From positions 124,001 to 188,000 of the forward strand of contig CALSRO010000006.1 in the NCBI GenBank assembly GCA_943788775.1: a stretch of DNA of 64,000 nucleotides, in the 5' to 3' direction. Position numbers and translations under genes: made by a program. Shown here piece by piece: positions 1 to 64,000 of the stretch. Below the pieces are notes generated by a model, which worked only from the letters and a program-made list of their open reading frames with translations, searched no databases and had not been told where the DNA came from. Source of the stretch: an uncultured Flavobacteriales bacterium. GTDB lineage: Bacteria; Bacteroidota; Bacteroidia; Flavobacteriales_G; Salibacteraceae. Position 1 is the first letter of the stretch. Every line of letters begins with the position of its first letter.

Positions 1-2524
1 TTTCTAGATCACGCTCAATCTCTTCATTCGTATTCTTTGATTTATCCTTTAACCAATTATTCAGACGTCCAATTTTGGCCTTAAGTGCTGCGATCCAAAA
101 GTTCTTTTTGAAATTTGCCTCTTTCATCTTTTGATCATACGGATAGAATAGCTTTTCATATTCATTCTCCATAAATTGGTTAACCGCCAACGCCTCAAAT
201 GACCAGCGGGAAGCCATAATTTGACCAATAGGGGGTACAACACTTTGAGAGGTAATTGTAGGGTTTAACCTTTCAAACTTCACAAGCACGCCACTGAATA
301 ATATTTGTGGGATTATTAAAAATGGAATAAGAATGTATATCGTAACTGCTGAATTGAAACTAGCCGAGATGTTCAATCCTAGCATGTTCGCGAAACAAGC
401 CGTTGAGAATAAAATGAGCCAATAATCCCAAAGCATACCCTGAATACCAAGGATGGTGTTTCCGACAATAATGAAAGAAAACATTTGTATTGCGCTTAGT
501 ACGAACATGATCAAAATCTTGGAAATCAGATAGCTGCCCTTACTTAAATTCAAAAACGATTCTCGTTTCCTAATTTTTTGATCCTTAAATATTTCCTCCG
601 CACTTACAGTTAATCCCAAGAATAACGCGACAATCACCGACATGAACATATAGATGATGATGTTGCCATTTTCGTAGAATATGTATTCACCGCTAGACTC
701 TTCACCCACCATTACATATCGTAAGAAGTAACTAAGAATGAAACTGAGTAGAGGAGCCTCTAAAAGATTTATCGCTAAGTACTGAGAGTTTGTGATTTTG
801 GAAAGGACATCTCTGGTTATAAATACCTTGAGTTGGTTGAATGCATTTGGTGTTTTGAATTCAACCTCTGGAATAGGGGGTTTCTCCGAATTAACCTCGT
901 GATCAAACTTTTCATTGAAAACGTTATTCCATTCTTCCGGTGAAGTTTTTCTCTTTTCAGTCAGATTTCCATATTCATCCACAACCTTGGCCTCAATGAT
1001 GTTGAATATTTGTTCTGGGTTTACATTACCACATTTTGTACACTCACTTTCACTTTGATTAATAGCCTGCACCGCAGTTTTGAAATAAACTATCGCATCC
1101 AATGGATTACCATGATAGATGGGGTATCCCCCAGTATCAGTGATCATCAATTTGTCAAACATCTTAAAGATCTCAGACGATGGCTGGTGAATAACTACAA
1201 AAATCAATTTACCCTTAAGAGCTAGTTCTTTTAAGAGATCCATTATATTTTCGGAGTCTCTCGATGATAGTCCAGAAGTTGGTTCATCAACGAATAATAC
1301 CGAAGGTTCACGAATAAGTTCTAATCCACAGTTTAGACGCTTACGTTGTCCACCCGAAATCTTCTTGTTCATTGGGTTTCCAACTTGAATATCCTTGATC
1401 TCATATAGGCCTAAGGAAATCAATGTACCATCAACACGCTCTCGTATCTGTTCGTCCGATAGGCCATCAAAACAAAGCTTTGCGTTTAAAAACAAGTTTT
1501 GATAAACAGTGAGCTCTTCTATAAGTAAGTCATCCTGACTGATATAACCAATCATTCCATTTACATCATCAATGTCGTGGTGTATGTCAATACCATTGAT
1601 TGTTACTGAGCCAGAGTAGGGTGTATAAGCACCATTTAAAATATTCAACAATGTGGACTTACCTGAACCCGAAGCCCCCATTATTCCAATAAGACTTCCT
1701 GACTCTTCAGAAAACTTAAGAGTGTGCAGTCCTATTTTTCCTCCCTTGAATCGATAGGTGATGTCGTTTGCAGCAAAAACAATTTTGTTCTGACTTCTGT
1801 CGCTAAGGAAGCTACTAATTATGTCACTATAATAGATCGGGCTTACCTTAGTACTTCTAATCGAAGAACCTTGAGTCATGATGTAAGTCCTCTCTGGGTC
1901 AATGATTTGACCATTTAGAAGAAGCTCTTCCTTGCCAAAATACTTCAAGGCATACATTCCAACGCTGCCAATATTTTGAATTGCTAAGGTTCCACTCAAC
2001 GATTCGTGCGTAATATGCTTGTTTTCATTCCTGCCTTGGAGTGTCTCAGCAGCATTCACAATTAAAATATTCGCTGAGTCCGAAATTGTGTTCTCTTGAC
2101 ATGTCACGAACGCCTTTAACTGCTCTAACTCTTCATTCGGAATATTGAATACCTCAGATATTGTGTCGACAAATTCTAGTTCTTGTTCAGAAGGAGTTTT
2201 ATCAATATTGATATACTCAACCAAGCGTAGTAAGACGAATATTTTTTGGCGTTGTTCAAGTTCGGCATTAATCTGAGTGCCAATCTTAAGAACCTTTACG
2301 GAGTTAACGGCAGTCTTCTTTCTCTTGCCTTCTTTGTTTTTAGAAATCTTATGATGAGTTTCCAGATATGTGTCATAGTGTCCTAAATAAACGTGCACCT
2401 GATCCTGTGAAAGACGCTGTTTTAGAAAATTCTCAACTACAATTCGACTCTTATTATTCAGGTCATCGACATCCGCAATGATGGCAAATAATTGCATCAG
2501 CGCTTTTAGCAGCTTCTCACTCAT
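1..2524 (-). CDS. ABC transporter, ATP-binding and permease in one chain (ABCG-like), C-terminus cut by window edge
   Basis: This is a half-transporter with the ATPase ahead of the permease, as in ABCG/ABC-2 exporters. Translation from the ATG at 2524 runs open to base 1, so about 841 residues are visible and the C-terminus is missing. Residues 1-270 are a charged N-terminal region of unknown role. The ATPase follows, with Walker A GASGSGKST near residue 282, signature SGGQRKR near 388 and Walker B LFVDEPTSGL near 405, then the H-loop in VVIHQPSS. From about residue 550 there are several membrane segments of ABC-2 type. Substrate is not evident. Family assignment is secure; function is not. 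It stands alone, transcribed away from the DUF6580 gene. Confidence 0.9.
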   Translation of the reverse strand, partial: MSEKLLKALMQLFAIIADVDDLNNKSRIVVENFLKQRLSQDQVHVYLGHYDTYLETHHKISKNKEGKRKKTAVNSVKVLKIGTQINAELEQRQKIFVLLRLVEYINIDKTPSEQELEFVDTISEVFNIPNEELEQLKAFVTCQENTISDSANILIVNAAETLQGRNENKHITHESLSGTLAIQNIGSVGMYALKYFGKEELLLNGQIIDPERTYIMTQGSSIRSTKVSPIYYSDIISSFLSDRSQNKIVFAANDITYRFKGGKIGLHTLKFSEESGSLIGIMGASGSGKSTLLNILNGAYTPYSGSVTINGIDIHHDIDDVNGMIGYISQDDLLIEELTVYQNLFLNAKLCFDGLSDEQIRERVDGTLISLGLYEIKDIQVGNPMNKKISGGQRKRLNCGLELIREPSVLFVDEPTSGLSSRDSENIMDLLKELALKGKLIFVVIHQPSSEIFKMFDKLMITDTGGYPIYHGNPLDAIVYFKTAVQAINQSESECTKCGNVNPEQIFNIIEAKVVDEYGNLTEKRKTSPEEWNNVFNEKFDHEVNSEKPPIPEVEFKTPNAFNQLKVFITRDVLSKITNSQYLAINLLEAPLLSFILSYFLRYVMVGEESSGEYIFYENGNIIIYMFMSVIVALFLGLTVSAEEIFKDQKIRKRESFLNLSKGSYLISKILIMFVLSAIQMFSFIIVGNTILGIQGMLWDYWLILFSTACFANMLGLNISASFNSAVTIYILIPFLIIPQILFSGVLVKFERLNPTITSQSVVPPIGQIMASRWSFEALAVNQFMENEYEKLFYPYDQKMKEANFKKNFWIAALKAKIGRLNNWLKDKSKNTNEEIERDLE

Positions 2525-3099
2525 CTAATTCTATTAATTCGTCTGGCTAGGATAGGAGCCAAAAATAGTCAAGTAGCCCAAAAACAGGTTGAATAACCAT
2601 GTTTATTTTCACTTATACACTCACATTGTTTAATGTGGTTTAAATAACCATGATATCAATAGTAGAATCCCCGAGTTGAGCCGTTTAATTGGTTAAACTT
2701 GTTACAATGAAGCTTCCGTATTATAACTTTTTGTTTCAATATCAGCGTATTGGGAGAATGAATATGCTTTCATCCTCCATCGCAATAAAACGGGCCTTCA
2801 GATATGATGCGCATAAACTTGACTTGTCAGTACACTAAACCTATCGCAATCGGGAACCACTCAACTTAGGATAGAGTGGGGTTTATAGAATTAGTTTCAT
2901 GCAAGTTTTCTTATTAAGCGACAACCTATTATCGTGGCTATCACTAAAAGCGGTTGTACCAATTAGTTTATTTGATAAGAAAAGTGATTTAAACCTAATT
3001 ATCCCAAAACGAATCAAGAGTATGAGCTTTAGAGCGGGGATAAACATATTATTCTCATTCAGTTGGTTTAGTTTGCAATCTGACCTTTAAATTCGCAGC
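2525..3099. other. Non-coding gap between divergent genes
   Basis: I see no convincing gene in these 575 bases; a 63-codon open frame at 2899-3090 has no recognisable protein features. The sequence holds a 10-base direct repeat AATAACCATG at 2592 and 2643 that brackets a small hairpin (CACATT 2622-2627 with AATGTG 2632-2637), and a second hairpin (CCACTC 2857-2862 with GAGTGG 2874-2879). It must carry promoters for the ABC transporter and probably the DUF6580 gene, but I cannot place them. Confidence 0.5.
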
Positions 3100-3663
3100 A
3101 TGCAAAATATTTCAAAAAAGGCTTTGGTTATTGGTGCGATCATTTTTGTCGCGGCACTTTCTAGAATGATTCCTCATCCAATGAACTTCGCTCCACTGGG
3201 AGCTATGGCCATTTTTGGGGCTGCTTATTTTGGAAACCGCGGGCTCGGATTGCTCATTACGATGATAGCTTGGTTTTTAAGTGATCTACTTCTAAATAAC
3301 ATTGTTTACGGTACACAATCTGGATTGGTATTATTTACTGAAGGGGCGGTTTTTATTTATGGTAGTATCACATTGATTTTCTTTCTGGGTAAGGCTTTAC
3401 TTAAAAAGGTGTCCATTGGACGAATGTTATTGGCTAGCTTATCAGCATCTGTGATCTTTTTTGTTGTCAGTAATTTCGGAGTATGGATGCAAGGAATGAT
3501 GTATCCAATGACAACTGAAGGATTAATAATGTGTTATTCTGCGGCTATCCCTTTCTTTAAAATGACAGTAGCCGGTGATTTAGCTTATAGTGGAGTTCTG
3601 TTTATCGCCTATGAAAGGCTTTTTAGACAGCAACTGGATGAAAGCAAAATCAATAATTATTAA
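3100..3663 (+). CDS. DUF6580 family membrane protein (putative transport component)
   Basis: A 187-residue integral membrane protein with about five hydrophobic segments. The N-terminal signature, ALSRMIPHPMNFAPLGAMAIFG at residues 19-40, followed by a run of hydrophobic helices, is typical of the DUF6580 family common in Bacteroidota, which resembles the substrate-binding subunits of energy-coupling factor transporters. Substrate is unknown; homologues are often found near corrinoid uptake genes, but no such gene or riboswitch is visible here. The ATG at 3100 fits the usual family start. It converges on the small cupin-like gene with a 14-base gap. Confidence 0.8.
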   Translation: MQNISKKALVIGAIIFVAALSRMIPHPMNFAPLGAMAIFGAAYFGNRGLGLLITMIAWFLSDLLLNNIVYGTQSGLVLFTEGAVFIYGSITLIFFLGKALLKKVSIGRMLLASLSASVIFFVVSNFGVWMQGMMYPMTTEGLIMCYSAAIPFFKMTVAGDLAYSGVLFIAYERLFRQQLDESKINNY

Positions 3664-3677
3664 CTCGATAGGATTCG

Positions 3678-4079
3678 TTATCCGAAAATTAGTACTCTCG
3701 AATTAGGAGCGAACTGAGTCTCAGTTGTCGAGGAGGGTAGATAGCAGATCTCGTTTGCTCGCAATTGGACACCATTCACATTGGCGCAACCATCCATTAA
3801 AACAACAATCTGTTCTTTGCCCAGATTAATTTGCTCGGACGCGACCACATTGGTTAATTGCTTGTTTCGATTTATAAATAATGCTTGGCCAGGAGTGATT
3901 TCTACAATGTGATTTGGTAGGTTTAAGAAGAATTGATCTCTAACTTGGTCTATAGTGCCACTCGATAAAACCTTTGTCAAGGTAATCTCGTTTGTGATCA
4001 TTTGAGAAATGACGTTTGAGTAAAGTACAATACCCATACCTACCAAACCAGATTTGACCAAAAAATCGCTTCGTTTCAT
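3678..4079 (-). CDS. Small cupin-like protein with N-terminal membrane anchor
   Basis: A 133-residue protein with a hydrophobic N-terminal stretch (residues 8-26) that could be a signal or anchor, followed by a beta-rich domain. The second half, with a glycine-spaced pattern GKEQIVVLMDGCANVNG then LRANEICYLPSS, reads like one half of a cupin barrel, but I see no complete metal-binding histidine set. Its start codon overlaps the pirin stop codon as ATGA, so the two are almost certainly co-translated. It may be a partner of the pirin or a sensor. Name and role are inference. Confidence 0.6.
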   Translation of the reverse strand: MKRSDFLVKSGLVGMGIVLYSNVISQMITNEITLTKVLSSGTIDQVRDQFFLNLPNHIVEITPGQALFINRNKQLTNVVASEQINLGKEQIVVLMDGCANVNGVQLRANEICYLPSSTTETQFAPNSRVLIFG

Positions 4080-4948
4080 GAGTCGAACGTTTCATTTAGC
4101 ACTCCTAGTAAACCGCTTTGATAATCCTGAATCGCCTGCATTATCTCTTTTTCTGTATTCATGACAAAAGGACCATAGCTCACCACCGGCTCATTTAGAG
4201 GCTCACCGCTGAGTATGATCAGACGAGTGTTATCATCAAATGTCATTTCTATTTCGACACCATCATTGTTTAGTACCGCCATTTGTCGCCCATGAACTTT
4301 ATTATCGTTTAAATGAACTACACCATCTAAAACATACACGATACAGTTCATTTTTTCTGGCACAGATAAACGTTCTACTCCACCAGACACACCGTCTATT
4401 CGCAGCATCAGCATGGGCGATTTTGTTATTACAGGACCTTTGATGTTTTTTAATTCACCAGCGACCACACCTGTCTTTACTAATCCATCTTCCGAAATCA
4501 CCTTAGGAGTGTCTTCAGATGTTAAGGGTTGATATGAATACTCATCCAACTTGAAAGCGGCTGGAGTGTTTACCCAAAACTGTATCAATTCAAAATCTCC
4601 GCCCTTTTCGGCCAATTCTTTATATGGGCGTTCGCTATGCACAATTCCTTTCCCGCTATTCATCCACTGGGTTCCGCCTTCATAAATCACTCCAGAATGC
4701 CCCTTTGAATCTCTATGGTGAACACCACCTTTGAAAATGAAAGTGACGGGAGAGAAACCTCGATGGGGGTGCGGACCAACTCCAGAATCACTTTCCTTCT
4801 TACCACCAGGTATTTTATCGTCCCAATGATGAATTAAAAGAATTGGATCAATCATATCAATATCGCGACTTGGTAATGGTTGATCCAGTATTATCCCGCC
4901 CATGTTAACTTTTTGCGAGTTTATTATTTGTTTGATCGTTCGTTTCAT
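4076..4948 (-). CDS. Pirin family protein
   Basis: A bicupin of about 290 residues. The pirin metal site is complete: HPHRG near residue 59 supplies two histidines and the later GIVHSE supplies the third histidine and the glutamate. Known pirins bind Fe(II) and act as quercetin dioxygenases or redox-linked co-regulators; which applies here cannot be told. I start at the ATG at 4948 (MKRTIKQII); an upstream in-frame ATG at 5038 adds 30 residues unlike any pirin N-terminus. It is first in a two-gene operon with the cupin-like gene. A perfect 12-base palindrome lies just upstream and may be its operator. Confidence 0.9.
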   Translation of the reverse strand: MKRTIKQIINSQKVNMGGIILDQPLPSRDIDMIDPILLIHHWDDKIPGGKKESDSGVGPHPHRGFSPVTFIFKGGVHHRDSKGHSGVIYEGGTQWMNSGKGIVHSERPYKELAEKGGDFELIQFWVNTPAAFKLDEYSYQPLTSEDTPKVISEDGLVKTGVVAGELKNIKGPVITKSPMLMLRIDGVSGGVERLSVPEKMNCIVYVLDGVVHLNDNKVHGRQMAVLNNDGVEIEMTFDDNTRLIILSGEPLNEPVVSYGPFVMNTEKEIMQAIQDYQSGLLGVLNETFDS

Positions 4949-4968
4949 TTGTAATACGATAACATTAA

Positions 4969-4980
4969 ATGTACGTACAT
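4969..4980. promoter_or_regulatory. Perfect 12-bp palindrome upstream of pirin gene
   Basis: The sequence ATGTACGTACAT is a perfect inverted repeat, 21 bases upstream of the preferred pirin start at 4948 and inside the longer alternative frame. Its position fits an operator for a dimeric regulator of the pirin/cupin operon. No regulator gene is adjacent, and a 12-base palindrome can arise by chance, so this is a suggestion only. Confidence 0.3.
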
Positions 4981-5129
4981 ATATATGAAAAATATGACAA
5001 TGTAGATTCGCTGATTCACTTTTGTGAAATCTTGGCAACGAAGCGCAATTAAAAGCGTCTTGTTTGCGTGGAAAAAGCTATCTACTTTTAGCATCATTCT
5101 AAACCTAACTTATTAAGCATACTAACCCT

Positions 5130-8100
5130 TTGGAAAGGAATAACATTGTTCTTGTGTTTTTCATCGCATTATTGCCTTTCATAGTTGATGCACAATCGAC
5201 CGTATATGTTAGTGATGCATCGGGTGCGAACTCATCAACTTGTGGCACCGCGGGCTCTCCTTGTGCTACCATACAATACGCTGTAGACAATATCGCCAAT
5301 GATGGGGATACAATAAAAATTGACACTGGGCTATACAAGCTTGCTTCTAGTGTTAATCAATATACTCCAGTAGTTAAGATTCCTGAAGATTTTAGCCTAG
5401 CTTTTATAGGCACTAACACAGGGCTCGGCACTCGAATTGACGGAGATACCACCAGACGTGGATTCCTATATTATTATTCTGGAACAGGTTGTCCAAGCAG
5501 TGACTCAAACAATACTATCTCAGATACCATTGATCTATACTTCCAAGACATCATTGTCCAAAACTGCCATATTGTAGAAACTTGTGGTTCTACTACCTAC
5601 GCAAATGGAGGTGGAATGAGGCTTGATTGCGATTCATCTTCGGTGATGAATGTCAATATCGACCATTGTATTTTTAGAGACAATCGAAGCTATGACGCTA
5701 ATGGCCCGAACTCGGGTGGTAGATCGGCCAGTGGTGGTGCAATTTTTATTTATGGTAGGCGCAACGCAAATACCACCAATCAATCATTGTATGCCCAAGC
5801 GCATATTTCAAATTGTGATTTTAGTGGAAACTTTGGACACCAGAAATCTAATGGCGGTCATGGCGGTGCAGTGTTACTTCGAGATTTGGATACAGCGTCT
5901 GTTACTAATAGCAGTTTTTGTGATAACTATGTGTATAGCACCAATGCTGATAATGGTGACTTGCAACATGATAGAAATGCCGGGGGAGCGCTTTGTTTTT
6001 ATGATTTGACAAGCTCGAACCCAGGGCATAAGTACCATGTTGATCAATGCACCTTCATTAATAATCAAGCAACAGTTGCGGCTAATTTGAACTACCCTTC
6101 AGAGGGAGGAGCAATATTCTTAACGAAAGGCGATGTGTTGAGTGCAACCACAAGCGCAGTGTTGCATTTAAGTAACACCGATTTTTATAATAATAATGTA
6201 GAAGCTGGAATTGAGCATTACGACAAAAACAGCGGAACCATAGATACTTCTAGCGTTGGGTTCAATGCCTACTACAGTCAGTTTCAGGTAGGACTGGGAG
6301 AGGATACCACCATTTGTGTTGGAGATACCTTGGTTCTAGATGCAACAATTACTGGTGGCGAATACATTTGGCAGGATGGTAGCACAAATGCAACATATAA
6401 TGTGGTGGTGGGAGATACATACATGGTCACTGTAACTGTTGGGAGTTGCGAAGTTTCCGATACAATCATTGTGGATATTGTGGCAAATCCGGTTGTAAAC
6501 CTTGGTCCAGACACCACGATTTGTCCTTATGATAGCATCCAATTAAACGCACTTTGGCCTAGCTCAAATTACAGCTGGAATAATGGGTCAAATGATTCTA
6601 TCATAACAATAGGAGCGGCTGGAACGTATTGGGTGGAAGTGGACGCTGCAGGTTGCATAGGTGCAGATACTATCACAGTTAATACCGTGTCGCTGGCGCA
6701 GGTGGATTTAGGTAATGATACTCTACTTTGCGACAATTCAACATTAGTGCTTAACGTTGCCCAATCTGGTGCGACCTATCTATGGCAAAACGGATCTACC
6801 AATTCAACTTATAATATCACAACTGGCGGAACAGTTTCCGTCATTGTTTCTGAAAGCGTTTGCTCCGTTTACGATACGATAAATGTTACTTATGGGATTT
6901 CACCACAAGTGGATTTAGGACCAGATCAAACCATTTGCCCTTATGATTCAGTTTCCTTTGATGTAGGAATCACCAATGGATCTTATGATTGGAGCACAGG
7001 AGATACAACACCACAGTTGACGGTGAATATCGAGAGTATGTATTGGGTTGAGGTGGACAGTTTTGGATGCAAGGGATCTGATACCGTTTTTATAGATACG
7101 ATTACGCTCGCATATGTAAATCTTGGTGCCGATACCCAGTTATGCGGATCAGAAACCATGACCTTGAATGTTTATCAAGCTGGGGCCACATATCTATGGA
7201 ATGATGGTTCCACTTTACCTGGCCTCACTGTGAGCGCAGCGGGCACTTACGCTGTGACCGTGACAAAGTCAAGCTGCGAATACATAGATGCTATTAATGT
7301 CGCGTATCAGGCATATCCGGTAGTTGATTTAGGGCCGGATGAAACCATTTGTCCTTACGATGATATTACTCTGAATGCGACAAACGCGGGAGCCTTTTAT
7401 CAGTGGAGCACAGGGGCATCAACCGCTACGATTAGTGTTTCAGATGAAGCAACTTATACAGTTGCAGTCGATTTAAATGGGTGTTGGGCGTTTGACACCA
7501 TCAATATTGACACGGTTCAAATACCCTCACAATATCTTGGAAATGGTCAGTTATTTTGCCCTGGTGATGTATTCACTTTAGATGCTACCACCAACAATGC
7601 GTCTGCTTATTTGTGGCACGATGGATCAACACAATCCACCTTCACTGGAGATGCACAAGGAATTTACTGGGTAGAGGTAACTGTTGATTTTTGTCAAGTC
7701 ATTGACTCTGTTTTCATGGATTATGTGGAAGAACCAGAAGACATTATTGGAAATGATCTCAGTATATGTGAAGGTCAGTCCGTAACCCTGACAGCATGGC
7801 CAGGTGGACTCACAAATTATCAATGGAATACAGGCGCAACTCAACAGAGTATTATAGCTTCGACTCAAGGCCAATATTGGGCGAGCGTGACAAAACAGGG
7901 TTGCCCATTCACTGATACTATGGAATTAACACTAAGACCATTGCCTGTTATTCCTTTTGGTCCGGATCGTGAAATGTGCGATGGTGATTCGGTGTTATTA
8001 GATGCGACAAATCCAAATGCCATTTATAATTGGAATAATGGATATGATGGTCCTTCCAAGGTCATTACCAAGACTGGAACTTATTCGGTTTCTGTCTATT

Positions 8101-9074
8101 TAGACGGATGTTATGCTGACGAATCAATTACGTTAACCTTTAAGCCAAATCCAGTGCCAGAATTATTGGATGATATAGAAAAGTGTGAAAATTCAACACA
8201 TGTATTTGATGCCTACAGAAAAGCATTTGATTTTTATGCATGGAGCAATGGCTCCAATGACTCGGCAATAACAGTGAATAAAGCTGGTACATATGCGGTC
8301 ACGGTTGGAATGGATGGTTGTACAGGGTCTGATTCTGTTAGATACATTCTAAATCCTCTGCCTGAGATTAACCTTGGGCCGGATTCTATCCTGTGTGAAG
8401 GAGATGTGCATGTCATAAGCGCTGAAGTAGAAGGAGTTGCAATATACCAATGGCAAGACAATTCTGATCAAAGCGAATTCAAAGTCTGGAGACCAGGTAT
8501 ATATTATGTAAGATTAGAAAGAGGTGGCTGTGTTGCAAAGGATACCGTAGAGTTTCAAATGAAATCATATCCTCTACTTTCCTTAGGGGGAGACACCACC
8601 ATTTGTATTGGAGATTCACTTTTGTTGGTTTCTGATGATAGCAACTCGAGTTTCATTTGGAATGGTAATGAAGAAAAGCGCAGTCAGATTGTGAATGACT
8701 CAGCTTATGTATGGGTCGTTGGCCAGAACTACTGCGGTACAATCCGTGATTCAATCAATGTGTCCGTGCGTGATTGTGAGTGTTTTATGTATGTTCCTAC
8801 ATCGTTTACACCTGATGGGGACGATATAAATGAATTCTTTATTCCTCGGTTTGATTGTCAATTGTTCGATTATCAATTAACGATTTATAATCGCTGGGGT
8901 GAGCGAATTTTTGAAACTACTGATCCTACCCAAGGGTGGGATGGCACCAGTGAAGCAGGTTATCCCTTAGCAATGGGCGCTTACGTTTTTGAAATGTCAT
9001 ACAGGGCTGAACTTGAAAACAACGGATCGCGAGTAAGTTTCCATAAAACTGGAAAGATTTTGCTTTTGAGATAG
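5130..9074 (+). CDS. Giant T9SS type B surface protein with beta-helix and about 12 tandem repeats
   Basis: A 1314-residue secreted protein. Residues 1-22 form a signal peptide ending in DAQ. Residues 23-385 look like a right-handed beta-helix of the pectin-lyase type (YVSDASGANSS, CATIQYAVDNI, many short GG-rich turns). Residues 386-1215 hold about 12 repeats of 70-83 residues with a core like VDLGPDxTIC...YxWxxGS...YxVxVxxxGC. The last 100 residues are a gliding-motility-associated C-terminal (CHU_C, T9SS type B) domain, with VPTSFTPDGD and YNRWGERIF. The start is a TTG; a stop lies 24 bases upstream in frame and no ATG gives the signal peptide. Likely exported by T9SS; ligand unknown. It stands alone. 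Confidence 0.88.
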   Translation: MERNNIVLVFFIALLPFIVDAQSTVYVSDASGANSSTCGTAGSPCATIQYAVDNIANDGDTIKIDTGLYKLASSVNQYTPVVKIPEDFSLAFIGTNTGLGTRIDGDTTRRGFLYYYSGTGCPSSDSNNTISDTIDLYFQDIIVQNCHIVETCGSTTYANGGGMRLDCDSSSVMNVNIDHCIFRDNRSYDANGPNSGGRSASGGAIFIYGRRNANTTNQSLYAQAHISNCDFSGNFGHQKSNGGHGGAVLLRDLDTASVTNSSFCDNYVYSTNADNGDLQHDRNAGGALCFYDLTSSNPGHKYHVDQCTFINNQATVAANLNYPSEGGAIFLTKGDVLSATTSAVLHLSNTDFYNNNVEAGIEHYDKNSGTIDTSSVGFNAYYSQFQVGLGEDTTICVGDTLVLDATITGGEYIWQDGSTNATYNVVVGDTYMVTVTVGSCEVSDTIIVDIVANPVVNLGPDTTICPYDSIQLNALWPSSNYSWNNGSNDSIITIGAAGTYWVEVDAAGCIGADTITVNTVSLAQVDLGNDTLLCDNSTLVLNVAQSGATYLWQNGSTNSTYNITTGGTVSVIVSESVCSVYDTINVTYGISPQVDLGPDQTICPYDSVSFDVGITNGSYDWSTGDTTPQLTVNIESMYWVEVDSFGCKGSDTVFIDTITLAYVNLGADTQLCGSETMTLNVYQAGATYLWNDGSTLPGLTVSAAGTYAVTVTKSSCEYIDAINVAYQAYPVVDLGPDETICPYDDITLNATNAGAFYQWSTGASTATISVSDEATYTVAVDLNGCWAFDTINIDTVQIPSQYLGNGQLFCPGDVFTLDATTNNASAYLWHDGSTQSTFTGDAQGIYWVEVTVDFCQVIDSVFMDYVEEPEDIIGNDLSICEGQSVTLTAWPGGLTNYQWNTGATQQSIIASTQGQYWASVTKQGCPFTDTMELTLRPLPVIPFGPDREMCDGDSVLLDATNPNAIYNWNNGYDGPSKVITKTGTYSVSVYLDGCYADESITLTFKPNPVPELLDDIEKCENSTHVFDAYRKAFDFYAWSNGSNDSAITVNKAGTYAVTVGMDGCTGSDSVRYILNPLPEINLGPDSILCEGDVHVISAEVEGVAIYQWQDNSDQSEFKVWRPGIYYVRLERGGCVAKDTVEFQMKSYPLLSLGGDTTICIGDSLLLVSDDSNSSFIWNGNEEKRSQIVNDSAYVWVVGQNYCGTIRDSINVSVRDCECFMYVPTSFTPDGDDINEFFIPRFDCQLFDYQLTIYNRWGERIFETTDPTQGWDGTSEAGYPLAMGAYVFEMSYRAELENNGSRVSFHKTGKILLLR
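6288..8777 (+). repeat. About 12 protein-level tandem repeats within the type B T9SS gene
   Basis: Each unit opens with a motif such as VNLGPDTTICPYD or VDLGNDTLLCDNS and closes with a Cys-Asp/Ser-Asp-Thr stretch about 70-83 residues later. Units 2, 4 and 6 share the 'GPDxTICPYD' opening while 3, 5 and 7 share 'YLWxxGST', so part of the array has a two-unit higher-order period. Later units are more diverged. The DNA itself has drifted between units, so this is an old duplication. Confidence 0.8.
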
Positions 9075-9244
9075 ATTGTTAAGCCAACACTTAGAGCTAA
9101 GTTTCAAAGTCCAGAATAAATTTCAGACAATGTGTAAGGATGTATGAGGAAATTCGACAAGCATTTCTTTGAAAGATATTCTATGGGATTGTTGATGTTA
9201 ATTTTCAATCAATAATCAGGAATTTCTGAATCAACATAATTAAA

Positions 9245-9972
9245 ATGGTAGCGAACAAATTACTTACCGCAATTGCGGTCACACTTCTAATTGGACAAAC
9301 AATAAATGCTCAAGAGTCAGAGGTAGAAACAAATACATTTGGGATTACTAGAGTTTCTTCACGTATAGATTTTCTGCAGCGGTTGGTGCAAGTGTATATT
9401 CAGCCTCATTGGGTGCGACTAGAACACATGGACTTTTAAAATCGAATAAACTTAGATTGGGTTACGGACTTCGATTTAGCGGTATGTATGGCAATGATTT
9501 GAACTATACTACCGCCCCTGCTAAACTCATTGCTGAGGATCAGGTGGATACATTTTTCATCGGTGAGCCTATTTCACTCGGTTTAAATGCTGTGATACAC
9601 ATTGGTTATCAATTCACGCCAAAGCTTTATGCTAGGTTTAATATTGATGCTGTAGGTCTTGGTTTTGGAGCAACAAATAAGAGAAGGTTTCTGCCGCGTG
9701 ATCCAGCTTCAACGGCCCCTGTTTCTGTTCTGGCAAGACCAACGAGTTATAATGTATTGTTGGTTGGCGATAATGACATTGGTTCGTTGAAAGCCCAGTT
9801 TTTTGCTCGGTATAAATTCAACGAGCACTTTGCTGTTCAGGCAGGGATGCAGAATTTGTTTAATGAATTGATCACTGAAAAGGTGTGGCAAGCCGTACCT
9901 GAGAAGAATGATCGATTCCGAGCTGCATCATCTCATGGGTTTGCGGGGCTGACGTATTATTTCAGTCTGTAA
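9245..9972 (+). CDS. Outer-membrane beta-barrel protein, reading frame broken near 9364
   Basis: Two overlapping open frames make one protein. The first starts at ATG 9245 with a signal peptide ending in INAQ and runs through FGITRVSS. The second frame, open from 9352, continues YRFSAAVGASVYSASLGATRTHG and ends in GFAGLTYYFSL at 9972, the aromatic C-terminus typical of an outer-membrane barrel. Adding one T in 'cacgtatag' near 9364 joins them as RVSSRYRFSAAVG with no other change. The whole would be about 242 residues. It resembles a porin-like or OmpW-like beta-barrel, exact family not recognised. The break is probably a sequence error. Confidence 0.65.
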
Positions 9973-9984
9973 AAGAGGGGTGAA

Positions 9985-10437
9985 TTAATCCTTGTTATAC
10001 TCAAGGAGCAGCTTTTTGTAGAAATCGTGCTTTTCCATTTCGTTCATGCCGAAATAGATTCCGCTCAGCATGGTCAGTGTTTTTATGGCCTTGGGGTTGA
10101 TGGAATAAGCTTTTTCAGCGTATGGTACAGTCTTTTCGAACAAGGCCATGACGTTATCTTGAATTGATATCAGTTCTTCCCTGTCAGCATCGAAATTCAT
10201 GTTTTCAATTAATGCTACGCCTTGGTTGTAGTAGTGAATGGCTAGAAAGTAGTTGGCTACCTCGCTATCAGGGTTATCCTTCACAGATTGGATCAATGTA
10301 GTCTCGTCCTTATCGAGCGTTTCCAATTGAGAATAATTGTAAGTCGCTGGTTCCTGAGCATTAATCGTGAGTGAAAGTAGAATAGCTAAAGCGGTGCTTA
10401 TTATGATGGTATGCATGAGCGTAAGTTGTTGTTTCAT
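9985..10437 (-). CDS. Secreted or periplasmic TPR-like protein, 150 residues
   Basis: The N-terminus (residues 8-28) is a signal peptide ending in NAQ. The rest is alpha-helical with spacing like one or two TPR units (NYFLAIHYYNQGVALI, then YAEKAYSINPKAIKTLTMLSGIYF). Similar small TPR proteins in Bacteroidota are of unknown function. It converges on the beta-barrel gene with a 12-base gap and lies downstream of the aminotransferase on the same strand. Confidence 0.65.
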   Translation of the reverse strand: MKQQLTLMHTIIISTALAILLSLTINAQEPATYNYSQLETLDKDETTLIQSVKDNPDSEVANYFLAIHYYNQGVALIENMNFDADREELISIQDNVMALFEKTVPYAEKAYSINPKAIKTLTMLSGIYFGMNEMEKHDFYKKLLLEYNKD

Positions 10438-10510
10438 GGATGATTACGCAGCATAAACCCAAAAGGTTACGTATAGTTATCACCAGTTATTCTAGGCATA
10501 AATGATCTTT

Positions 10511-10545
10511 GAATATTGAATATTGAATATTGAATATTGAATATT
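10511..10545. repeat. Heptanucleotide tandem repeat, five copies of GAATATT
   Basis: Five perfect copies of a 7-base unit, followed by a partial variant (GAGAA). It sits 12 bases past the stop codon of the aminotransferase gene. A related but degenerate heptamer patch follows the stop codon of the small gene at 15075-15248. Perfect tandem copies like these usually vary in number between strains. Confidence 0.9.
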
Positions 10546-10557
10546 GAGAACTGTCCG

Positions 10558-11730
10558 CTATCCAGCCTTTTCAATCGCGGCTATAATTTCAGCGCATGCC
10601 CACCGAATTTCATCCTCGCTTATGCATAGTGGGGGAGCTAGGCGAAAAGCATTTCGGCAACTCAGGAAATAGAAACCAATGATTCCTCGGTCTAAAAGAT
10701 CATTGATGACACTATTTACATTTTCCTCAGACTCCAATTCAACTGCCATCATGAATCCAAATTGGCGTAGTTCTACAATTGATTTACTGTTTAATAACTC
10801 TTTGAATATCTGAGATTTGTGTTCGATTTGATTAACCCAAGGTTCAGTCGTTAGCACTTCGAGGTTGGCCAATGCAGCAGCGCAACAAACAGGGTGTCCT
10901 CCAAAGGTGGTGATGTGGCCCAAAACTGGGTCATGTGTGAGCAATTCCATATTGCTCTGGCTTGAAATAAATGCGCCAATGGGCATTCCACCGCCAAAGG
11001 CTTTTGCCAAGCAAAGAATGTCTGGAACGACATCGAACTGCTCAAAGGCGAATAGACTGCCTGTGCGGCCCATACCTGTTTGAATTTCATCGAAGATGAG
11101 TTGGGCGCCCACTTCGTTGCAACGAGACCTCAGAGCGGCTAAATAAGCTTTTGTTGGTATTCGCACTCCCGCATCCCCTTGAATGGGTTCCACAATTACA
11201 GCTGCATGGGCCTCAGTGATTTGCTCTAATTGGCTGATGTAATTAAAATCGATGAAAGTAGTTCCCGGCACCATCGGGCGAAACATCTGTTTTTTTACTT
11301 CGTTGCCAGTCACACTAAGCGAACCATGTGTAGCTCCGTGGTAGCTTTTCTTCATCGCGACCACTTCGTGTCTTCCTGTGAGCCTTTTCGCCAGTTTCAA
11401 GGACGCCTCAACGGCCTCGGTTCCAGAGTTTACAAAATAGCTGCAATCCAAGGAATCGGGCAGGAGCGAGGCTAGTTTGTCGGCCAACTGGTTTTGTGGG
11501 TCTTGGCTAAACTCCCCATAGGGTATGACATGTTGGAATTTGTCCAACTGCTCTTTGATGGCAGTAATGACATGAGGGTGGCGATGGCCAATATTTGTAA
11601 CCGCAATGCCTGAAATTAAATCAAGGTACTTTTTACCATTTTTATCCCAGATGTAGCAACCTTCAGCTCGTTCTACTTCAATCCCCATGGAGTAAGGACT
11701 CGTTTGTGCTAGATGATTGCTATATGCCAT
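10558..11730 (-). CDS. Class III PLP-dependent aminotransferase (aspartate aminotransferase family)
   Basis: A 390-residue fold-type I transaminase of the acetylornithine/4-aminobutyrate group. Visible family marks are the cofactor-binding stretch NSGTEAVEASLKLAKR, the LIFDEIQTGMGRTG segment with the cofactor-contacting Asp, and the catalytic lysine in LCLAKAFGGGMPIGAF. Full length for the family. Substrate cannot be fixed from sequence alone; without arginine or GABA genes nearby, ornithine or another omega-amino compound are all possible. The ATG at 11730 is the natural start. Confidence 0.9.
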   Translation of the reverse strand: MAYSNHLAQTSPYSMGIEVERAEGCYIWDKNGKKYLDLISGIAVTNIGHRHPHVITAIKEQLDKFQHVIPYGEFSQDPQNQLADKLASLLPDSLDCSYFVNSGTEAVEASLKLAKRLTGRHEVVAMKKSYHGATHGSLSVTGNEVKKQMFRPMVPGTTFIDFNYISQLEQITEAHAAVIVEPIQGDAGVRIPTKAYLAALRSRCNEVGAQLIFDEIQTGMGRTGSLFAFEQFDVVPDILCLAKAFGGGMPIGAFISSQSNMELLTHDPVLGHITTFGGHPVCCAAALANLEVLTTEPWVNQIEHKSQIFKELLNSKSIVELRQFGFMMAVELESEENVNSVINDLLDRGIIGFYFLSCRNAFRLAPPLCISEDEIRWACAEIIAAIEKAG

Positions 11731-11853
11731 AGTTGCAAATGTGGGAAGAATGTATTTAAAGTCCCATGCTCATTCACAACCAAGAGACGAGCAGTTTATA
11801 CTTTGAAATAGAGATGGTTATACTATTATTGTTTAAACCTTATCAATAATTCT

Positions 11854-12201
11854 ATGAAAAAGATTACTCTATTATCCTTTCTGGCAATCAGTAGCTTGCT
11901 TCATGCCCAATACAACGCTTTAGATTTTGACGGGGTAGATGACTATGTCGAAATCCCAATGACGGATGATATCAATTTCACCGAAGATCAGGATTTTACG
12001 ATATTGCTTTGGGTTAAAATTCCAAACGATCAAACAGATCTCAGTGTCACTGACAACTCACTTATTGGTTTGTTTGATGGATATGCATATCCTTATGTAT
12101 TGCGCACTTATAACAGCACGTCCAGCGAATATGGCAAAGTTGGTTTCGGAAGATTCGATGGGATGGTGGTCCTATGTACTCCTCCAACATGGAATTTGTA
12201 G
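11854..12201 (+). pseudogene. Truncated LamG-domain secreted protein (fragment)
   Basis: The first 115 residues of what should be a longer surface protein: a signal peptide ending in HAQ, then the start of a concanavalin/LamG domain (ALDFDGVDDYVEIP, then FTILLWVKIP). The frame loses LamG character after FGRFDG and stops at 12201. The following 125 bases in any frame do not restore a LamG domain or a T9SS tail. Immediately downstream lies a GIY-YIG gene with palindromic repeats, so insertion may have cut the gene. A sequence error alone would not explain the missing remainder. Confidence 0.55.
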
Positions 12202-12327
12202 AATAAAATTCAATTCAGGTTTTTCTTACTTATTGGGATTCCAATGGAAGGAACCGTTTCAAGAAAAGTTAGTCTGGAGCACTTGTGGTGAGCTTGATGA
12301 AAGGAAGGTATAAATTATTTTAGCCAA

Positions 12328-12639
12328 ATGGCTAGAGGCTATATGTATATATTGAAATGTGCAAATGGCAGTTATTACTGCGGCAGCACAAAAGATTTGG
12401 ATAGACGTTTAGCCCAGCATCAGGCTGGAGAAGGAGCGAACCATACACGTAAATACGGTCCGGTGGAGTTGGTCTATTTTGAGGAGTTTAATCGAATTGA
12501 TCATGCCTTTAATCGAGAGCATCAAGTTAAAGGGTGGAGTCGAAAAAAGAAAGAGGCTCTGATTAATGGAAAGCCTGATTTATTGCCAATTCTCTCAGAG
12601 TGCACAAATCAATCGCACTGGTCGAATAAGAGCAGTTAA
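12328..12639 (+). CDS. Small GIY-YIG nuclease-domain protein
   Basis: A 103-residue single-domain GIY-YIG protein. The fold signatures are MYILK (GIY strand), YYCGST (YIG strand), the arginine in DLDRRLAQH, and the glutamate in NREHQVKGWSRKKK, so the active-site set is complete. Family members of this YhbQ/UPF0213 size cut or bind branched DNA, but cellular roles are poorly known. The gene lies between a truncated LamG gene and palindromic repeats (see findings). The ATG at 12328 gives the usual start. Confidence 0.88.
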   Translation: MARGYMYILKCANGSYYCGSTKDLDRRLAQHQAGEGANHTRKYGPVELVYFEEFNRIDHAFNREHQVKGWSRKKKEALINGKPDLLPILSECTNQSHWSNKSS

Positions 12640-12640
12640 C

Positions 12641-12823
12641 ACTTCGACTCCGCTCAGTGTACTGCACTCATTCTTCCCACATTCATATAAATAGGCGACT
12701 CCGCACATTGATCGAGTAGAGTCGAATTCTTATCGTATAGCATGAATAAAAGTGACTGAGCGGAGTCGTGATCTGGGTTCTTTTGTGTGCTAACCAAGGT
12801 GACTGAGCGGAGTCGAAGTCACC
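12641..12823. repeat. Cluster of dispersed palindromic repeat units (core ACTTCGACTCCGCTCAGT)
   Basis: An 18-base core, ACTTCGACTCCGCTCAGT, occurs at 12641-12658 and exactly inverted at 12802-12819. A third partial copy (inverted, ACTGAGCGGAGTCG) lies at 12754-12767, and a degenerate piece CGACTCCGC at 12696-12704. A near-match also lies at 48786-48800. The cluster sits between a GIY-YIG gene and an unrelated hypothetical gene. I recall very similar repeats scattered through other Bacteroidota genomes; that recollection was not checked here. Confidence 0.8.
12798..12823. repeat. Hairpin-forming repeat copy
   Basis: The last repeat copy is bounded by GGTGACT and AGTCACC, a perfect 7-base inverted repeat around a 12-base loop, so it can fold as a hairpin in RNA or single-stranded DNA. 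No T-run follows it, so it does not look like a terminator. Confidence 0.7.
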
Positions 12824-12872
12824 GGAAAGTACAATGAAGTGGACCTAAACGCTTTCTACTAATATTGTCGTT

Positions 12873-13265
12873 ATGGAAGAATTGCCAGAAACGGAAGTCT
12901 TGATCGAGGAGAATCCGAAAACGGAACGAGTGACTTTGCCAGAAACGGAATCACAGGTCACGGTGCATTGCACGGTACGCGATGATTCCCATTTCGCGGC
13001 CATACGCGTGTGGCGAACTACCTTTTTGGTGGATGTGGCCACAGGGCATAAAAGTCCATTGCTTTATGCCGAGGGAATCGTATTTCAACCGCAATGGCAG
13101 GCCATGCCGCTCTCTGGCGTAGCTCGATTCACCTTGATTTTTGCGGGATTGCCCAAGTCATGCAAGCAATTCAATTTCGAAGAGATTATTTCGGAGCCAG
13201 GCGCTTGGAAGGTGAATAACATCCAGCGCAACAGCATGGACGTGTATCGCATCGAGCTCAAATAG
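12873..13265 (+). CDS. Hypothetical protein, 130 residues
   Basis: I do not recognise this family. There is no signal peptide or membrane segment. Residues 1-25 are acidic and repeat the phrase LPETE. Residues 26-130 are beta-rich with regular hydrophobic strands (ESQVTVHCTV, FAAIRVWRTTFLV, SGVARFTLIFAGLP), so a small cytoplasmic beta-sandwich is likely. It is transcribed towards the T9SS protein gene, leaving only one base between them. Coding bias resembles its neighbours. Confidence 0.6.
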   Translation: MEELPETEVLIEENPKTERVTLPETESQVTVHCTVRDDSHFAAIRVWRTTFLVDVATGHKSPLLYAEGIVFQPQWQAMPLSGVARFTLIFAGLPKSCKQFNFEEIISEPGAWKVNNIQRNSMDVYRIELK

Positions 13266-13266
13266 T

Positions 13267-14886
13267 CTAATCGCGCATAACACTCAGCTTCAACTCCCGC
13301 TCGTATTGTGCGGTGCGGAGCTTCACCACATAGATGCCACTATCCAAGTCGTTTGTGGCTATCTTCAATGTGCTTTCATGAGCTATGCCCTCAAACAACG
13401 ACCGAATCAATTTGCCTTGGGTGTCATAGAGTTCAACCCAGACTTCATTCTCATCTGGGATGCTGAAACTAAGCTCCGCGCTGCCGTGTGCTGGATTAGG
13501 ATAGATGTTGGCATTAAAATAATGCTCGCCATTCATGATTTCTACGGAAGATGGAGCACCGCGATAGAGGTAAACCTCAAACACACGGGTGCTGGCATCG
13601 CTTTGCGTTCCAGTGTTGGATCGGAAAATATTCGGAGCCGAACTTTCGATTCCACCCACCACGTATCCGATCAATACTTTCTCAGCGGGAATAGCAGAAA
13701 GTAGTAAAATGGCCTGCTCATCATACCATGCGGTGTTTTCAATTGGGATGAATTCCGCGCCTGAACCTAATAAGCCAGGCATTTCTCCAATTTTGGATTC
13801 TTCCATGGAGTTATCTGAGAGCCGCACGATTTTGCTGATGGTATTTACAAAAGGAACGTCAGGATCATCCACCAATTGATCATTTTCATCCAAGGTGTAT
13901 CTGCTGATGCCGCCAAAAAATACAGTATGCATGGCTTGGTTCGTTCCATCCCAAATCGGAAGGTGTGCGCTGTGGTATTGGTTGAGGTATTGTTTGAAGT
14001 CGTTTCTAGGGGTGTATCCAGTGTCTACTAGATCAACCGTGTTTAACCAAGGGAGGTCGGCATCGTGTTGAAACACGCCACTGAATAGGGTGAAGCCGTG
14101 CTCGCCATTTGGAAAGATTTGTGGAGACATGTTGTAGTCTCTTCGATGTAGGTTCACAGAGTCAACCCACTCGCTGTAGTTCGCTATACTGAGATTGGTG
14201 CCATCATCTACAATTTCAAACTTCTTAATTGCATCCGTATAGTCTTGATAGAACCCTGGACCATGTGTAGGCCCCATGGGATTGTAAAGACCTTCAAATT
14301 GTTGCCCTCCGGCCAGGTAATACGTATCGCCCAATCGGTCTAAATAACCACCTGTGACTTGGAGTCGGGCATCTGTGATTTGACGAAAAAATGGAGTGAT
14401 GGATTCACCGTCAATAATGGCGTTCATCAAATCGGGCACAGTTACCGCGCATAAATTAGGATAGGTATGGTGGTCATTTTCGGTGGCGCTATATCCATAT
14501 CCACCCGTGATGTAGAGCATGTTATCTCGCTGTTCATACTCCATGTTTGTGGACTGCAATTGTTCGTACATACTTTGTGGCAAAGCGCTCAAAGAGGCTG
14601 AATAGCATTCATTCTCAACTGGATCTACTACATAGGCCATGACATTGTTGTCTGCCGCTTGAAATGCGGCAAATGGTTGACGCTGGTGCAAGCCATCGGT
14701 GCGGCCACCGATGAAGAGCCATTTGTTGTCATAGGTGCCAACCACATAAGATTGTAAACCAGGAATACATTCAATGGTGATCTCTTCAATACTGATGTCA
14801 AACTCTTCGAGGGTCTGTGATTGAACAGATAGATTCCCAGCAACGAGTAGGGAAAGGGCCAAGGTAGATTTGAGTGTAAATTTCAT
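13267..14886 (-). CDS. Kelch-like secreted protein with T9SS type A sorting domain
   Basis: A 539-residue exported protein. Residues 1-24 form a signal peptide ending in VQSQ. The body has kelch-like beta-propeller features, such as LYITGGYGY, YYLAGGQQF and VFFGGISRY, each a pair of glycines after a hydrophobic strand. The final 80 residues are a classical T9SS type A sorting domain: NIYPNPAHG, then a beta-sandwich ending in SGIYVVKLRT. It is likely displayed on the cell surface or released. Ligand or activity is unknown. Only one base separates it from the convergent hypothetical gene. Confidence 0.85.
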   Translation of the reverse strand: MKFTLKSTLALSLLVAGNLSVQSQTLEEFDISIEEITIECIPGLQSYVVGTYDNKWLFIGGRTDGLHQRQPFAAFQAADNNVMAYVVDPVENECYSASLSALPQSMYEQLQSTNMEYEQRDNMLYITGGYGYSATENDHHTYPNLCAVTVPDLMNAIIDGESITPFFRQITDARLQVTGGYLDRLGDTYYLAGGQQFEGLYNPMGPTHGPGFYQDYTDAIKKFEIVDDGTNLSIANYSEWVDSVNLHRRDYNMSPQIFPNGEHGFTLFSGVFQHDADLPWLNTVDLVDTGYTPRNDFKQYLNQYHSAHLPIWDGTNQAMHTVFFGGISRYTLDENDQLVDDPDVPFVNTISKIVRLSDNSMEESKIGEMPGLLGSGAEFIPIENTAWYDEQAILLLSAIPAEKVLIGYVVGGIESSAPNIFRSNTGTQSDASTRVFEVYLYRGAPSSVEIMNGEHYFNANIYPNPAHGSAELSFSIPDENEVWVELYDTQGKLIRSLFEGIAHESTLKIATNDLDSGIYVVKLRTAQYERELKLSVMRD

Positions 14887-15074
14887 GAAACAAATTTCGA
14901 CAACCAGACTTCGTAATTATGTGACCAAAGACACAATGAATGAAAATGTTGGAGGAGCTTTTGTATGCTAGAATTGACGGGGATTTCAGAAGCTATTCAC
15001 AGCCTGTTCATAATAACTGAAAAATGACCATCTTAGCATAGGGTCGATCGCCCTTAATTTTAGGTCACTAGAAA

Positions 15075-15248
15075 ATGAAGATTATGAACACTGAACTACA
15101 AACCCAAATTGACGACCTAAAGGCTACTCTCACTGGAAACTTCATGACCGATATGGAAATCCGTGATCAAATTCACAACCTCGAGATGAAGTTGAATGGA
15201 GTGAAACCGAGCGATTCGCATTTTGAGTGTGTGGGTTGCGGAAGCTGA
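15075..15248 (+). CDS. Small conserved protein with C-terminal CxxC (57 residues)
   Basis: A 57-residue frame starting at ATG 15075, shorter than usual gene-calling limits. The first 40 residues form amphipathic helices (LQTQIDDLKATLT, then MEIRDQIHNLEMKL), and the C-terminus ends HFECVGCGS. The histidine and two cysteines could bind zinc or another metal. I recognise this layout from short Flavobacteriales hypothetical proteins that end in CxxCGS; function is unknown. It has coding-like composition and its own upstream gap, and a degenerate heptamer repeat follows its stop codon. Confidence 0.7.
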   Translation: MKIMNTELQTQIDDLKATLTGNFMTDMEIRDQIHNLEMKLNGVKPSDSHFECVGCGS

Positions 15249-15250
15249 GT

Positions 15251-15278
15251 AATATTCAATACTCAAACTCAATACTTC
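15251..15278. repeat. Degenerate heptamer repeat patch
   Basis: Three to four imperfect units of about seven bases (AATATTC, AATACTC, AAACTC, AATACTT) begin three bases after the stop codon at 15248. On the opposite strand they read TATTGAR, the same unit as the perfect array at 10511-10545. Confidence 0.5.
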
Positions 15279-15387
15279 TTGAGTCGTTCATGTTGAGGTA
15301 GGTCCAAGACTAAGTCGTCAAGCGGACGAGAGAATACATCGGTAAATTTCTAATTGAACTTGTGGCTAATTGGATCGCTGTTATTGA

Positions 15388-16173
15388 TCAATGATTGTTA
15401 TTCTGAGGGCTGTTCTTGTTATAAACCTTTTCTTCCCCAGGTTTAATTCTTTCTTCTTCAACGATCTTGACTTCAATGACTTCTCCAAGCATGATTTTAC
15501 CAGCAATCATAGGTGTTTTGAGAATTTCAATAGGTGCCTCCATTTCTATGTTTAGTGCACCTACAACTTCTTCCAATGGATGTTCTTGAGGATAATAATC
15601 TGGATGTTCGAATCGCACCTTCAAACCTTGTGTAGCTTCTACCCAAAGCATCTTGAACGAGTAATACCCAGCCGAATCGGTATATACCGTGTCCATGGCT
15701 AATCCTGGAATAGTGATTTTTACGTTTTCTAGAGGTATACCCGCATCGGTTACCACTCCAAATATGAACTTGGATTCAGGATGATCGATTCGAATGCCTC
15801 CATGTTGAATTTCGGTCTCTTCTGTCGTAACCATGTTTGGTGCTTTTACCGTGGCTATTGCACTGCCAATGGCCGTGAAAATGGCGGTAGCAGTGGTAAC
15901 AATAAATCGTGGAAAGGACCACTGCACTTGAGGTTTTGGGAGTGAAATGGGTCTTTGAAGCTGATCGTTTCTGAATCTGCCGCACACGCCATCTGTGCCG
16001 GCTTGCAAAAATAAAATAAGCTCCTGGTCCGTCATTTTTGTAAAGTCAGTTACGATCTTGGCGCAACTGGCGCAATGACGACCTTGTGATTCGGGAGTCA
16101 TTTGATTCCAGTCTTCATGACAAGGATTGGGAATATGGACGTTAATGGACTTTTTGTGCTTTTCGATGTTCAA
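15388..16173 (-). CDS. Membrane protein with N-terminal Cys-rich motif and carboxypeptidase-regulatory-like domain
   Basis: A 261-residue protein. The N-terminus has a cysteine/histidine set, NPCHEDWNQM then GRHCASCAKIVTDFT and a later VCGRF, a motif I know from Bacteroidota proteins of unknown role, likely a metal-binding cytoplasmic head. One transmembrane helix follows (residues 88-108). The outer part contains a carboxypeptidase-regulatory-like beta domain (FIFGVVTDAGIPLENVKITIPG, then GYYSFKML). This suggests a sensor or anchor that senses from inside and displays a beta domain outside the inner membrane. Function not known. Confidence 0.7.
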   Translation of the reverse strand: MNIEKHKKSINVHIPNPCHEDWNQMTPESQGRHCASCAKIVTDFTKMTDQELILFLQAGTDGVCGRFRNDQLQRPISLPKPQVQWSFPRFIVTTATAIFTAIGSAIATVKAPNMVTTEETEIQHGGIRIDHPESKFIFGVVTDAGIPLENVKITIPGLAMDTVYTDSAGYYSFKMLWVEATQGLKVRFEHPDYYPQEHPLEEVVGALNIEMEAPIEILKTPMIAGKIMLGEVIEVKIVEEERIKPGEEKVYNKNSPQNNNH

Positions 16174-16364
16174 GGTCTTTGTTTTTTCAATTTAGGGCAA
16201 ATGGATGATGGAGCATGTTCGGCTTTAGATTTCGGGCTGATTCGAAGGGTAGATGGCATTGTCTGTCTATTTCCATAAAAGTCCTTGATTAAAATGCTTT
16301 TCAATCATCCTCAGGACTGACGGTTCTCTTAGTTTCAGTGTGTTATTGAGTTTACCTTGGTTGG

Positions 16365-17402
16365 ATGAATAAATTAATCACCTTGGTTAGCGCATTGCTA
16401 TTTGCTTTTTCCTTTTCCTACGGACAGAGTGATACGTTGCTTTTCAATTTCTATCACCTTAAAAACGGGGAAGTGCTGATTGGAAATACTTCGGGAGCTA
16501 ATGATACTTCCATTACTGTGTTGGATCAAAACCTGGGCGAAATTCAAGTGCGCACCAAGTCTGTAGAAAAGGTTGAGCCTGTAAATAAGGGTAGGTTGGT
16601 TAAAATCTATTTGGCAGACAACTCCGTTTATCGAGGCCGACTTCTTGAAGTAAGTGACCATGAATTTATCATGGAATTAGAATTAGCGGGAATGATTCGA
16701 TTCAAGCGATCCGAAATACAAGAATTGGAATTACTATTCGAGGAGAAGTTAGATGCTCCTAATCCAAATGGAACGCGCTATTTCTTTGGTCCTTCGGCCA
16801 TACCGCTTGGAAAGGGTAATGGCTATTATCAAAATGTCTATTTGCTGATGAACTCTGTGAACTATGGCATTAGCAACCATGTGTCTATTGGCGGTGGAGT
16901 AGTCATACCGCTTTTGTTCTTTATCACTCCTAAAGTGAGTTTCGAAGTGCGAAAGAACTTTTATTTGGGGGCAGGGTTCATTGCAGGCACAACCGTTATA
17001 CCAAACGCGATTATATCGGGTGGAATTCCTTATGCTATTGCCACCGTGGGGAATTCTGAAACGAATGTCACCCTTGGTGTGGGTTATGGAATCGTGTGGG
17101 ATGGTGGCGATTACTTGGATACCGATTATCCGATCATCACGGTGAGCGGAATGCGCAGGTTATCCAATCGGATTCAACTTGTATCGGAGACGTGGGTAGT
17201 TCCTTTTAACGAGAAAATAGAACAATACACGAACACTGGCTACATAAGCAGTATAAAACATGAACCTACCGCTGTGGTTGCAGCCTCACTCGGCTTGAGA
17301 GTATTAGCGGGTAAGCACGCCTCACTCGATTTCGCACCTGTATATATCTATGCTAATCAGGGGCTTGTGGTGCCTTATCTCGATTTCGTGTATCAGTTCT
17401 GA
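16365..17402 (+). CDS. Hypothetical outer-membrane-like protein, 345 residues
   Basis: Residues 1-20 are a signal peptide ending in SYGQ. Residues 30-125 contain two small Sm-like beta units (GEVLIGNTSG..SITVLDQNLGEIQVRTKSVEKVEP and SVYRGRLLEVSDHEFIMELELAG..IRFKRSEIQELEL). Residues 140-345 are glycine-rich beta strands ending in YLDFVYQF, consistent with a beta-barrel in the outer membrane. I do not recognise a named family. The ATG at 16365 fits the signal peptide. It is followed by an unrelated ligase gene after 92 bases. Confidence 0.7.
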   Translation: MNKLITLVSALLFAFSFSYGQSDTLLFNFYHLKNGEVLIGNTSGANDTSITVLDQNLGEIQVRTKSVEKVEPVNKGRLVKIYLADNSVYRGRLLEVSDHEFIMELELAGMIRFKRSEIQELELLFEEKLDAPNPNGTRYFFGPSAIPLGKGNGYYQNVYLLMNSVNYGISNHVSIGGGVVIPLLFFITPKVSFEVRKNFYLGAGFIAGTTVIPNAIISGGIPYAIATVGNSETNVTLGVGYGIVWDGGDYLDTDYPIITVSGMRRLSNRIQLVSETWVVPFNEKIEQYTNTGYISSIKHEPTAVVAASLGLRVLAGKHASLDFAPVYIYANQGLVVPYLDFVYQF

Positions 17403-17494
17403 AACCAAATCAACTGACTATTCTCACGTACCATAGGGTGATTCTGTCATGGTTGTTCAGGCCTATGAATTATTGTTTTGGAATCAACTAATTC

Positions 17495-19363
17495 ATGGGA
17501 GATCATAGCGTAAATAATATTTCAAGCAATGAGGCTAGATCCGCGTTGATCAGACACTTGCTCAATGACATCGAGGCGTTGGAAATGATGTTAGAACGAG
17601 GACTTATTGAAGATGACATCATTCGAATTGGAGCGGAACAGGAGTTCTGTTTGGTCAATGATAATTGGCGTCCCTCCAAGCGCTATGATGAAATGTTAGA
17701 AATGATCAATGACGATCATTTTACCACAGAACTGGCTCGATATAATTTGGAGATAAACTTAGATTCAATAAAACTGCAGGCTAATTGCTTTAGTCAATAT
17801 GAAAATACACTTCACAATTACCTGAATAAAGCCGCTGAGGCCGGAGCGAAGATTGACACCAGGGTTATCTTGGCTGGCATACTTCCCTCAATCAGTAAAA
17901 ATGAACTCCAGCTTGACTACATGACACCAAGTGCACGATACTACGCGCTTAATAACATGATGAAGGAACTTCGAGGTGGCAACTTTGAGCTATCCATCCG
18001 TGGAGTGGATGAGTTAAAGATTCAGCATGACTCTGTGTTGTTTGAGGCTTGTAACACCAGTTTTCAAATGCATTTGCAGATTAAGCCAAATGATTTTGTG
18101 TCGAGCTACAATTGGGCGCAGGCTATCTCAGGTCCTGTTTTGGGAATTTGCAGCAATTCGCCTATGCTTATGGGGCGTGAACTTTGGAGTGAGACACGCA
18201 TAGCTCTGTTTCAACAAAGCATTGATACGCGCAGCACTTCATATGCACTCAGAGATCAACAAGCACGAGTCACCTTTGGTGATGGCTGGTCTGAGGGGAG
18301 CATAGCTGAGATATTTAAGAATGATATTGCGCGTTTCAAGATTTTGCTTTCCAAAGAGATTGATCATGATTCCTTGGCTGATTTAGAACAAGGAATAGCA
18401 CCCAAGCTTCAAGCCTTAAACCTACACAACAGCACCGTGTATCGTTGGAATCGCGCATGCTATGGAGTGGGCGGAGGTAAAGCTCATGTTCGAATTGAGA
18501 ATAGATATATTCCATCTGGTCCAACAATTCTTGACGAGATCAGCAATTTTGCTTTCTGGATCGGATTGATGGTCGGCCGACCTGAAGAGTTTGACGACAT
18601 GCCCTCCGTGATGCACTACAATGATGCAAAGTCAAATTTCATAAAAGCAGCTCGAACGGGCAAGGAATCTGTTTTGCGTTGGGCAGGAAAGCGAGTTTCA
18701 GTAAGGGATCTGGTGATCGAAACATTGCTTCCTATTGCCAAAGCTGGATTACAAAAGGTGGAAATCGATGCAGCAGACATCGACAAGTACCTGGGAGTGA
18801 TAGAACAGCGAGCAAAGACCCACACTGGGTCACAATGGACCATCGAGAATTACCGAAAGCTCAAACTATTATATCGCAGAGACGATGCGTTGATCATGAT
18901 GTGCAAAGCCATGCACGAGAATCAGAAATCGGGTAAGCCAGTGCACGAATGGCCACCCGTAAGTAAAGATATAAAGGTACATGAATCATCCGATTTGATT
19001 GGCCATATCATGAATACCAACATATTCGTTGTCGATGAAAATGATCTTGCTGATTTGGCTACCAGCGTAATGAAATGGAAGAATATTCATCATCTACCCA
19101 TCGAAAATAAAGCGGGTGATTTATGTGGGTTATTGACTTGGACACACATGAAACGACATCGCGAACAAGGCGGTGATACGCATAGCGTTTTAGTTTCTGA
19201 TATTATGACACGCGATGTCATATTTGTAAGACCAGAAACGGAAATTAAAAAAGCGATTCAGCTGATGAAGCGCAATGAAATTGGCTGTTTGCCTGTGGTT
19301 CACGATCGTCAATTGATCGGTATTGTCACCATTGAGGATGTAATTCCCTACGACCATGACTGA
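17495..19363 (+). CDS. Glutamate-cysteine ligase-like (GCS2) protein fused to tandem CBS domains
   Basis: A 622-residue protein. Residues 40-400 match the GCS2 fold, with RIGAEQEFCLVN near residue 45 and the helix-rich catalytic half; GCS2 enzymes join glutamate to an amine or cysteine with ATP. Residues 500-622 contain two CBS domains (HIMNTNIFVVDENDLADLA and VSDIMTRDVIFVRPETEI), which usually bind adenine nucleotides and regulate the partner. Its stop overlaps the next gene's start by eight bases, so the two are translationally coupled. Substrate is unknown; glutathione synthesis is one option, but no glutathione synthetase is present here. Confidence 0.82.
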   Translation: MGDHSVNNISSNEARSALIRHLLNDIEALEMMLERGLIEDDIIRIGAEQEFCLVNDNWRPSKRYDEMLEMINDDHFTTELARYNLEINLDSIKLQANCFSQYENTLHNYLNKAAEAGAKIDTRVILAGILPSISKNELQLDYMTPSARYYALNNMMKELRGGNFELSIRGVDELKIQHDSVLFEACNTSFQMHLQIKPNDFVSSYNWAQAISGPVLGICSNSPMLMGRELWSETRIALFQQSIDTRSTSYALRDQQARVTFGDGWSEGSIAEIFKNDIARFKILLSKEIDHDSLADLEQGIAPKLQALNLHNSTVYRWNRACYGVGGGKAHVRIENRYIPSGPTILDEISNFAFWIGLMVGRPEEFDDMPSVMHYNDAKSNFIKAARTGKESVLRWAGKRVSVRDLVIETLLPIAKAGLQKVEIDAADIDKYLGVIEQRAKTHTGSQWTIENYRKLKLLYRRDDALIMMCKAMHENQKSGKPVHEWPPVSKDIKVHESSDLIGHIMNTNIFVVDENDLADLATSVMKWKNIHHLPIENKAGDLCGLLTWTHMKRHREQGGDTHSVLVSDIMTRDVIFVRPETEIKKAIQLMKRNEIGCLPVVHDRQLIGIVTIEDVIPYDHD

Positions 19364-20537
19364 AAATCCGAGGGTCGCTCGCAGTAGATACATCGGGAAA
19401 ATTGTAGCGGGACCTTCCTTGCCAGCGGTAGTGTTTTTTGGAGGAATTCACGGGAATGAACCTTCAGGAGTTATTGCATTGGAACGAGCGTTTGAAAAGT
19501 TGGCAAGGGAATCTTTAAAAGGCTCTGTCTATGGGGTAATCGGCAACAAATGGGCATTGGACAGGAAGTGTAGGTATGATGCGGAAGACTTAAACCGAAT
19601 GTGGAGTCATGATCGGGTAGCGCAGTTAAATGATCCGAATTGGAAACCCAACAATCATGACGAACAGGAGCAGATAGAAATTTGGGCCGAAGTTCAGAAA
19701 ATCATAGCCTTTCATACTGGCCCCATCTATTTCATTGATTTACACACGACATCCAGTGAGACAAAACCCTTTGTCGTTCTAAACGATAGCTTGTTGAATC
19801 GATCTTTCGCAAAACAATATCCTTTACCAATTATACTGGGGATTGAAGAGTATTTAGATGGCCCGTTATTAAGCTATATCAATGAATTGGGTTATGTAGC
19901 CTTTGGATTCGAAGCGGGCAGTCATGATGACCCCGTTTCCATAGATGTCCATTTGGCATTTATCATGTGCTCGTTGCACTTTACTGGATTAATGACTGAG
20001 GTTGGAGCTTCGTTCGCTGAGCCCTTTCAACTCCTAGTGGAAACAGGGCAGGGGATGGATCGATTTTATGAAATATTCTTTCGGTATAAGATCAAGGAAG
20101 AAGAGTCCTTTAAAATGAATCCAGGTTACCAGAACTTTCAATTGGTTCAGAAAGGAGAACAATTGGCTACGAGTAATGAAAAACCTATTCTAGCGGATCG
20201 AAAGGCTAGAGTCTTCATGCCGCTTTATCAATCGCAAGGTTCTGAGGGCTTTTTTGCGATCCGTCCGGTAAATGAATTCTTTCTAGGACTATCTGCTATA
20301 CTTCGAAAATGGAAGGTTGATACTTTGTTGCCGATCTTGCCAGGCGTAAAATGGCACTCGAACGACAGGCATGCACTGATTGTTAATAAGGCCGTTGCGC
20401 GTTTTTTCGCGAAGCAGATATTTCATTTGTTGGGATATCGCAGTCGGTCCGTAGATCAACATCAATTTATCCTGAGGAACAGAGAAGCTGCGTCAAAGCA
20501 TACTAGATATTCCGAGGCGAAATGGCTGAAGCCTTAA
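19356..20537 (+). CDS. Succinylglutamate desuccinylase/aspartoacylase-family zinc hydrolase
   Basis: A 393-residue member of the AstE/AspA branch of the M14 metallopeptidases, which cleave amide-linked acyl-amino acids. The zinc motif is complete: HGNEPSG near residue 30 (HxxE), FIDLHTTS as the second histidine, and the catalytic Glu in FGFEAGSHDD. Residues 270-393 form an extra C-terminal part. It overlaps the GCS2-CBS gene, so ligase and hydrolase are made together, a hint that they build and cut the same amide. Substrate not determined. It overlaps the convergent AarF gene by four bases. Confidence 0.85.
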   Translation: MTENPRVARSRYIGKIVAGPSLPAVVFFGGIHGNEPSGVIALERAFEKLARESLKGSVYGVIGNKWALDRKCRYDAEDLNRMWSHDRVAQLNDPNWKPNNHDEQEQIEIWAEVQKIIAFHTGPIYFIDLHTTSSETKPFVVLNDSLLNRSFAKQYPLPIILGIEEYLDGPLLSYINELGYVAFGFEAGSHDDPVSIDVHLAFIMCSLHFTGLMTEVGASFAEPFQLLVETGQGMDRFYEIFFRYKIKEEESFKMNPGYQNFQLVQKGEQLATSNEKPILADRKARVFMPLYQSQGSEGFFAIRPVNEFFLGLSAILRKWKVDTLLPILPGVKWHSNDRHALIVNKAVARFFAKQIFHLLGYRSRSVDQHQFILRNREAASKHTRYSEAKWLKP

Positions 20538-21856
20538 GCGCTCTTTTTCAATTTACTACCAGAAATGACTTTGGTGGTTTCAATGTTCGCCTTCAATTGA
20601 TTGAGTAGCTGGTATAGCCCAAAATAGGTCCTATTGAAGTAGATGAAGTGCTTTGATCCTTGGGCAGAAAGTCCACGCATATCTGAATTTCTGCTCAGTT
20701 CCTCTCCCTTAGTATAAATCTCTTTGAAGTATTCATCGTTGCCAAAATCGAAGGTATCGGACATCAACGGACGTCCAACTAATTCAAACATCTCTGGGAA
20801 AGTGGACATGATCAATTCCCGCTCTTTCAATGGGGCTTTTGGATCGTATAGACCTAATTCGATGAGCGTTTCCTTAAATTCTATGGACTCCATCTCCCGA
20901 CTATACTCCAATAATTTGATGTATGATTGGTAAAAATCAAGAGGAAGCTCCTTAATACATCCAAAGTCAATGACTCCGAGTTTTCCATCAGGGCAAACAA
21001 TAAAGTTACCTGGATGGGGGTCAGCATGTACAAACTTCAGAGTATGTATTTGAAATTGGTAAAAGTTCCACATCGCCTGACCTATACGGTTTCTTTCCCT
21101 TTGACTCGGATTCGTTTTCACCCAATCAGATAAGCTCATACCATCGAGCCAAGTCATGGTAATGACTCGCTTACCAGAAAGCCTTTTTTTGAATTTCGGA
21201 AACCTTAGATCCTCTAAATCAGAACATCCGGATATGATGCGTTTTGCATTTTCAAGCTCTTGCTCATAATTGGTTTCTTCCATCAATTTATTCTCAACCT
21301 CGTCTAAATAGGGCTTGACCTCTTTTTTATTTAATCCTAGGATCTTAATGGCAATGGGCGCTACGAGGTTGAGATCACTCTTCAAGCTATCCGCGACCCC
21401 AGGATATTGGATTTTAATGGCGTAGTCAACCCCTTCAAGGGTTCCTCTATGCACTTGACCAATGGACGCTGCGTTCACGGCTGATTGGCTGAAATTCTCA
21501 AATATCTCTTCTGGGTTTTTACCCACTTCCTTTTTGAACGTTTTTCGGATGAGAGGATAGGAAAGTGGGGTCACTCTGCTTTGTGACTTGGCAAATTCTT
21601 CGGTGTACGCTTTTGGCAAGAGCTGATCTCCCAAACTGAGCATTTGAGCCATCTTTAGTGGGCCGCCTTTCAATTCACTAAACGCTTGATAAACATCCTT
21701 TGCGTTTGCCTCATCCAGTTCTTCTTGAGAACCCTTGTTCACCAGCTTTTTGGCATAATGCTTTATGTAATTGGAACCCACTTTGGCACCGACATTCGCC
21801 AGTTTTCCCGCTCTTCCCAGTTTTGAAACGGCAATGTTCTCTTGATCTTTCTTCAT
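20534..21856 (-). CDS. AarF/UbiB-family atypical kinase (ABC1)
   Basis: A 440-residue ABC1/UbiB kinase-like protein. Marks of the family are the lysine-rich AxGPxK-type N-terminal segment (KGGPLKMAQMLSL), the nucleotide lysine in YAIKIQYPGV, the VHADPHPGNFIV catalytic loop and the VIDFG metal-binding motif. UbiB proteins support ubiquinone or lipid metabolism in other bacteria; in menaquinone-using Bacteroidota the substrate is uncertain. It is the last gene of the leftward operon and is separated from the TetR-like gene by one base. Confidence 0.9.
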   Translation of the reverse strand: MKKDQENIAVSKLGRAGKLANVGAKVGSNYIKHYAKKLVNKGSQEELDEANAKDVYQAFSELKGGPLKMAQMLSLGDQLLPKAYTEEFAKSQSRVTPLSYPLIRKTFKKEVGKNPEEIFENFSQSAVNAASIGQVHRGTLEGVDYAIKIQYPGVADSLKSDLNLVAPIAIKILGLNKKEVKPYLDEVENKLMEETNYEQELENAKRIISGCSDLEDLRFPKFKKRLSGKRVITMTWLDGMSLSDWVKTNPSQRERNRIGQAMWNFYQFQIHTLKFVHADPHPGNFIVCPDGKLGVIDFGCIKELPLDFYQSYIKLLEYSREMESIEFKETLIELGLYDPKAPLKERELIMSTFPEMFELVGRPLMSDTFDFGNDEYFKEIYTKGEELSRNSDMRGLSAQGSKHFIYFNRTYFGLYQLLNQLKANIETTKVISGSKLKKSA

Positions 21857-21857
21857 C

Positions 21858-22520
21858 TTAATTCCAGCTAAACGCAGTGTTTTTTCTTGTGATCATGAAC
21901 TTGCCTAAGTCGAAAATGCTGGTCAAGGTACTCGTATCCGTTAGTCTAAACAATAGATCACTGGTTTTTTCGATAAAGGCATCGGTATCTTGTTTGTCTT
22001 CACTACGATCATTCGTGTAGAACCAAAGAACGCTCATAGCGTGATTGGTCAAAGCAGACTTTTTCGGATTCAATCCAATACGCTCAAACACCTCTGTTGT
22101 TTTACCTTCATGGCTTAGGGCCTCAAATTGCTGTGCATTCAGAGTCATTGCAAATTGTCGCATAAATGATGGTGAGTTTTTCTTCGCGTGAACGAACTCA
22201 CTTAAGAACACATCATCTTGGGATGCTTGTTCAATCAGTAGGTATAAGAAGGCCGTATGCTTGTCCTTTTGATCCCATTCATTTGCCTCTTTATCTGCAG
22301 ATAATAGATCGTCCGATTGTTTGAAATACCAAAGAACGAGAGCGATTTCCAACTCCTCGAGGCTTTTAAAATTAGATTTGAAATCCTTGAAATCCATCTC
22401 TCCAAACTTGATTAGATCTTTAATGGATTTGGGTAGCTCGCCATGAGTAGTGACGTAACTCTTATAGAGTTGTACTAGTTGGACCCTAGGATCAATTTTG
22501 CTCTTTTTCTGCTTTGCCAT
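21858..22520 (-). CDS. TetR-like protein paired with AarF kinase
   Basis: A 220-residue alpha-helical protein. Residues 15-65 have the spacing of a TetR helix-turn-helix (YVTTHGELPKSIKDLIKF then FKSNFKSLEELEIAL), although diverged, and the remainder resembles the TetR C-terminal ligand domain. In Bacteroidota such proteins commonly sit immediately upstream of an AarF gene, as here. It may not bind DNA but act as a partner of the kinase. Assignment is by fold pattern and neighbourhood, so moderate. Confidence 0.6.
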   Translation of the reverse strand: MAKQKKSKIDPRVQLVQLYKSYVTTHGELPKSIKDLIKFGEMDFKDFKSNFKSLEELEIALVLWYFKQSDDLLSADKEANEWDQKDKHTAFLYLLIEQASQDDVFLSEFVHAKKNSPSFMRQFAMTLNAQQFEALSHEGKTTEVFERIGLNPKKSALTNHAMSVLWFYTNDRSEDKQDTDAFIEKTSDLLFRLTDTSTLTSIFDLGKFMITRKNTAFSWN

Positions 22521-22624
22521 GGATTTTTCGATTTACCACAATGAAACACGATCCGGTTGTTTTTGTTGTGATTTCTGGGTGTTAAGATTTGCCAAAACCT
22601 CATCTTGCAGCGGAGGGAGCTGTG

Positions 22625-23245
22625 CTAATCAATGTGTGGAGGGAGCTTCTTTTCATACCAATCCCACAGTGCATAACAAGCATAACTTCGATATGGCGAC
22701 CACTGATCTGCGATTTCATTGAGCTCGTTGATCAGAACCTTCTTCTGAGATTTCAGCCCATAGAGCTTGATCATCGCATTTCTTATCACCAGATCGTCCA
22801 CTGGAAAGATATTAGGACGTCCTAATGAAAACATTAGAATCATCTCTGACGTCCATTTACCCACTCCTTTGATTTGAGACATATGCTTTATCGCGTCATG
22901 ATCATCCAGCGTTTCAAAATACCTTTTCGAAAGGTCGTTCTCGAGGCTGAACTGCGCAATGTTCTTTAAATACCCTGCCTTTTGATAGGACAACCCGACC
23001 GACCTCAACACTTCTGGTTCGGTATTTAGGATTTCATTGGAATGAGGATAGTAAGGAAATAATGCAAGAAATCGTTTCCAAATGGCGGCAGCTGATTGAA
23101 CACTTAATTGCTGCTCTACAATGGACTTTAGAAGAACGTAGTATACATCTTCATTGGTTGGTGGAGGGACAATGGGGACCATGTCCAGCACCAAGGCAAG
23201 GCGTTTGTCTCTTACTAGGTGATTCTTCGCGAGGTTTAAATGCAC
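22625..23245 (-). CDS. DNA-3-methyladenine glycosylase, AlkA-like (HhH-GPD)
   Basis: A 206-residue base-excision DNA repair glycosylase. The HhH-GPD marks are clear: SIVEQQLSVQSAAAIWKRF, the helix-hairpin-helix IKGVGKWTSEMILMF and the catalytic aspartate in FPVDDLVIRN. It removes alkylated bases such as 3-methyladenine. It is short for AlkA, lacking the N-terminal beta domain, as in archaeal and bacterial small forms. It lies in the operon beside the hemerythrin gene. The usual start is ATG at 23245. Confidence 0.9.
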   Translation of the reverse strand: MHLNLAKNHLVRDKRLALVLDMVPIVPPPTNEDVYYVLLKSIVEQQLSVQSAAAIWKRFLALFPYYPHSNEILNTEPEVLRSVGLSYQKAGYLKNIAQFSLENDLSKRYFETLDDHDAIKHMSQIKGVGKWTSEMILMFSLGRPNIFPVDDLVIRNAMIKLYGLKSQKKVLINELNEIADQWSPYRSYACYALWDWYEKKLPPHID

Positions 23246-23251
23246 AAACTA

Positions 23252-23689
23252 TTAACCAAAGAGGGGAATGATTGTTTCTGGCACGTGTTTCTGTATCAAC
23301 TCAAAAAACTCACGTTCTTCCAATCTCACATGATTTTCAATGATTCGCCCAAGTTCATCCAGTGCTAAGTCACTGCCCAGCGCGATCTTTGTGTCACCTT
23401 GCATCAATTCAAATAGTCGCGTTATTTCAGCGTGATCATCAATCAGGATGTAGATCAGTTGGTCGATTTCTGTGTGAATACCAGCAATAGCAGGGAATAA
23501 TTCATTTTCTTCAAACTCGAAGTGTGGTTTGATCAAATCATGAAATAGTCGATCTGCGTATCGCTGCTTATCCAGGTTGTCTGTGGGCAAACCTTTGTAA
23601 CCTGGTGAATCTGACTTAAGCAATTGGGCCAAAATGAGCATTTGGTGGTGCTCTCGACTCAATGGCGCTAATTGTTCTATCCGTTTCAA
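23252..23689 (-). CDS. Hemerythrin-domain protein
   Basis: A 145-residue cytoplasmic four-helix protein. Hemerythrin ligands are spaced as expected: SREHHQM near residue 14, HFEFEENELFP near 57, DDHAEI near 83 and NHVRLEEREFF near 118. It probably binds a di-iron centre and senses oxygen, nitric oxide or iron, or handles oxidative damage. Six bases separate it from the AlkA gene and four from the HEAT-like gene. Confidence 0.88.
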   Translation of the reverse strand: MKRIEQLAPLSREHHQMLILAQLLKSDSPGYKGLPTDNLDKQRYADRLFHDLIKPHFEFEENELFPAIAGIHTEIDQLIYILIDDHAEITRLFELMQGDTKIALGSDLALDELGRIIENHVRLEEREFFELIQKHVPETIIPLFG

Positions 23690-23693
23690 TTAC

Positions 23694-24221
23694 TTAATCT
23701 AGAAGCTTCTCAAGTAGTATTTGCCGAATATTACCTAATAATTTCGCGTTTTCATGGTGATTATCAAGTGCAACATCTAGTTGCTTAATACCATTGGTGA
23801 GCAGGTCATCTTGAAAGCCTTCCATGTTGTCTAAAATCGTCATGACTTCAACGGCAGTCATAAAGTCTTCCTTGATCGATAATTCAATTAAAAATTCAAG
23901 CTCATTAGAGGCGTCCAAACCACTTTGCCAGACACAAGTAAGTATCTCCGCTCGGATGGATTTTAATTTGTCGTTTCTTAAGCTATCAATCAGTGGAGCC
24001 ACACAATTTGGGTCTTTTAAATTGTACAATGACTTTTCGAGCAATAGCTGAATATCTGAACTTGGCTGTGTTGCTAACAATTGCAACATAGGTATGATCA
24101 CTTCATGGTTTCCATCGTGCGGCACGCGTTTTAGTGCCCCTATTACCTTACGTTCGTCTCTAGAGGTCAGTTCCTCGATGATTTTCTGCACTTTTTTGGG
24201 TGCACTGTTTTCTTCGCTCAT
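23694..24221 (-). CDS. HEAT-repeat-like protein
   Basis: A 175-residue all-helical protein with weak two-helix repeats of about 30-37 residues (ELTSRDERKVIGALKRVPHDGNHEVIIPMLQLLAT, the last helix repeating as CVAPLIDSLRNDKLKSIRAEIL). HEAT-like repeats usually provide a protein-binding scaffold. No enzyme motif is seen. It is co-transcribed with the ABM and hemerythrin genes, with no gap to the former. Confidence 0.6.
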   Translation of the reverse strand: MSEENSAPKKVQKIIEELTSRDERKVIGALKRVPHDGNHEVIIPMLQLLATQPSSDIQLLLEKSLYNLKDPNCVAPLIDSLRNDKLKSIRAEILTCVWQSGLDASNELEFLIELSIKEDFMTAVEVMTILDNMEGFQDDLLTNGIKQLDVALDNHHENAKLLGNIRQILLEKLLD

Positions 24222-24506
24222 TCAATCGATTCTATTGAAGCTTCTCGCTTCTGGTTTATCCGCAAACAACGTTTTTGTGTGTTTCCAAGTATTTCTGAAG
24301 AACTCCGATTCTCGATAAGTATTCAGTGATTCCTCCGTATCCCAAATGCTATAGGTCATCATGACTTTAGGATCATGTTCATCTTGTAATAACCATACGT
24401 CCGAACACCCCGCAAACGTCAATATTTGTGGCTTGCTTCGCTCAAAAGTTGCCTTGAACTCTTCAATGCACTCAGGTTTAAAAGTCATTTTGACTAATCT
24501 AATCAT
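24222..24506 (-). CDS. Antibiotic biosynthesis monooxygenase (ABM) domain protein
   Basis: A 94-residue ferredoxin-like dimeric protein. The ABM pattern is visible: an initial strand MIRLVKMTFKPECIEEF, then CSDVWLLQDEHDPKVMMTYSIWDTEESLNTYRESEFF. Such proteins oxidise quinols or act as heme or redox binders; activity here is unproven. It overlaps the SAM hydroxide adenosyltransferase-like gene by eight bases and directly abuts the HEAT-like gene. Confidence 0.82.
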   Translation of the reverse strand: MIRLVKMTFKPECIEEFKATFERSKPQILTFAGCSDVWLLQDEHDPKVMMTYSIWDTEESLNTYRESEFFRNTWKHTKTLFADKPEARSFNRID

Positions 24507-25284
24507 CGAATGTTATTATTATGGTTTCGCTCTTTTCTAAACCGAGTAGATGACTTGCATTACCATGATTTATAGCCACTTCTAACATTCCTGCCGAATT
24601 AAACATGGCTAATCTGTCACCTTCTGAAGCATCGGAATAGCGACTTGAAATAACATCGATGTCGTAACCTTTTTGAATGAAACCGATTAAAAACCTGCGA
24701 CCCTTACCTACTTTTTTGAAAAGCTCTCTGTTTATATTACTAATTGCATTTCCATAGTTGTCCACATAGGTAATTGACCCTTTTATAAATCCGTCACCAA
24801 TCACCGGTTGGAGCATCGCCCGTTTTTGATAGTCTTGAATCTGTTTGCCAATGACTTCTGGCGTTACTCCGCGTGCAAGCAGAGCAGCGGCCGGAGCGTA
24901 CAAATCACGAGTAGGGAAGTTTACGTCATTGGTATCCAAATTGATTTTTAATTCGACCACTATATCAGGGTGATGATCAGCAATCAAACTAAAGAAGCCA
25001 TTATCTGCTGTGATGATGAATTGATTGAGGTAGCTAAACACCAAATGTCGTCCTTCATCCACCGCACCTGCAGCAACACCAACGATGTGGATAGTGCCTT
25101 TTGGAAAATTTGACATGACACTTTTAAGAACAAATGCGGCTTCGGCTAAATTGAATTTATCAATTTCGTGACTAATATCTATGACCTGACAATCAACATC
25201 TTGTGAGTAAATTTTAGCCTTTATTAAGGACAAATAGTAATCACCATATCCCAGGTCAGTAGTAAGTGTGATTATTGGCTTCAA
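24499..25284 (-). CDS. SAM hydroxide adenosyltransferase-like (DUF62 / chlorinase-fluorinase family)
   Basis: A 261-residue protein of the family that includes SAM hydroxide adenosyltransferase and the SAM-using halogenases. It carries the N-terminal LTTDLGYGDYY, the ADNGFFSL segment and the C-terminal domain with VDNYGNAISNI. The usual VDPGVG motif, whose aspartate is part of the Asp-Arg-His triad, reads VAAGAVDEGR here, so the Asp is missing. It is first in the leftward operon and divergent from phoH, an arrangement I recognise from other Flavobacteriales. Confidence 0.85.
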   Translation of the reverse strand: MKPIITLTTDLGYGDYYLSLIKAKIYSQDVDCQVIDISHEIDKFNLAEAAFVLKSVMSNFPKGTIHIVGVAAGAVDEGRHLVFSYLNQFIITADNGFFSLIADHHPDIVVELKINLDTNDVNFPTRDLYAPAAALLARGVTPEVIGKQIQDYQKRAMLQPVIGDGFIKGSITYVDNYGNAISNINRELFKKVGKGRRFLIGFIQKGYDIDVISSRYSDASEGDRLAMFNSAGMLEVAINHGNASHLLGLEKSETIIITFDD

Positions 25285-25372
25285 AATAGCTTTAGGTAGC
25301 GATTAAAATTTATTCCTTTGCGTGGGCGAAGTTAGAAATTTGATGCGCCTGAAAATCTAAATATACCATCGT

Positions 25373-26326
25373 TTGCATGAAATAATTATTCAGTTTGAAG
25401 ACCTACATCCAGTGGATGTTCTAGGAGTTAATAATTCAAACTTACAAGCCATACGTAAGCACTTTACATCCTTGAAGTTAATAGCCCGAGGAGATCAGTT
25501 GAAGGTCCTAGGACCAGAGGAAGAGCTTATTCAGTTCGAAAACAAGTGGAAGGAATTGATAGCACACTTAAACGAATTTCATCGATTAAGCGAGGTAGAT
25601 GTCAAGAATATTCTAAAGTCTGAGGAAACATCCATTGGAGAAGATGCAAGTGTGATCGTTTATGGTAATTCAGGCAAGGTGATCAAGGCACGCACAGTTA
25701 ACCAGCAAAGACTCGTGCAAGCATCCTCTGAGGATGATATGGTGTTTGCTATTGGTCCAGCCGGAACGGGGAAGACCTACACAGCAGTAGCATTGGCTGT
25801 AAGAGCTTTAAGAGATAAAGAAGTGCAACGTATTGTATTGACAAGGCCAGCTGTTGAAGCAGGTGAGAGTCTTGGGTTTTTGCCGGGTGATTTAAAAGAA
25901 AAGTTAGACCCGTATTTACGTCCCTTGTATGATGCCTTGTTAGATATGCTGCCTTACGACAAGCTGGCTAAGTTTTTAGAAAGATCGGTCATTGAAATTG
26001 CTCCTTTGGCATTCATGCGCGGACGCACCCTTGGAAATGCATTTGTAATACTTGATGAGGCTCAAAACGCAAGTGAGAATCAAATGAAGATGTTTTTAAC
26101 ACGTATGGGACGTGGATCAAAGTTTATCATCACCGGTGATATGAGTCAGATTGATTTGCCTGCAAAGATTCCGAGTGGATTAAAACAAGCTGTTAAGTTG
26201 TTGGATGGAGCGAAGGGTATTAGCATCATTAAATTAGATAAACGCGATGTCATACGGCATAAGCTAGTGGAAAGTGTTATAGAACGTTATGATGCTTATG
26301 ATGAATTAAAAGCAAAAAGAGAATGA
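25373..26326 (+). CDS. PhoH-like ATPase
   Basis: A 317-residue PhoH (YbeZ-type) ATPase. An N-terminal KH-like domain precedes Walker A GPAGTGKTYTA near residue 130, a TRPAVEAGESLGFLPG segment and Walker B FVILDEAQNAS. PhoH proteins act in RNA metabolism and ribosome maturation. It starts a rightward run, and its stop codon overlaps the next gene's start (ATGA). The order with a divergent SAM hydroxide adenosyltransferase and downstream purC is a familiar Bacteroidota arrangement. Confidence 0.93.
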   Translation: MHEIIIQFEDLHPVDVLGVNNSNLQAIRKHFTSLKLIARGDQLKVLGPEEELIQFENKWKELIAHLNEFHRLSEVDVKNILKSEETSIGEDASVIVYGNSGKVIKARTVNQQRLVQASSEDDMVFAIGPAGTGKTYTAVALAVRALRDKEVQRIVLTRPAVEAGESLGFLPGDLKEKLDPYLRPLYDALLDMLPYDKLAKFLERSVIEIAPLAFMRGRTLGNAFVILDEAQNASENQMKMFLTRMGRGSKFIITGDMSQIDLPAKIPSGLKQAVKLLDGAKGISIIKLDKRDVIRHKLVESVIERYDAYDELKAKRE

Positions 26327-26724
26327 GGTTAGTATTGGTATTATTATGTGTTGGTTTAACATCAGTTTTATCCGGGCAAACGCTCGATTTAAGCTTGGAT
26401 AGCTTTGAATTAATTAGCCCATTGCATCATATGTCAGGAGAGAAAGGAGTGATAAGCGCAACGCATCCAGCTCATGTCGAGGATACTTTGAAAATGACCC
26501 CAATGTCGATTAGGATAAATGCAAAGAAGAAGACGATTAAAATATCCGAGTTGGGTTCAGATTCCTTACAATATGATTTAAAGTACTCCATGTCTCATCA
26601 AGGTGCGGGCAGCGGTTCTGTTTCATTGAAGCCAACTGAAACGATGTTCATGGTGCGGGATAAAAAGATATTTATGGTTACACATGATAAAGTCACGGAA
26701 ACTCTTCATGTAATCACCAATTAA
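26323..26724 (+). CDS. Hypothetical secreted protein between phoH and purC; frame continues past an in-frame stop
   Basis: A 133-residue protein with a signal peptide (residues 1-19, ending LSGQ) and a beta-rich body of unknown family. Its start overlaps the phoH stop codon. After the TAA at 26722-26724 the same frame stays open for 45 more codons, giving a charged helical tail rich in [13 protein letters not shown], and ends with TGA at 26860-26862. That TGA overlaps the purC start as ATGA. The longer 179-codon reading with a translational coupling looks real, so the TAA may be a sequence error. Confidence 0.6.
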   Translation: MRLVLVLLCVGLTSVLSGQTLDLSLDSFELISPLHHMSGEKGVISATHPAHVEDTLKMTPMSIRINAKKKTIKISELGSDSLQYDLKYSMSHQGAGSGSVSLKPTETMFMVRDKKIFMVTHDKVTETLHVITN

Positions 26725-26858
26725 AATAAGATTGAATTGTTTGGGCACTTGAAGTATAGAAAGGATTATGATGCAATGATTGAAGCTCAAAAGGCAGAAG
26801 CAAAGCGAAAAGAAGAAGAACGGAAAAGGGCGCAAGAATTAATGAATTTCGAAGCAAG

Positions 26859-27809
26859 ATGAATGCATTAAAAGAAACTAATTTTCATTTTCAACACCAG
26901 GTGAAAATGTATCGTGGAAAGGTGAGGGATGTTTATTTCATCGGAGATAAATACTTGGCAATGATTGCCAGTGATCGCATTTCGGCTTTCGACCATGTAT
27001 TACCAAAAGGGATTCCGTATAAGGGTCAGGTGTTGAACCAATTGGCTGCCCGATTTCTGGATGCTACCAGCGATATTGTTCCAAACTGGTTGGTAAATGT
27101 GCCAGATCCAAGCGTTTCCATTGGGTTGAAATGTAAACCGATCATGGTGGAGATGGTTATTCGTGGCTATTTAAGCGGACACGCTTGGAGAGAGTATCGA
27201 AGTGGAAAGCGAATGATTTGTGGTGTTCCGATGCCGGAGGGCATGAACGAAAGCGATCCGTTTCCAGATCCGATTATTACACCTGCTACTAAAGCGGAAG
27301 AAGGTCATGATGAAGATATTAGCAGGGAAGACATCATTGCAAATGGTATAGTCGAAAAGGAGCTTTACGAAAAGTTGGAGTCATACACGAGACGGTTGTT
27401 TCAGCGTGGAACTGAAATCGCAGCTAAACAAGACCTAATCTTGGTTGACACTAAATATGAGTTTGGAATTGATGATGAGGGAAATATTCGACTCATCGAT
27501 GAGATACATACACCAGATTCCTCAAGGTATTTTTATAAAAACGGTTACAAAGAGCGGCAGGAAAGGGGAGAAGCTCAAAAACAATTAAGTAAGGAGTTTG
27601 TCCGTCAATGGCTTATCTCCAATGGATTTCAAGGATTAGAAGGGCAGGTGATGCCAGAAATGCCAGATGACTTTGTGAAGAGTGTGAGCGAACGCTATAT
27701 AGAGCTATTCGAACTAATTACGGGGGATAAGTTTATTCCTTCCGATACTGAAAGGATCCAATCACGCGTTGAGTCCAATGTGGCTTCTTGGATTCAGGAC
27801 AATGTCTAG
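26859..27809 (+). CDS. purC: Phosphoribosylaminoimidazole-succinocarboxamide synthase (SAICAR synthase)
   Basis: A 316-residue enzyme joining aspartate to CAIR with ATP in purine biosynthesis. Signatures include [13 protein letters not shown] and [22 protein letters not shown] near the N-terminus and later [16 protein letters not shown]. Length fits the longer Bacteroidota PurC form. The start at 26859 overlaps an upstream TGA in the same ATGA arrangement described for the preceding gene. The end overlaps the convergent secreted-protein gene by four bases. Confidence 0.95.
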
Positions 27810-28312
27810 TTTTTTGTAACCTCTATTTCTTCGAAATAAGTCTCAGTGTATTTTTTATCGAAGGTGAACTCATCCTTTTTGGCGCTGTATTCAATCAATA
27901 CTGCTGGATAATCGGCCAAATATTTATCTAAGGTTTTTTCTTCCTTGCTGTCCATACTTAGGTCGAATAAAAACTTATAGGTGTCATCTACTTCTGCAGG
28001 AATACGAGTGTTTACCGAAACCTTTTTCGAATAATAGCCCTTTTTGGATAATTCGATGGTGTAGATATAATTGCTCAACAGAGTGAACTTGAATTTGCCG
28101 TTTTTCTTGGTTGTTATGTCATCCACTACATTGTTTGATTCGTAAAGCTTCACAGAAACACCTTCAATCATATCTTCCCCGTGAGAAATCGTGCCGCCAA
28201 TGTCTAAAACGTCATATCGCTCAGATTCTGCATTTTCTTCACTTTGCGCGAATGAGTTGATAGTTAATAGCGCGAATGATGTAAGTAATATGAATGGCAG
28301 AATTCTCTTCAT
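27806..28312 (-). CDS. Secreted carboxypeptidase-regulatory-like protein
   Basis: A 168-residue protein from ATG 28312, which gives a signal peptide ([23 protein letters not shown]). A longer in-frame start at 28366 adds 18 residues that do not fit a signal peptide. The body is a single beta-sandwich of the carboxypeptidase-regulatory type ([25 protein letters not shown], then [10 protein letters not shown] and [14 protein letters not shown]). Role unknown. It converges on purC. Confidence 0.7.
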
Positions 28313-28390
28313 GGCGGAGTTTTTGAATAATGAAACCACTAAAATCCACAAAAAATCAATAAGCAAGTAAAATCAGCCCTTTTTGTCACC

Positions 28391-29068
28391 GTGTTAATTC
28401 TTTTGGCACAGTGGGCAGTGTTCCTTATTAACGAGGCTACACTGGTCGATTTGAGAGATTTTGGATTGAAGCCAAGAACACTTGAAGGCCTTGTTGGAAT
28501 CTTTACATATCCTCTGCTTCATTCGGGTTGGGAACACATTATCAATAATTCTGTGACAGCCTTTGTCTTACTTTTTGGCATGTTTTCATTTTATGGTCGG
28601 TTAGGTTGGCAGGTTTTAGCCTGGAGTTGGATCATGAGTGGTGTTTGGATGTGGATTGCCGCAAGAGACGGTAACCATATTGGCTTTAGTGGGGTAATTT
28701 ATGCGCTTGCAACATTTATTTTTTTTGCGGGAGTTTTGAGAAGGTACTACAGGCTTATGGCGCTTTCTGGAGTAGTGGTCTTTTTATATGGTTCCATGGT
28801 GTGGGGAGTATTCCCAATCAATCCCCAGATAAGCTGGGAAGGTCATTTGTTTGGTGCAATAGCCGGCATGATACTAGCATTTTATTTTAAAGAAAAAGGA
28901 CCACAAAGGCCTAAGTACTCCTGGGAATTGGAACCTGAAATAGAGGATGATTTGGATGAGTACGTAGAATTCGAGGAAATAACACATATAAAAAAGCCAT
29001 CAGAAAACTCTGATGGCCCAGTGAAAATTCAATACGAATACAAATACAAAAAGCGATCTACTGACTAA
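28391..29068 (+). CDS. Rhomboid-family intramembrane serine protease
   Basis: A membrane-embedded protease, 225 residues as read from GTG 28391. Catalytic serine is in GFSGVIYAL and histidine in WEGHLFGAIAG; the HSGWEHIINN segment of the second helix is also typical. The C-terminal 70 residues are acidic and soluble. The first helix is partly cut by this start: the frame runs back to 28343 without a stop, and dropping one A from the A6 run at 28350-28355 connects to ATG 28330, giving MKPLKSTKINKQVKSAL before the first helix. The real gene is probably 28330-29068. Confidence 0.88.
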   Translation: MLILLAQWAVFLINEATLVDLRDFGLKPRTLEGLVGIFTYPLLHSGWEHIINNSVTAFVLLFGMFSFYGRLGWQVLAWSWIMSGVWMWIAARDGNHIGFSGVIYALATFIFFAGVLRRYYRLMALSGVVVFLYGSMVWGVFPINPQISWEGHLFGAIAGMILAFYFKEKGPQRPKYSWELEPEIEDDLDEYVEFEEITHIKKPSENSDGPVKIQYEYKYKKRSTD

Positions 29069-30180
29069 GCATTACTGGCATAACCAGCATAGTAATCGTC
29101 TCTTGGTCTTCTTTCTCCATTGGTGAAAGGATTCCCGCTCTGTTTGGTGCGCTTAATTCTAATCTCACTTCTTCAGACTCCATGTTGTTCAACATTTCAA
29201 CTAGAAATCGGCTGTTAAAGCCAATGGTGATGTCTTCGCCTTTGTATTGACAACCAAGTCTTTCAGTTGCTTCATTGCTAAAGTCTAGGTCTTCAGCAGA
29301 AACTTGTAACTCGCTTCCCTTGATACTTAAACGAACTTGGTGAGTGGTTTTGTTAGAAAAGATGGAGACCCGCCTCACGCTATTTAAAAAGGGGGTCGCG
29401 AGCGATGGTCATCTCATTTGGATTCTCTTTTGGGATAACAGCTTCATAATTTGGATATTTCCCATCAATTAATCGGCTCACCAATGTGTATTGCTCAAAA
29501 ACGAATGAAGCATTGGTCTCATTGTATTCTACGTCAACTGTAGTATTCAAGTTGACCAACAAAGATTTCAATAGATTCAGTGGCTTTTTAGGCATGATGA
29601 AATTGGCTGATTTGCTAGACTTACAATCACTTCTGTGATACTTAACCAATTTGTGAGCATCCGTAGCAACAAAGGTAATTCCATCTTTTTCGAGGCCGAA
29701 ATAAACGCCACTCATCACTGGACGAAGTTCATCATTGCCAGTGGCAAAAACAGTTTTATTAATTGCGTTAAACAAGGTGCCGCTTTCGATTTTAAGTTTG
29801 GTTGAAGATTCCAACTCAGGTAGTCTCGGAAATTCGTCACCATTCACACCAGCTAGCTTGTACTTACCATTATCCGAACCTATCTCAATACCAAAAGCTT
29901 TTGCATCGATAGTGAACGTCAATGGTTGGTCGGCAAATGTCTTGAGCATGTCAAGGAGTAATTTAGCCGGTACACAGACTTTCATGTCATCATCCGCCTT
30001 GTCAAGTTCAATCTGAGTGATCATGGTGCTTTCAAGGTCGCTGCCTGAAACAGTCAACTTCTTATCGCTAACATCAAAAAGATAGTAGCTTAGAATAGGT
30101 AGGTTACTGCTTGTGTTTAACACCCCGCTGATTGAGGTTAATTGCTTCAATAACGAAGAACTGGATACAATAAATTTCAT
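29058..30180 (-). CDS. dnaN: DNA polymerase III beta subunit (sliding clamp), frame broken at 29386-29390
   Basis: The sliding clamp that tethers the replicative polymerase to DNA. Residues 1-266 read from ATG 30180 (MKFIVSSSSLLKQLTSISG, SYYLFDVSDKKLTVSGSDLES), then a stop; the last third resumes in another frame with VRRVSIFSNKTTHQVRL and ends TITMLVMPVMLSQ. One surplus A in the A5 run (29386-29390, top strand) explains the break: with four, the join reads ARDPLLNSVRRVSIFS. Because the gene is essential, an error in the consensus is far likelier than decay. It is the last gene of the leftward gldF-gldG cluster. Confidence 0.9.
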
Positions 30181-30282
30181 TTGCTGAAGAATAGGTTAGA
30201 TATCGGTTTGTCCTGCTTCTAAAGTGGGCAAATATAGCCCAATAGACATGAGGACTTATAGTATTAGAGCTTCAAGGTTTGA

Positions 30283-31293
30283 TTAGTTTTCAACGGTATT
30301 GCGAAAGAAATAAACACCTTTCGTCAGTTTGTCAAAAATCGCGTATTGACCTACAAACAATTCATTTGAATCAACCCACACGTAAAGTCGATCTTGATCG
30401 TATTTCACCGGATTCCCCTCTAGATCATAGCCCTCGCGCAATGGCTTTCGATAGCCATGAACGATTCTTGAATCATTATCGGTCTCTAGTTCAATGGTAA
30501 ATAGTGGGGTACTTTGTTTTACGGAGTCAATAAAGTCATCCGTTTTGGTTTCTTCATAACTCTCATAGTGTATCATCTTGTAGTTACTCAAATATCCATT
30601 TAATAATAGGGTGTCAAAACCCATTGGATTCGACAATTCTTCGCCCGTCATTACTTCAATGTCCCCACCACCTCGGTTTGTAACTTTGAAATTGGATTTA
30701 GGTGTTTCTTGATATTTGATTTGTACTGATGCAATTTCTTCAACTTGATATCCGAAGATTTCTCGAGATCTCCATTCCAATTCATTGGTGAAGAATCGTG
30801 GGGTTAAAAACCCGTGAAACCCTTCGATGTGAACTACAAAAGGTCTGGATGATCCGGTCATCATCACGTTTGTTCCTGTGTGACTCTGATTTGCGCCACC
30901 CACATAATAGGACTTTACAGGTTCATCACTATCGGTGTAAATCTCGACTATCACATGGGAAGCAATGATATTCTTTAGCGTAGATTCCATAGCACTCTGG
31001 CTTACAGGCGTTTTTACGCTCAGTCTTTTCATTGTTGTGAGCAGGATTTCAACAGCATCTGGTCTAGCAGTAAACTCAGAGTTCACACTCCATTCTCTCC
31101 CTTGAATTCTTCGGAGATCGATTATTTCACCAGATTCATCTTTGAGTAATACTCGCGTGATACTAGCCGTATCCTTAAAAGCAAAGTCACTCAATTCACT
31201 TCGAATTGTGCTACCATCTTGATTTTGCTGCATTACAAAGGCAATTATTCCAAGCGTAGCCACCATTACAACACCAATAATCAGTCTCTTCAT
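30283..31293 (-). CDS. DUF4340-like protein in the gld cluster
   Basis: A 336-residue envelope protein. Residues 5-20 form a single N-terminal membrane anchor. The pattern SITRVLLKDESGEIIDLRRIQGREWSVN and RPDAVEILLTTMKRLSVKTPVS matches the DUF4340 domain family, common beside ABC-type GldG genes. In this position it may help the GldA-F-G transporter. No enzyme motif is seen. It lies between gldG (six-base gap) and dnaN. Confidence 0.72.
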   Translation of the reverse strand: MKRLIIGVVMVATLGIIAFVMQQNQDGSTIRSELSDFAFKDTASITRVLLKDESGEIIDLRRIQGREWSVNSEFTARPDAVEILLTTMKRLSVKTPVSQSAMESTLKNIIASHVIVEIYTDSDEPVKSYYVGGANQSHTGTNVMMTGSSRPFVVHIEGFHGFLTPRFFTNELEWRSREIFGYQVEEIASVQIKYQETPKSNFKVTNRGGGDIEVMTGEELSNPMGFDTLLLNGYLSNYKMIHYESYEETKTDDFIDSVKQSTPLFTIELETDNDSRIVHGYRKPLREGYDLEGNPVKYDQDRLYVWVDSNELFVGQYAIFDKLTKGVYFFRNTVEN

Positions 31294-31299
31294 TTTGCG

Positions 31300-33009
31300 C
31301 TATTTTTCAAATCTTCTTTTTCTCCAATAAAAAAACACCAATCCCATAATGACCACAAAACCAATGGGTACGGCAGTATTAATTGTTTGCCAATAATAAC
31401 GTTCCGTGTCAATCTTCGTTTGGTCTAATAGTCTAATTTTAAACTCTTTGGTGCGAACGTTTAGCAGCCCGCTATCGTCACACAAATAGTTGATGGAGTT
31501 TAGTATAAACTCTCGATTGGCGTACATCTTTTGTGTGTATCTGTCATAGCCCAGTGCGAAATACTTATCACCCAAAGCGCTTACAGGATTTCGAATGATA
31601 TCACCATCACTTACAACTATCATTTTGGTTTGGACAGATATTTCTTTGAATTTGAGCCCTTCATCATCAGTTAATTTTTGCGGTAAACGATTCTTGAAAA
31701 CCGAAGTGAATTTACCTTCTAGTAACACAGCTGTGGCGTGTGGACCTGAATTGAACAACTCATATTTGGGTGGATCGCGAAGTATGTTGAAACTGATGCG
31801 GGTAGGAGCGTTTACTAATCGGCTCTGATCACTGGATGTCATAAGAGTAGTGGCTTCGATACTATCAATCTCAAGAACTTCGAGGGTGCTTGCAAACTCG
31901 GTCATGATCCTATCCAGATTGCTCGAAATTGGATGTTGTTCATTTCCGATCAATAGTGGTTCGTAATACCATGGAAACATTTCCTGCCTTGGCTGGTTGC
32001 CAATATAACCAGTGACAATGGGCTTAGTGTTACATTGAATGTCCATGATTAGATCATTATTTAAACGAACACCGTACTTAAACATCTGGTCCTCCAAATT
32101 ATGATTGAGCACTAATCCCATCGTCAGATTAGAAGATCTAAGGCTATCCATTCGAGCGAATACTGGGTCGATGAGCCAAAGCACCTTTCCACCATTCATG
32201 ATGTATTGGTCAATTATGAATTTATCCTGCTCAGAATAAGCGCTATCTGGTCGAGCAATAATGATGGCGTCAAAACCAGCGAGCGCGTTGAGTTTTTGTT
32301 CAATGGAGATACGCTCTACTTCATAAAACTCTTCCAGTGCCTTCTGTGCGTCAGCCGTTTGAAGTTCTGTTAATTCTCCATGTCCTTCAATGAATGCAAT
32401 TGATTTCTTTAATGGACTGCTAAGCTTTTGTATCGCACTGACAAATTCATATTCCAATTGTTGAATTGAAGAAGCAATCATTTGCTGTTCTGTGGCGCCA
32501 GCGACACTTTTTAATAGTTGAATCGGAACTTCTTTGTCTCTAAAACTAACGACCGCGCCAGGGAAGATGATTTGCTCAGACATTTTGTCTCCAGCTTGCA
32601 CTCTGATGTTGGTGTACTGCAGTCCAATGCGTGTCAGTTCCTTATATACCTCAACGCGTTCTTCCTCATTGTTGCTAATCGAGGGATTGATGAATTCGTA
32701 CTGAATATTATCTCCAGCGTAAGCTCGAAATTCATCTAAAAGTTCTTTGGTCGCATTGCGCAATTCCCGGAATTCTGCAGGAAGGTTTCCTTCTAAATAG
32801 ACTCGTATAAAAACCACATCTTCAAGTGATTCTAGCTTCTCAGTTGTGGACTCGCTTAAGGTGTATCTATTCTCTTCGGTTAAATCGAATCGGTGAAAGA
32901 AGTAGGTGCTAGTTAGGTTGATTAAAACAATTGCAACCAACCAAACAACAAGTGAAGAGAGGTCAATCCACTTTTTCTTAGAACCGCTATTCTTTGATTT
33001 CTCTACCAT
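31300..33009 (-). CDS. gldG: Gliding motility-associated ABC transporter auxiliary protein GldG
   Basis: A 569-residue inner-membrane protein. One N-terminal helix (residues 20-40) is followed by a large periplasmic ABC-transporter auxiliary domain (YTLSESTTEKLESLEDVVFIRVYLEG, then AFIEGHGELTELQ, and IDQYIMNGGKVLWLIDPV) and a C-terminal helix (residues 545-562) with a WRKRR tail. This is the GldG plan. With GldF and GldA it forms an ABC transporter needed for gliding in Flavobacterium. It overlaps gldF by seven bases. Confidence 0.9.
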   Translation of the reverse strand: MVEKSKNSGSKKKWIDLSSLVVWLVAIVLINLTSTYFFHRFDLTEENRYTLSESTTEKLESLEDVVFIRVYLEGNLPAEFRELRNATKELLDEFRAYAGDNIQYEFINPSISNNEEERVEVYKELTRIGLQYTNIRVQAGDKMSEQIIFPGAVVSFRDKEVPIQLLKSVAGATEQQMIASSIQQLEYEFVSAIQKLSSPLKKSIAFIEGHGELTELQTADAQKALEEFYEVERISIEQKLNALAGFDAIIIARPDSAYSEQDKFIIDQYIMNGGKVLWLIDPVFARMDSLRSSNLTMGLVLNHNLEDQMFKYGVRLNNDLIMDIQCNTKPIVTGYIGNQPRQEMFPWYYEPLLIGNEQHPISSNLDRIMTEFASTLEVLEIDSIEATTLMTSSDQSRLVNAPTRISFNILRDPPKYELFNSGPHATAVLLEGKFTSVFKNRLPQKLTDDEGLKFKEISVQTKMIVVSDGDIIRNPVSALGDKYFALGYDRYTQKMYANREFILNSINYLCDDSGLLNVRTKEFKIRLLDQTKIDTERYYWQTINTAVPIGFVVIMGLVFFYWRKRRFEK

Positions 33010-33734
33010 TTCCGGCTTTCGATTCTAGTTTTTGTCAATAAAATGAAGGCGCCAATTAAGCTTACGAAATAGATAACATCTCTTGTGTCAATAACCCCAC
33101 GGCTCATGGACATATAGTGAGAATTAATCCCCAGTTTAACTAGGACTGTTTCAATGCTTTCAATACCAAAAATGCCACTCGCTGATTCCAACCCAATGAA
33201 TAGGATGAAACACATGAATACTGCAAAAATGAACGACACTATTTGGTTGTTTGAAAGTGAGCTTGCAAATAAGCCAACACTCACGTATGCTCCGGCTAAA
33301 AAAAGTAAACCTATATATGAACCCCACGTTCCGCCACTGTCAATATTACCTTCAGTAGCCCCTAGGTGATACACAGAATAATAGAATAACAAAGTTGGAA
33401 TCAGGGTGATAATGGTTAAAAACCAACCGGCAAAGAATTTAGACAAGATGATCTGCCAATCACTCAAGGGTTTGGTTAAAAGCAACTCCATGGTTCCTGT
33501 TCGATTTTCCTCAGCAAACAAACGCATGGTTACAGCTGGGCACAAGAATAGAAACACCCATGGACCTAATACAAACAGAGCGTCAAGGTTAGCATATCCG
33601 CTGTTCAATACATTCATTTCGATAGGGAAAACCCACATGAACAGACTTACTGCAACCAGAAATACCGCCATCACCAAATAGCCGATGAGGGAGGATAAAA
33701 AATCTGCTATTTCTTTTCGTAGTAAACTAAACAA
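33003..33734 (-). CDS. gldF: Gliding motility-associated ABC transporter permease GldF
   Basis: A 243-residue permease with six predicted membrane segments, beginning FSLLRKEIADFLSSLIGYLVM and including the ABC-2 pattern FAEENRTGTMELLLTKPLSDWQII. It pairs with GldG; the ATPase GldA is not in this window. The reading start is a TTG at 33734. It heads a leftward operon gldF, gldG, DUF4340-like, dnaN. Confidence 0.9.
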   Translation of the reverse strand: MFSLLRKEIADFLSSLIGYLVMAVFLVAVSLFMWVFPIEMNVLNSGYANLDALFVLGPWVFLFLCPAVTMRLFAEENRTGTMELLLTKPLSDWQIILSKFFAGWFLTIITLIPTLLFYYSVYHLGATEGNIDSGGTWGSYIGLLFLAGAYVSVGLFASSLSNNQIVSFIFAVFMCFILFIGLESASGIFGIESIETVLVKLGINSHYMSMSRGVIDTRDVIYFVSLIGAFILLTKTRIESRKW

Positions 33735-33756
33735 AGTCGCTTGTTATCAAGGCGGC

Positions 33757-33792
33757 CAAAGATATGCGATTAGATACGGGTAGATTGTCAAA
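33757..33792 (-). promoter_or_regulatory. Possible gldF promoter
   Basis: On the bottom strand, TATCTTTG (33757-33764) matches the Bacteroidota -7 element TAnnTTTG and TTTTGAC (ending at 33792) resembles the -33 element TTTG, with a slightly long spacing of about 24 bases. It lies 23 bases upstream of the gldF start. Read as a candidate only. Confidence 0.35.
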
Positions 33793-33898
33793 ATGAGTTA
33801 TTGGTTATGAACCTAATGTTGATAATTACCACAAATCCATGAATTCGACCAATACGTCTTATACAAGCTTAAATTCGCACCCCTTTTACATTGAGAAT

Positions 33899-35215
33899 AT
33901 GATCATCCAAAAATTTGGTGGAACTTCTGTCGGAAATGCTGAGTGCATAAAGCATGTAGCGTCTTTAGTACAAGATGGCAGGCAAAAAATAGTGGTATTA
34001 AGTGCTGTCTCTGGCACAACGAACCGTTTGGTGGAGATCACAAAATGTCTCTACAAACAGGACAAACAAGCGGTGTTGGATCACATTGGAGAGTTTAGAA
34101 TAGAGTATTCGCAACTGGTTAAGGAGCTTTTTCAAAATGAACAGCACATTGCTCAGGCCCAAGAAATTTTAGAAGGTCATTGGAATCATATAATATCATT
34201 CACCTTAGATATGTTTACTCCCTTTGAGGAGCGGACAGTTTTGGCACAGGGTGAACTGATTTCTACCTCTTTGTTTAGTATGTACTTAAATGAAATTGGT
34301 GTTAGTTCAGTTCGATTGAGCGCTTTGGACTTTATGCGCATTGATCAGCAGAACGAGCCAGATGAATGGTATATCAAGAGCAATTTAAAAAGACTCATTG
34401 ATAATGATAAGGCTTTGATTTATGTGACACAGGGCTTCATTTGCAGAAATCATTTTGGTGAAGTGGATAATCTCAAACGGGGTGGTAGTGATTACAGTGC
34501 AAGTATCATTGGGGCAGCCATAGGAGCAGAAGAAGTTCAAATATGGACGGATATTGACGGAATGCACAATAACGATCCTCGTATTGTCAAGGACACAAAA
34601 CCAATTGAGAGATTGACCTTTGATGAAGCGGCTGAACTAGCATATTTTGGAGCAAAAATCCTTCACCCAAGCAGTGTGCAACCTGCAAGGAAATCAAACA
34701 TTCCAGTTGTATTAAAGAGTACGCTCAATCCTGAAAAGAAAGGAACTATCATCTCAAATGAACCATCTGGAGCATTTATCAAGGCAGTTGCAGCAAAAGA
34801 TGGAATTACAGCGATTAAAATTAAAAGCGGTCGAATGCTGTTGGCTTATGGTTTCTTAAGGCAGATTTTCGAGGTTTTCGAAAGACACAGAGTTTCAATT
34901 GATATGATCACCACTAGCGAGGTGGCGGTGAGTTTAACAATAGATACCTTGGAAGATATATCCTCACTTGTGGATGAACTATCACAATTCGGAAGTGTGG
35001 AAGTAGATAAAAATCAATGTATAGTCTGCATTGTTGGTCATTTAATCCAAACTGAGCCTGGGCATGCGGCTAAAATTTTCAGTACGCTGAGCGATATTCC
35101 ACTTAGGATGATATCCTACGGGGGAAGCAAGAATAACGTAAGTCTTCTCATCAATGAGAGTGATAAAAAGGGAGCGTTGAAGGCGCTAAATGTTGGAATA
35201 TTCAATTTAAGTTAG
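33899..35215 (+). CDS. Aspartate kinase
   Basis: A 438-residue monofunctional aspartokinase, first step of lysine, threonine and methionine synthesis. The start MIIQKFGGTSVGNAECI carries the family KFGGTSV motif, and ISTLF..SDYSA-type residues (RGGSDYSASI) and the WTDIDGMHNNDPR region follow; the C-terminal 140 residues have the two ACT-like regulatory units. I prefer ATG 33899 to the in-frame ATG at 33839, which adds 20 non-family residues. lysA begins one base after its stop codon, so they share an operon and pathway. Confidence 0.92.
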   Translation: MIIQKFGGTSVGNAECIKHVASLVQDGRQKIVVLSAVSGTTNRLVEITKCLYKQDKQAVLDHIGEFRIEYSQLVKELFQNEQHIAQAQEILEGHWNHIISFTLDMFTPFEERTVLAQGELISTSLFSMYLNEIGVSSVRLSALDFMRIDQQNEPDEWYIKSNLKRLIDNDKALIYVTQGFICRNHFGEVDNLKRGGSDYSASIIGAAIGAEEVQIWTDIDGMHNNDPRIVKDTKPIERLTFDEAAELAYFGAKILHPSSVQPARKSNIPVVLKSTLNPEKKGTIISNEPSGAFIKAVAAKDGITAIKIKSGRMLLAYGFLRQIFEVFERHRVSIDMITTSEVAVSLTIDTLEDISSLVDELSQFGSVEVDKNQCIVCIVGHLIQTEPGHAAKIFSTLSDIPLRMISYGGSKNNVSLLINESDKKGALKALNVGIFNLS

Positions 35216-35216
35216 A

Positions 35217-36372
35217 ATGGATCGCAAATCAATTTTAAACTCACAGGATCTTCCAACACCTTATTATGCATATGATTTGGATGTTTTGCGCAAGACTCTT
35301 TCGGCAGCACGATTAGCTGCAGACAAATTCAACTTTCATGTCCATTACGCAATAAAGGCAAATTCGCATCCACGAATACTAAAGGAGGTCATGGAGGTAG
35401 GGTTTGGTATTGATTGTGTGAGCGGCCAAGAGGTCAGGCACGCCCTGGACAATGGTTTCCAGCCTGAAAATATTGCCTTTGCTGGGGTTGGAAAGGCGGA
35501 TTGGGAAATTGATTTAGCGATCGAGCATGAAATATTCACACTCAATGTGGAGTCAATCGAAGAGCTTGTAGTAATCAATGAACGTGCAGAAATGGCTGGT
35601 AAAAAGGTTGATATAGCACTTAGGTTAAATCCTGATGTCAACGCTAAAACACACCATTACATTACCACAGGATTAGAAGAAAACAAATTTGGAATAAGCA
35701 GATGGCAGTTCAATGAATTAGTTGAAGTGGTTAGAGCATCGTCAAACGTTAACCTTGTCGGATTGCATTTTCACATTGGTTCACAGATTCAGAGCCTTGA
35801 ACCATTTAAAAATCTTTGCACTCGCATTAATGAATATCAGAGCTTTTTCCTTGATCAGGGATTTCACATCAAACATATAAATGCTGGTGGCGGTCTCGGA
35901 GTTGACTATAATAACCCCGATGACTTGAACAATCCAGACTTTGAGCCTTTCTTTCAACTTTTCAGTGATTATCTCGAGCTAAAGCCAACACAGCAGTTAC
36001 ACTTTGAGTTAGGGGCGTTCTTTAGTAGCGAATTGTGGTGATTTGATGTCGAGAATAGTGTACGTTAAAAAAGGGCAGAAGACCAATTTTGTAATCTTAG
36101 ATGCTGGCATGACGGAATTAATACGTCCCGCATTGTATCAGGCTTTTCATAAAATTGAAAATCTAACAAACAGCTCTGCGATTGTAGAGCAGATATACGA
36201 TGTAGTAGGGCCAATTTGCGAAAGCAGCGATTGTTTTGGAAAAGCGGTTCAATTACCAAAATGCAGTAGGGGAGACCTAATTGCCATCAGATCTGCTGGA
36301 GCCTATGGGGAGTGTATGGCTAATCAATATAATATGCGCCAACCGAATAAACCAGTTTTCTTTCCTGAATAG
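35217..36372 (+). CDS. lysA: Diaminopimelate decarboxylase, frame broken at 36012-36015
   Basis: The last enzyme of lysine synthesis, PLP-dependent. The first part holds the Schiff-base lysine in HYAIKANSHP and the HIGSQIQSLEPF and NAGGGLGVDY motifs. At 36012-36015 four G's shift the frame; with three the reading becomes FELGRSLVANCGDLMSRIVYVKKG, which joins the second part containing VGPICESSDCF and the MANQYNMR tail. The full product would be about 384 residues, right for the family. The gene is normally essential, so an error in the sequence is the best reading. Confidence 0.88.
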
Positions 36373-36458
36373 ACTAAATCTCTACAATCAAAGGTTCAAA
36401 CATAAAATAGACTAGTTTTGTACTATAATCTATCTTATTTCATTTAATTTTTTTTCCC

Positions 36459-36704
36459 GTGAATATTTTTATTGGCAATCTTAATTATCGATTGCAAGTT
36501 GAGACCATCGAGCAACTTTTTGCAGAATATGGTCATGTTGATTCTGTTAAAATTATTACAGACAGAGAAACCGGTCGATCAAAAGGCTTTGGTTTTGTTG
36601 AAATGCCAAACGATAGCGAAGGCGAAGCTGCTATTGAAGGCTTGAATGGTTCTGAAGTAATGGATAGAGCAATGGTTGTGAACCAAGCTCGTCCGAGAGA
36701 ATAA
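36459..36704 (+). CDS. Small RRM RNA-binding protein
   Basis: An 81-residue protein that is almost a lone RNA recognition motif. RNP2 is MNIFIGNLN at the N-terminus and RNP1 is KGFGFVEMP near residue 46. Such single-RRM proteins are often cold-induced in bacteria and bind single-stranded RNA. The start is GTG at 36459; no ATG fits the beginning of the beta strand. A strong terminator follows 16 bases after the stop, so this is a one-gene transcript. Confidence 0.92.
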   Translation: MNIFIGNLNYRLQVETIEQLFAEYGHVDSVKIITDRETGRSKGFGFVEMPNDSEGEAAIEGLNGSEVMDRAMVVNQARPRE

Positions 36705-36720
36705 CAACGTTATTTTTTTT

Positions 36721-36768
36721 CTCCCATCTTGATATCAATTATTTGGTAATCGAGGTGGGAGTTTTTAT
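36721..36768 (+). terminator. Terminator after RRM gene
   Basis: CTCCCATCTTGAT (36721-36733) pairs with ATCGAGGTGGGAG (36749-36761), allowing two G-U pairs, and TTTTT follows at 36762. A run of eight T's lies just upstream, so it could also work in reverse. Confidence 0.85.
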
Positions 36769-36804
36769 TTTCAAGAATTCAAATTAACATTGAATTCTTA
36801 GCTA

Positions 36805-37326
36805 TTGAAAACCACCCCAACTTTCCGTCCTCGTTTTAAGTTTGTCTTAGACCTGGATAGTCATGAGATCGCAGAGCGATTTAGTCAGTATGTTGCTCAA
36901 AACGACAATGTTTCACTGACCACCTCACAAAATCATTTTATTCTTTCTCACCGAAAGCAACAACGCCATTATTGGTCACCTTTTCTTGACGTAAGTGTTG
37001 AGCGGGAAGATGAGAAAGGTCCATCCTTGGTGCGATGTCTTATCGGTCCAGCTCCGAACATTTGGACAATGTTCATGTTTGTCTATGGGTTTTGTGGGTT
37101 CGTGGCTTTTGTGGGTCTAACTCTTGGCATGTCGCAATGGACATTGAAAAAAGAGATGTGGGGCTTTTGGCTTTTGCTCATAGCACTATTAGGTATGGGA
37201 TTTATGTACTTTGTCTCATGGGAAGGCCAAAACTTGGCTAAAGAAGAGATGATTGATTTAAAACAGCATATTGATAAGATGTTTAATTGTGATTGTTTCG
37301 AATTACATGATGAGTATATGAAATGA
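36805..37326 (+). CDS. Hypothetical membrane protein, 173 residues
   Basis: Residues 1-75 are soluble and beta-rich (FRPRFKFVLDLDSHEIAERFSQY), followed by two membrane helices (residues 85-108 and 118-138), and a C-terminal helical tail ending in NCDCFELHDEYMK. Function unknown. The start is a TTG. The final four bases overlap the VWA gene start, so co-translation is likely and this protein may help the VWA protein or anchor it. Confidence 0.65.
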   Translation: MKTTPTFRPRFKFVLDLDSHEIAERFSQYVAQNDNVSLTTSQNHFILSHRKQQRHYWSPFLDVSVEREDEKGPSLVRCLIGPAPNIWTMFMFVYGFCGFVAFVGLTLGMSQWTLKKEMWGFWLLLIALLGMGFMYFVSWEGQNLAKEEMIDLKQHIDKMFNCDCFELHDEYMK

Positions 37327-38423
37327 GAGGGTTTCAGTTTTCGAAGTTCAAAGCGCAGGAAGGAAAATCACCTTTCGATAAGCTATTGGATATTTTCATG
37401 GAACTATTAACTCACACAAGTGGAGATGTGGATGAGGCTGTTGATTGGCTTCGAGAGTTGGATGACGAATACCATCTCACGAGCGAGGACTACACCATTG
37501 ATGACTTTCTAGAAGAATTAAAGAGAAAAGGCTACCTGAATCAAGACGATTTAAAACAGGGCGGACTAGCAATGAGCGCCAAGTCTGAACAGGTAATTAG
37601 ACAGCGTTCGCTAGATCAGATCTTCGGAAAACTAAAAAAATCGCAACCTGGAAATCATCGTACAACTAAGGTTGGCAAGGGAGATGAACGCACTTCTGAT
37701 TTGCGAAAATTCGAATTTGGAGATAGAGTGGATCAAATTGCATTTACGGAAAGCATCAGAAACGCTCAGAAAAATCACGGTTTTGAAGAGTTTCGGTTGG
37801 ACGAAGGTGATCTGGAAATTGTTGAAACCGAGCATAAATCGACAACTACTACAGTCCTAATGATTGACATCAGTCACTCGATGATATTGTATGGTGAAGA
37901 TCGTATCACTCCAGCCAAAAAAGTAGCCATGGCACTTTCAGAATTAATTTCAAAAAAATACCCTAAGGATCGATTAGAGATTGTGGTATTCGGAAACGAT
38001 GCTTGGAAAATCAGTGTCAAAGATCTACCTTATTTGCAAGTTGGGCCATATCACACAAATACTGCAGCTGGTCTGGAGTTGGCGATGGATATCTTGAGAA
38101 GAAGTAAGAATTCAAACAAGCAGATTTTTATGATAACTGATGGAAAGCCTTCCTGTTTGAAAATGCCGGATGGTAGTTACTATAGGAACAGTATGGGACT
38201 TGATCCAAAAATCGTTGTTAAAACATTGAATTTGGCTTCAGCAGCTAGAAAAGCAAAGATTCCGATTACTACATTCATGATTGCTCGAGATCCATATTTA
38301 CAAAAGTTTGTAGAAGATTTTACAGATGCAAATCAAGGGAAAGCCTTCTATACAAGCCTTAAGGGTTTAGGCGATTACATTTTTGAAGACTACGAAACGA
38401 ATAGAAAAAGAAAGTCGCGCTAA
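37323..38423 (+). CDS. VWA-domain protein (CoxE-like), partner of the MoxR-type ATPase
   Basis: A 366-residue protein. Residues 1-170 are helical; the C-terminal half is a von Willebrand A domain with an intact metal site: DISHS near residue 182, the threonine in YHTNTAAGLELA and the aspartate in FMITDGKPSC. Proteins of this kind pair with MoxR-type ATPases and act as chaperone-like complexes. The matching ATPase gene lies 740 bases downstream on the same strand, beyond one reverse gene. Target unknown. Confidence 0.85.
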   Translation: MRGFQFSKFKAQEGKSPFDKLLDIFMELLTHTSGDVDEAVDWLRELDDEYHLTSEDYTIDDFLEELKRKGYLNQDDLKQGGLAMSAKSEQVIRQRSLDQIFGKLKKSQPGNHRTTKVGKGDERTSDLRKFEFGDRVDQIAFTESIRNAQKNHGFEEFRLDEGDLEIVETEHKSTTTTVLMIDISHSMILYGEDRITPAKKVAMALSELISKKYPKDRLEIVVFGNDAWKISVKDLPYLQVGPYHTNTAAGLELAMDILRRSKNSNKQIFMITDGKPSCLKMPDGSYYRNSMGLDPKIVVKTLNLASAARKAKIPITTFMIARDPYLQKFVEDFTDANQGKAFYTSLKGLGDYIFEDYETNRKRKSR

Positions 38424-38426
38424 GAT

Positions 38427-39059
38427 CTAACGCACAGTAAGGTTCAATCCAAGAAGATCAGTCTTTGTGCAGGCTGTTATCATACACTCTCCAACAGGTA
38501 CTACAGCTGTAGTAGGAAGGAAGAATTGATTGTCTTCATAGGTTATCGTTTCCTCGAAATAAAACTCTTCTCCGCCAGGGTTTCTAAGAATAAAAACGAG
38601 TCTCTTGCCATTATAATCTGCAGCGTTCGCTGAGCTGGGCTTATCATTTTCATCAGATATTTCATCAGGAACCATAAGCTTTCCCTTTTTCATACGATCT
38701 GCCCCATAAAATAAAGGAACAGAGTGCGTGACAAACTCCTTGCCGCTATTGCGAATAAGCTTTATACGATAATATGACCACCCTAATAATGGCTCGAAAT
38801 CAGATTCCAAAAACTCTGCCTTGTCAGGTGATTTACCTTCATCTGAAATGGTTTTAAAAGCTTCGAATGTTTTGCCATCCTGACTTCTTTCAAGGCTAAA
38901 CCCTTGAATTTTAACTCGTTCCGAAGCCGTCCATTGAATGTTCACCTTGTTATCCGCAAGAAAGGCAGTGAATTCAATATTATCATCACCAGCATATTGC
39001 ACAGAAACTAAGGAAGCCCAAAGCAGCATAAATAGGGGTAAGTTCAGTCGGAAGCGCAT
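38427..39059 (-). CDS. Secreted protein with fibronectin-like domain
   Basis: A 210-residue exported protein: signal peptide at residues 1-22, then a fibronectin type III-like sandwich (NIEFTAFLADNKVNIQWTASE, GFSLERSQDGKTFEAFKTI, GWSYYRIKLI). This module often appears beside T9SS domains, but no sorting tail is seen here. It lies reversed between the VWA and MoxR-type genes, which may be a later insertion. Function unknown. Confidence 0.65.
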   Translation of the reverse strand: MRFRLNLPLFMLLWASLVSVQYAGDDNIEFTAFLADNKVNIQWTASERVKIQGFSLERSQDGKTFEAFKTISDEGKSPDKAEFLESDFEPLLGWSYYRIKLIRNSGKEFVTHSVPLFYGADRMKKGKLMVPDEISDENDKPSSANAADYNGKRLVFILRNPGGEEFYFEETITYEDNQFFLPTTAVVPVGECMITACTKTDLLGLNLTVR

Positions 39060-39165
39060 GCGGCAAAAGTCGTGTATACTGTAAAATAACTTTCAGGAAT
39101 TTTAGAACATACTAACAACGTAATTGTTAAAATCGCAAAGCATCACAGTTAGCGCAGCGAAGACC

Positions 39166-40614
39166 ATGAATAAAGCATCAAACCTTGGGCATTTAAAATC
39201 ATCTGGATATCAATCAATCACTGTAAAAGAGGAACTAAGGCGAAACCTCATTCTACTGAAGAAAGCGGGTGAGCCTATTTTTGAAGGTATAGAAGGCTAT
39301 GCTGATTCTGTGTTGCCTGAAATAGAAAGAGCAATTCTTGCGAAACACAATATCAACTTATTAGGATTGAGGGGACAAGCAAAAACTTCGCTTGCAAGAA
39401 AACTTGTCAATCTCTTAGATGAGTATATCCCTGTTATATCTGGTTCAGCATTAAATGAAGACCCTTTTAATCCGCTCACAGAAGCTAGTAAAGCTCTTGC
39501 TATGGAAATGGGCGATGACCTTCCAATATCATGGTTGCATAGGTCGGAACGATATACAGAGAAACTTGCCACACCAGATGTGAGTGTCGCTGATTTGATC
39601 GGAGATATTGACCCTATAAAAGCTGCAAGCCTCAAAATAAGCTACGAAGACGAACGTGCAATTCACTTTGGGCTTGTGCCTAGAGCAAATCGAGGAATTT
39701 TTGTCATTAATGAATTGCCTGATTTACAACCAAGAATACAAGTAGCATTATTCAATATCTTGCAAGAAGGTGATATTCAGATCCGAGGATTTAAGGTGAG
39801 GTTGCCTTTAGATATACAGTTTGTCTTTACTGCAAATCCCGAAGATTACACCAACCGCGGGTCGATTATTACTCCACTAAAGGATAGGATCCAGTCACAG
39901 ATCATGACGCATTATCCAATCAATATTGAATTGTCAAAGCAAATCACTAAATCTCAATCAAACATAAGTGAAGCATCTGCCGCAAGAATACAAGTAACCG
40001 AACTCCTTCGAAATTTAGTGGAACAGGTCGTCTTTGCAGCGCGAGAAAGTGAATTTGTAGATCAAAAAAGCGGGGTGTCGGCAAGGTTAGGGGTATCAGC
40101 AATGGAATGCTTAGTAGCAAGTGCCGAGCAACGTTTAATTGATTCAGGTGATGCTGAAACTCAAGTAAGATTAAGTGATCTTTTCTCGATCGTCCCAGCC
40201 ATTACCGGTAAAATTGAGTTGGTATATGAAGGAGAGCAAGAAGGGGCAGTTCAAGTAGCTCACAACCTAATTAGACAGGCAATACGAACTGAATTTTTGA
40301 GCCACTATCCGAGTCCAGAAAAGTTGAATTCTTCCCAAAGTCCGTCTCCATATAAACCAATTGTCGATTGGTTTTCCAGCAATACTTTCGATTTAAGCCA
40401 CAAGTTGAATAATAGAGATTACTTGAAAACGCTTGAGAGCATTAAACCCCTTCAAAAGTTCATAAAAGTCCATAACCCGAATATTGGCGAGGAGTTATAT
40501 GCTCTACACGCAGAGTTCATCTTACATGCATTATCTGAGTTTTCCTTGATATCTAAACAAAGTATTCATGGAAGTTTCAACTTCAACGATATGCTTAATG
40601 CGATGTTGAATTAA
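39166..40614 (+). CDS. MoxR-type / magnesium chelatase-like AAA+ ATPase
   Basis: A 482-residue AAA+ ATPase from ATG 39166 (MNKASNLGHLKSSGYQ); an in-frame TTG at 39124 would add 14 residues. Nucleotide site: GLRGQAKTSLARK (Walker A) and FVINELPDLQPRIQVALFNILQEGD (Walker B, NE in place of DE, as in close family members), then the sensor region FVFTANPEDYTNRG. MoxR ATPases remodel targets with a VWA protein; the VWA gene lies upstream. The end overlaps the convergent protease gene by four bases. Confidence 0.88.
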   Translation: MNKASNLGHLKSSGYQSITVKEELRRNLILLKKAGEPIFEGIEGYADSVLPEIERAILAKHNINLLGLRGQAKTSLARKLVNLLDEYIPVISGSALNEDPFNPLTEASKALAMEMGDDLPISWLHRSERYTEKLATPDVSVADLIGDIDPIKAASLKISYEDERAIHFGLVPRANRGIFVINELPDLQPRIQVALFNILQEGDIQIRGFKVRLPLDIQFVFTANPEDYTNRGSIITPLKDRIQSQIMTHYPINIELSKQITKSQSNISEASAARIQVTELLRNLVEQVVFAARESEFVDQKSGVSARLGVSAMECLVASAEQRLIDSGDAETQVRLSDLFSIVPAITGKIELVYEGEQEGAVQVAHNLIRQAIRTEFLSHYPSPEKLNSSQSPSPYKPIVDWFSSNTFDLSHKLNNRDYLKTLESIKPLQKFIKVHNPNIGEELYALHAEFILHALSEFSLISKQSIHGSFNFNDMLNAMLN

Positions 40615-42194
40615 TTGGACATTTCGTCAGCTAAGGTGAAGGCATTATAGGCGTTGATTATTCCACCAGTAGAAGATAATTCTGAAAACCAAACTTTGTT
40701 TTTTGTGCCAGGTTTAATGACTTTTTTCTTTTCCAACTTTGTCACTGAAGTCATTAGAATTTCGCGCATTTCTGTCGCGCTTAGATCGGGGTGATAAGCC
40801 CAAACTAATGCAGCGACACCGCTGGCCACAGGTGCAGCCATACTAGTCCCACTCAGGAATTTGTATTCATTATTTGGCAATGTTGAGTAAACCTCATGAC
40901 CAGGTGCGAACAAGTCGACCTCATCCGCTCCATAGTTAGAAAAGCTGGCTACCAGATCTTTTTTTCTGGATATTGAGCTCGCTCCTATGGTTAGGTATGT
41001 TTTTGATCGTGCACCATCGTTAAGCATTGGATTTGGGTAATTACCGACTATGTCGTTATTCTCACTGTCGTTTCCTGCCGCGTGAATAACCAATACATTT
41101 TTTTCTTCAGCATATTTCAGTGCATCATTTACCATAGATTCCTGTGGGCTAAGTCCCTTTCCAAAACTCATATTAATGATATTCGCTCCATTGTCAACAG
41201 CATATCTGATGGCATTAGCTACGTCAATATCTCGTTCATCACCGTCAGGTACAGCTCTTACTGTCATTATTTCAACTGCTGAAGATGCAACTCCTCGAGC
41301 ACCAATTCCATTTGTGCGATCAGCCGCTATCAATCCAGCAACGTGAGTTCCATGATCAGCTTCCGGCCCTTCATAATGATTGTTTCCATAGTGTTTCTCG
41401 TCCAATTTCCGGTCGGTTAAAGCCATAAAATCGTAATTGAGGTAGTATTCGGAAAACTTTTCCTTTGTTTCATAAATGTCCTTTAGGTCACCCTTGGTGA
41501 TTCCAAACAGTTTCATTCGCTTTACGGCTTTATGTATTGACTCCATCGGGTTTTCCTCGTGTTCAAGGGCTAATGCGTCATCGAATGTCCAATCTTCTTT
41601 ACCGGATTTTTCGGTAATGATGGAGTCCATAACTTCATAAACACTTGACATCTGCTCCATACCTTTTAAGTCGCTGACGTTACTATTGTAAATTTCTGTG
41701 GCTCTTTGCATGAAGTCATCAGTCATCCAAGCATGCATTTTTTCATTGTTCCTTTTCAGTTCTTTACCCAATCGTAAAACTCTTGTGGCCTCAAGGTTTT
41801 CATAGCGAATGTCTTCGCCAGCATCACTTACAAGAAAATTCCAACCGTGGATATCGTCTATATAGCCATTGTTATCATCGTCTTTGTTATTCCCCCCAAT
41901 TTCATCTGAATTGATCCACATATTCATGGATAAGTCTTCATGATCAGTATCAACCCCTGAATCAATTACTGCTACAATTATCTTTCTCTTAGGTTTCTTG
42001 TCTTGGATCAATTCATCGTACACTCTGTTTGAGCTAGTACCATAGATTTTTGTAGAGGAGTAGTCAAGGTTGTGCCAATCTTGCTTGACTTCGCTTGGTA
42101 TGGACTTCTTATAAATCGATCGTGTTGATTGTAAAGATTGTCCCTGTGTTATTAATACGGTAAAACCAAGCGCGAAGGATAAAAGCTGCCTCAT
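40611..42194 (-). CDS. Subtilisin-like serine protease (S8)
   Basis: A 527-residue secreted protease with signal peptide residues 1-19. The triad is complete: Asp78 (AVIDSGVDTDHEDL), His281 (DHGTHVAGLI) and Ser451 (LSGTSMAAP), with oxyanion Asn375 (AAGND). The Asp-to-His distance of 203 residues is much longer than in classic subtilisin (about 30-40), caused by a helical insert (residues 120-275). No T9SS tail is seen, so it is probably periplasmic or outer-membrane linked. Substrate not known. Confidence 0.92.
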   Translation of the reverse strand: MRQLLSFALGFTVLITQGQSLQSTRSIYKKSIPSEVKQDWHNLDYSSTKIYGTSSNRVYDELIQDKKPKRKIIVAVIDSGVDTDHEDLSMNMWINSDEIGGNNKDDDNNGYIDDIHGWNFLVSDAGEDIRYENLEATRVLRLGKELKRNNEKMHAWMTDDFMQRATEIYNSNVSDLKGMEQMSSVYEVMDSIITEKSGKEDWTFDDALALEHEENPMESIHKAVKRMKLFGITKGDLKDIYETKEKFSEYYLNYDFMALTDRKLDEKHYGNNHYEGPEADHGTHVAGLIAADRTNGIGARGVASSAVEIMTVRAVPDGDERDIDVANAIRYAVDNGANIINMSFGKGLSPQESMVNDALKYAEEKNVLVIHAAGNDSENNDIVGNYPNPMLNDGARSKTYLTIGASSISRKKDLVASFSNYGADEVDLFAPGHEVYSTLPNNEYKFLSGTSMAAPVASGVAALVWAYHPDLSATEMREILMTSVTKLEKKKVIKPGTKNKVWFSELSSTGGIINAYNAFTLADEMSN

Positions 42195-42339
42195 ATTTCA
42201 AATTTGTTTCAAAGCAAGATAATTGCGCCTCCATTCAATCATTTTTTGTGATGAAATAAAAAAGATGCTGATGATCGGTTCAGATTTGAATTAAACTCAG
42301 CAATAATGAACGGAGGTATGGAAAAATCATAAACTTTGA

Positions 42340-43713
42340 ATGGTGTATGCAATCGTTGATATTGAAACCACGGGTGGAAGCTCAAAAACACACCGAATCA
42401 CGGAGGTGGCTGTCATTCTACATGATGGTATAAACGAGGTAGGGCGTTATGAAACCTTAATAAACCCCGAACAGCTTATTCATCGAAGCATAACTTCACT
42501 TACTGGAATTTCAAATGAAATGGTTGCAAACGCACCGGTTTTCTCTGACATAGCAGAAAATCTTTATGAAATGCTCAGTGGGGTTGTTTTTGTTGCCCAT
42601 AACGTCAACTTCGATTATGGATTTCTGAGAACACATTTCTCGGAAATAGGATTGAAGTGGAATCCAAAACGACTTTGCACCGTTCGGCTCTCTCGAAAAA
42701 TAATTCCCGGGTTATATAGTTATAGTCTCGGTAAAATAGCGCAACAATTAGGATATCAGATTGAACACAGGCATCGTGCTATGGGAGACTGTCAATTCAC
42801 TGCTATACTTTTTGAGAAGTTAATCAGGGATGACAAAGAAGGACATGTTGCTTTTGCACTGAACCAACGCAGTAAAGAGGCTACACTGCCCCCAAATCTG
42901 CCGAGGGAGGTCATCATTGGATTACCAGAAACACTGGGTGTATATATGTTTTATGATAACACAGGCAAAGTAATCTATGCAGGTAAGGCTAATAATTTAA
43001 AGCATCGTGTTAGCGAGCACTTTAGGGGTAATACCCATACGGGATATAAAAGTCGATTTGCTGAAAAAATTGTTGACGTCAAATGGATTGAATGCCCCAA
43101 TGAACTTATCACGCTTTTGGTTGAGGCCAGAGAAATCAAGAAACACTGGCCTCCCTATAACAGGCTGATGAAGCGAGTGACTCTTAATTGGGGGATATTT
43201 ACTTACAAAGACCAAAACAACTATGGCAGATTTAGCATTGGTCGCGTTGGGAAATGGACAAAACCAATTGTTTCGTTTCGAAGTCAATTTGAAGCACGTG
43301 AAGTAGTTATGAAGCTACGAGATCAGTTTGTGCTTTGTGCCAGATACTGCGATTTACAAGAACAGGACGGCCCCTGTTTTGAAGATGTTCATGGTTCATG
43401 TAATAAGGCTTGCGCGAAGGAAGAATCATTTCATGTTTACAATGAAAGACATCAAGCTGCGGTTGAACATTTGACAAAAACAGAGGGAACGATGATCATC
43501 AGAGATGCTGGTTTTACAGAAGATGAAGAGACGCTTGTCTTGGTAGAAAATGGCCGATACAAAGGGTATGGTGTTGTGCCTAAATCCTTAAAAGTTAAAA
43601 AGGTAGAGGATGTTTTAGATTTCATTGAGACGGGCTACGATGATCAAGACATTCAATCAATAATCAGAAGCCATATTCATAGAAATAAAAAGGCACGTGT
43701 CACAATATTATGA
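42340..43713 (+). CDS. DnaQ-like exonuclease fused to GIY-YIG nuclease domain
   Basis: A 457-residue DNA repair nuclease. Residues 1-170 are a DEDDh 3'-5' exonuclease (VDIETTGG, VAHNVNFDYGFL, HRAMGDCQFT). Residues 195-285 are a UvrC/Cho-type GIY-YIG domain (LGVYMFYDNTGKVIYAGKA, ISEHF-type arginine, LVEAREIKKHWPPYNR). The C-terminal part has cysteines (LCARYCDLQEQDGPCFEDVHGSCNKAC) like UvrC-N proteins. It probably acts in UvrC-like excision. Known in Bacteroidota, but the combined plan is worth noting. It overlaps the serine hydrolase by four bases. Confidence 0.88.
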   Translation: MVYAIVDIETTGGSSKTHRITEVAVILHDGINEVGRYETLINPEQLIHRSITSLTGISNEMVANAPVFSDIAENLYEMLSGVVFVAHNVNFDYGFLRTHFSEIGLKWNPKRLCTVRLSRKIIPGLYSYSLGKIAQQLGYQIEHRHRAMGDCQFTAILFEKLIRDDKEGHVAFALNQRSKEATLPPNLPREVIIGLPETLGVYMFYDNTGKVIYAGKANNLKHRVSEHFRGNTHTGYKSRFAEKIVDVKWIECPNELITLLVEAREIKKHWPPYNRLMKRVTLNWGIFTYKDQNNYGRFSIGRVGKWTKPIVSFRSQFEAREVVMKLRDQFVLCARYCDLQEQDGPCFEDVHGSCNKACAKEESFHVYNERHQAAVEHLTKTEGTMIIRDAGFTEDEETLVLVENGRYKGYGVVPKSLKVKKVEDVLDFIETGYDDQDIQSIIRSHIHRNKKARVTIL

Positions 43714-44733
43714 TCGGGACGTTGAAATATCTGTTCATATTATTTGGGCTTGTATGCGCCTTCTGCGCGAACGCACAAACTAGAGATGAAGTGGAGGCAA
43801 TCATCAACACCTATTATCCGAATCAGAGTTGGAATGGAGTAGTGGGCGTGGTGGACACTGCTGGAAGCGTGATTTACACATTTGGAAAGACCTCGAGTGG
43901 CACTATTACTACGCAGTACACTCCCTTCGCTTTAGGTTCGCTTACCAAAAGTTTTGTTGGGTTAGCGGCTTTAGACATGATCAATGAGGACAAACTATCA
44001 CCAGATGATTCCATAGGCAAGTGGTTCCAATTTTTTTTCTGAACCCTTAAAACGAGTAAATTTAGGACAAATGGCAAATCACACGGCAGCCATTCATGAT
44101 TATTTCTCGCTTCTAGAACATGAAATTGAAATTAATAATGAGATGGTTATTGAAGCCATCAGCAAACTTGATACAACTGCGTATAAGCCTGGTAATCATT
44201 GGGGTTGTAGTAATACACACTATGTTTTGTTGGCTCACATTATAAGCCACGAACTGAACATAAGTGTTGATGAATTATTTCAGAAGCTTTTCATCGAGAA
44301 ATACAACATGTCTAATGCGTTTGGGACTGGTGAAAACGAATCTTACATGCTTGGTCAAGATGAGACTGGAAAACGACTACCACATCTATCTAAAACAATA
44401 GGTGATGCAGGACTTGTTGCTTCAGCGAATGATCTTCTAGGATTTGGAGAACAACTTTGCAGCAACCCTACATTATTAAATGAAATAGCAGATGCCAAGG
44501 AAATGAGACATACCTACGAAAGAGATACTAACTGGATATACTCACTTGGATGGTTTTATTCGGAAGATGAATTTGGTGAATTTGCGGCTCATTCGGGTAA
44601 AAGCGATGGGTTTCAATGTTACCATCAATTGAGGTACGAATCAGGTACTTACTGGTACATTTTATCCAATCGATATAGCAAGGAATTCACTGCGATGCGC
44701 AAGGATTTAGTGGAGTTACTACTCCGCGAATAA
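43710..44733 (+). CDS. Beta-lactamase-family serine hydrolase, frame broken at T8 tract
   Basis: A serine hydrolase of the class C beta-lactamase/penicillin-binding fold. The first part has a signal peptide (residues 1-22) and the SxxK motif in GSLTKSF. The second frame holds the region of the YxN motif, here CSN in WGCSNTHYVLL, and HSG in AAHSGKSDGF. The frame breaks at eight T's (44031-44038); seven T's would read QFFSEPLKRVNLGQMANHTAAI, matching the normal RxLLxHTSG region. The break is either a consensus error or slippage. The end overlaps the convergent patatin by 15 bases. Confidence 0.78.
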
Positions 44734-46965
44734 TCGTTCCAAATAAGAGAATTGATATTGATTATAAGTGGTTTTTAATGCAGATTCAATTCGTTCTTTT
44801 TCCTTTTTTGTAAGATGCCAACTCAAGCTGATTGGGTTGTTATCAGATCGTTCTAAAACCAAATCAATCATGGTCAGATCTCCTTCATACCAGTCTTTTG
44901 CCATGCGTATTTGCTCATCTTGTTGGTAGTCTTGAACATCTAGAATAGTGTTATAAAATGTGCTTAAGGGTTGGGTCATACTCTGCAAAATTGAATTTTG
45001 CCCACTCTTTTTTTGCTCATTGAACTTTTGTTGATCCCTCACCTGAATAACGACAACTCCTGAAGTATTCTCTCTTAACCAGTCCTTGAAGGTATATATG
45101 TATCGCAAGGTGTTACTCATCCCGAAATTATCTCGGATGCCCGCATCTAATATTTCAATTTCTGGATTGGTAGGTAAATTGGCAGAAGGAAAAACATATG
45201 GAAAGGTAGCACTCATTCTTAAGGCTGAGATAAAGCTTAAATCGCCAGGAGAATGCTCTTGAAACAATCTCGTGAATTCTATATTCTCATTTAATTCTGT
45301 ATTTGATTTGACTTGAGTCATATACGAGATTAACTGGGGGGAAATGAGGAGTTTTCGTCCATCATTGCTAATAGTAGGAGCTAAAAGCATCATTGGTATT
45401 TCAGCACTTATTTCTAATTCAGCATATTCTGAAAGACTGCGGTCTAACCACCCATGTGTGTCTCGATTCAGTTTTGACTCAAAAGCGGAAGATCGGTCTC
45501 TTGTGTAGAACTTGCCTTTGTATTCGAAGGATTTAAATCTGAAAAAGAAGTCATTGAGAACAGCTGTTGCAGCAACGGGATTGAGCTTATCATTACCCAT
45601 ATCTGTCACTGCTGACTTTAAGGCAAGCTCTGATTGATCAGATCGATAGTATACTTCTCGTAAATATGCCGCACCAATCATTCCACCCGATGAACCTGAA
45701 ATCATTACAAGGTTCTTCCAAAGGGCTCCATGCGAAGCTTGGTTAGCAGCACCCACAGACTGCATCGTCCAAATGGCAGAGCGCAAGCCACCTCCGGGTA
45801 CATTTAAAAAGACGGCAATGGGCTTCGCTTCTCCCGTTTTACGTTTCCAGTTTTCTAGTCGGACAATTCCTTTTTTAATGTCCGAATCTACAGCTGTTGA
45901 ATCTATTTGTAGCGCATTTATGGCATTAAGACTGTAATCTGCCTTAGGCGCATCATAGTTAAGTCCATAGGCTTGATTGTTGTAAATTGACAATGTTGTG
46001 CTCGACAGGACATTGAATAACAGGAGGATCCCAATTAGAATAATAGATGTCCAACCTTTAAACCAACTGTAAAAGGCTGAAACCAGCATGATCAACATGG
46101 TGAAAAACAAAAGAATGGATGAGGCAGCAGGAATCATCATCCAATCGTAATTACTCAGCCAGCCTAAAATGAAAATAGCAACGATCACGGAAGTTTGAAA
46201 AAAGGTAGCGTTGATGCGATTTTGCTCGAAAACTTTTTCCAAAGTGGCTCGGTCATAATGTGAACTATCTCGAGCAATTTTTATCCTTCCGAATTTCGAG
46301 ATGTACGTTGAAACCTTCCACTCCTTTTTATTGGTGCCATCGGAATGCTCCCATTTTCTATTGGTGCTGAATAAATCTGATATCGGGTTTATAAAATCTT
46401 CTTTGCGAGTAGGAACACCGAGTATGGCGAAAGACGAGAAATTCTTGTTTGTGAAAGCGAAGTATAGGGCAGTTATCAAAATGAATAACGCGTTGCCAAA
46501 GGCGAATCCAATCCCGTTAAGAATTATGTTACCCCAGCTTTCACCTTCATACTCAAGCTGGAAAGTAGCTGCAGAGATTAAATACAATAGACTGAATGCC
46601 AATGGAATAATTGTATTATTCTGACAGTATTTAATGAAAGGTCTGTTTAATGTCGCTAGAAATGGAAACCTAAAACCATTCACTGCATAACTAGAGATGT
46701 TAAACGCCATAATGAACGCACCTGATGCCAACCCAACCAGTGTGTGAGATATAAAACTAACCTCACCCAAATATTCTGGATAAAGGAAGAGATAAGGCAC
46801 ACCATATTTTAGACTAATACTCTTGGTAATAATAGCGAACAGAAGCAACCAAAAAATTAAGAGCAACAAGTTCTTCTTAAGGTGGACAAACAGTAATTGC
46901 ACAGGGAAAAAATAAATAATCTTCTCCCATAACTTGAAAACTGGTATATCTCTTTTTGAGGCCAT
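44719..46965 (-). CDS. Patatin-like phospholipase with N-terminal membrane domain
   Basis: A 748-residue protein. The first 345 residues have eight or more membrane helices in pairs. The C-terminal part is a patatin-type lipase: oxyanion glycines in VPGGGLRSA near residue 390, nucleophile elbow GSSGG near 425 and catalytic Asp in LDAGIRDNFG near 607. Patatins release fatty acids from lipids. Fusion to a polytopic membrane domain suggests lipid action at the inner membrane. Natural start is ATG 46965. Substrate unknown. Confidence 0.88.
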   Translation of the reverse strand: MASKRDIPVFKLWEKIIYFFPVQLLFVHLKKNLLLLIFWLLLFAIITKSISLKYGVPYLFLYPEYLGEVSFISHTLVGLASGAFIMAFNISSYAVNGFRFPFLATLNRPFIKYCQNNTIIPLAFSLLYLISAATFQLEYEGESWGNIILNGIGFAFGNALFILITALYFAFTNKNFSSFAILGVPTRKEDFINPISDLFSTNRKWEHSDGTNKKEWKVSTYISKFGRIKIARDSSHYDRATLEKVFEQNRINATFFQTSVIVAIFILGWLSNYDWMMIPAASSILLFFTMLIMLVSAFYSWFKGWTSIILIGILLLFNVLSSTTLSIYNNQAYGLNYDAPKADYSLNAINALQIDSTAVDSDIKKGIVRLENWKRKTGEAKPIAVFLNVPGGGLRSAIWTMQSVGAANQASHGALWKNLVMISGSSGGMIGAAYLREVYYRSDQSELALKSAVTDMGNDKLNPVAATAVLNDFFFRFKSFEYKGKFYTRDRSSAFESKLNRDTHGWLDRSLSEYAELEISAEIPMMLLAPTISNDGRKLLISPQLISYMTQVKSNTELNENIEFTRLFQEHSPGDLSFISALRMSATFPYVFPSANLPTNPEIEILDAGIRDNFGMSNTLRYIYTFKDWLRENTSGVVVIQVRDQQKFNEQKKSGQNSILQSMTQPLSTFYNTILDVQDYQQDEQIRMAKDWYEGDLTMIDLVLERSDNNPISLSWHLTKKEKERIESALKTTYNQYQFSYLERLFAE

Positions 46966-46979
46966 GTTTTAATTAAACG

Positions 46980-47020
46980 AAAAAGGCGCGATTGGTGTTG
47001 CCAATAAAGCGCCTTTTATC
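46980..47020 (-). terminator. Terminator after ftcD
   Basis: AAAGGCGC (46982-46989) and GCGCCTTT (47009-47016) form a perfect 8-base stem with a nested ATTGG/CCAAT stem (46991-46995 with 47001-47005). On the bottom strand T's follow, so it ends the ftcD transcript 20 bases beyond its stop codon. Confidence 0.85.
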
Positions 47021-47034
47021 TATGATTAATTATC

Positions 47035-48738
47035 CTAGAGTTTTGAATGAACCAATTCCATGATTTCCGCTTCTAAGCGCTCGGCTTTTACTTCCAATTG
47101 ATTCGCTTTTTCAATGATCTCTGAAACGAATTCAGGAGCATCCAAATCCTTCACGTTGATCATAACGTTTAATCCAGCACCGCGAATGGCCGTTCTAGCG
47201 CACATCGCACCAACCCCAGCATCACTAATTGATGCAGGTAGCCCTGTTTTAGCCATTTCTAACATCACCTCCATACTTTGGTAGGCAGTTTCCATAACAG
47301 AATAGGGGACCATCGTTGCTCCTTTTGTTGCCTCGATAATCGCATTTTTTCGGATCGCTTTTTCCTCATCAGATGATTTGGGCAATCCAAATGCGTCTAT
47401 GATTTTGGTGAAGGCATTGGTGTCTTCATCAACCAACCTCAGAAGTTCAGTTTTGTAGGATTGAGCCTTTTCTGCCCAATCTGAGTAGTACTCCCATTTA
47501 TCATCCCACCCTCGTTTGTGTGAACTAAGGTTAGCAACCATGCCGCCAAGCGACACTCCCAACACTCCTGCGTAAGCCGCTATTGAACCTCCACCAGGCG
47601 CAGGTGACTCAGATGCCGTTTCATTCGCAAAATCAGTCAAGGTCATATCAACGAGGCGTTTTTTTCCTTGGTTCATTCTATCCTCTAAAACGTATTCGAT
47701 CACTCGTTCGCGTACATTGAAAGGAGCAAGTTCATCTAAGCCAAGCGACTTGACAGCAATTTTCATTATTTCCTCTTCATGGATGCCAAGCGATCGGTTC
47801 TGCTTTTTTAAGAAGTGTTTACCAGCATCCAAAAGCGCGTTTTTAGGAACGAGTCCGATCAATTCGGATCCTGTGACCCGAATACCTCGAAGTTCTGCTC
47901 TTTCACATGTCTTTTCAAAAGCTTCGTGAATTGACGTAATGCTAATGTTAGTAAGGTTGTAACTGATCTGTGCGATACCATATTCTTCAATAAACCAACC
48001 GATTCCCTTAACAGCCTTAAGTAAACCAGGTTCATTTACAGGTTTACCATGTTCGTCTTTTACGATTTTACCTGTCAAAGAGTCTCCCTCGCGTTTCACT
48101 CTACCTCGTTCTCTAATGTCAAAGGCAATGGCATTGGCTCTTCGAGTGCTTGTTGAGTTTAGGTTAATATTATATGCAACAAGGAAATCACGAGCACTGA
48201 CGGCAGTAGCTCCGGTCTTTGAGACATCACTAGAATAACTAATCGACCCAAAATCTGGTTTCCAATCTGGATTCGCGAGTTTGTCTTGCAATCCTTCATA
48301 TTCTCCTGATCTTACCGTAGCCAGGTTCTTTCTATTTGGGGACTTTGCTGCATTTTCATAGAAGTAAATCGGGATTTTCAATTCATTACCAATACGTTCT
48401 CCCAATTGATGTGCATACTCTACCGTCTCCTCCATTGAAATTCCTGAAACGGGGACTAATGGACACACATCCGTGGCACCAAAGCGAGGATGTTCGCCCT
48501 TGTGTTTGGACATATCAATTAATTCAGAAGCCTTTTTGACGAGCCTAAATGCTGCTTCGATCACAGCCTCTGGATTACCAGCAAAAGTGATGACCGTTCT
48601 ATTTGTTGCCTTACCAGGATCCACATTTAATAGCATTACTCCCTCAACCGTTTCCACAACCTCAGCGATTGCCTGAATCTTTGCACTATCTCGCCCTTCA
48701 CTTATGTTAGGTACACATTCAATTATCTGTTCACTCAT
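47035..48738 (-). CDS. ftcD: Glutamate formimidoyltransferase / formimidoyl-THF cyclodeaminase
   Basis: A bifunctional enzyme of about 567 residues. The N-terminal transferase domain starts MSEQIIECVPNISEGRD and has MLLNVDPGKATNRTVITFAG and HPRFGATDVCPLVP; the C-terminal cyclodeaminase starts near TLTDFANETASESPAPGGGSIAAY. It moves the formimino group from histidine breakdown to tetrahydrofolate and closes it. The start MSEQ at 48738 is preferred to the longer ATG at 48777. hutI lies 6 kb away, so this is part of histidine degradation split by the Omp28-like cluster. Confidence 0.92.
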   Translation of the reverse strand: MSEQIIECVPNISEGRDSAKIQAIAEVVETVEGVMLLNVDPGKATNRTVITFAGNPEAVIEAAFRLVKKASELIDMSKHKGEHPRFGATDVCPLVPVSGISMEETVEYAHQLGERIGNELKIPIYFYENAAKSPNRKNLATVRSGEYEGLQDKLANPDWKPDFGSISYSSDVSKTGATAVSARDFLVAYNINLNSTSTRRANAIAFDIRERGRVKREGDSLTGKIVKDEHGKPVNEPGLLKAVKGIGWFIEEYGIAQISYNLTNISITSIHEAFEKTCERAELRGIRVTGSELIGLVPKNALLDAGKHFLKKQNRSLGIHEEEIMKIAVKSLGLDELAPFNVRERVIEYVLEDRMNQGKKRLVDMTLTDFANETASESPAPGGGSIAAYAGVLGVSLGGMVANLSSHKRGWDDKWEYYSDWAEKAQSYKTELLRLVDEDTNAFTKIIDAFGLPKSSDEEKAIRKNAIIEATKGATMVPYSVMETAYQSMEVMLEMAKTGLPASISDAGVGAMCARTAIRGAGLNVMINVKDLDAPEFVSEIIEKANQLEVKAERLEAEIMELVHSKL

Positions 48739-48785
48739 ACTTAATGTTTGCGCAAATCTATCAATACCTTTTCTCAAAACATAGA

Positions 48786-48800
48786 CGACTACGCTCAGTC
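48786..48800. repeat. Solo copy of the dispersed repeat
   Basis: CGACTACGCTCAGTC differs from the core in the 12641-12823 cluster (CGACTCCGCTCAGT plus C) at one base. It lies in the ftcD upstream region, away from any GIY-YIG gene. Confidence 0.5.
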
Positions 48801-48826
48801 TAGGATTTCAATAATTGAAAATCAAA

Positions 48827-50878
48827 ATGCGGATTCTCGTTTCGCAGATGGATTTGTTCGCGGGACAAAACTTAACTAAACACATAAAGCAAATTTTATG
48901 CACCGCGATGGGACTGACATTGGGTCTTTTAGCTCATTCGCAAATAATTGTAGAAGAGGATTTTGAAAATGGTATGCCGTCCGGATGGTCTCAAACCACC
49001 CTTGCTACAGATGGCGGCTGGCTTGCTGGCACGAATAGTTCCCTTGGAAGTCAATCTTTTCCAATAACTGCCCACACAAATATTTTAGCCACGAACGATG
49101 ATGCGTGCGACTGTGATAAATCCCAAGATATTTTAAGTACAAATAGCTATGACTTTTCCTCATACTCGGGTGAGTCAATTCGCATAAGTATGGATGTGTT
49201 TTATTATTTAGGGACTTATCAAGGGGCAACCGAATCACTTGAGCTTATGGTCTCTGTAGGTGGTGGGTCTTGGACTTCATTTCACACGTTTGTAGGATCT
49301 ACAGATTGGCAAAATGCGACTTTTATTGATATCTCTTCACTAGCAGGAGAATCAGATGTGAAGTTTGCTTTTAACTATGATGATGGCGCTGGATGGACAT
49401 TTGGTGCAGCAATCGATAATTTTAAAATTGAGGTACCTAATGAACATGACATCAAGCTAACATCAGTGAAAGTACCTCCATATTCAGCAACCGATGTTCC
49501 TCAAAATATTTCTGGAGTGATCTCCAATCTTGGATCCTCTGCTGAAAGCTCAATTTCAGTTACTTGGACGGATGGAACGAACTCAAAAACTGCTGCAATA
49601 TCTGGAACACTAAATCCTGGAGAGTCAATGGCTTTTGTGCATCCTGATGGAATAAGCTTGGCAAGTGGTGTAAGTATCACTGTCGATGTTGAAGCGACCG
49701 TAACTGGTGACGCTGATCTATCAAACAACGAATTGACTGGATATACAGTCGAAGGTGTTTCATTTTGGCCAACCAAAGCTGTGGTGGGTGAGGAAGCTAC
49801 CGACACATGGTGCGGATGGTGTCCTCGTGGCATGGTAGGTATGGAATATATGGAAGAAGAATATGGCGAAGATTGGATAGGCATAGCCGTTCACAATAAT
49901 GATCCTATGGCTAATGATGATTACGATGATTGGATGGCAAACCAAATCTCCGGATATCCAAGTGGGTTGGTAGATCGAGAAGGGGATATAGATCCTGCGG
50001 CTGCTACATTGGAAGCTAACTTCTTAACTGCTCTGGATAAATTTGCCTATGCAAGTATTGAGGCTTGGCCTTTGATTGATGAGGATAATCAAGTTGAGAT
50101 TCGAGTAAGAGTGAAATTCGCAGTTGACATGGAAGAAGATATGTCCTTAGCTGTAATGATTGTTGAGGATGATTTAAGCGGTTCAACTTCTGATTGGAAT
50201 CAGGCTAACTACTATTCGGGTGGTGGTTCTTGACAATTGTCGGGTGCAGGCTATGATTGGCACAATGAAGGTAGTAGCGTTTCTGGAGTAACGTTCAATG
50301 ATGTAGCTCGCGATCCATTACTTGGCACAGAGGGTGATGATTCTATCATTCCAAGCTCTGTAGTGGAAGGTGAAGAAGTGAACTATGTCATGGACTCATT
50401 TGAGTGGAATGAGGATTACATCAAGGAGAACTCAACAGTTGTTGTGATGCTTTTGAATGATAATACCGGTGAAGTAATAAATGCTGTAGAGTCTGAGTTA
50501 ATGGATTTAATTATTGTCGAAAACAATGGGGTAACCTATTATGTCATCGATGGTGATACATTCCAGCTTTGGGATGGTGAATATTTAGTTCCAACTGGAA
50601 TTCAAAATACAGCTACTACGGCTCCAATGAGGGTTTACCCGAATCCTTCTTCAAGTTTTGTGAATATCGTTTCAAGTGAAATAACCTCCGAGTCTTCCAT
50701 TCAGATATTGGATATGACTGGGCGTGTCGTTTGGACCGGTTCAAACTTAGGAGTGCAACAAACTGGACATGGAAAAGGAGTTCGAGTGAATGTTTCAAAA
50801 CTACCCTCTGGACTGTACCACGTAGTAATCAATAACAGAGAAGAGAGTATAAAACAATCAATTTCAGTGATACATTAG
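48827..50878 (+). CDS. Omp28-like T9SS surface protein, copy A, with in-frame TGA
   Basis: First of three related surface proteins. After a signal peptide ending in AHSQ comes a choice-of-anchor J-like domain (EEDFENGMPSGW...), then a CARDB-like unit (SVKVPPYSATDVPQNISGVISN), then an Omp28-like thioredoxin fold with a CGWC site (TWCGWCPRGMVGMEYMEEE). The last 85 residues are a T9SS type A tail (RVYPNPSSSF..LPSGLYHVVI). A TGA at 50231-50233 interrupts the same frame; copy B has glycine there (GGA), so one base change explains it. I start at ATG 48827; TTG 48815 is also open. Confidence 0.78.
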
Positions 50879-50897
50879 CAGAAATTATCGATAAACG

Positions 50898-50932
50898 AAA
50901 AGGCTCGAAACCATGGTTTTGAGCCTTTTTTT
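50898..50932 (+). terminator. Terminator after Omp28-like copy A
   Basis: AGGCTCGAAACC pairs with GGTTTTGAGCCT, with one mismatch, and seven T's follow. It lies 22 bases past the copy A stop codon. Confidence 0.9.
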
Positions 50933-51012
50933 GTTTCAGTCGAAAGGATTTATTCACAATTAGGCTTTCAATCTATTTTAAGTTAGGTGCTTTCGAAGTT
51001 AGAATGGCTCGC

Positions 51013-51020
51013 TATTTTTG
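51013..51020 (+). promoter_or_regulatory. Probable -7 element of Omp28-like copy B promoter
   Basis: TATTTTTG matches the Bacteroidota -7 element TAnnTTTG, 33 bases before the ATG at 51053. A TTTC about 20 bases upstream could serve as a weak -33 element. Confidence 0.4.
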
Positions 51021-51052
51021 ATTCAAATAAAATTACTTGTAAATTATAGGAC

Positions 51053-52531
51053 ATGAAAAAAATAATACTCTTATCCTCCTTACTTACAGTTTCGTTTTCA
51101 CTGACACACGCTCAATCGATTGATGCAGCGATTTCCTCAGCGGATATACCAAACTATGTAAGCGAAAAGGGGTCACCAAAAATCACGGGTGTAGTAAAAA
51201 ACTTCGGTAGCGAAGACCTAACGGATTTCGATATCGTATGGACAGATGGTTTCGAGTCACACGTTTACAGTGTCAGCGAAACCTTAGAAACCGGTGAAAG
51301 CTACAGTTTTACGCACCCCGATGAAATTCTTAGTGTACCGATGGGATTTTCCGCGAACATTATTGTGAGTGTAGAGGTTGCTGGCGATGAAGTGGAATCA
51401 AACAACAGCGCAAATAAAATGGTAGAAGGTGTTGCTTTCGTACCGAAGAAGCGTGTATTCGGTGAAGAAGCTACCGGTCTTTGGTGCGGATGGTGCCCAA
51501 GAGGAATGGTAGGCATGGAATACATGGAAGAAGAATATGGCGATGATTGGATTGGCGTAGCTGTTCACAATAGCGACATCATGGAAAATGCTGATTATGA
51601 CGATTGGATAGGCACAAAAATATCTGGATATCCGAGTGGATTAGTGGATAGAGGGGGAAGCATTAACCCAGCATGGTCTTCTTTGGAGGCAGCTTTTGAA
51701 GCTCAAATCAATGATTTTGCCGTTGCCGACATCAAATTATATCCAATGTTGATGGATGACGATCAGGTTGAGGTTCGTGTTGAATTCAACTTTGCACGCG
51801 ATTATGATCAAGATTATAAAGTAGCTGTTTTACTAGCAGAAAATGGCCTTTCTGGAACAGGTTCACAGTGGGCGCAGGCAAACTATTACTCTGGTGGGGG
51901 TGCTGGACAACTTTCTGGTGCCGGTCGCGATTGGCATAATGAGCCGAGCTACGTAAGCGGTTTGACTTTTAATGATGTAGGACGTCAACCAATTACTGAT
52001 GTGGAAGGTGAAGGTCTATTAGATGGTCCATTCACGGCAGATTCTCCAGTGGTTGTTACACTTGATCCTTTCACATGGGATAGTGATTATGTAATGGCGA
52101 ATACAAGAGTTATTGCATTGTTGATCAATGATAACTCAGGAAAGGTGATCAATGCAGTTGAAGAGCATTTGATGGAAACTGAAATCGTTGAAGTGGATGG
52201 TGTTACTTATTATATTATTGATGGTGATACTTTCCAGAAGTGGGATGACAACTTCCTAGTACCAACTGGAATCGCAACAGCACCTGCAGCTCCTGCAGTG
52301 GACGTTAAGATTTATCCAAATCCATCCAATGGTATGATCAACGTGGCTCTTTCTGAAGAGGCTGAAGTGTTGATGATTGACATGATGGGTAAGGTTGTAG
52401 CCAGAGCAAACTATGTAGGCAATGCGAACGGAGTTCAGTTCAATTCTGATTTCTTAAGCGCTGGTGTTTACAATGTAGTTGTTAAAACTGAAAACACAAC
52501 TGTTACTGAAAGAGTTACTGTAATCAAGTAA
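51053..52531 (+). CDS. Omp28-like T9SS surface protein, copy B (intact)
   Basis: The only unbroken copy, 492 residues. Signal peptide residues 1-20 end in HAQ. Next is a CARDB-like unit (SGVKN-type strand, FDIVWTDGF, SFTHPDEILSVPMGF), then the thioredoxin-fold region with LWCGWCPRGMVGMEYMEEEYGDDWIGVAVHN and ISGYPSGLVDRGG, and a T9SS type A tail (KIYPNPSNGMINVALSEE..FLSAGVYNVVVKT). It lacks the extra N-terminal domain of copies A and C. Omp28-like proteins carry a CxxC redox site on the surface; partner unknown. Terminator follows. Confidence 0.88.
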   Translation: MKKIILLSSLLTVSFSLTHAQSIDAAISSADIPNYVSEKGSPKITGVVKNFGSEDLTDFDIVWTDGFESHVYSVSETLETGESYSFTHPDEILSVPMGFSANIIVSVEVAGDEVESNNSANKMVEGVAFVPKKRVFGEEATGLWCGWCPRGMVGMEYMEEEYGDDWIGVAVHNSDIMENADYDDWIGTKISGYPSGLVDRGGSINPAWSSLEAAFEAQINDFAVADIKLYPMLMDDDQVEVRVEFNFARDYDQDYKVAVLLAENGLSGTGSQWAQANYYSGGGAGQLSGAGRDWHNEPSYVSGLTFNDVGRQPITDVEGEGLLDGPFTADSPVVVTLDPFTWDSDYVMANTRVIALLINDNSGKVINAVEEHLMETEIVEVDGVTYYIIDGDTFQKWDDNFLVPTGIATAPAAPAVDVKIYPNPSNGMINVALSEEAEVLMIDMMGKVVARANYVGNANGVQFNSDFLSAGVYNVVVKTENTTVTERVTVIK

Positions 52532-52550
52532 TTACTTAAGTCTTTAATGA

Positions 52551-52581
52551 AAGCCTCTCCTTTTGGAGGGGCTTTTTTTTT
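52551..52581 (+). terminator. Terminator after Omp28-like copy B
   Basis: AAGCCTCTCC (52551-52560) pairs with GGAGGGGCTT (52565-52574), with one G-U pair, loop TTTT, followed by eight or nine T's. Confidence 0.92.
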
Positions 52582-52675
52582 ATGTCAAAAATTGCGAGCA
52601 TAGGTTTTCAATCTTCATTTAGTAAAGTGACTTCTTAAAACTAATTTGATCTTACCTTTGGCAAAATTTTAAACT

Positions 52676-54758
52676 ATGAAAAAACTATTACTCAGTGCTC
52701 TTGCTATCGCAGCTGGATTAATTTCGGCTCAAGCTCAGTACTACATGATAGAGGAGACTGGCGAAGTTTCAGGTTATTCTTGGGATAACACAGGGACTAC
52801 ATTTATGACCAATCCTCTTGACGATGAATTATCATCAGTGCAGACCATCCCATTTTCATTTGAATATTTTGGTCAGGCCTATACACAGTATAAGGCTAGT
52901 GATAATGGATATATCACATTCGATATCTCCTCGACTACAAGTGACCCAAATAACACTAGCATTCCAAGTACATCTGGTCCGAACAACGCGATATATGCTG
53001 CATGGGATGATTTGGAATTAGGCGCTGGTACGGGAACGCCAGATGTGGTGAAAAACTATACAATGGGTACCACACCAAATCGAGTTCATGTCATTCAATG
53101 GCATAGTGTAAGACAGTCTGGGGTTCAGAATTACTTATACGCAGCTATCTTACTTCATGAATCAGGTGATATTGATGTAGTGCTACCTTGGTCCGCAGGA
53201 ACCGTTCCTGGGTTTACTGTTGGTATTGAAAATGCTGCAGGTGACGAAGGAATTGAAATAGCTGGAAGTCCAAACATTACCTTGCCTTCAAACACAGACC
53301 AGTCAGGTGATGATAAGATCTATCACTTTATAGCTGGGACTCAGCCTGCCGTTGATCCAAAAATGGTATCGGCTACGATTTATCCATTTGCCTCTCCGGA
53401 TGGTTCAAAAGAAATTACAGGAACGATTCAAAATTTAGGAGCAAATACGTTGAGTTCGTTTGATATTGTGTGGACTGATGGAACAATCACTAAAACCCAT
53501 ACGGTACAGAACAATTTGGCAAGTGGAGCAACTTATGATTTTGTACATCCAGATGCACCAACTGTTGCTGCTGGTCAAACTTCTACAATAGAAGTCAGTG
53601 TGGAGGTTGCAGGTGACGCCAACATGAATAACAATACTCTATCTGCCGATGTAGAAGGGTTTGTTGTGGTTCCATACAAGGCTGTAGTTGGCGAAGAAGC
53701 TACTGGACGTGGTGTGGATGGTGTCCACGCGGAATGGTTGGCATGGAATACATGGAAGAAGAACATGGCGATGATTGGATCGGATTGCGCGTTCATAATA
53801 ATGACCATATGGCTAACGATGACTATGATACTGGATGGGTACAAAGATTTCTGGATATCCAAGTGGTTTAGTGAATCGAGTTGCGGATATTGATCCTAGC
53901 GCAGTCAGCCTTAGAAGCGGCTTTCGAAGAAATTTGCAAAGTTTGGTGTTGCCGGAATAGAAGTGCTTCCATTAATCAATGAAGATGATGAAGTTGAGAT
54001 TCGAATCAATTTTGGATTTGCCTGTTGATCATGATGATGATGTGCGTGTAGCTTGTATTAGCCGAAGATGGTCTTACAGGTTCAGGTTCTCAATGGGCAC
54101 AGGCTAATTATTACTCAGGTGGTGGATCTGGTCAATTATCAGGTGCTGGAGTAGATTGGCACACTGCTGGAAGCTATGTTTCAGGATTAACTTATAATGA
54201 TGTTGCTCGTCAGTCAGTAACCGATATCGATGGAGAAGATGATATAATCACAGCTCCATTTGATGAAGGAGATATTGAACGAGTTGTTATGGACAAGTTT
54301 GATTGGGATAACGATTATGACAAGGAAAACACCCGAGTTATTGTGATGCTGATCGATGATAATTCTGATCAGGTTATCAATGCAGCGGAATCACATTTGA
54401 AGGATTTAGTAATCGTTGAGCAAAACGGAACTACTTACTATATTATTGATGGTGATACCTTCCAATTGTGGGCAACGACTACTTAGTTCCAACTGGAATT
54501 GCAACTGCACCTGCAGCGCCATCTATCGATGTCAAAGTATATCCAAATCCATCCAATGGTATGATCAACGTGGCTATCTCTGAAGAGGCTGAGGTGTTGA
54601 TGATCGACATGATGGGTAAGGTTGTGGCTAGAGCAAATTATGTTGGCAACGCAAATGGAGTTCAGTTCAATTCTGATTTCTTAAGCGCTGGTGTTTACAA
54701 CGTAGTTGTTAAAACTGAAAACACAACTGTGACTGAAAGAGTTACTGTTATCAAGTAA
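52676..54758 (+). pseudogene. Omp28-like T9SS surface protein, copy C, with many frame breaks
   Basis: The third copy, read across frames: a signal peptide ending in AQAQ, a globular beta domain (QYYMIEETGEVSGYSW, then PNNAIYAAWDDLELG), a CARDB-like unit (EITGTIQNLGANTLSSFDIVWTDG), the Omp28-like CGWC domain and a type A tail almost identical to copy B. Single-base shifts occur near 53707, 53832, 53908, 53930, 54019, 54053 and 54472; correcting them gives TWCGWCPRGMVGMEYMEEE and DYDDWMGTKISGYPSGLVNR. Conserved codons outside the shifts argue for a recent or false loss. A -7-like TACCTTTG lies at 52653-52660. Confidence 0.75.
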
Positions 54759-54776
54759 TTTACTAGGTATAATTTG

Positions 54777-54807
54777 AAAAGCCTCTCCAAACAGGAGGGG
54801 CTTTTTT
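54777..54807. terminator. Convergent terminator between copy C and hutI
   Basis: GCCTCTCC (54781-54788) pairs with GGAGGGGC (54794-54801), one G-U pair, and six T's follow on the top strand; A's precede it, so it may also end hutI transcription. The stem matches the one after copy B, as if copied with it. Confidence 0.9.
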
Positions 54808-56050
54808 ATGCAATAAACTTTTCTCCGTTTATGAAAACGGAATCGATCATCGGTGTGCCGAATTGATATGGAATCTCAGCCAAAGATTTTATCTTATTCG
54901 TGATGATCAAATTGGCTCTCTTTCCAATGGTAATAGACCCTAATTCGGAGCTTAACTCCATAGCAGCTGCACCGTTTATCGTTGCTGCGTTTATGGCTTC
55001 ATCAGGGGTCATATTCATTTTAATGCACGCTAAGCTCACCACGAAATTCATATTTCCGGAAGGTGTTGAACCAGGGTTGTAGTCAGTTGCTAATGTTACC
55101 GGTAACCCATGTTTAATTAATTCACGCACAGGTGTATAAGGAATACTCAGAAAGAAAGAACAAGAGGGTAGGGCAACAGGGATGGTTTGAGATCCTTTGA
55201 TGACCGTAAAGTCCTCTTCTGACATTACTTCGAGATGGTCCACGCTTAAGGCCTTGTTCTCTACGCATGCTTTAATGCCCCCTATCGCGTTGAATTGGTT
55301 CACGTGAATTTTTGGTCTTAGGCCATTTTCCACACCAGCTTTCATGATCCTTACAGTTTGATCAACACTGAAATATCCCTTTTCACAGAAAACATCGATG
55401 TAATCTGCAAGGTTTTCGGATATAACCGCTGGAATCATATCATGAATGATGTGTTGGACATACCTTTCTGTGTCGCCAGCAAATGATGCGGGCACAGCAT
55501 GGGCTCCTAAAAATGTCGCCTTAATAGGAATAGGTGAAATTGATTTAAGCCGTTTGATTACTCTAAGCATCTTTAACTCAGATTCAAGGGTAAGGCCATA
55601 GCCGCTTTTAATCTCGATACCACCGGTTCCTAGCGCAATTAAATCGTTAAGTCTTTTAAGTGATTCATGAAATAATTCATCTTCACTTTTATCCTGCAAC
55701 TTCTTCGCTGAGTTGAGAATTCCGCCACCTCGATTTGCAATTTCTTCATAGCTCAACCCTTTGATTCTATCTTCAAATTCTTCCGCTCGCCAATCAGCGA
55801 AAACAAGGTGTGTATGACTGTCCACCCATGTAGGGAGAATCATTTTACCAAGGCAGTCTATTTTTTCGTAGCCCTGAAACCTATTTTGTGGCAGTTCTTC
55901 CATGGCTCCGAAAGCTTCAATTAATCCGTCCCTTACAGCTAACCAAGCATTATCAATACTTGGAAGATCGTTCATTTCACCACCGCACACAATTTCGACT
56001 TCTGAATTACGTATTTGTGCTAATTTTTCAATTCCTAAAAACAACTTCAT
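54806..56050 (-). CDS. hutI: Imidazolonepropionase
   Basis: A 414-residue amidohydrolase of histidine breakdown that opens the imidazolone ring. The metal site is seen in TWVDSHTHLVFADWRAEEFEDR, the KATFLGAHAVP segment, KIHVNQFNAIGG and the ATDYNPGSTPSG Asp. Full length. Its product is handled by formiminoglutamase and transferase reactions, the latter encoded by ftcD 6 kb away. No hutH or hutU is in the window. Start codons of hutI and the next gene are only 11 bases apart, divergent. Confidence 0.93.
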   Translation of the reverse strand: MKLFLGIEKLAQIRNSEVEIVCGGEMNDLPSIDNAWLAVRDGLIEAFGAMEELPQNRFQGYEKIDCLGKMILPTWVDSHTHLVFADWRAEEFEDRIKGLSYEEIANRGGGILNSAKKLQDKSEDELFHESLKRLNDLIALGTGGIEIKSGYGLTLESELKMLRVIKRLKSISPIPIKATFLGAHAVPASFAGDTERYVQHIIHDMIPAVISENLADYIDVFCEKGYFSVDQTVRIMKAGVENGLRPKIHVNQFNAIGGIKACVENKALSVDHLEVMSEEDFTVIKGSQTIPVALPSCSFFLSIPYTPVRELIKHGLPVTLATDYNPGSTPSGNMNFVVSLACIKMNMTPDEAINAATINGAAAMELSSELGSITIGKRANLIITNKIKSLAEIPYQFGTPMIDSVFINGEKFIA

Positions 56051-56061
56051 TTGAAAATATT

Positions 56062-56823
56062 ATGAATCGCAATATTAGGTTTTTGGCGTTCTCATTCGCG
56101 ACTTTGACTTTTACAATTGGGCAGGCTTGTCAGGCTCAGCGAATGCAGGAGTTAATGGATTACGAATCAGAAACCGCTACTCAAGCGAAAGTGGATTCCA
56201 ATACATTTTATATATGTGCTGATTTGACGAGTATCGCAACTGGTCTAATGGGAGGCGGTTCTTCAGAGAATTTGCATATCGGGTTACAATTGAGGTACCT
56301 AAGAAAGAAGATCGGATTTCGTTTTAGCACGCAATACTACCCGCAAACTGAGTCATTTTTTGGGAATACCCGATCCATCGAAGTTATCGGCTCCGAAATA
56401 TTGACACAAAGCATTATGCGAAATGGGAAAATGGTTCGTGCTGGATTTGGGATTGAGTTTTCAAATGCTAAATCTTTTGGAAGATCATATTTCGGATTCG
56501 ATTTCCCCATATCCTATCAAAATGTTCAAGTAGGAGCATTTAATAGTTTGCAAAACCCAGTTTCTGGAGAGTGGACGAACATCGGTACTGGCAATCCACA
56601 GGTGGGCATCAATTCAACGGGGGTTGGGCTGTCACCACTGCTAGGAATTGAAATTTACTCGGGAGAAAGGATTGGTTTCAATATAGAAGCTAAAGCTGAT
56701 TTTAGCCTCATGATTGGAGAAGGGTATTTCATAGATGATAACGCAGTGGTTACAAAATCCGGAACCACATATAACTTCAGAACCTTTCCTTTGTTAAACT
56801 TTAGAATACACTATAGAATTTAA
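56062..56823 (+). CDS. Hypothetical outer-membrane-like protein, 253 residues
   Basis: From ATG 56062, residues 1-26 form a signal peptide ending in CQAQ. The rest has alternating beta strands with glycines and an aromatic end (FRIHYRI), in keeping with an outer-membrane barrel. A longer frame from 55888 would overlap hutI and is not supported. Family not recognised. It sits two bases before aroC, so it is probably co-transcribed with it, though unrelated in function. Confidence 0.65.
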
Positions 56824-56825
56824 GA

Positions 56826-57899
56826 ATGGCAGGTAACTCGATTGGAACCCTTTTTAAGCTAAGTACTTTTGGTGAGTCTCACGGAGAAGCAATTGGTGGT
56901 GTGATTGATGGCTGTCCTTCTGGAATTGAAATTTCAATAGAGCAAATTCAAAATGAACTTGATCGCAGAAGACCCGGCCAATCCAATCTAACGACTCAAA
57001 GAAAAGAAGGCGATCTGGTCAAAATATTATCGGGAGTGTTTGAAGGAAAAACGACTGGAACTCCCATCGGATTCATTATTCAGAATCAAGACGCTAAATC
57101 GAAAGATTATTCTCAGATCAAAGATGTCTATCGACCTTCACATGCAGATAAAGTTTACAACAATAAGTATGGTTTCAGAGATTACAGAGGAGGAGGAAGG
57201 TCGTCCGCGAGAGAAACGGCTACGAGGGTGGTCGGGGGAGCTATTGCTCGTCAGGCGTTGTCCCATTTGAATGTTGATGTTTGGGCTTATGTTTCAGCGG
57301 TCGGTGAAATAGAAGTTAATAATCATTATACAAACCTTGACTCCCAAAAGATTGAATCGAGTCTAGTTCGATGCCCAGATGCTGTGACTGCTCAAAAGAT
57401 GATCGAACGGATTGAGCAAGTCAAAAAAGCAGGGGATTCAATAGGTGGCATAATTACATGTGTCATACAAAATGCGCCAGTTGGTTTAGGCGAACCTGTG
57501 TTCGATAAACTTCACGCGGACCTCGGAAAAGCCATGCTTAGCATTAATGCGGTTAAGGGTTTCGAAATTGGAAGTGGATTTTCGTCTTCGCGAATGCTTG
57601 GCAGTGAACACAATGATCTTTTTAACAAGGATGGTTCAACTAAAACCAACAATTCGGGTGGAATACAAGGTGGGATTTCAAACGGTGAAGACATTGTCAT
57701 GCGAATTGCATTCAAACCTGTTGCAACCATTATGAAAGACCAACCTTCCATTAATGCTTATGGTGAGGAGAAAGTGTTATTGGCTAAGGGGCGCCACGAT
57801 CCTTGTGTAGTACCGCGGGCTGTGCCGATTGTTGAAGCCATGGCGTTATTAACAATTTTGGATCATTATTTGAGAAACAAAACTTCACGAATAGTATAA
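56826..57899 (+). CDS. aroC: Chorismate synthase
   Basis: A 357-residue enzyme, last step of the shikimate pathway, making chorismate with reduced FMN. Signatures: [18 protein letters not shown] near residue 13, [14 protein letters not shown], then [19 protein letters not shown], and later [13 protein letters not shown]. Complete and normal in length. It may share a transcript with the preceding barrel gene. Confidence 0.96.
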
Positions 57900-57924
57900 G
57901 TTCACCTGTATTTTCGGGGCTGGA

Positions 57925-60045
57925 ATGAATAGCATTAAGTCCATATTATTACTCGTATTGTTAATCGGCATTTTATCCGAAAAAGCTTTTGCACAGCAAG
58001 TTTCCACCAAAAGTTTTTTAGTTGATATAAATCCTGATTGTCTCGGTACGGAAGATTCAAAGGCACTGAAGCAGCTGGAGATTGCTAGAGATCGAAAAAA
58101 GAATGATAAGCCAAAGAGAGTTGAGGCTCTGCGTAAAGCAGTTGAGATAGACCCTGAGTGCGCAGAGGCGCATTATTACCTTGGCTTAGAATTACTGCGC
58201 ACAGCGCTGTCAACACGTGGAGCTTCGCTGCAATCCGCAATATCTGAATTAGAAGAGGTGGTTAGAATCTGTCCTGACTTCCATCATGAACCATACTTCT
58301 TACTTGCTTCGGTGGCACGAGATAACTCTCAATTTGAAGATGCTACAAAGTATTATGAGCAATACAACAAACTCACTGCTTCATCTCAAGATCCTTTGGA
58401 CGAGGATCGAGAGGTTCAAATTCAATTAGACTATGCGTTTGTAAAATTCTTTGCAGATGCCTACGCTAATCCAGTTCCATTTGATCCGGTGCGGGTAACA
58501 GGGTTAACTACAGATGAAGACGAATTTCTTCCTTTGATTGCCCCAGATAATGAGAGCATGCTCTTAACCAGACGATACACACAGTATTCGGAGGTAAAAG
58601 CATCCGTAGTCTCCAGTGAAGAGCGATATATAGAGAAGTTCGTGCAGGCCAAAAGACTTCCTAACGGATTCGAAACCGGAGCTCCTCTGCCTAAGCCGTT
58701 TAATCAAAACCCTAGCTATCACTATGGAGGAGCTTCACTCAGTTTAGATAATAAGCATCTGTATTTAACGGTATGCATACCCACTGTATCAGGATATAAC
58801 AATTGCGATATCTATAGTGCAGACTTAAAATATGTAACTGATGAATCAACAGGACTGCTAGGATATCACTGGTCACCATTGAAGAACCTGGGACCTGAAA
58901 TTAACACCGAGGTTGGGTGGGAATCACAGCCTAGTATTTCTGCGGATGGTAAAACACTTTATTTCTGCAGTGCCCGGGCGGATAGTAAAGGCATTGACAT
59001 CTATTATTCTGAGAAGGATGCCAATGGAAATTGGGGAAAGGCGATTAACATTGGGCCACCCATCAATACCAACTATAATGATAAGACCCCCTATATGCAC
59101 AGTGATTCTCGCACCTTGTATTTTGCAGCAGATGGAAGTGAGTATCAGGATGGGCACCTTGGATTTGGTGGATATGACGTTTTCTATACTCGACAAAATG
59201 ATGATGGTACTTGGAGTAAGCCAAAAAATTTGGGTCACCCCATAAATACGGAAGGTGATGAACAGGCTTTTGTTGTAAGTACGGACGGGAAGTGGGTTTA
59301 TTATTCTGCCAAACATCCCACTCTTAGTCAAAGCATTGATATCTGGAGTTTTGAGTTGTATAAAGAAGCGAGGCCAGACAAAGTAGTTTTCGTTAAAGGT
59401 GTGCTAAACGATGCAAATGGTGATCCCGCCAGAAATGCGACTATCGAATTAAAATCGATGAAGTCTAAAGAAATCACACAAGTTGAAGTGGACGAAAATG
59501 ATGGAGGTTATGCAGCAGTTATAGCTGTAAGGGATGATGAAGATGTGTTATTGAACGTGAAAGCTGAGGGCATGGCTTTTCAATCTAAACTGATTGAGTC
59601 AGTGAGTTCAGAAGCTCCGAAGCGCACGAGGACAGGGGATGAGGAGTCAGAAGTGAATACATTCCAAAGCCTAGAATTAACGGTTGAAGAGATGAAGGAG
59701 GGAGGCGTATATCGTATTGATGATATATACTACCGAACAAACTCAGCGGAGATAAGTGAAAAATCAACAGCTATATTGGATGAATTTGCGGTTTATTTAA
59801 AGGAGAACCCAAGCATTACCATTGCCATTCACGGACATACTGATAATGTGGGTAAGGCTGAAAATAATTTGGTTCTGAGCGCAGATCGTGCGTTTTCAGT
59901 GAAACAGTATTTGGAAAGCCAGGGAGTTGAAGGCGCGCACATTGGATATAAAGGGTTCGGTGAGGATGTGCCATTTACATCAAACGACACCCCTGAAGGA
60001 CGGGCGCTCAACAGACGAACCGAGTTTCTAATTACGGGGATGTGA
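57925..60045 (+). CDS. OmpA-family protein with TPR, PD40-propeller and CRD domains (PorE-like layout)
   Basis: A 706-residue envelope protein. Signal peptide residues 1-23; TPR-like helices 45-165 (RVEALRKAVEIDPECAEAHYYLG, FEDATKYYEQYNK); WD40/PD40 propeller 190-460 (FLPLIAPDNESMLLTRRY, QPSISADGKTLYFCSARAD, TPYMHSDSRTLYFAADG); a carboxypeptidase-regulatory-like unit 480-550; and an OmpA domain 590-706 (IAIHGHTDNVGKAENNLVLSADRAFSV). This is the domain order of PorE, a peptidoglycan-linked component of T9SS, but the N-terminus lacks a lipobox Cys, so I call it PorE-like only. Confidence 0.82.
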   Translation: MNSIKSILLLVLLIGILSEKAFAQQVSTKSFLVDINPDCLGTEDSKALKQLEIARDRKKNDKPKRVEALRKAVEIDPECAEAHYYLGLELLRTALSTRGASLQSAISELEEVVRICPDFHHEPYFLLASVARDNSQFEDATKYYEQYNKLTASSQDPLDEDREVQIQLDYAFVKFFADAYANPVPFDPVRVTGLTTDEDEFLPLIAPDNESMLLTRRYTQYSEVKASVVSSEERYIEKFVQAKRLPNGFETGAPLPKPFNQNPSYHYGGASLSLDNKHLYLTVCIPTVSGYNNCDIYSADLKYVTDESTGLLGYHWSPLKNLGPEINTEVGWESQPSISADGKTLYFCSARADSKGIDIYYSEKDANGNWGKAINIGPPINTNYNDKTPYMHSDSRTLYFAADGSEYQDGHLGFGGYDVFYTRQNDDGTWSKPKNLGHPINTEGDEQAFVVSTDGKWVYYSAKHPTLSQSIDIWSFELYKEARPDKVVFVKGVLNDANGDPARNATIELKSMKSKEITQVEVDENDGGYAAVIAVRDDEDVLLNVKAEGMAFQSKLIESVSSEAPKRTRTGDEESEVNTFQSLELTVEEMKEGGVYRIDDIYYRTNSAEISEKSTAILDEFAVYLKENPSITIAIHGHTDNVGKAENNLVLSADRAFSVKQYLESQGVEGAHIGYKGFGEDVPFTSNDTPEGRALNRRTEFLITGM

Positions 60046-60519
60046 TTACTTTAAATAGGCGGAAAACATCCAAACGAGTTTCTCTTGCTGACTGATATAA
60101 TCACTCATTTGGGCATTTGTGCCTTCATCTTTTATTTCAGCAGATAAATCGAGTATTTTCCGTTGTTTTCGTAAGATAATTTGAAGCGAATCCAAGATCC
60201 TTTGCATTCCTTCCATACCATCTGTAACTTCTTTGCTTTCCGCTATTTCGGAAATTCCGATGTAGGATGTATATCTATGTTCTGGAATTGCTCCCAGCGT
60301 TAATATTCGCTCAGCTACTTCGTCTATTTTTAAGACCAAGTCGTTGTAGATTTCTTCAAATTTTAAATGAAGTTCAAAGAATTTATCCCCTTGTACATTC
60401 CAGTGGTAGCCTCGGGTGTTTTGATAAAACACAGAGTAATTTGCCAAGAGGTCGTTTAATTGCGTTGCTAAGTTTTCAGATTTGTCTTTATCCAGACCGA
60501 TTCTATTTAAATTGTTCAT
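60046..60519 (-). CDS. dps: Dps family ferritin-like protein
   Basis: A 157-residue DNA protection/iron storage protein that oxidises Fe(II) with hydrogen peroxide. The ferroxidase region at the subunit interface is intact: RGYHWNVQG, LHLKFEEIYNDL and KIDEVAERI. A convergent OmpA-family gene ends directly next to it. The ATG at 60519 gives the normal N-terminal helix. Confidence 0.93.
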   Translation of the reverse strand: MNNLNRIGLDKDKSENLATQLNDLLANYSVFYQNTRGYHWNVQGDKFFELHLKFEEIYNDLVLKIDEVAERILTLGAIPEHRYTSYIGISEIAESKEVTDGMEGMQRILDSLQIILRKQRKILDLSAEIKDEGTNAQMSDYISQQEKLVWMFSAYLK

Positions 60520-60557
60520 GTAGTTATAACAGTATAACTAACTTATTGTTCAATCAG

Positions 60558-61106
60558 TTAAAAGCCAATTTGTATCGGAACCATGGTCGTGTCCCATTTT
60601 AACTCCAACTTCGAATTTTTCGCGTCTATTTCCCTAATATCTATTGTAAACTGTTCCTCAATGGACTTCACGTTCTCTAGTTTTACCTTTATCCGGAGAA
60701 CATCTTTCTTTTCTTTAAATGGACTTCCAAAAAGCGATTTGCCCCAATATCCAGTCTTTGAATTGAAAGCTATGACCCACTCATCAGCATTAGGGATTGT
60801 ATAAAGAGAATAGGAGCCCGCCTCGATCTGATTGCCCTCTATGATCAAAGGCACATTGAAGGATATAATAGTGGCTTCATTAGCACCCGTTCGCCATTTT
60901 TCGTTATACGGCACCAACGCTCCTTTTGCTTTTTCTCCAAAAATTAGACGCTCCTTTTTGGATGGTCGACTGTAGGTGACCTGCATCTGTAAATTGCCAT
61001 TAGTGTGCGCAACGACCTCTGTGGGGCTCTTTCTGTTAGTTTTTTGCGCCATGAGCCGTGTGTTAAGACCGAATAGAGCAATCAGTAATATTAGTATGTA
61101 TTTCAT
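60558..61106 (-). CDS. DUF2911-domain secreted protein
   Basis: A 182-residue exported protein. Signal peptide residues 1-18 (start ATG 61106; a longer frame at 61136 adds ten residues). The body is DUF2911: VTYSRPSKKERLIFG, ALVPYNEKWRTGANEATIISF, AGSYSLYTIPN and ELKWDTTMVPI. This is a widespread Bacteroidota domain of unknown function. Single gene, upstream of dps on the same strand. Confidence 0.88.
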   Translation of the reverse strand: MKYILILLIALFGLNTRLMAQKTNRKSPTEVVAHTNGNLQMQVTYSRPSKKERLIFGEKAKGALVPYNEKWRTGANEATIISFNVPLIIEGNQIEAGSYSLYTIPNADEWVIAFNSKTGYWGKSLFGSPFKEKKDVLRIKVKLENVKSIEEQFTIDIREIDAKNSKLELKWDTTMVPIQIGF

Positions 61107-61161
61107 TTTTAGTGTTTTGGTAAAAAAAAATCCCATTTGCGCTGCAAACAGGATTTTGGTG

Positions 61162-61246
61162 CGGAGAGTGAGGGATTCGAACCCCCGGACCCGCGAAGGT
61201 CAATAGTTTTCAAGACTACCGCAATCGACCACTCTGCCAACTCTCC
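61162..61246 (-). tRNA. tRNA-Ser (anticodon TGA)
   Basis: The bottom strand folds as a class II tRNA: acceptor GGAGAGT / ACTCTCC with discriminator G, anticodon stem GTAGT/ACTAT around the loop CTTGAAA (anticodon TGA), a long variable arm (ACC...GGT) as expected for serine, and the T-loop TTCGAAT. The CCA end is not encoded exactly (sequence continues CAC). It reads UCN serine codons. Confidence 0.93.
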
Positions 61247-61501
61247 GCTGCAAATGTAAAAATGTTGTGATATGAGAAAACGGAAATTTTAAACTACTAC
61301 GTAAATGCTTGAAACCGCGACAAATAAAGGTGTGTAGCCTTGGTGTAGTCAAAAAGTGTGAGGTGTGAACCTGCTGAACAACGCTTAAATTCGACATCTT
61401 GAATGAATACAAACTCGGATTTTGCTACTGATTCGGGCGCTGGTTTGATCAAAGAATCGTGTAATTAAACATTGGTTGTTTAAAAAGTTGGTTCACTGAA
61501 C

Positions 61502-61530
61502 TTTGAATCCAAATCAAATCTATATTTTTG
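61502..61530 (+). promoter_or_regulatory. Bacteroidota-type promoter of rpmG
   Basis: TTTG (61502-61505) and TATTTTTG (61523-61530), 17 bases apart, match the -33/-7 consensus TTTG and TAnnTTTG. The rpmG start codon lies 26 bases downstream. Confidence 0.65.
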
Positions 61531-61556
61531 CACCCCGATTTTACAAAAGCATAATC

Positions 61557-61739
61557 ATGGCAAAGAAAGGTAATAGAGTACAGGTAATACTTGAGTGCAC
61601 AGAGCACAAAGAGAGCGGACAACCTGGCACTTCACGATACATCACGACCAAGAACAGAAAGAATACTCCTGAGAGAATTGAGTTGAAGAAGTACAATCCA
61701 ATTTTGAGAAAAGTTACTGTTCATAAAGAAATTAAGTAA
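61557..61739 (+). CDS. rpmG: 50S ribosomal protein L33
   Basis: A 60-residue protein beginning [17 protein letters not shown] and including [24 protein letters not shown], the L33 pattern. The start is ATG 61557, not the longer open frame at 61503. It usually follows rpmB (L28), which is not seen here. The DUF4295 gene follows after 22 bases, a standard Bacteroidota pairing. Confidence 0.96.
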
Positions 61740-61761
61740 TAACACTAGAAAACTCTAAGTC

Positions 61762-61917
61762 ATGGCAAAGAAAACAGTAGCGGGTCTCCGCAAGCAAGGA
61801 GCAAAAGATTTTACGAAAGTCATCAAGATGGTAAAATCAGAAAAGACGGGAGCTTACAGTTTCCGTGAAGAGGTGTTGCCAAAGGATGCGGTTGATGCAT
61901 TCTTGAATGCAAAATAA
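61762..61917 (+). CDS. DUF4295 family small protein
   Basis: A 51-residue basic protein (MAKKTVAGLRKQGAKDFTKV, then EKTGAYSFREEVLP), found directly downstream of rpmG in most Bacteroidota, and probably a lineage-specific ribosome-associated protein. Too short for standard length filters. A terminator follows 20 bases after the stop codon. Confidence 0.9.
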   Translation: MAKKTVAGLRKQGAKDFTKVIKMVKSEKTGAYSFREEVLPKDAVDAFLNAK

Positions 61918-61936
61918 GACTCACTCAATGAAATTT

Positions 61937-61972
61937 GAAAGCTTTCTATCTTTAATGGAGGGCTTTCTTTGT
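61937..61972 (+). terminator. Terminator after rpmG-DUF4295
   Basis: GAAAGCTTTCTAT (61937-61949) pairs with ATGGAGGGCTTTC (61955-61967), allowing G-U pairs, followed by TTTG. ftsY starts 20 bases further on, so some readthrough is possible. Confidence 0.75.
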
Positions 61973-61991
61973 TTATACCCAATAGGATAAA

Positions 61992-62960
61992 ATGGCACTT
62001 TTCGGATTATTTAAATCGAAGAAAGAATCTAAGGAGTCCTTAGATAAAGGCTTGGAAAAAACTCGTGAAAATGTTTTTTCCAAGATTTCTCGTGCCGTAG
62101 CTGGAAAGTCTCGCGTGGACGATGATGTCTTAGATGACCTTGAAGAAATTCTAGTTACATCCGATGTTGGAGTAGACACTACACTGAAAGTTATTAAGCG
62201 TATAGAGGCCAGAGTATCTCGAGATAAATACGTCAATGCTTCGGAGTTGAATCAAATACTTCAAGAGGAAATCATTGCGCTGCTTGATGAGAATGTGGAT
62301 GGCGAAGTGAAAAACTTCGAAGAAGCACTGAAGAAAAAGCCATACGTGATTATGGTGGTTGGAGTCAACGGAGTTGGCAAAACTACAACCATTGGAAAGT
62401 TGTCCAATCAATTCTCTCGTGCAGGTAAAAAAGTAGTTATTGGAGCGGCAGATACTTTCCGAGCGGCAGCCATTGACCAATTAAAAGTTTGGGGCGAACG
62501 AGCTAACGTACCTGTTATAGCTCAGAGTATGGGTTCTGACCCTGCATCTGTTGCTTTTGACACATTGCAGTCAGCGGTTACGCAAGATGCAGATGTTGTT
62601 ATCATCGATACGGCTGGTAGGCTGCATAATAAGATCGGTTTGATGAGTGAATTGTCAAAAATCAAGCGAGTGATGCAGAAAGTTGTAGAGGATGCACCAC
62701 ACGAAATACTATTGGTTTTGGACGCAAGCACGGGCCAGAATGCATTTGAACAAGCAAAGCAGTTTGTTGCAGCCACTGAGGTGAATGCGCTAGCATTAAC
62801 CAAGTTGGACGGCACGGCAAAAGGCGGGGTCGTAATTGGAATTAGTGATCAGTTCAAAATTCCGGTGAAGTACATAGGTGTTGGAGAGAAAATTGACGAT
62901 CTACAATTATTTGATCGAAAGGCGTTCGTTGAGTCACTGTTTCAATCTACAGGTAAATAA
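61992..62960 (+). CDS. ftsY: Signal recognition particle receptor FtsY
   Basis: A 322-residue GTPase that receives SRP-bound ribosomes at the inner membrane. Lysine-rich N-terminal helices (residues 1-100) are followed by the G domain: GVNGVGKTT near residue 123, [32 protein letters not shown] and [10 protein letters not shown]. The N-terminus lacks the acidic A domain, as usual in Bacteroidota. rimO begins two bases after its stop codon. Confidence 0.97.
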
Positions 62961-62962
62961 GT

Positions 62963-64000
62963 ATGCGTACCAAAGGAAAAAGGTCTGAAAAGATTAACGT
63001 GGTAACCCTTGGTTGCTCAAAAAACATCTTCGACTCAGAAATATTAATGGCTCAGCTCAAAGCGAATAACTTTAGTGTAGAGCATGAGAGCGATTCTGAA
63101 GACTTTGATACTGTAATTATAAACACCTGCGGATTTATAGATAACGCCAAGGAAGAATCGATCAATACTATTCTTCAATTCAGCGAGGCTAAGGAAAACG
63201 GATGGGTAGAAAAAGTAATCGTAACAGGTTGTTTAAGCGAGCGTTATCGCGAAGAGCTTGAACTTGAAATACCAAACGTTGATTCTTGGTTTGGAACAAG
63301 AGAGCTACCTAGATTATTAAAGACATTAAAAGCTGATTATAAGCACGAATTGGTTGGAGAAAGATTGCTTACAACACCTGTTCACTATGCTTATCTGAAG
63401 ATTAGTGAAGGCTGTGATCGGCCCTGTGCCTTTTGTGCCATTCCTTTGATGCGAGGTAAGCACATTAGCACACCCATTGAACAACTTGTTGAACAGGCAA
63501 AGAAGCTAGCCGCCCAGGGGACAAAGGAACTGATACTCATTGCTCAAGATTCCACGTATTATGGATTAGATATATATGGGGAGCGAAAGTTGGCTCAATT
63601 ACTTGATGAATTATCGAATGTAGATGGCATTGAGTGGATTCGATTACATTATGCTTATCCTAGTGGTTTCCCAATGGATGTACTTTCTGTAATGGCTAAG
63701 AACGAAAAGGTTTGCAATTACATTGATATTCCGTTACAGCATATCAATGACGAGGTGTTAAAAAGGATGCGCAGGGGAACAACTCGCTCTAAAACGGATT
63801 CATTGATTACTCAAATGAGATCAGAGAATCCAAATATGGTGATTCGCACCACCTTAATATCTGGGTTTCCTGGTGAGACACTAGAGCAGCACAATGAATT
63901 GGTAGAGTGGGTAAGAACATCACGTTTTGATAGACTTGGCGTATTTGCTTACAGCCACGAGGAAAACACTCACGCACATATTTATGAAAACGATGTTTCA
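62963..64000 (+). CDS. rimO: Ribosomal protein S12 methylthiotransferase RimO, C-terminus cut by window edge
   Basis: A radical-SAM enzyme that adds a methylthio group to S12. The MTTase N-terminal domain starts VVTLGCSKNIFDSEI and has ITCGFI-type cysteine in INTCGFIDNAK; the radical SAM motif CDRPCAFCAIP (CxxxCxxC) is near residue 150. About 346 residues are visible; the TRAM domain lies beyond the window. It is cotranscribed with ftsY (two-base gap). Confidence 0.95.
   Translation, partial: MRTKGKRSEKINVVTLGCSKNIFDSEILMAQLKANNFSVEHESDSEDFDTVIINTCGFIDNAKEESINTILQFSEAKENGWVEKVIVTGCLSERYREELELEIPNVDSWFGTRELPRLLKTLKADYKHELVGERLLTTPVHYAYLKISEGCDRPCAFCAIPLMRGKHISTPIEQLVEQAKKLAAQGTKELILIAQDSTYYGLDIYGERKLAQLLDELSNVDGIEWIRLHYAYPSGFPMDVLSVMAKNEKVCNYIDIPLQHINDEVLKRMRRGTTRSKTDSLITQMRSENPNMVIRTTLISGFPGETLEQHNELVEWVRTSRFDRLGVFAYSHEENTHAHIYENDVS

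Follow-up and report, generated by a model that had tools for sequence, protein, structure and literature searches.

Why should a small nuclease gene be accompanied by a set of hairpin repeats? The question is posed by a 64,000-nt stretch of contig CALSRO010000006.1 (GCA_943788775.1), which was analyzed as a whole and is called the window here; it belongs to the 3.1-Mb genome of an uncultured Flavobacteriales bacterium. A preliminary description had seen in it a candidate GIY-YIG nuclease cassette bounded by palindromic repeats, a possible mobile counterpart of REP/RAYT systems with a different enzyme. The locus itself, its homologs in other genomes and the loops of the hairpins bear on this idea in different ways.

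The nuclease and its repeats

The gene (12328–12639, + strand) stands alone, as described preliminarily. It encodes a protein of 103 aa in which a Pfam search finds a sole domain, PF01541 (E = 1.3e-19); the catalytic residues Y7, Y17, G19, R27, and E64 are all present and are invariant across the family. The AF2 model has a mean pLDDT of 88 and ~62 in the tail. The protein ends in SECTNQSHW, and the codons at 12601–12618 (+ strand) specify the tail motif CTNQSH (class CxNxSH), a putative loop-reading element by the rule described below.

The repeats lie on the downstream side only. An 18-nt core, ACTGAGCGGAGTCGAAGT, matches exactly at 12641–12658 (− strand) and 12802–12819 (+ strand), i.e., in inverted copies, and with three mismatches at 12755–12772 (+ strand); its chance expectation in the 64-kb window is 0.03, and the feature is real. 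The two exact cores belong to intact hairpins: copy 1 (12639–12660, − strand) has 4-bp arms, ACAC/GTGT, and copy 4 (12798–12823, + strand; DNA fold of −5.7 kcal/mol) has 6-bp arms, GGTGAC/GTCACC. Both present one loop, TGAGC(GGA)GTCGAA (TGAGCGGAGTCGAA), in two unlike stems. Two degenerate, overlapping copies (about 12696–12724, strand unassigned) match at 70–87%; the decayed copy 3 (12752–12775, + strand) retains TGAGCGGAGTCG, with two mismatches in the 14-nt and three in the 18-nt match, and has lost its right arm and last two loop bases. The three or four cores in both orientations reported earlier are thus there, two of them exact, and so is the hairpin credited with a 7-bp stem, although copy 4 reaches 7 bp only if the loop-closing T-A pair is counted. 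Genome-wide, exact matches to the 14-mer TGAGCGGAGTCGAA are confined to the nuclease locus, and with up to two mismatches there are 22 matches vs. 15 in the control; the 14-mer is therefore not dispersed in this organism. At the five remaining GIY-YIG loci of the genome, no loop copies are present (0/5).

Two neighboring features fared worse. The supposed palindromic repeat on the upstream side, GTGGTGAGCTTGA (12287–12299), has two mismatches to the 13-nt loop type, a match expected 1.6 times per window by chance; it lacks stem arms, and its loop class is wrong for the tail of the window protein. The weak resemblance at 12289–12301 (+ strand), TGAGCTTGATGAA, also with two mismatches and without arms, is probably no functional copy. 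The gene said to be cut off by the cassette is a short LamG-like ORF of 115 aa (11854–12201, + strand). Its truncation cannot be demonstrated because a Pfam search of the ORF gives no match and relatives give weak, short ones only (a 401-aa frame in G024 is 46% identical over 39 aa); with an intact homolog lacking among the relatives compared, the claim was dropped.

Are the repeats tied to the nuclease? Scanned genomes of bacteria and archaea yielded 80 homologous loci in Bacteroidota, Ignavibacteria, Calditrichota, Desulfobacterota, and one planctomycete; one of the six probes was the window's own tail peptide, which may inflate the number of CxNxSH proteins but not their loops. With the final pattern, a loop copy lies within 750 bp at 70 of the 80 loci; random anchors on the same contigs average 2.9 and reach 8 at most (1000 draws). 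With the first repeat pattern, copies numbered 4.8/kb just downstream of the gene and 0.047/kb beyond 2 kb, a difference of ~100-fold. Other PF01541 matches, of the UvrC/Cho type, have loops in one case of 25, and that one is a broken stand-alone gene; none of 30 Y1/RAYT transposase genes, most of them in repeat-rich genomes, has loop copies nearby. Among 198 Bacteroidia genomes, copies are more numerous where a relative of the nuclease exists (Mann-Whitney p = 4e-8, indicative only, as genomes are non-independent). The loop was unrecognizable at 10 of 81 loci, eight of which have a CxNxSH tail. These counts answer the check proposed earlier, whether core copies cluster at GIY-YIG genes rather than elsewhere, and strongly support the nuclease-hairpin link drawn by analogy to REP/RAYT; of the preliminary reading, this link survives, and the upstream boundary repeat and the LamG cut are not supported.

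Hairpin loops and nuclease tails

The hairpins have an unusual division of labor between stem and loop. Across 139 different hairpins the arms vary yet pair (710 of 973 positions, vs. 429, sd 12, when shuffled), and the loop is constant outside its middle, TGAG-X(2–3 nt)X'-TCGAA. Watson-Crick pairing of the inner X and X' is found in 273 of 285 copies, as C-G (178) or G-C (95). Three loop classes result, C(GNA)G, C(NN)G, and G(NN)C, a further class having emerged from a search of loci that at first seemed empty. The middle of the 14-nt class is GNA, which in DNA mini-hairpins is a stable triloop under C-G closure. The fold may even be fuller, including tandem G.A pairs and a bulged T; such a structure is absent from the output of the folding program.

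At several loci (L069, L070, L078, L099, L108, and L123) the repeats reach into the gene at its 3' end, and their translation yields protein tails such as FDSAQ, VEPVETT, and GGFEN. Near the more distant GIY-YIG genes, shared hairpin loops were sought de novo and were found in 17/34 cases, no better than the 12/30 and 6/25 of the controls, and no claim is made for distant homologs beyond the three classes; other loops close to L044, L046, L057, and L058 (e.g., GCGAGGAAG and GAGCGCAGCGA), likewise not above controls, are perhaps further specificities.

Good folds just outside genes are what transcription terminators or RNA elements of the nuclease gene would look like. Such a role is nevertheless hardly credible, and was already disfavored: the hairpins outside the gene are balanced in orientation relative to it (78 + and 65 −), a T-run follows only 11 of 348 copies, and Rfam gives no match at E ≤ 1.

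What, then, do the loop classes follow? The last ~15 residues of the nuclease fall into three main types, CxNxSH, NYTQ, and AYRD. At loci with loops, C(GNA)G accompanies CxNxSH in 35/36 cases, G(NN)C accompanies AYRD in 16/16, and C(NN)G accompanies NYTQ in 14/14, so that tail and loop class match at 65 of 66; the window protein, with its C(GGA)G loops, obeys the rule. Counted per copy, agreement is 94/102 for CxNxSH, 93/97 for AYRD, and 49/51 for NYTQ. The tail classes were set post hoc on the first set of loci; in the held-out set, which is small, the rule holds for CxNxSH in 11/11 (two of them ties), AYRD in 2/2, and NYTQ in 1/1, at identities down to 43%, with some loci at 43–49% to the window protein.

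A rule of this kind could arise without any recognition, if tail codons and nearby repeats were physically linked and swapped jointly by recombination. Tails and loops do change jointly many times on the core tree, as linkage would have it. Yet agreement with the tail is as close for upstream copies, from which the conserved core separates the tail codons, as for downstream ones (CxNxSH 39/42, AYRD 38/41, NYTQ 14/16 upstream); being linked to the gene's 3' end therefore does not suffice as an explanation. The rule also holds between proteins that are only ~43% identical, and we regard joint swapping as improbable.

A first protein tree divided cleanly by loop class, with four changes; the division was gone on a tail-free tree (30 changes of tail, 23 of loop). 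The tail columns had produced the split, which therefore speaks for the tail and not for inheritance by clade. Cores that are 92–97% identical and have unlike tails go with unlike loops, e.g., L063 (Bacteroidales) and L082 (Kuenenia), and the tail tracks the loop on many core backgrounds, with 55 of the 78 branches of the core tree open and the number of switches uncertain. Comparison of the sequences thus makes loop recognition by the nuclease a well supported proposal. A more ambitious formulation can be advanced tentatively, at somewhat less than even odds: an exchangeable tail would read the inner loop (CxNxSH for C(GNA)G, NYTQ for C(NN)G, AYRD for G(NN)C), and the gene with its matching hairpins would be a minimal mobile unit, able to seed REPIN-like repeats in different phyla with no HUH transposase involved.

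Spread of a candidate cassette

The association at the family's loci, the covariation of stems and of the inner pair, the tail-loop rule, and the spread into unrelated sites are best accommodated by a small cassette that spreads horizontally and combines a GIY-YIG nuclease with hairpin targets of its own, in which the tail selects the loop class; we put the probability of this reading at roughly 70%. The target would be a DNA hairpin in which nearly every stem sequence is tolerated provided that the arms pair; its constant loop, TGAG-X(2–3 nt)X'-TCGAA, would be closed within by the X-X' pair into a miniature loop (a GNA triloop or one of 2 nt), and the C-terminal tail would pick the loop class. 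From this arrangement we infer the cutting, the strand state, and the transposition: the enzyme would nick the hairpin loop when it is single-stranded, during replication or transformation, and the flanking hairpins, on one side or both, would delimit what is copied or transferred. The only targets remaining in the window's genome would be the gene's own.

Several observations speak to movement. The surroundings of the loci are unrelated, with 158 Pfam families in 119 neighboring proteins, and protein cores are 97% identical between Bacteroidales and a planctomycete. In one Bacteroidales MAG, two loci (L069 and L090) have ~500 bp in common, comprising an upstream hairpin, the gene (90%), and the inverted hairpin pair that follows it, and nothing recognizable in common beyond; other within-genome pairs had diverged too far to serve as evidence and were dropped. 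Genome G226 has the neighbors found in G058 and neither gene nor repeats between them, its intergenic DNA being unalignable. Mobility of the cassette, raised preliminarily together with a comparison of orthologous loci with and without it, is supported by these unrelated neighborhoods, cross-phylum cores, the repeated unit, and a gene-less neighbor pair (G226 vs. G058), short of an exact boundary: the loci compared showed neither a precise point of insertion nor a duplicated target site. A search of plasmids gave distant homologs only (<60% identity).

Other candidates for such evidence were set aside. G012 has the two genes that neighbor the nuclease in the window, without the nuclease and with two epimerase-like genes between them, and is not a clean empty site. 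Between these orthologs, at L176:8148–8193, it carries a different palindromic repeat, cagttcgagtgatttcgaggtacgagaaattgtatcgagaactg, the inner part of which resembles the G(NN)C layout. Cross-phylum DNA alignments gave no unit boundaries, homology being confined to the gene core.

Among the neighbors, type I restriction-modification genes are in excess (HsdS 8 and HsdM 6 vs. about one each in a distant-gene control). Nuclease homologs often lie between or beside hsdM and hsdS (L067, L081, L082, L292, and others), in the order HsdM-GIY-HsdS at the first three, and also beside type III res. At five Weeksellaceae/Flavobacteriaceae loci (L096, L100, L104, L118, and L124) the direct neighbor is a DUF6266 gene, a family not among the top families of the control set.

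Some genomes are rich in copies and have no stand-alone GIY-YIG gene: G070 has 243, G047 has 115, and G077 has 38; G070 lacks a Y1 transposase as well. The repeats are in this part independent of GIY-YIG genes, which the preliminary description had named as evidence against itself; in these genomes either the nuclease was lost or the repeats spread otherwise. In G070, G047, G123, and G154, inverted pairs 43–48 bp apart are found chromosome-wide, in the manner of REPINs. The G070 copies (L231, L237, L240, and others) come with GTCATTGCGAGGAACGAAGCAATC repeats; L229 is among the dispersed copies of G047 and L230 among those of G077.

Such pairs, and the genomes that have them without the nuclease, are what would be seen if the hairpins were REP/REPIN elements of the usual kind, owing their movement to a Y1 (RAYT) transposase or an unknown enzyme, and GIY-YIG genes merely landed in or beside their clusters. 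The 30 Y1 genes of the same genomes, however, have no loops nearby, private copies sit at the GIY-YIG gene where the genome has no dispersed ones, and passive landing would not be expected to produce a tail-loop rule. This account, already disfavored, is an unlikely one.

The strongest competitor is closer to the preferred reading. In Neisseria meningitidis, the GIY-YIG protein Ssn is specific for ssDNA, has target repeats in hundreds of copies, and affects transformation. A nuclease of this type would not be self-mobile: it would cut its targets in single-stranded DNA in natural transformation or replication, the repeats would guard or mark the locus, and ordinary horizontal transfer would do the rest. 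The working principle of the Neisseria enzyme lends weight to this view, a constant loop with a covarying stem suits single-strand recognition, and genomes with high copy numbers exist; against it, targets in the window's genome are found at the gene only, and two copies in one MAG that share nothing but hairpins and gene resemble the movement of a unit. We consider it nearly an even bet, a figure that overlaps with that given to the cassette, because the two agree on recognition and differ only in its purpose.

If the cassette reading is true, very common and mostly unannotated hairpin repeats of Bacteroidota and other phyla would gain an owner, and a second type of enzyme beside RAYT would carry REP-like repeats. 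A short protein tail would be a readable, exchangeable determinant of single-stranded hairpin recognition, with a possible use in ssDNA tools. A literature search found no paper on the association of nuclease and hairpins.

Comparison with known systems

The nearest solved relatives are stand-alone GIY-YIG proteins of the UPF0213/YhbQ type (PDB 1zg2, E = 2.8e-17; 1ywl, E = 2.1e-11), which have the same domain; the alignment ends ahead of the C-terminal tail. Free-standing GIY-YIG homing endonucleases are also small, mobile genes. Unlike these, which have one homing site, the present family occupies many unrelated sites, and the window protein scores 18.7 with the group I intron endonuclease model, whose cut-off is 56.

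With RAYT/TnpA-REP systems (PMC2817692, PMC3116915, PMC8266576), the family shares a single-domain nuclease gene, hairpin repeats that flank it in either orientation, closely spaced inverted pairs, and dispersed copies. REP elements have a GTAG or CGTC tag at one stem end (PMC3733652), and direct reading of the two intact window copies finds neither tag beside the stem. The enzyme is GIY-YIG here and an HUH tyrosine enzyme there; the loop is conserved and the stem variable; and no Y1 gene is associated, the window's genome containing no Y1_Tnp anywhere. Hairpins flank the gene on both sides in the family as a whole and downstream in the window.

The Ssn proteins are reportedly site-specific single-stranded nucleases of the GIY-YIG superfamily, described by Chenal and colleagues in 2025. 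Common to both are a small stand-alone GIY-YIG protein, target repeats around its gene (here at 70 of the 80 loci), many copies elsewhere in some genomes, and several specificities among homologs. The present family appears to differ in that its target is a hairpin with a constant loop and a free stem, its three loop classes follow a swappable tail, many of its loci have private copies only, and Bacteroidota dominate. By this comparison, the Ssn family of GIY-YIG ssDNA nucleases would provide the closest known principle.
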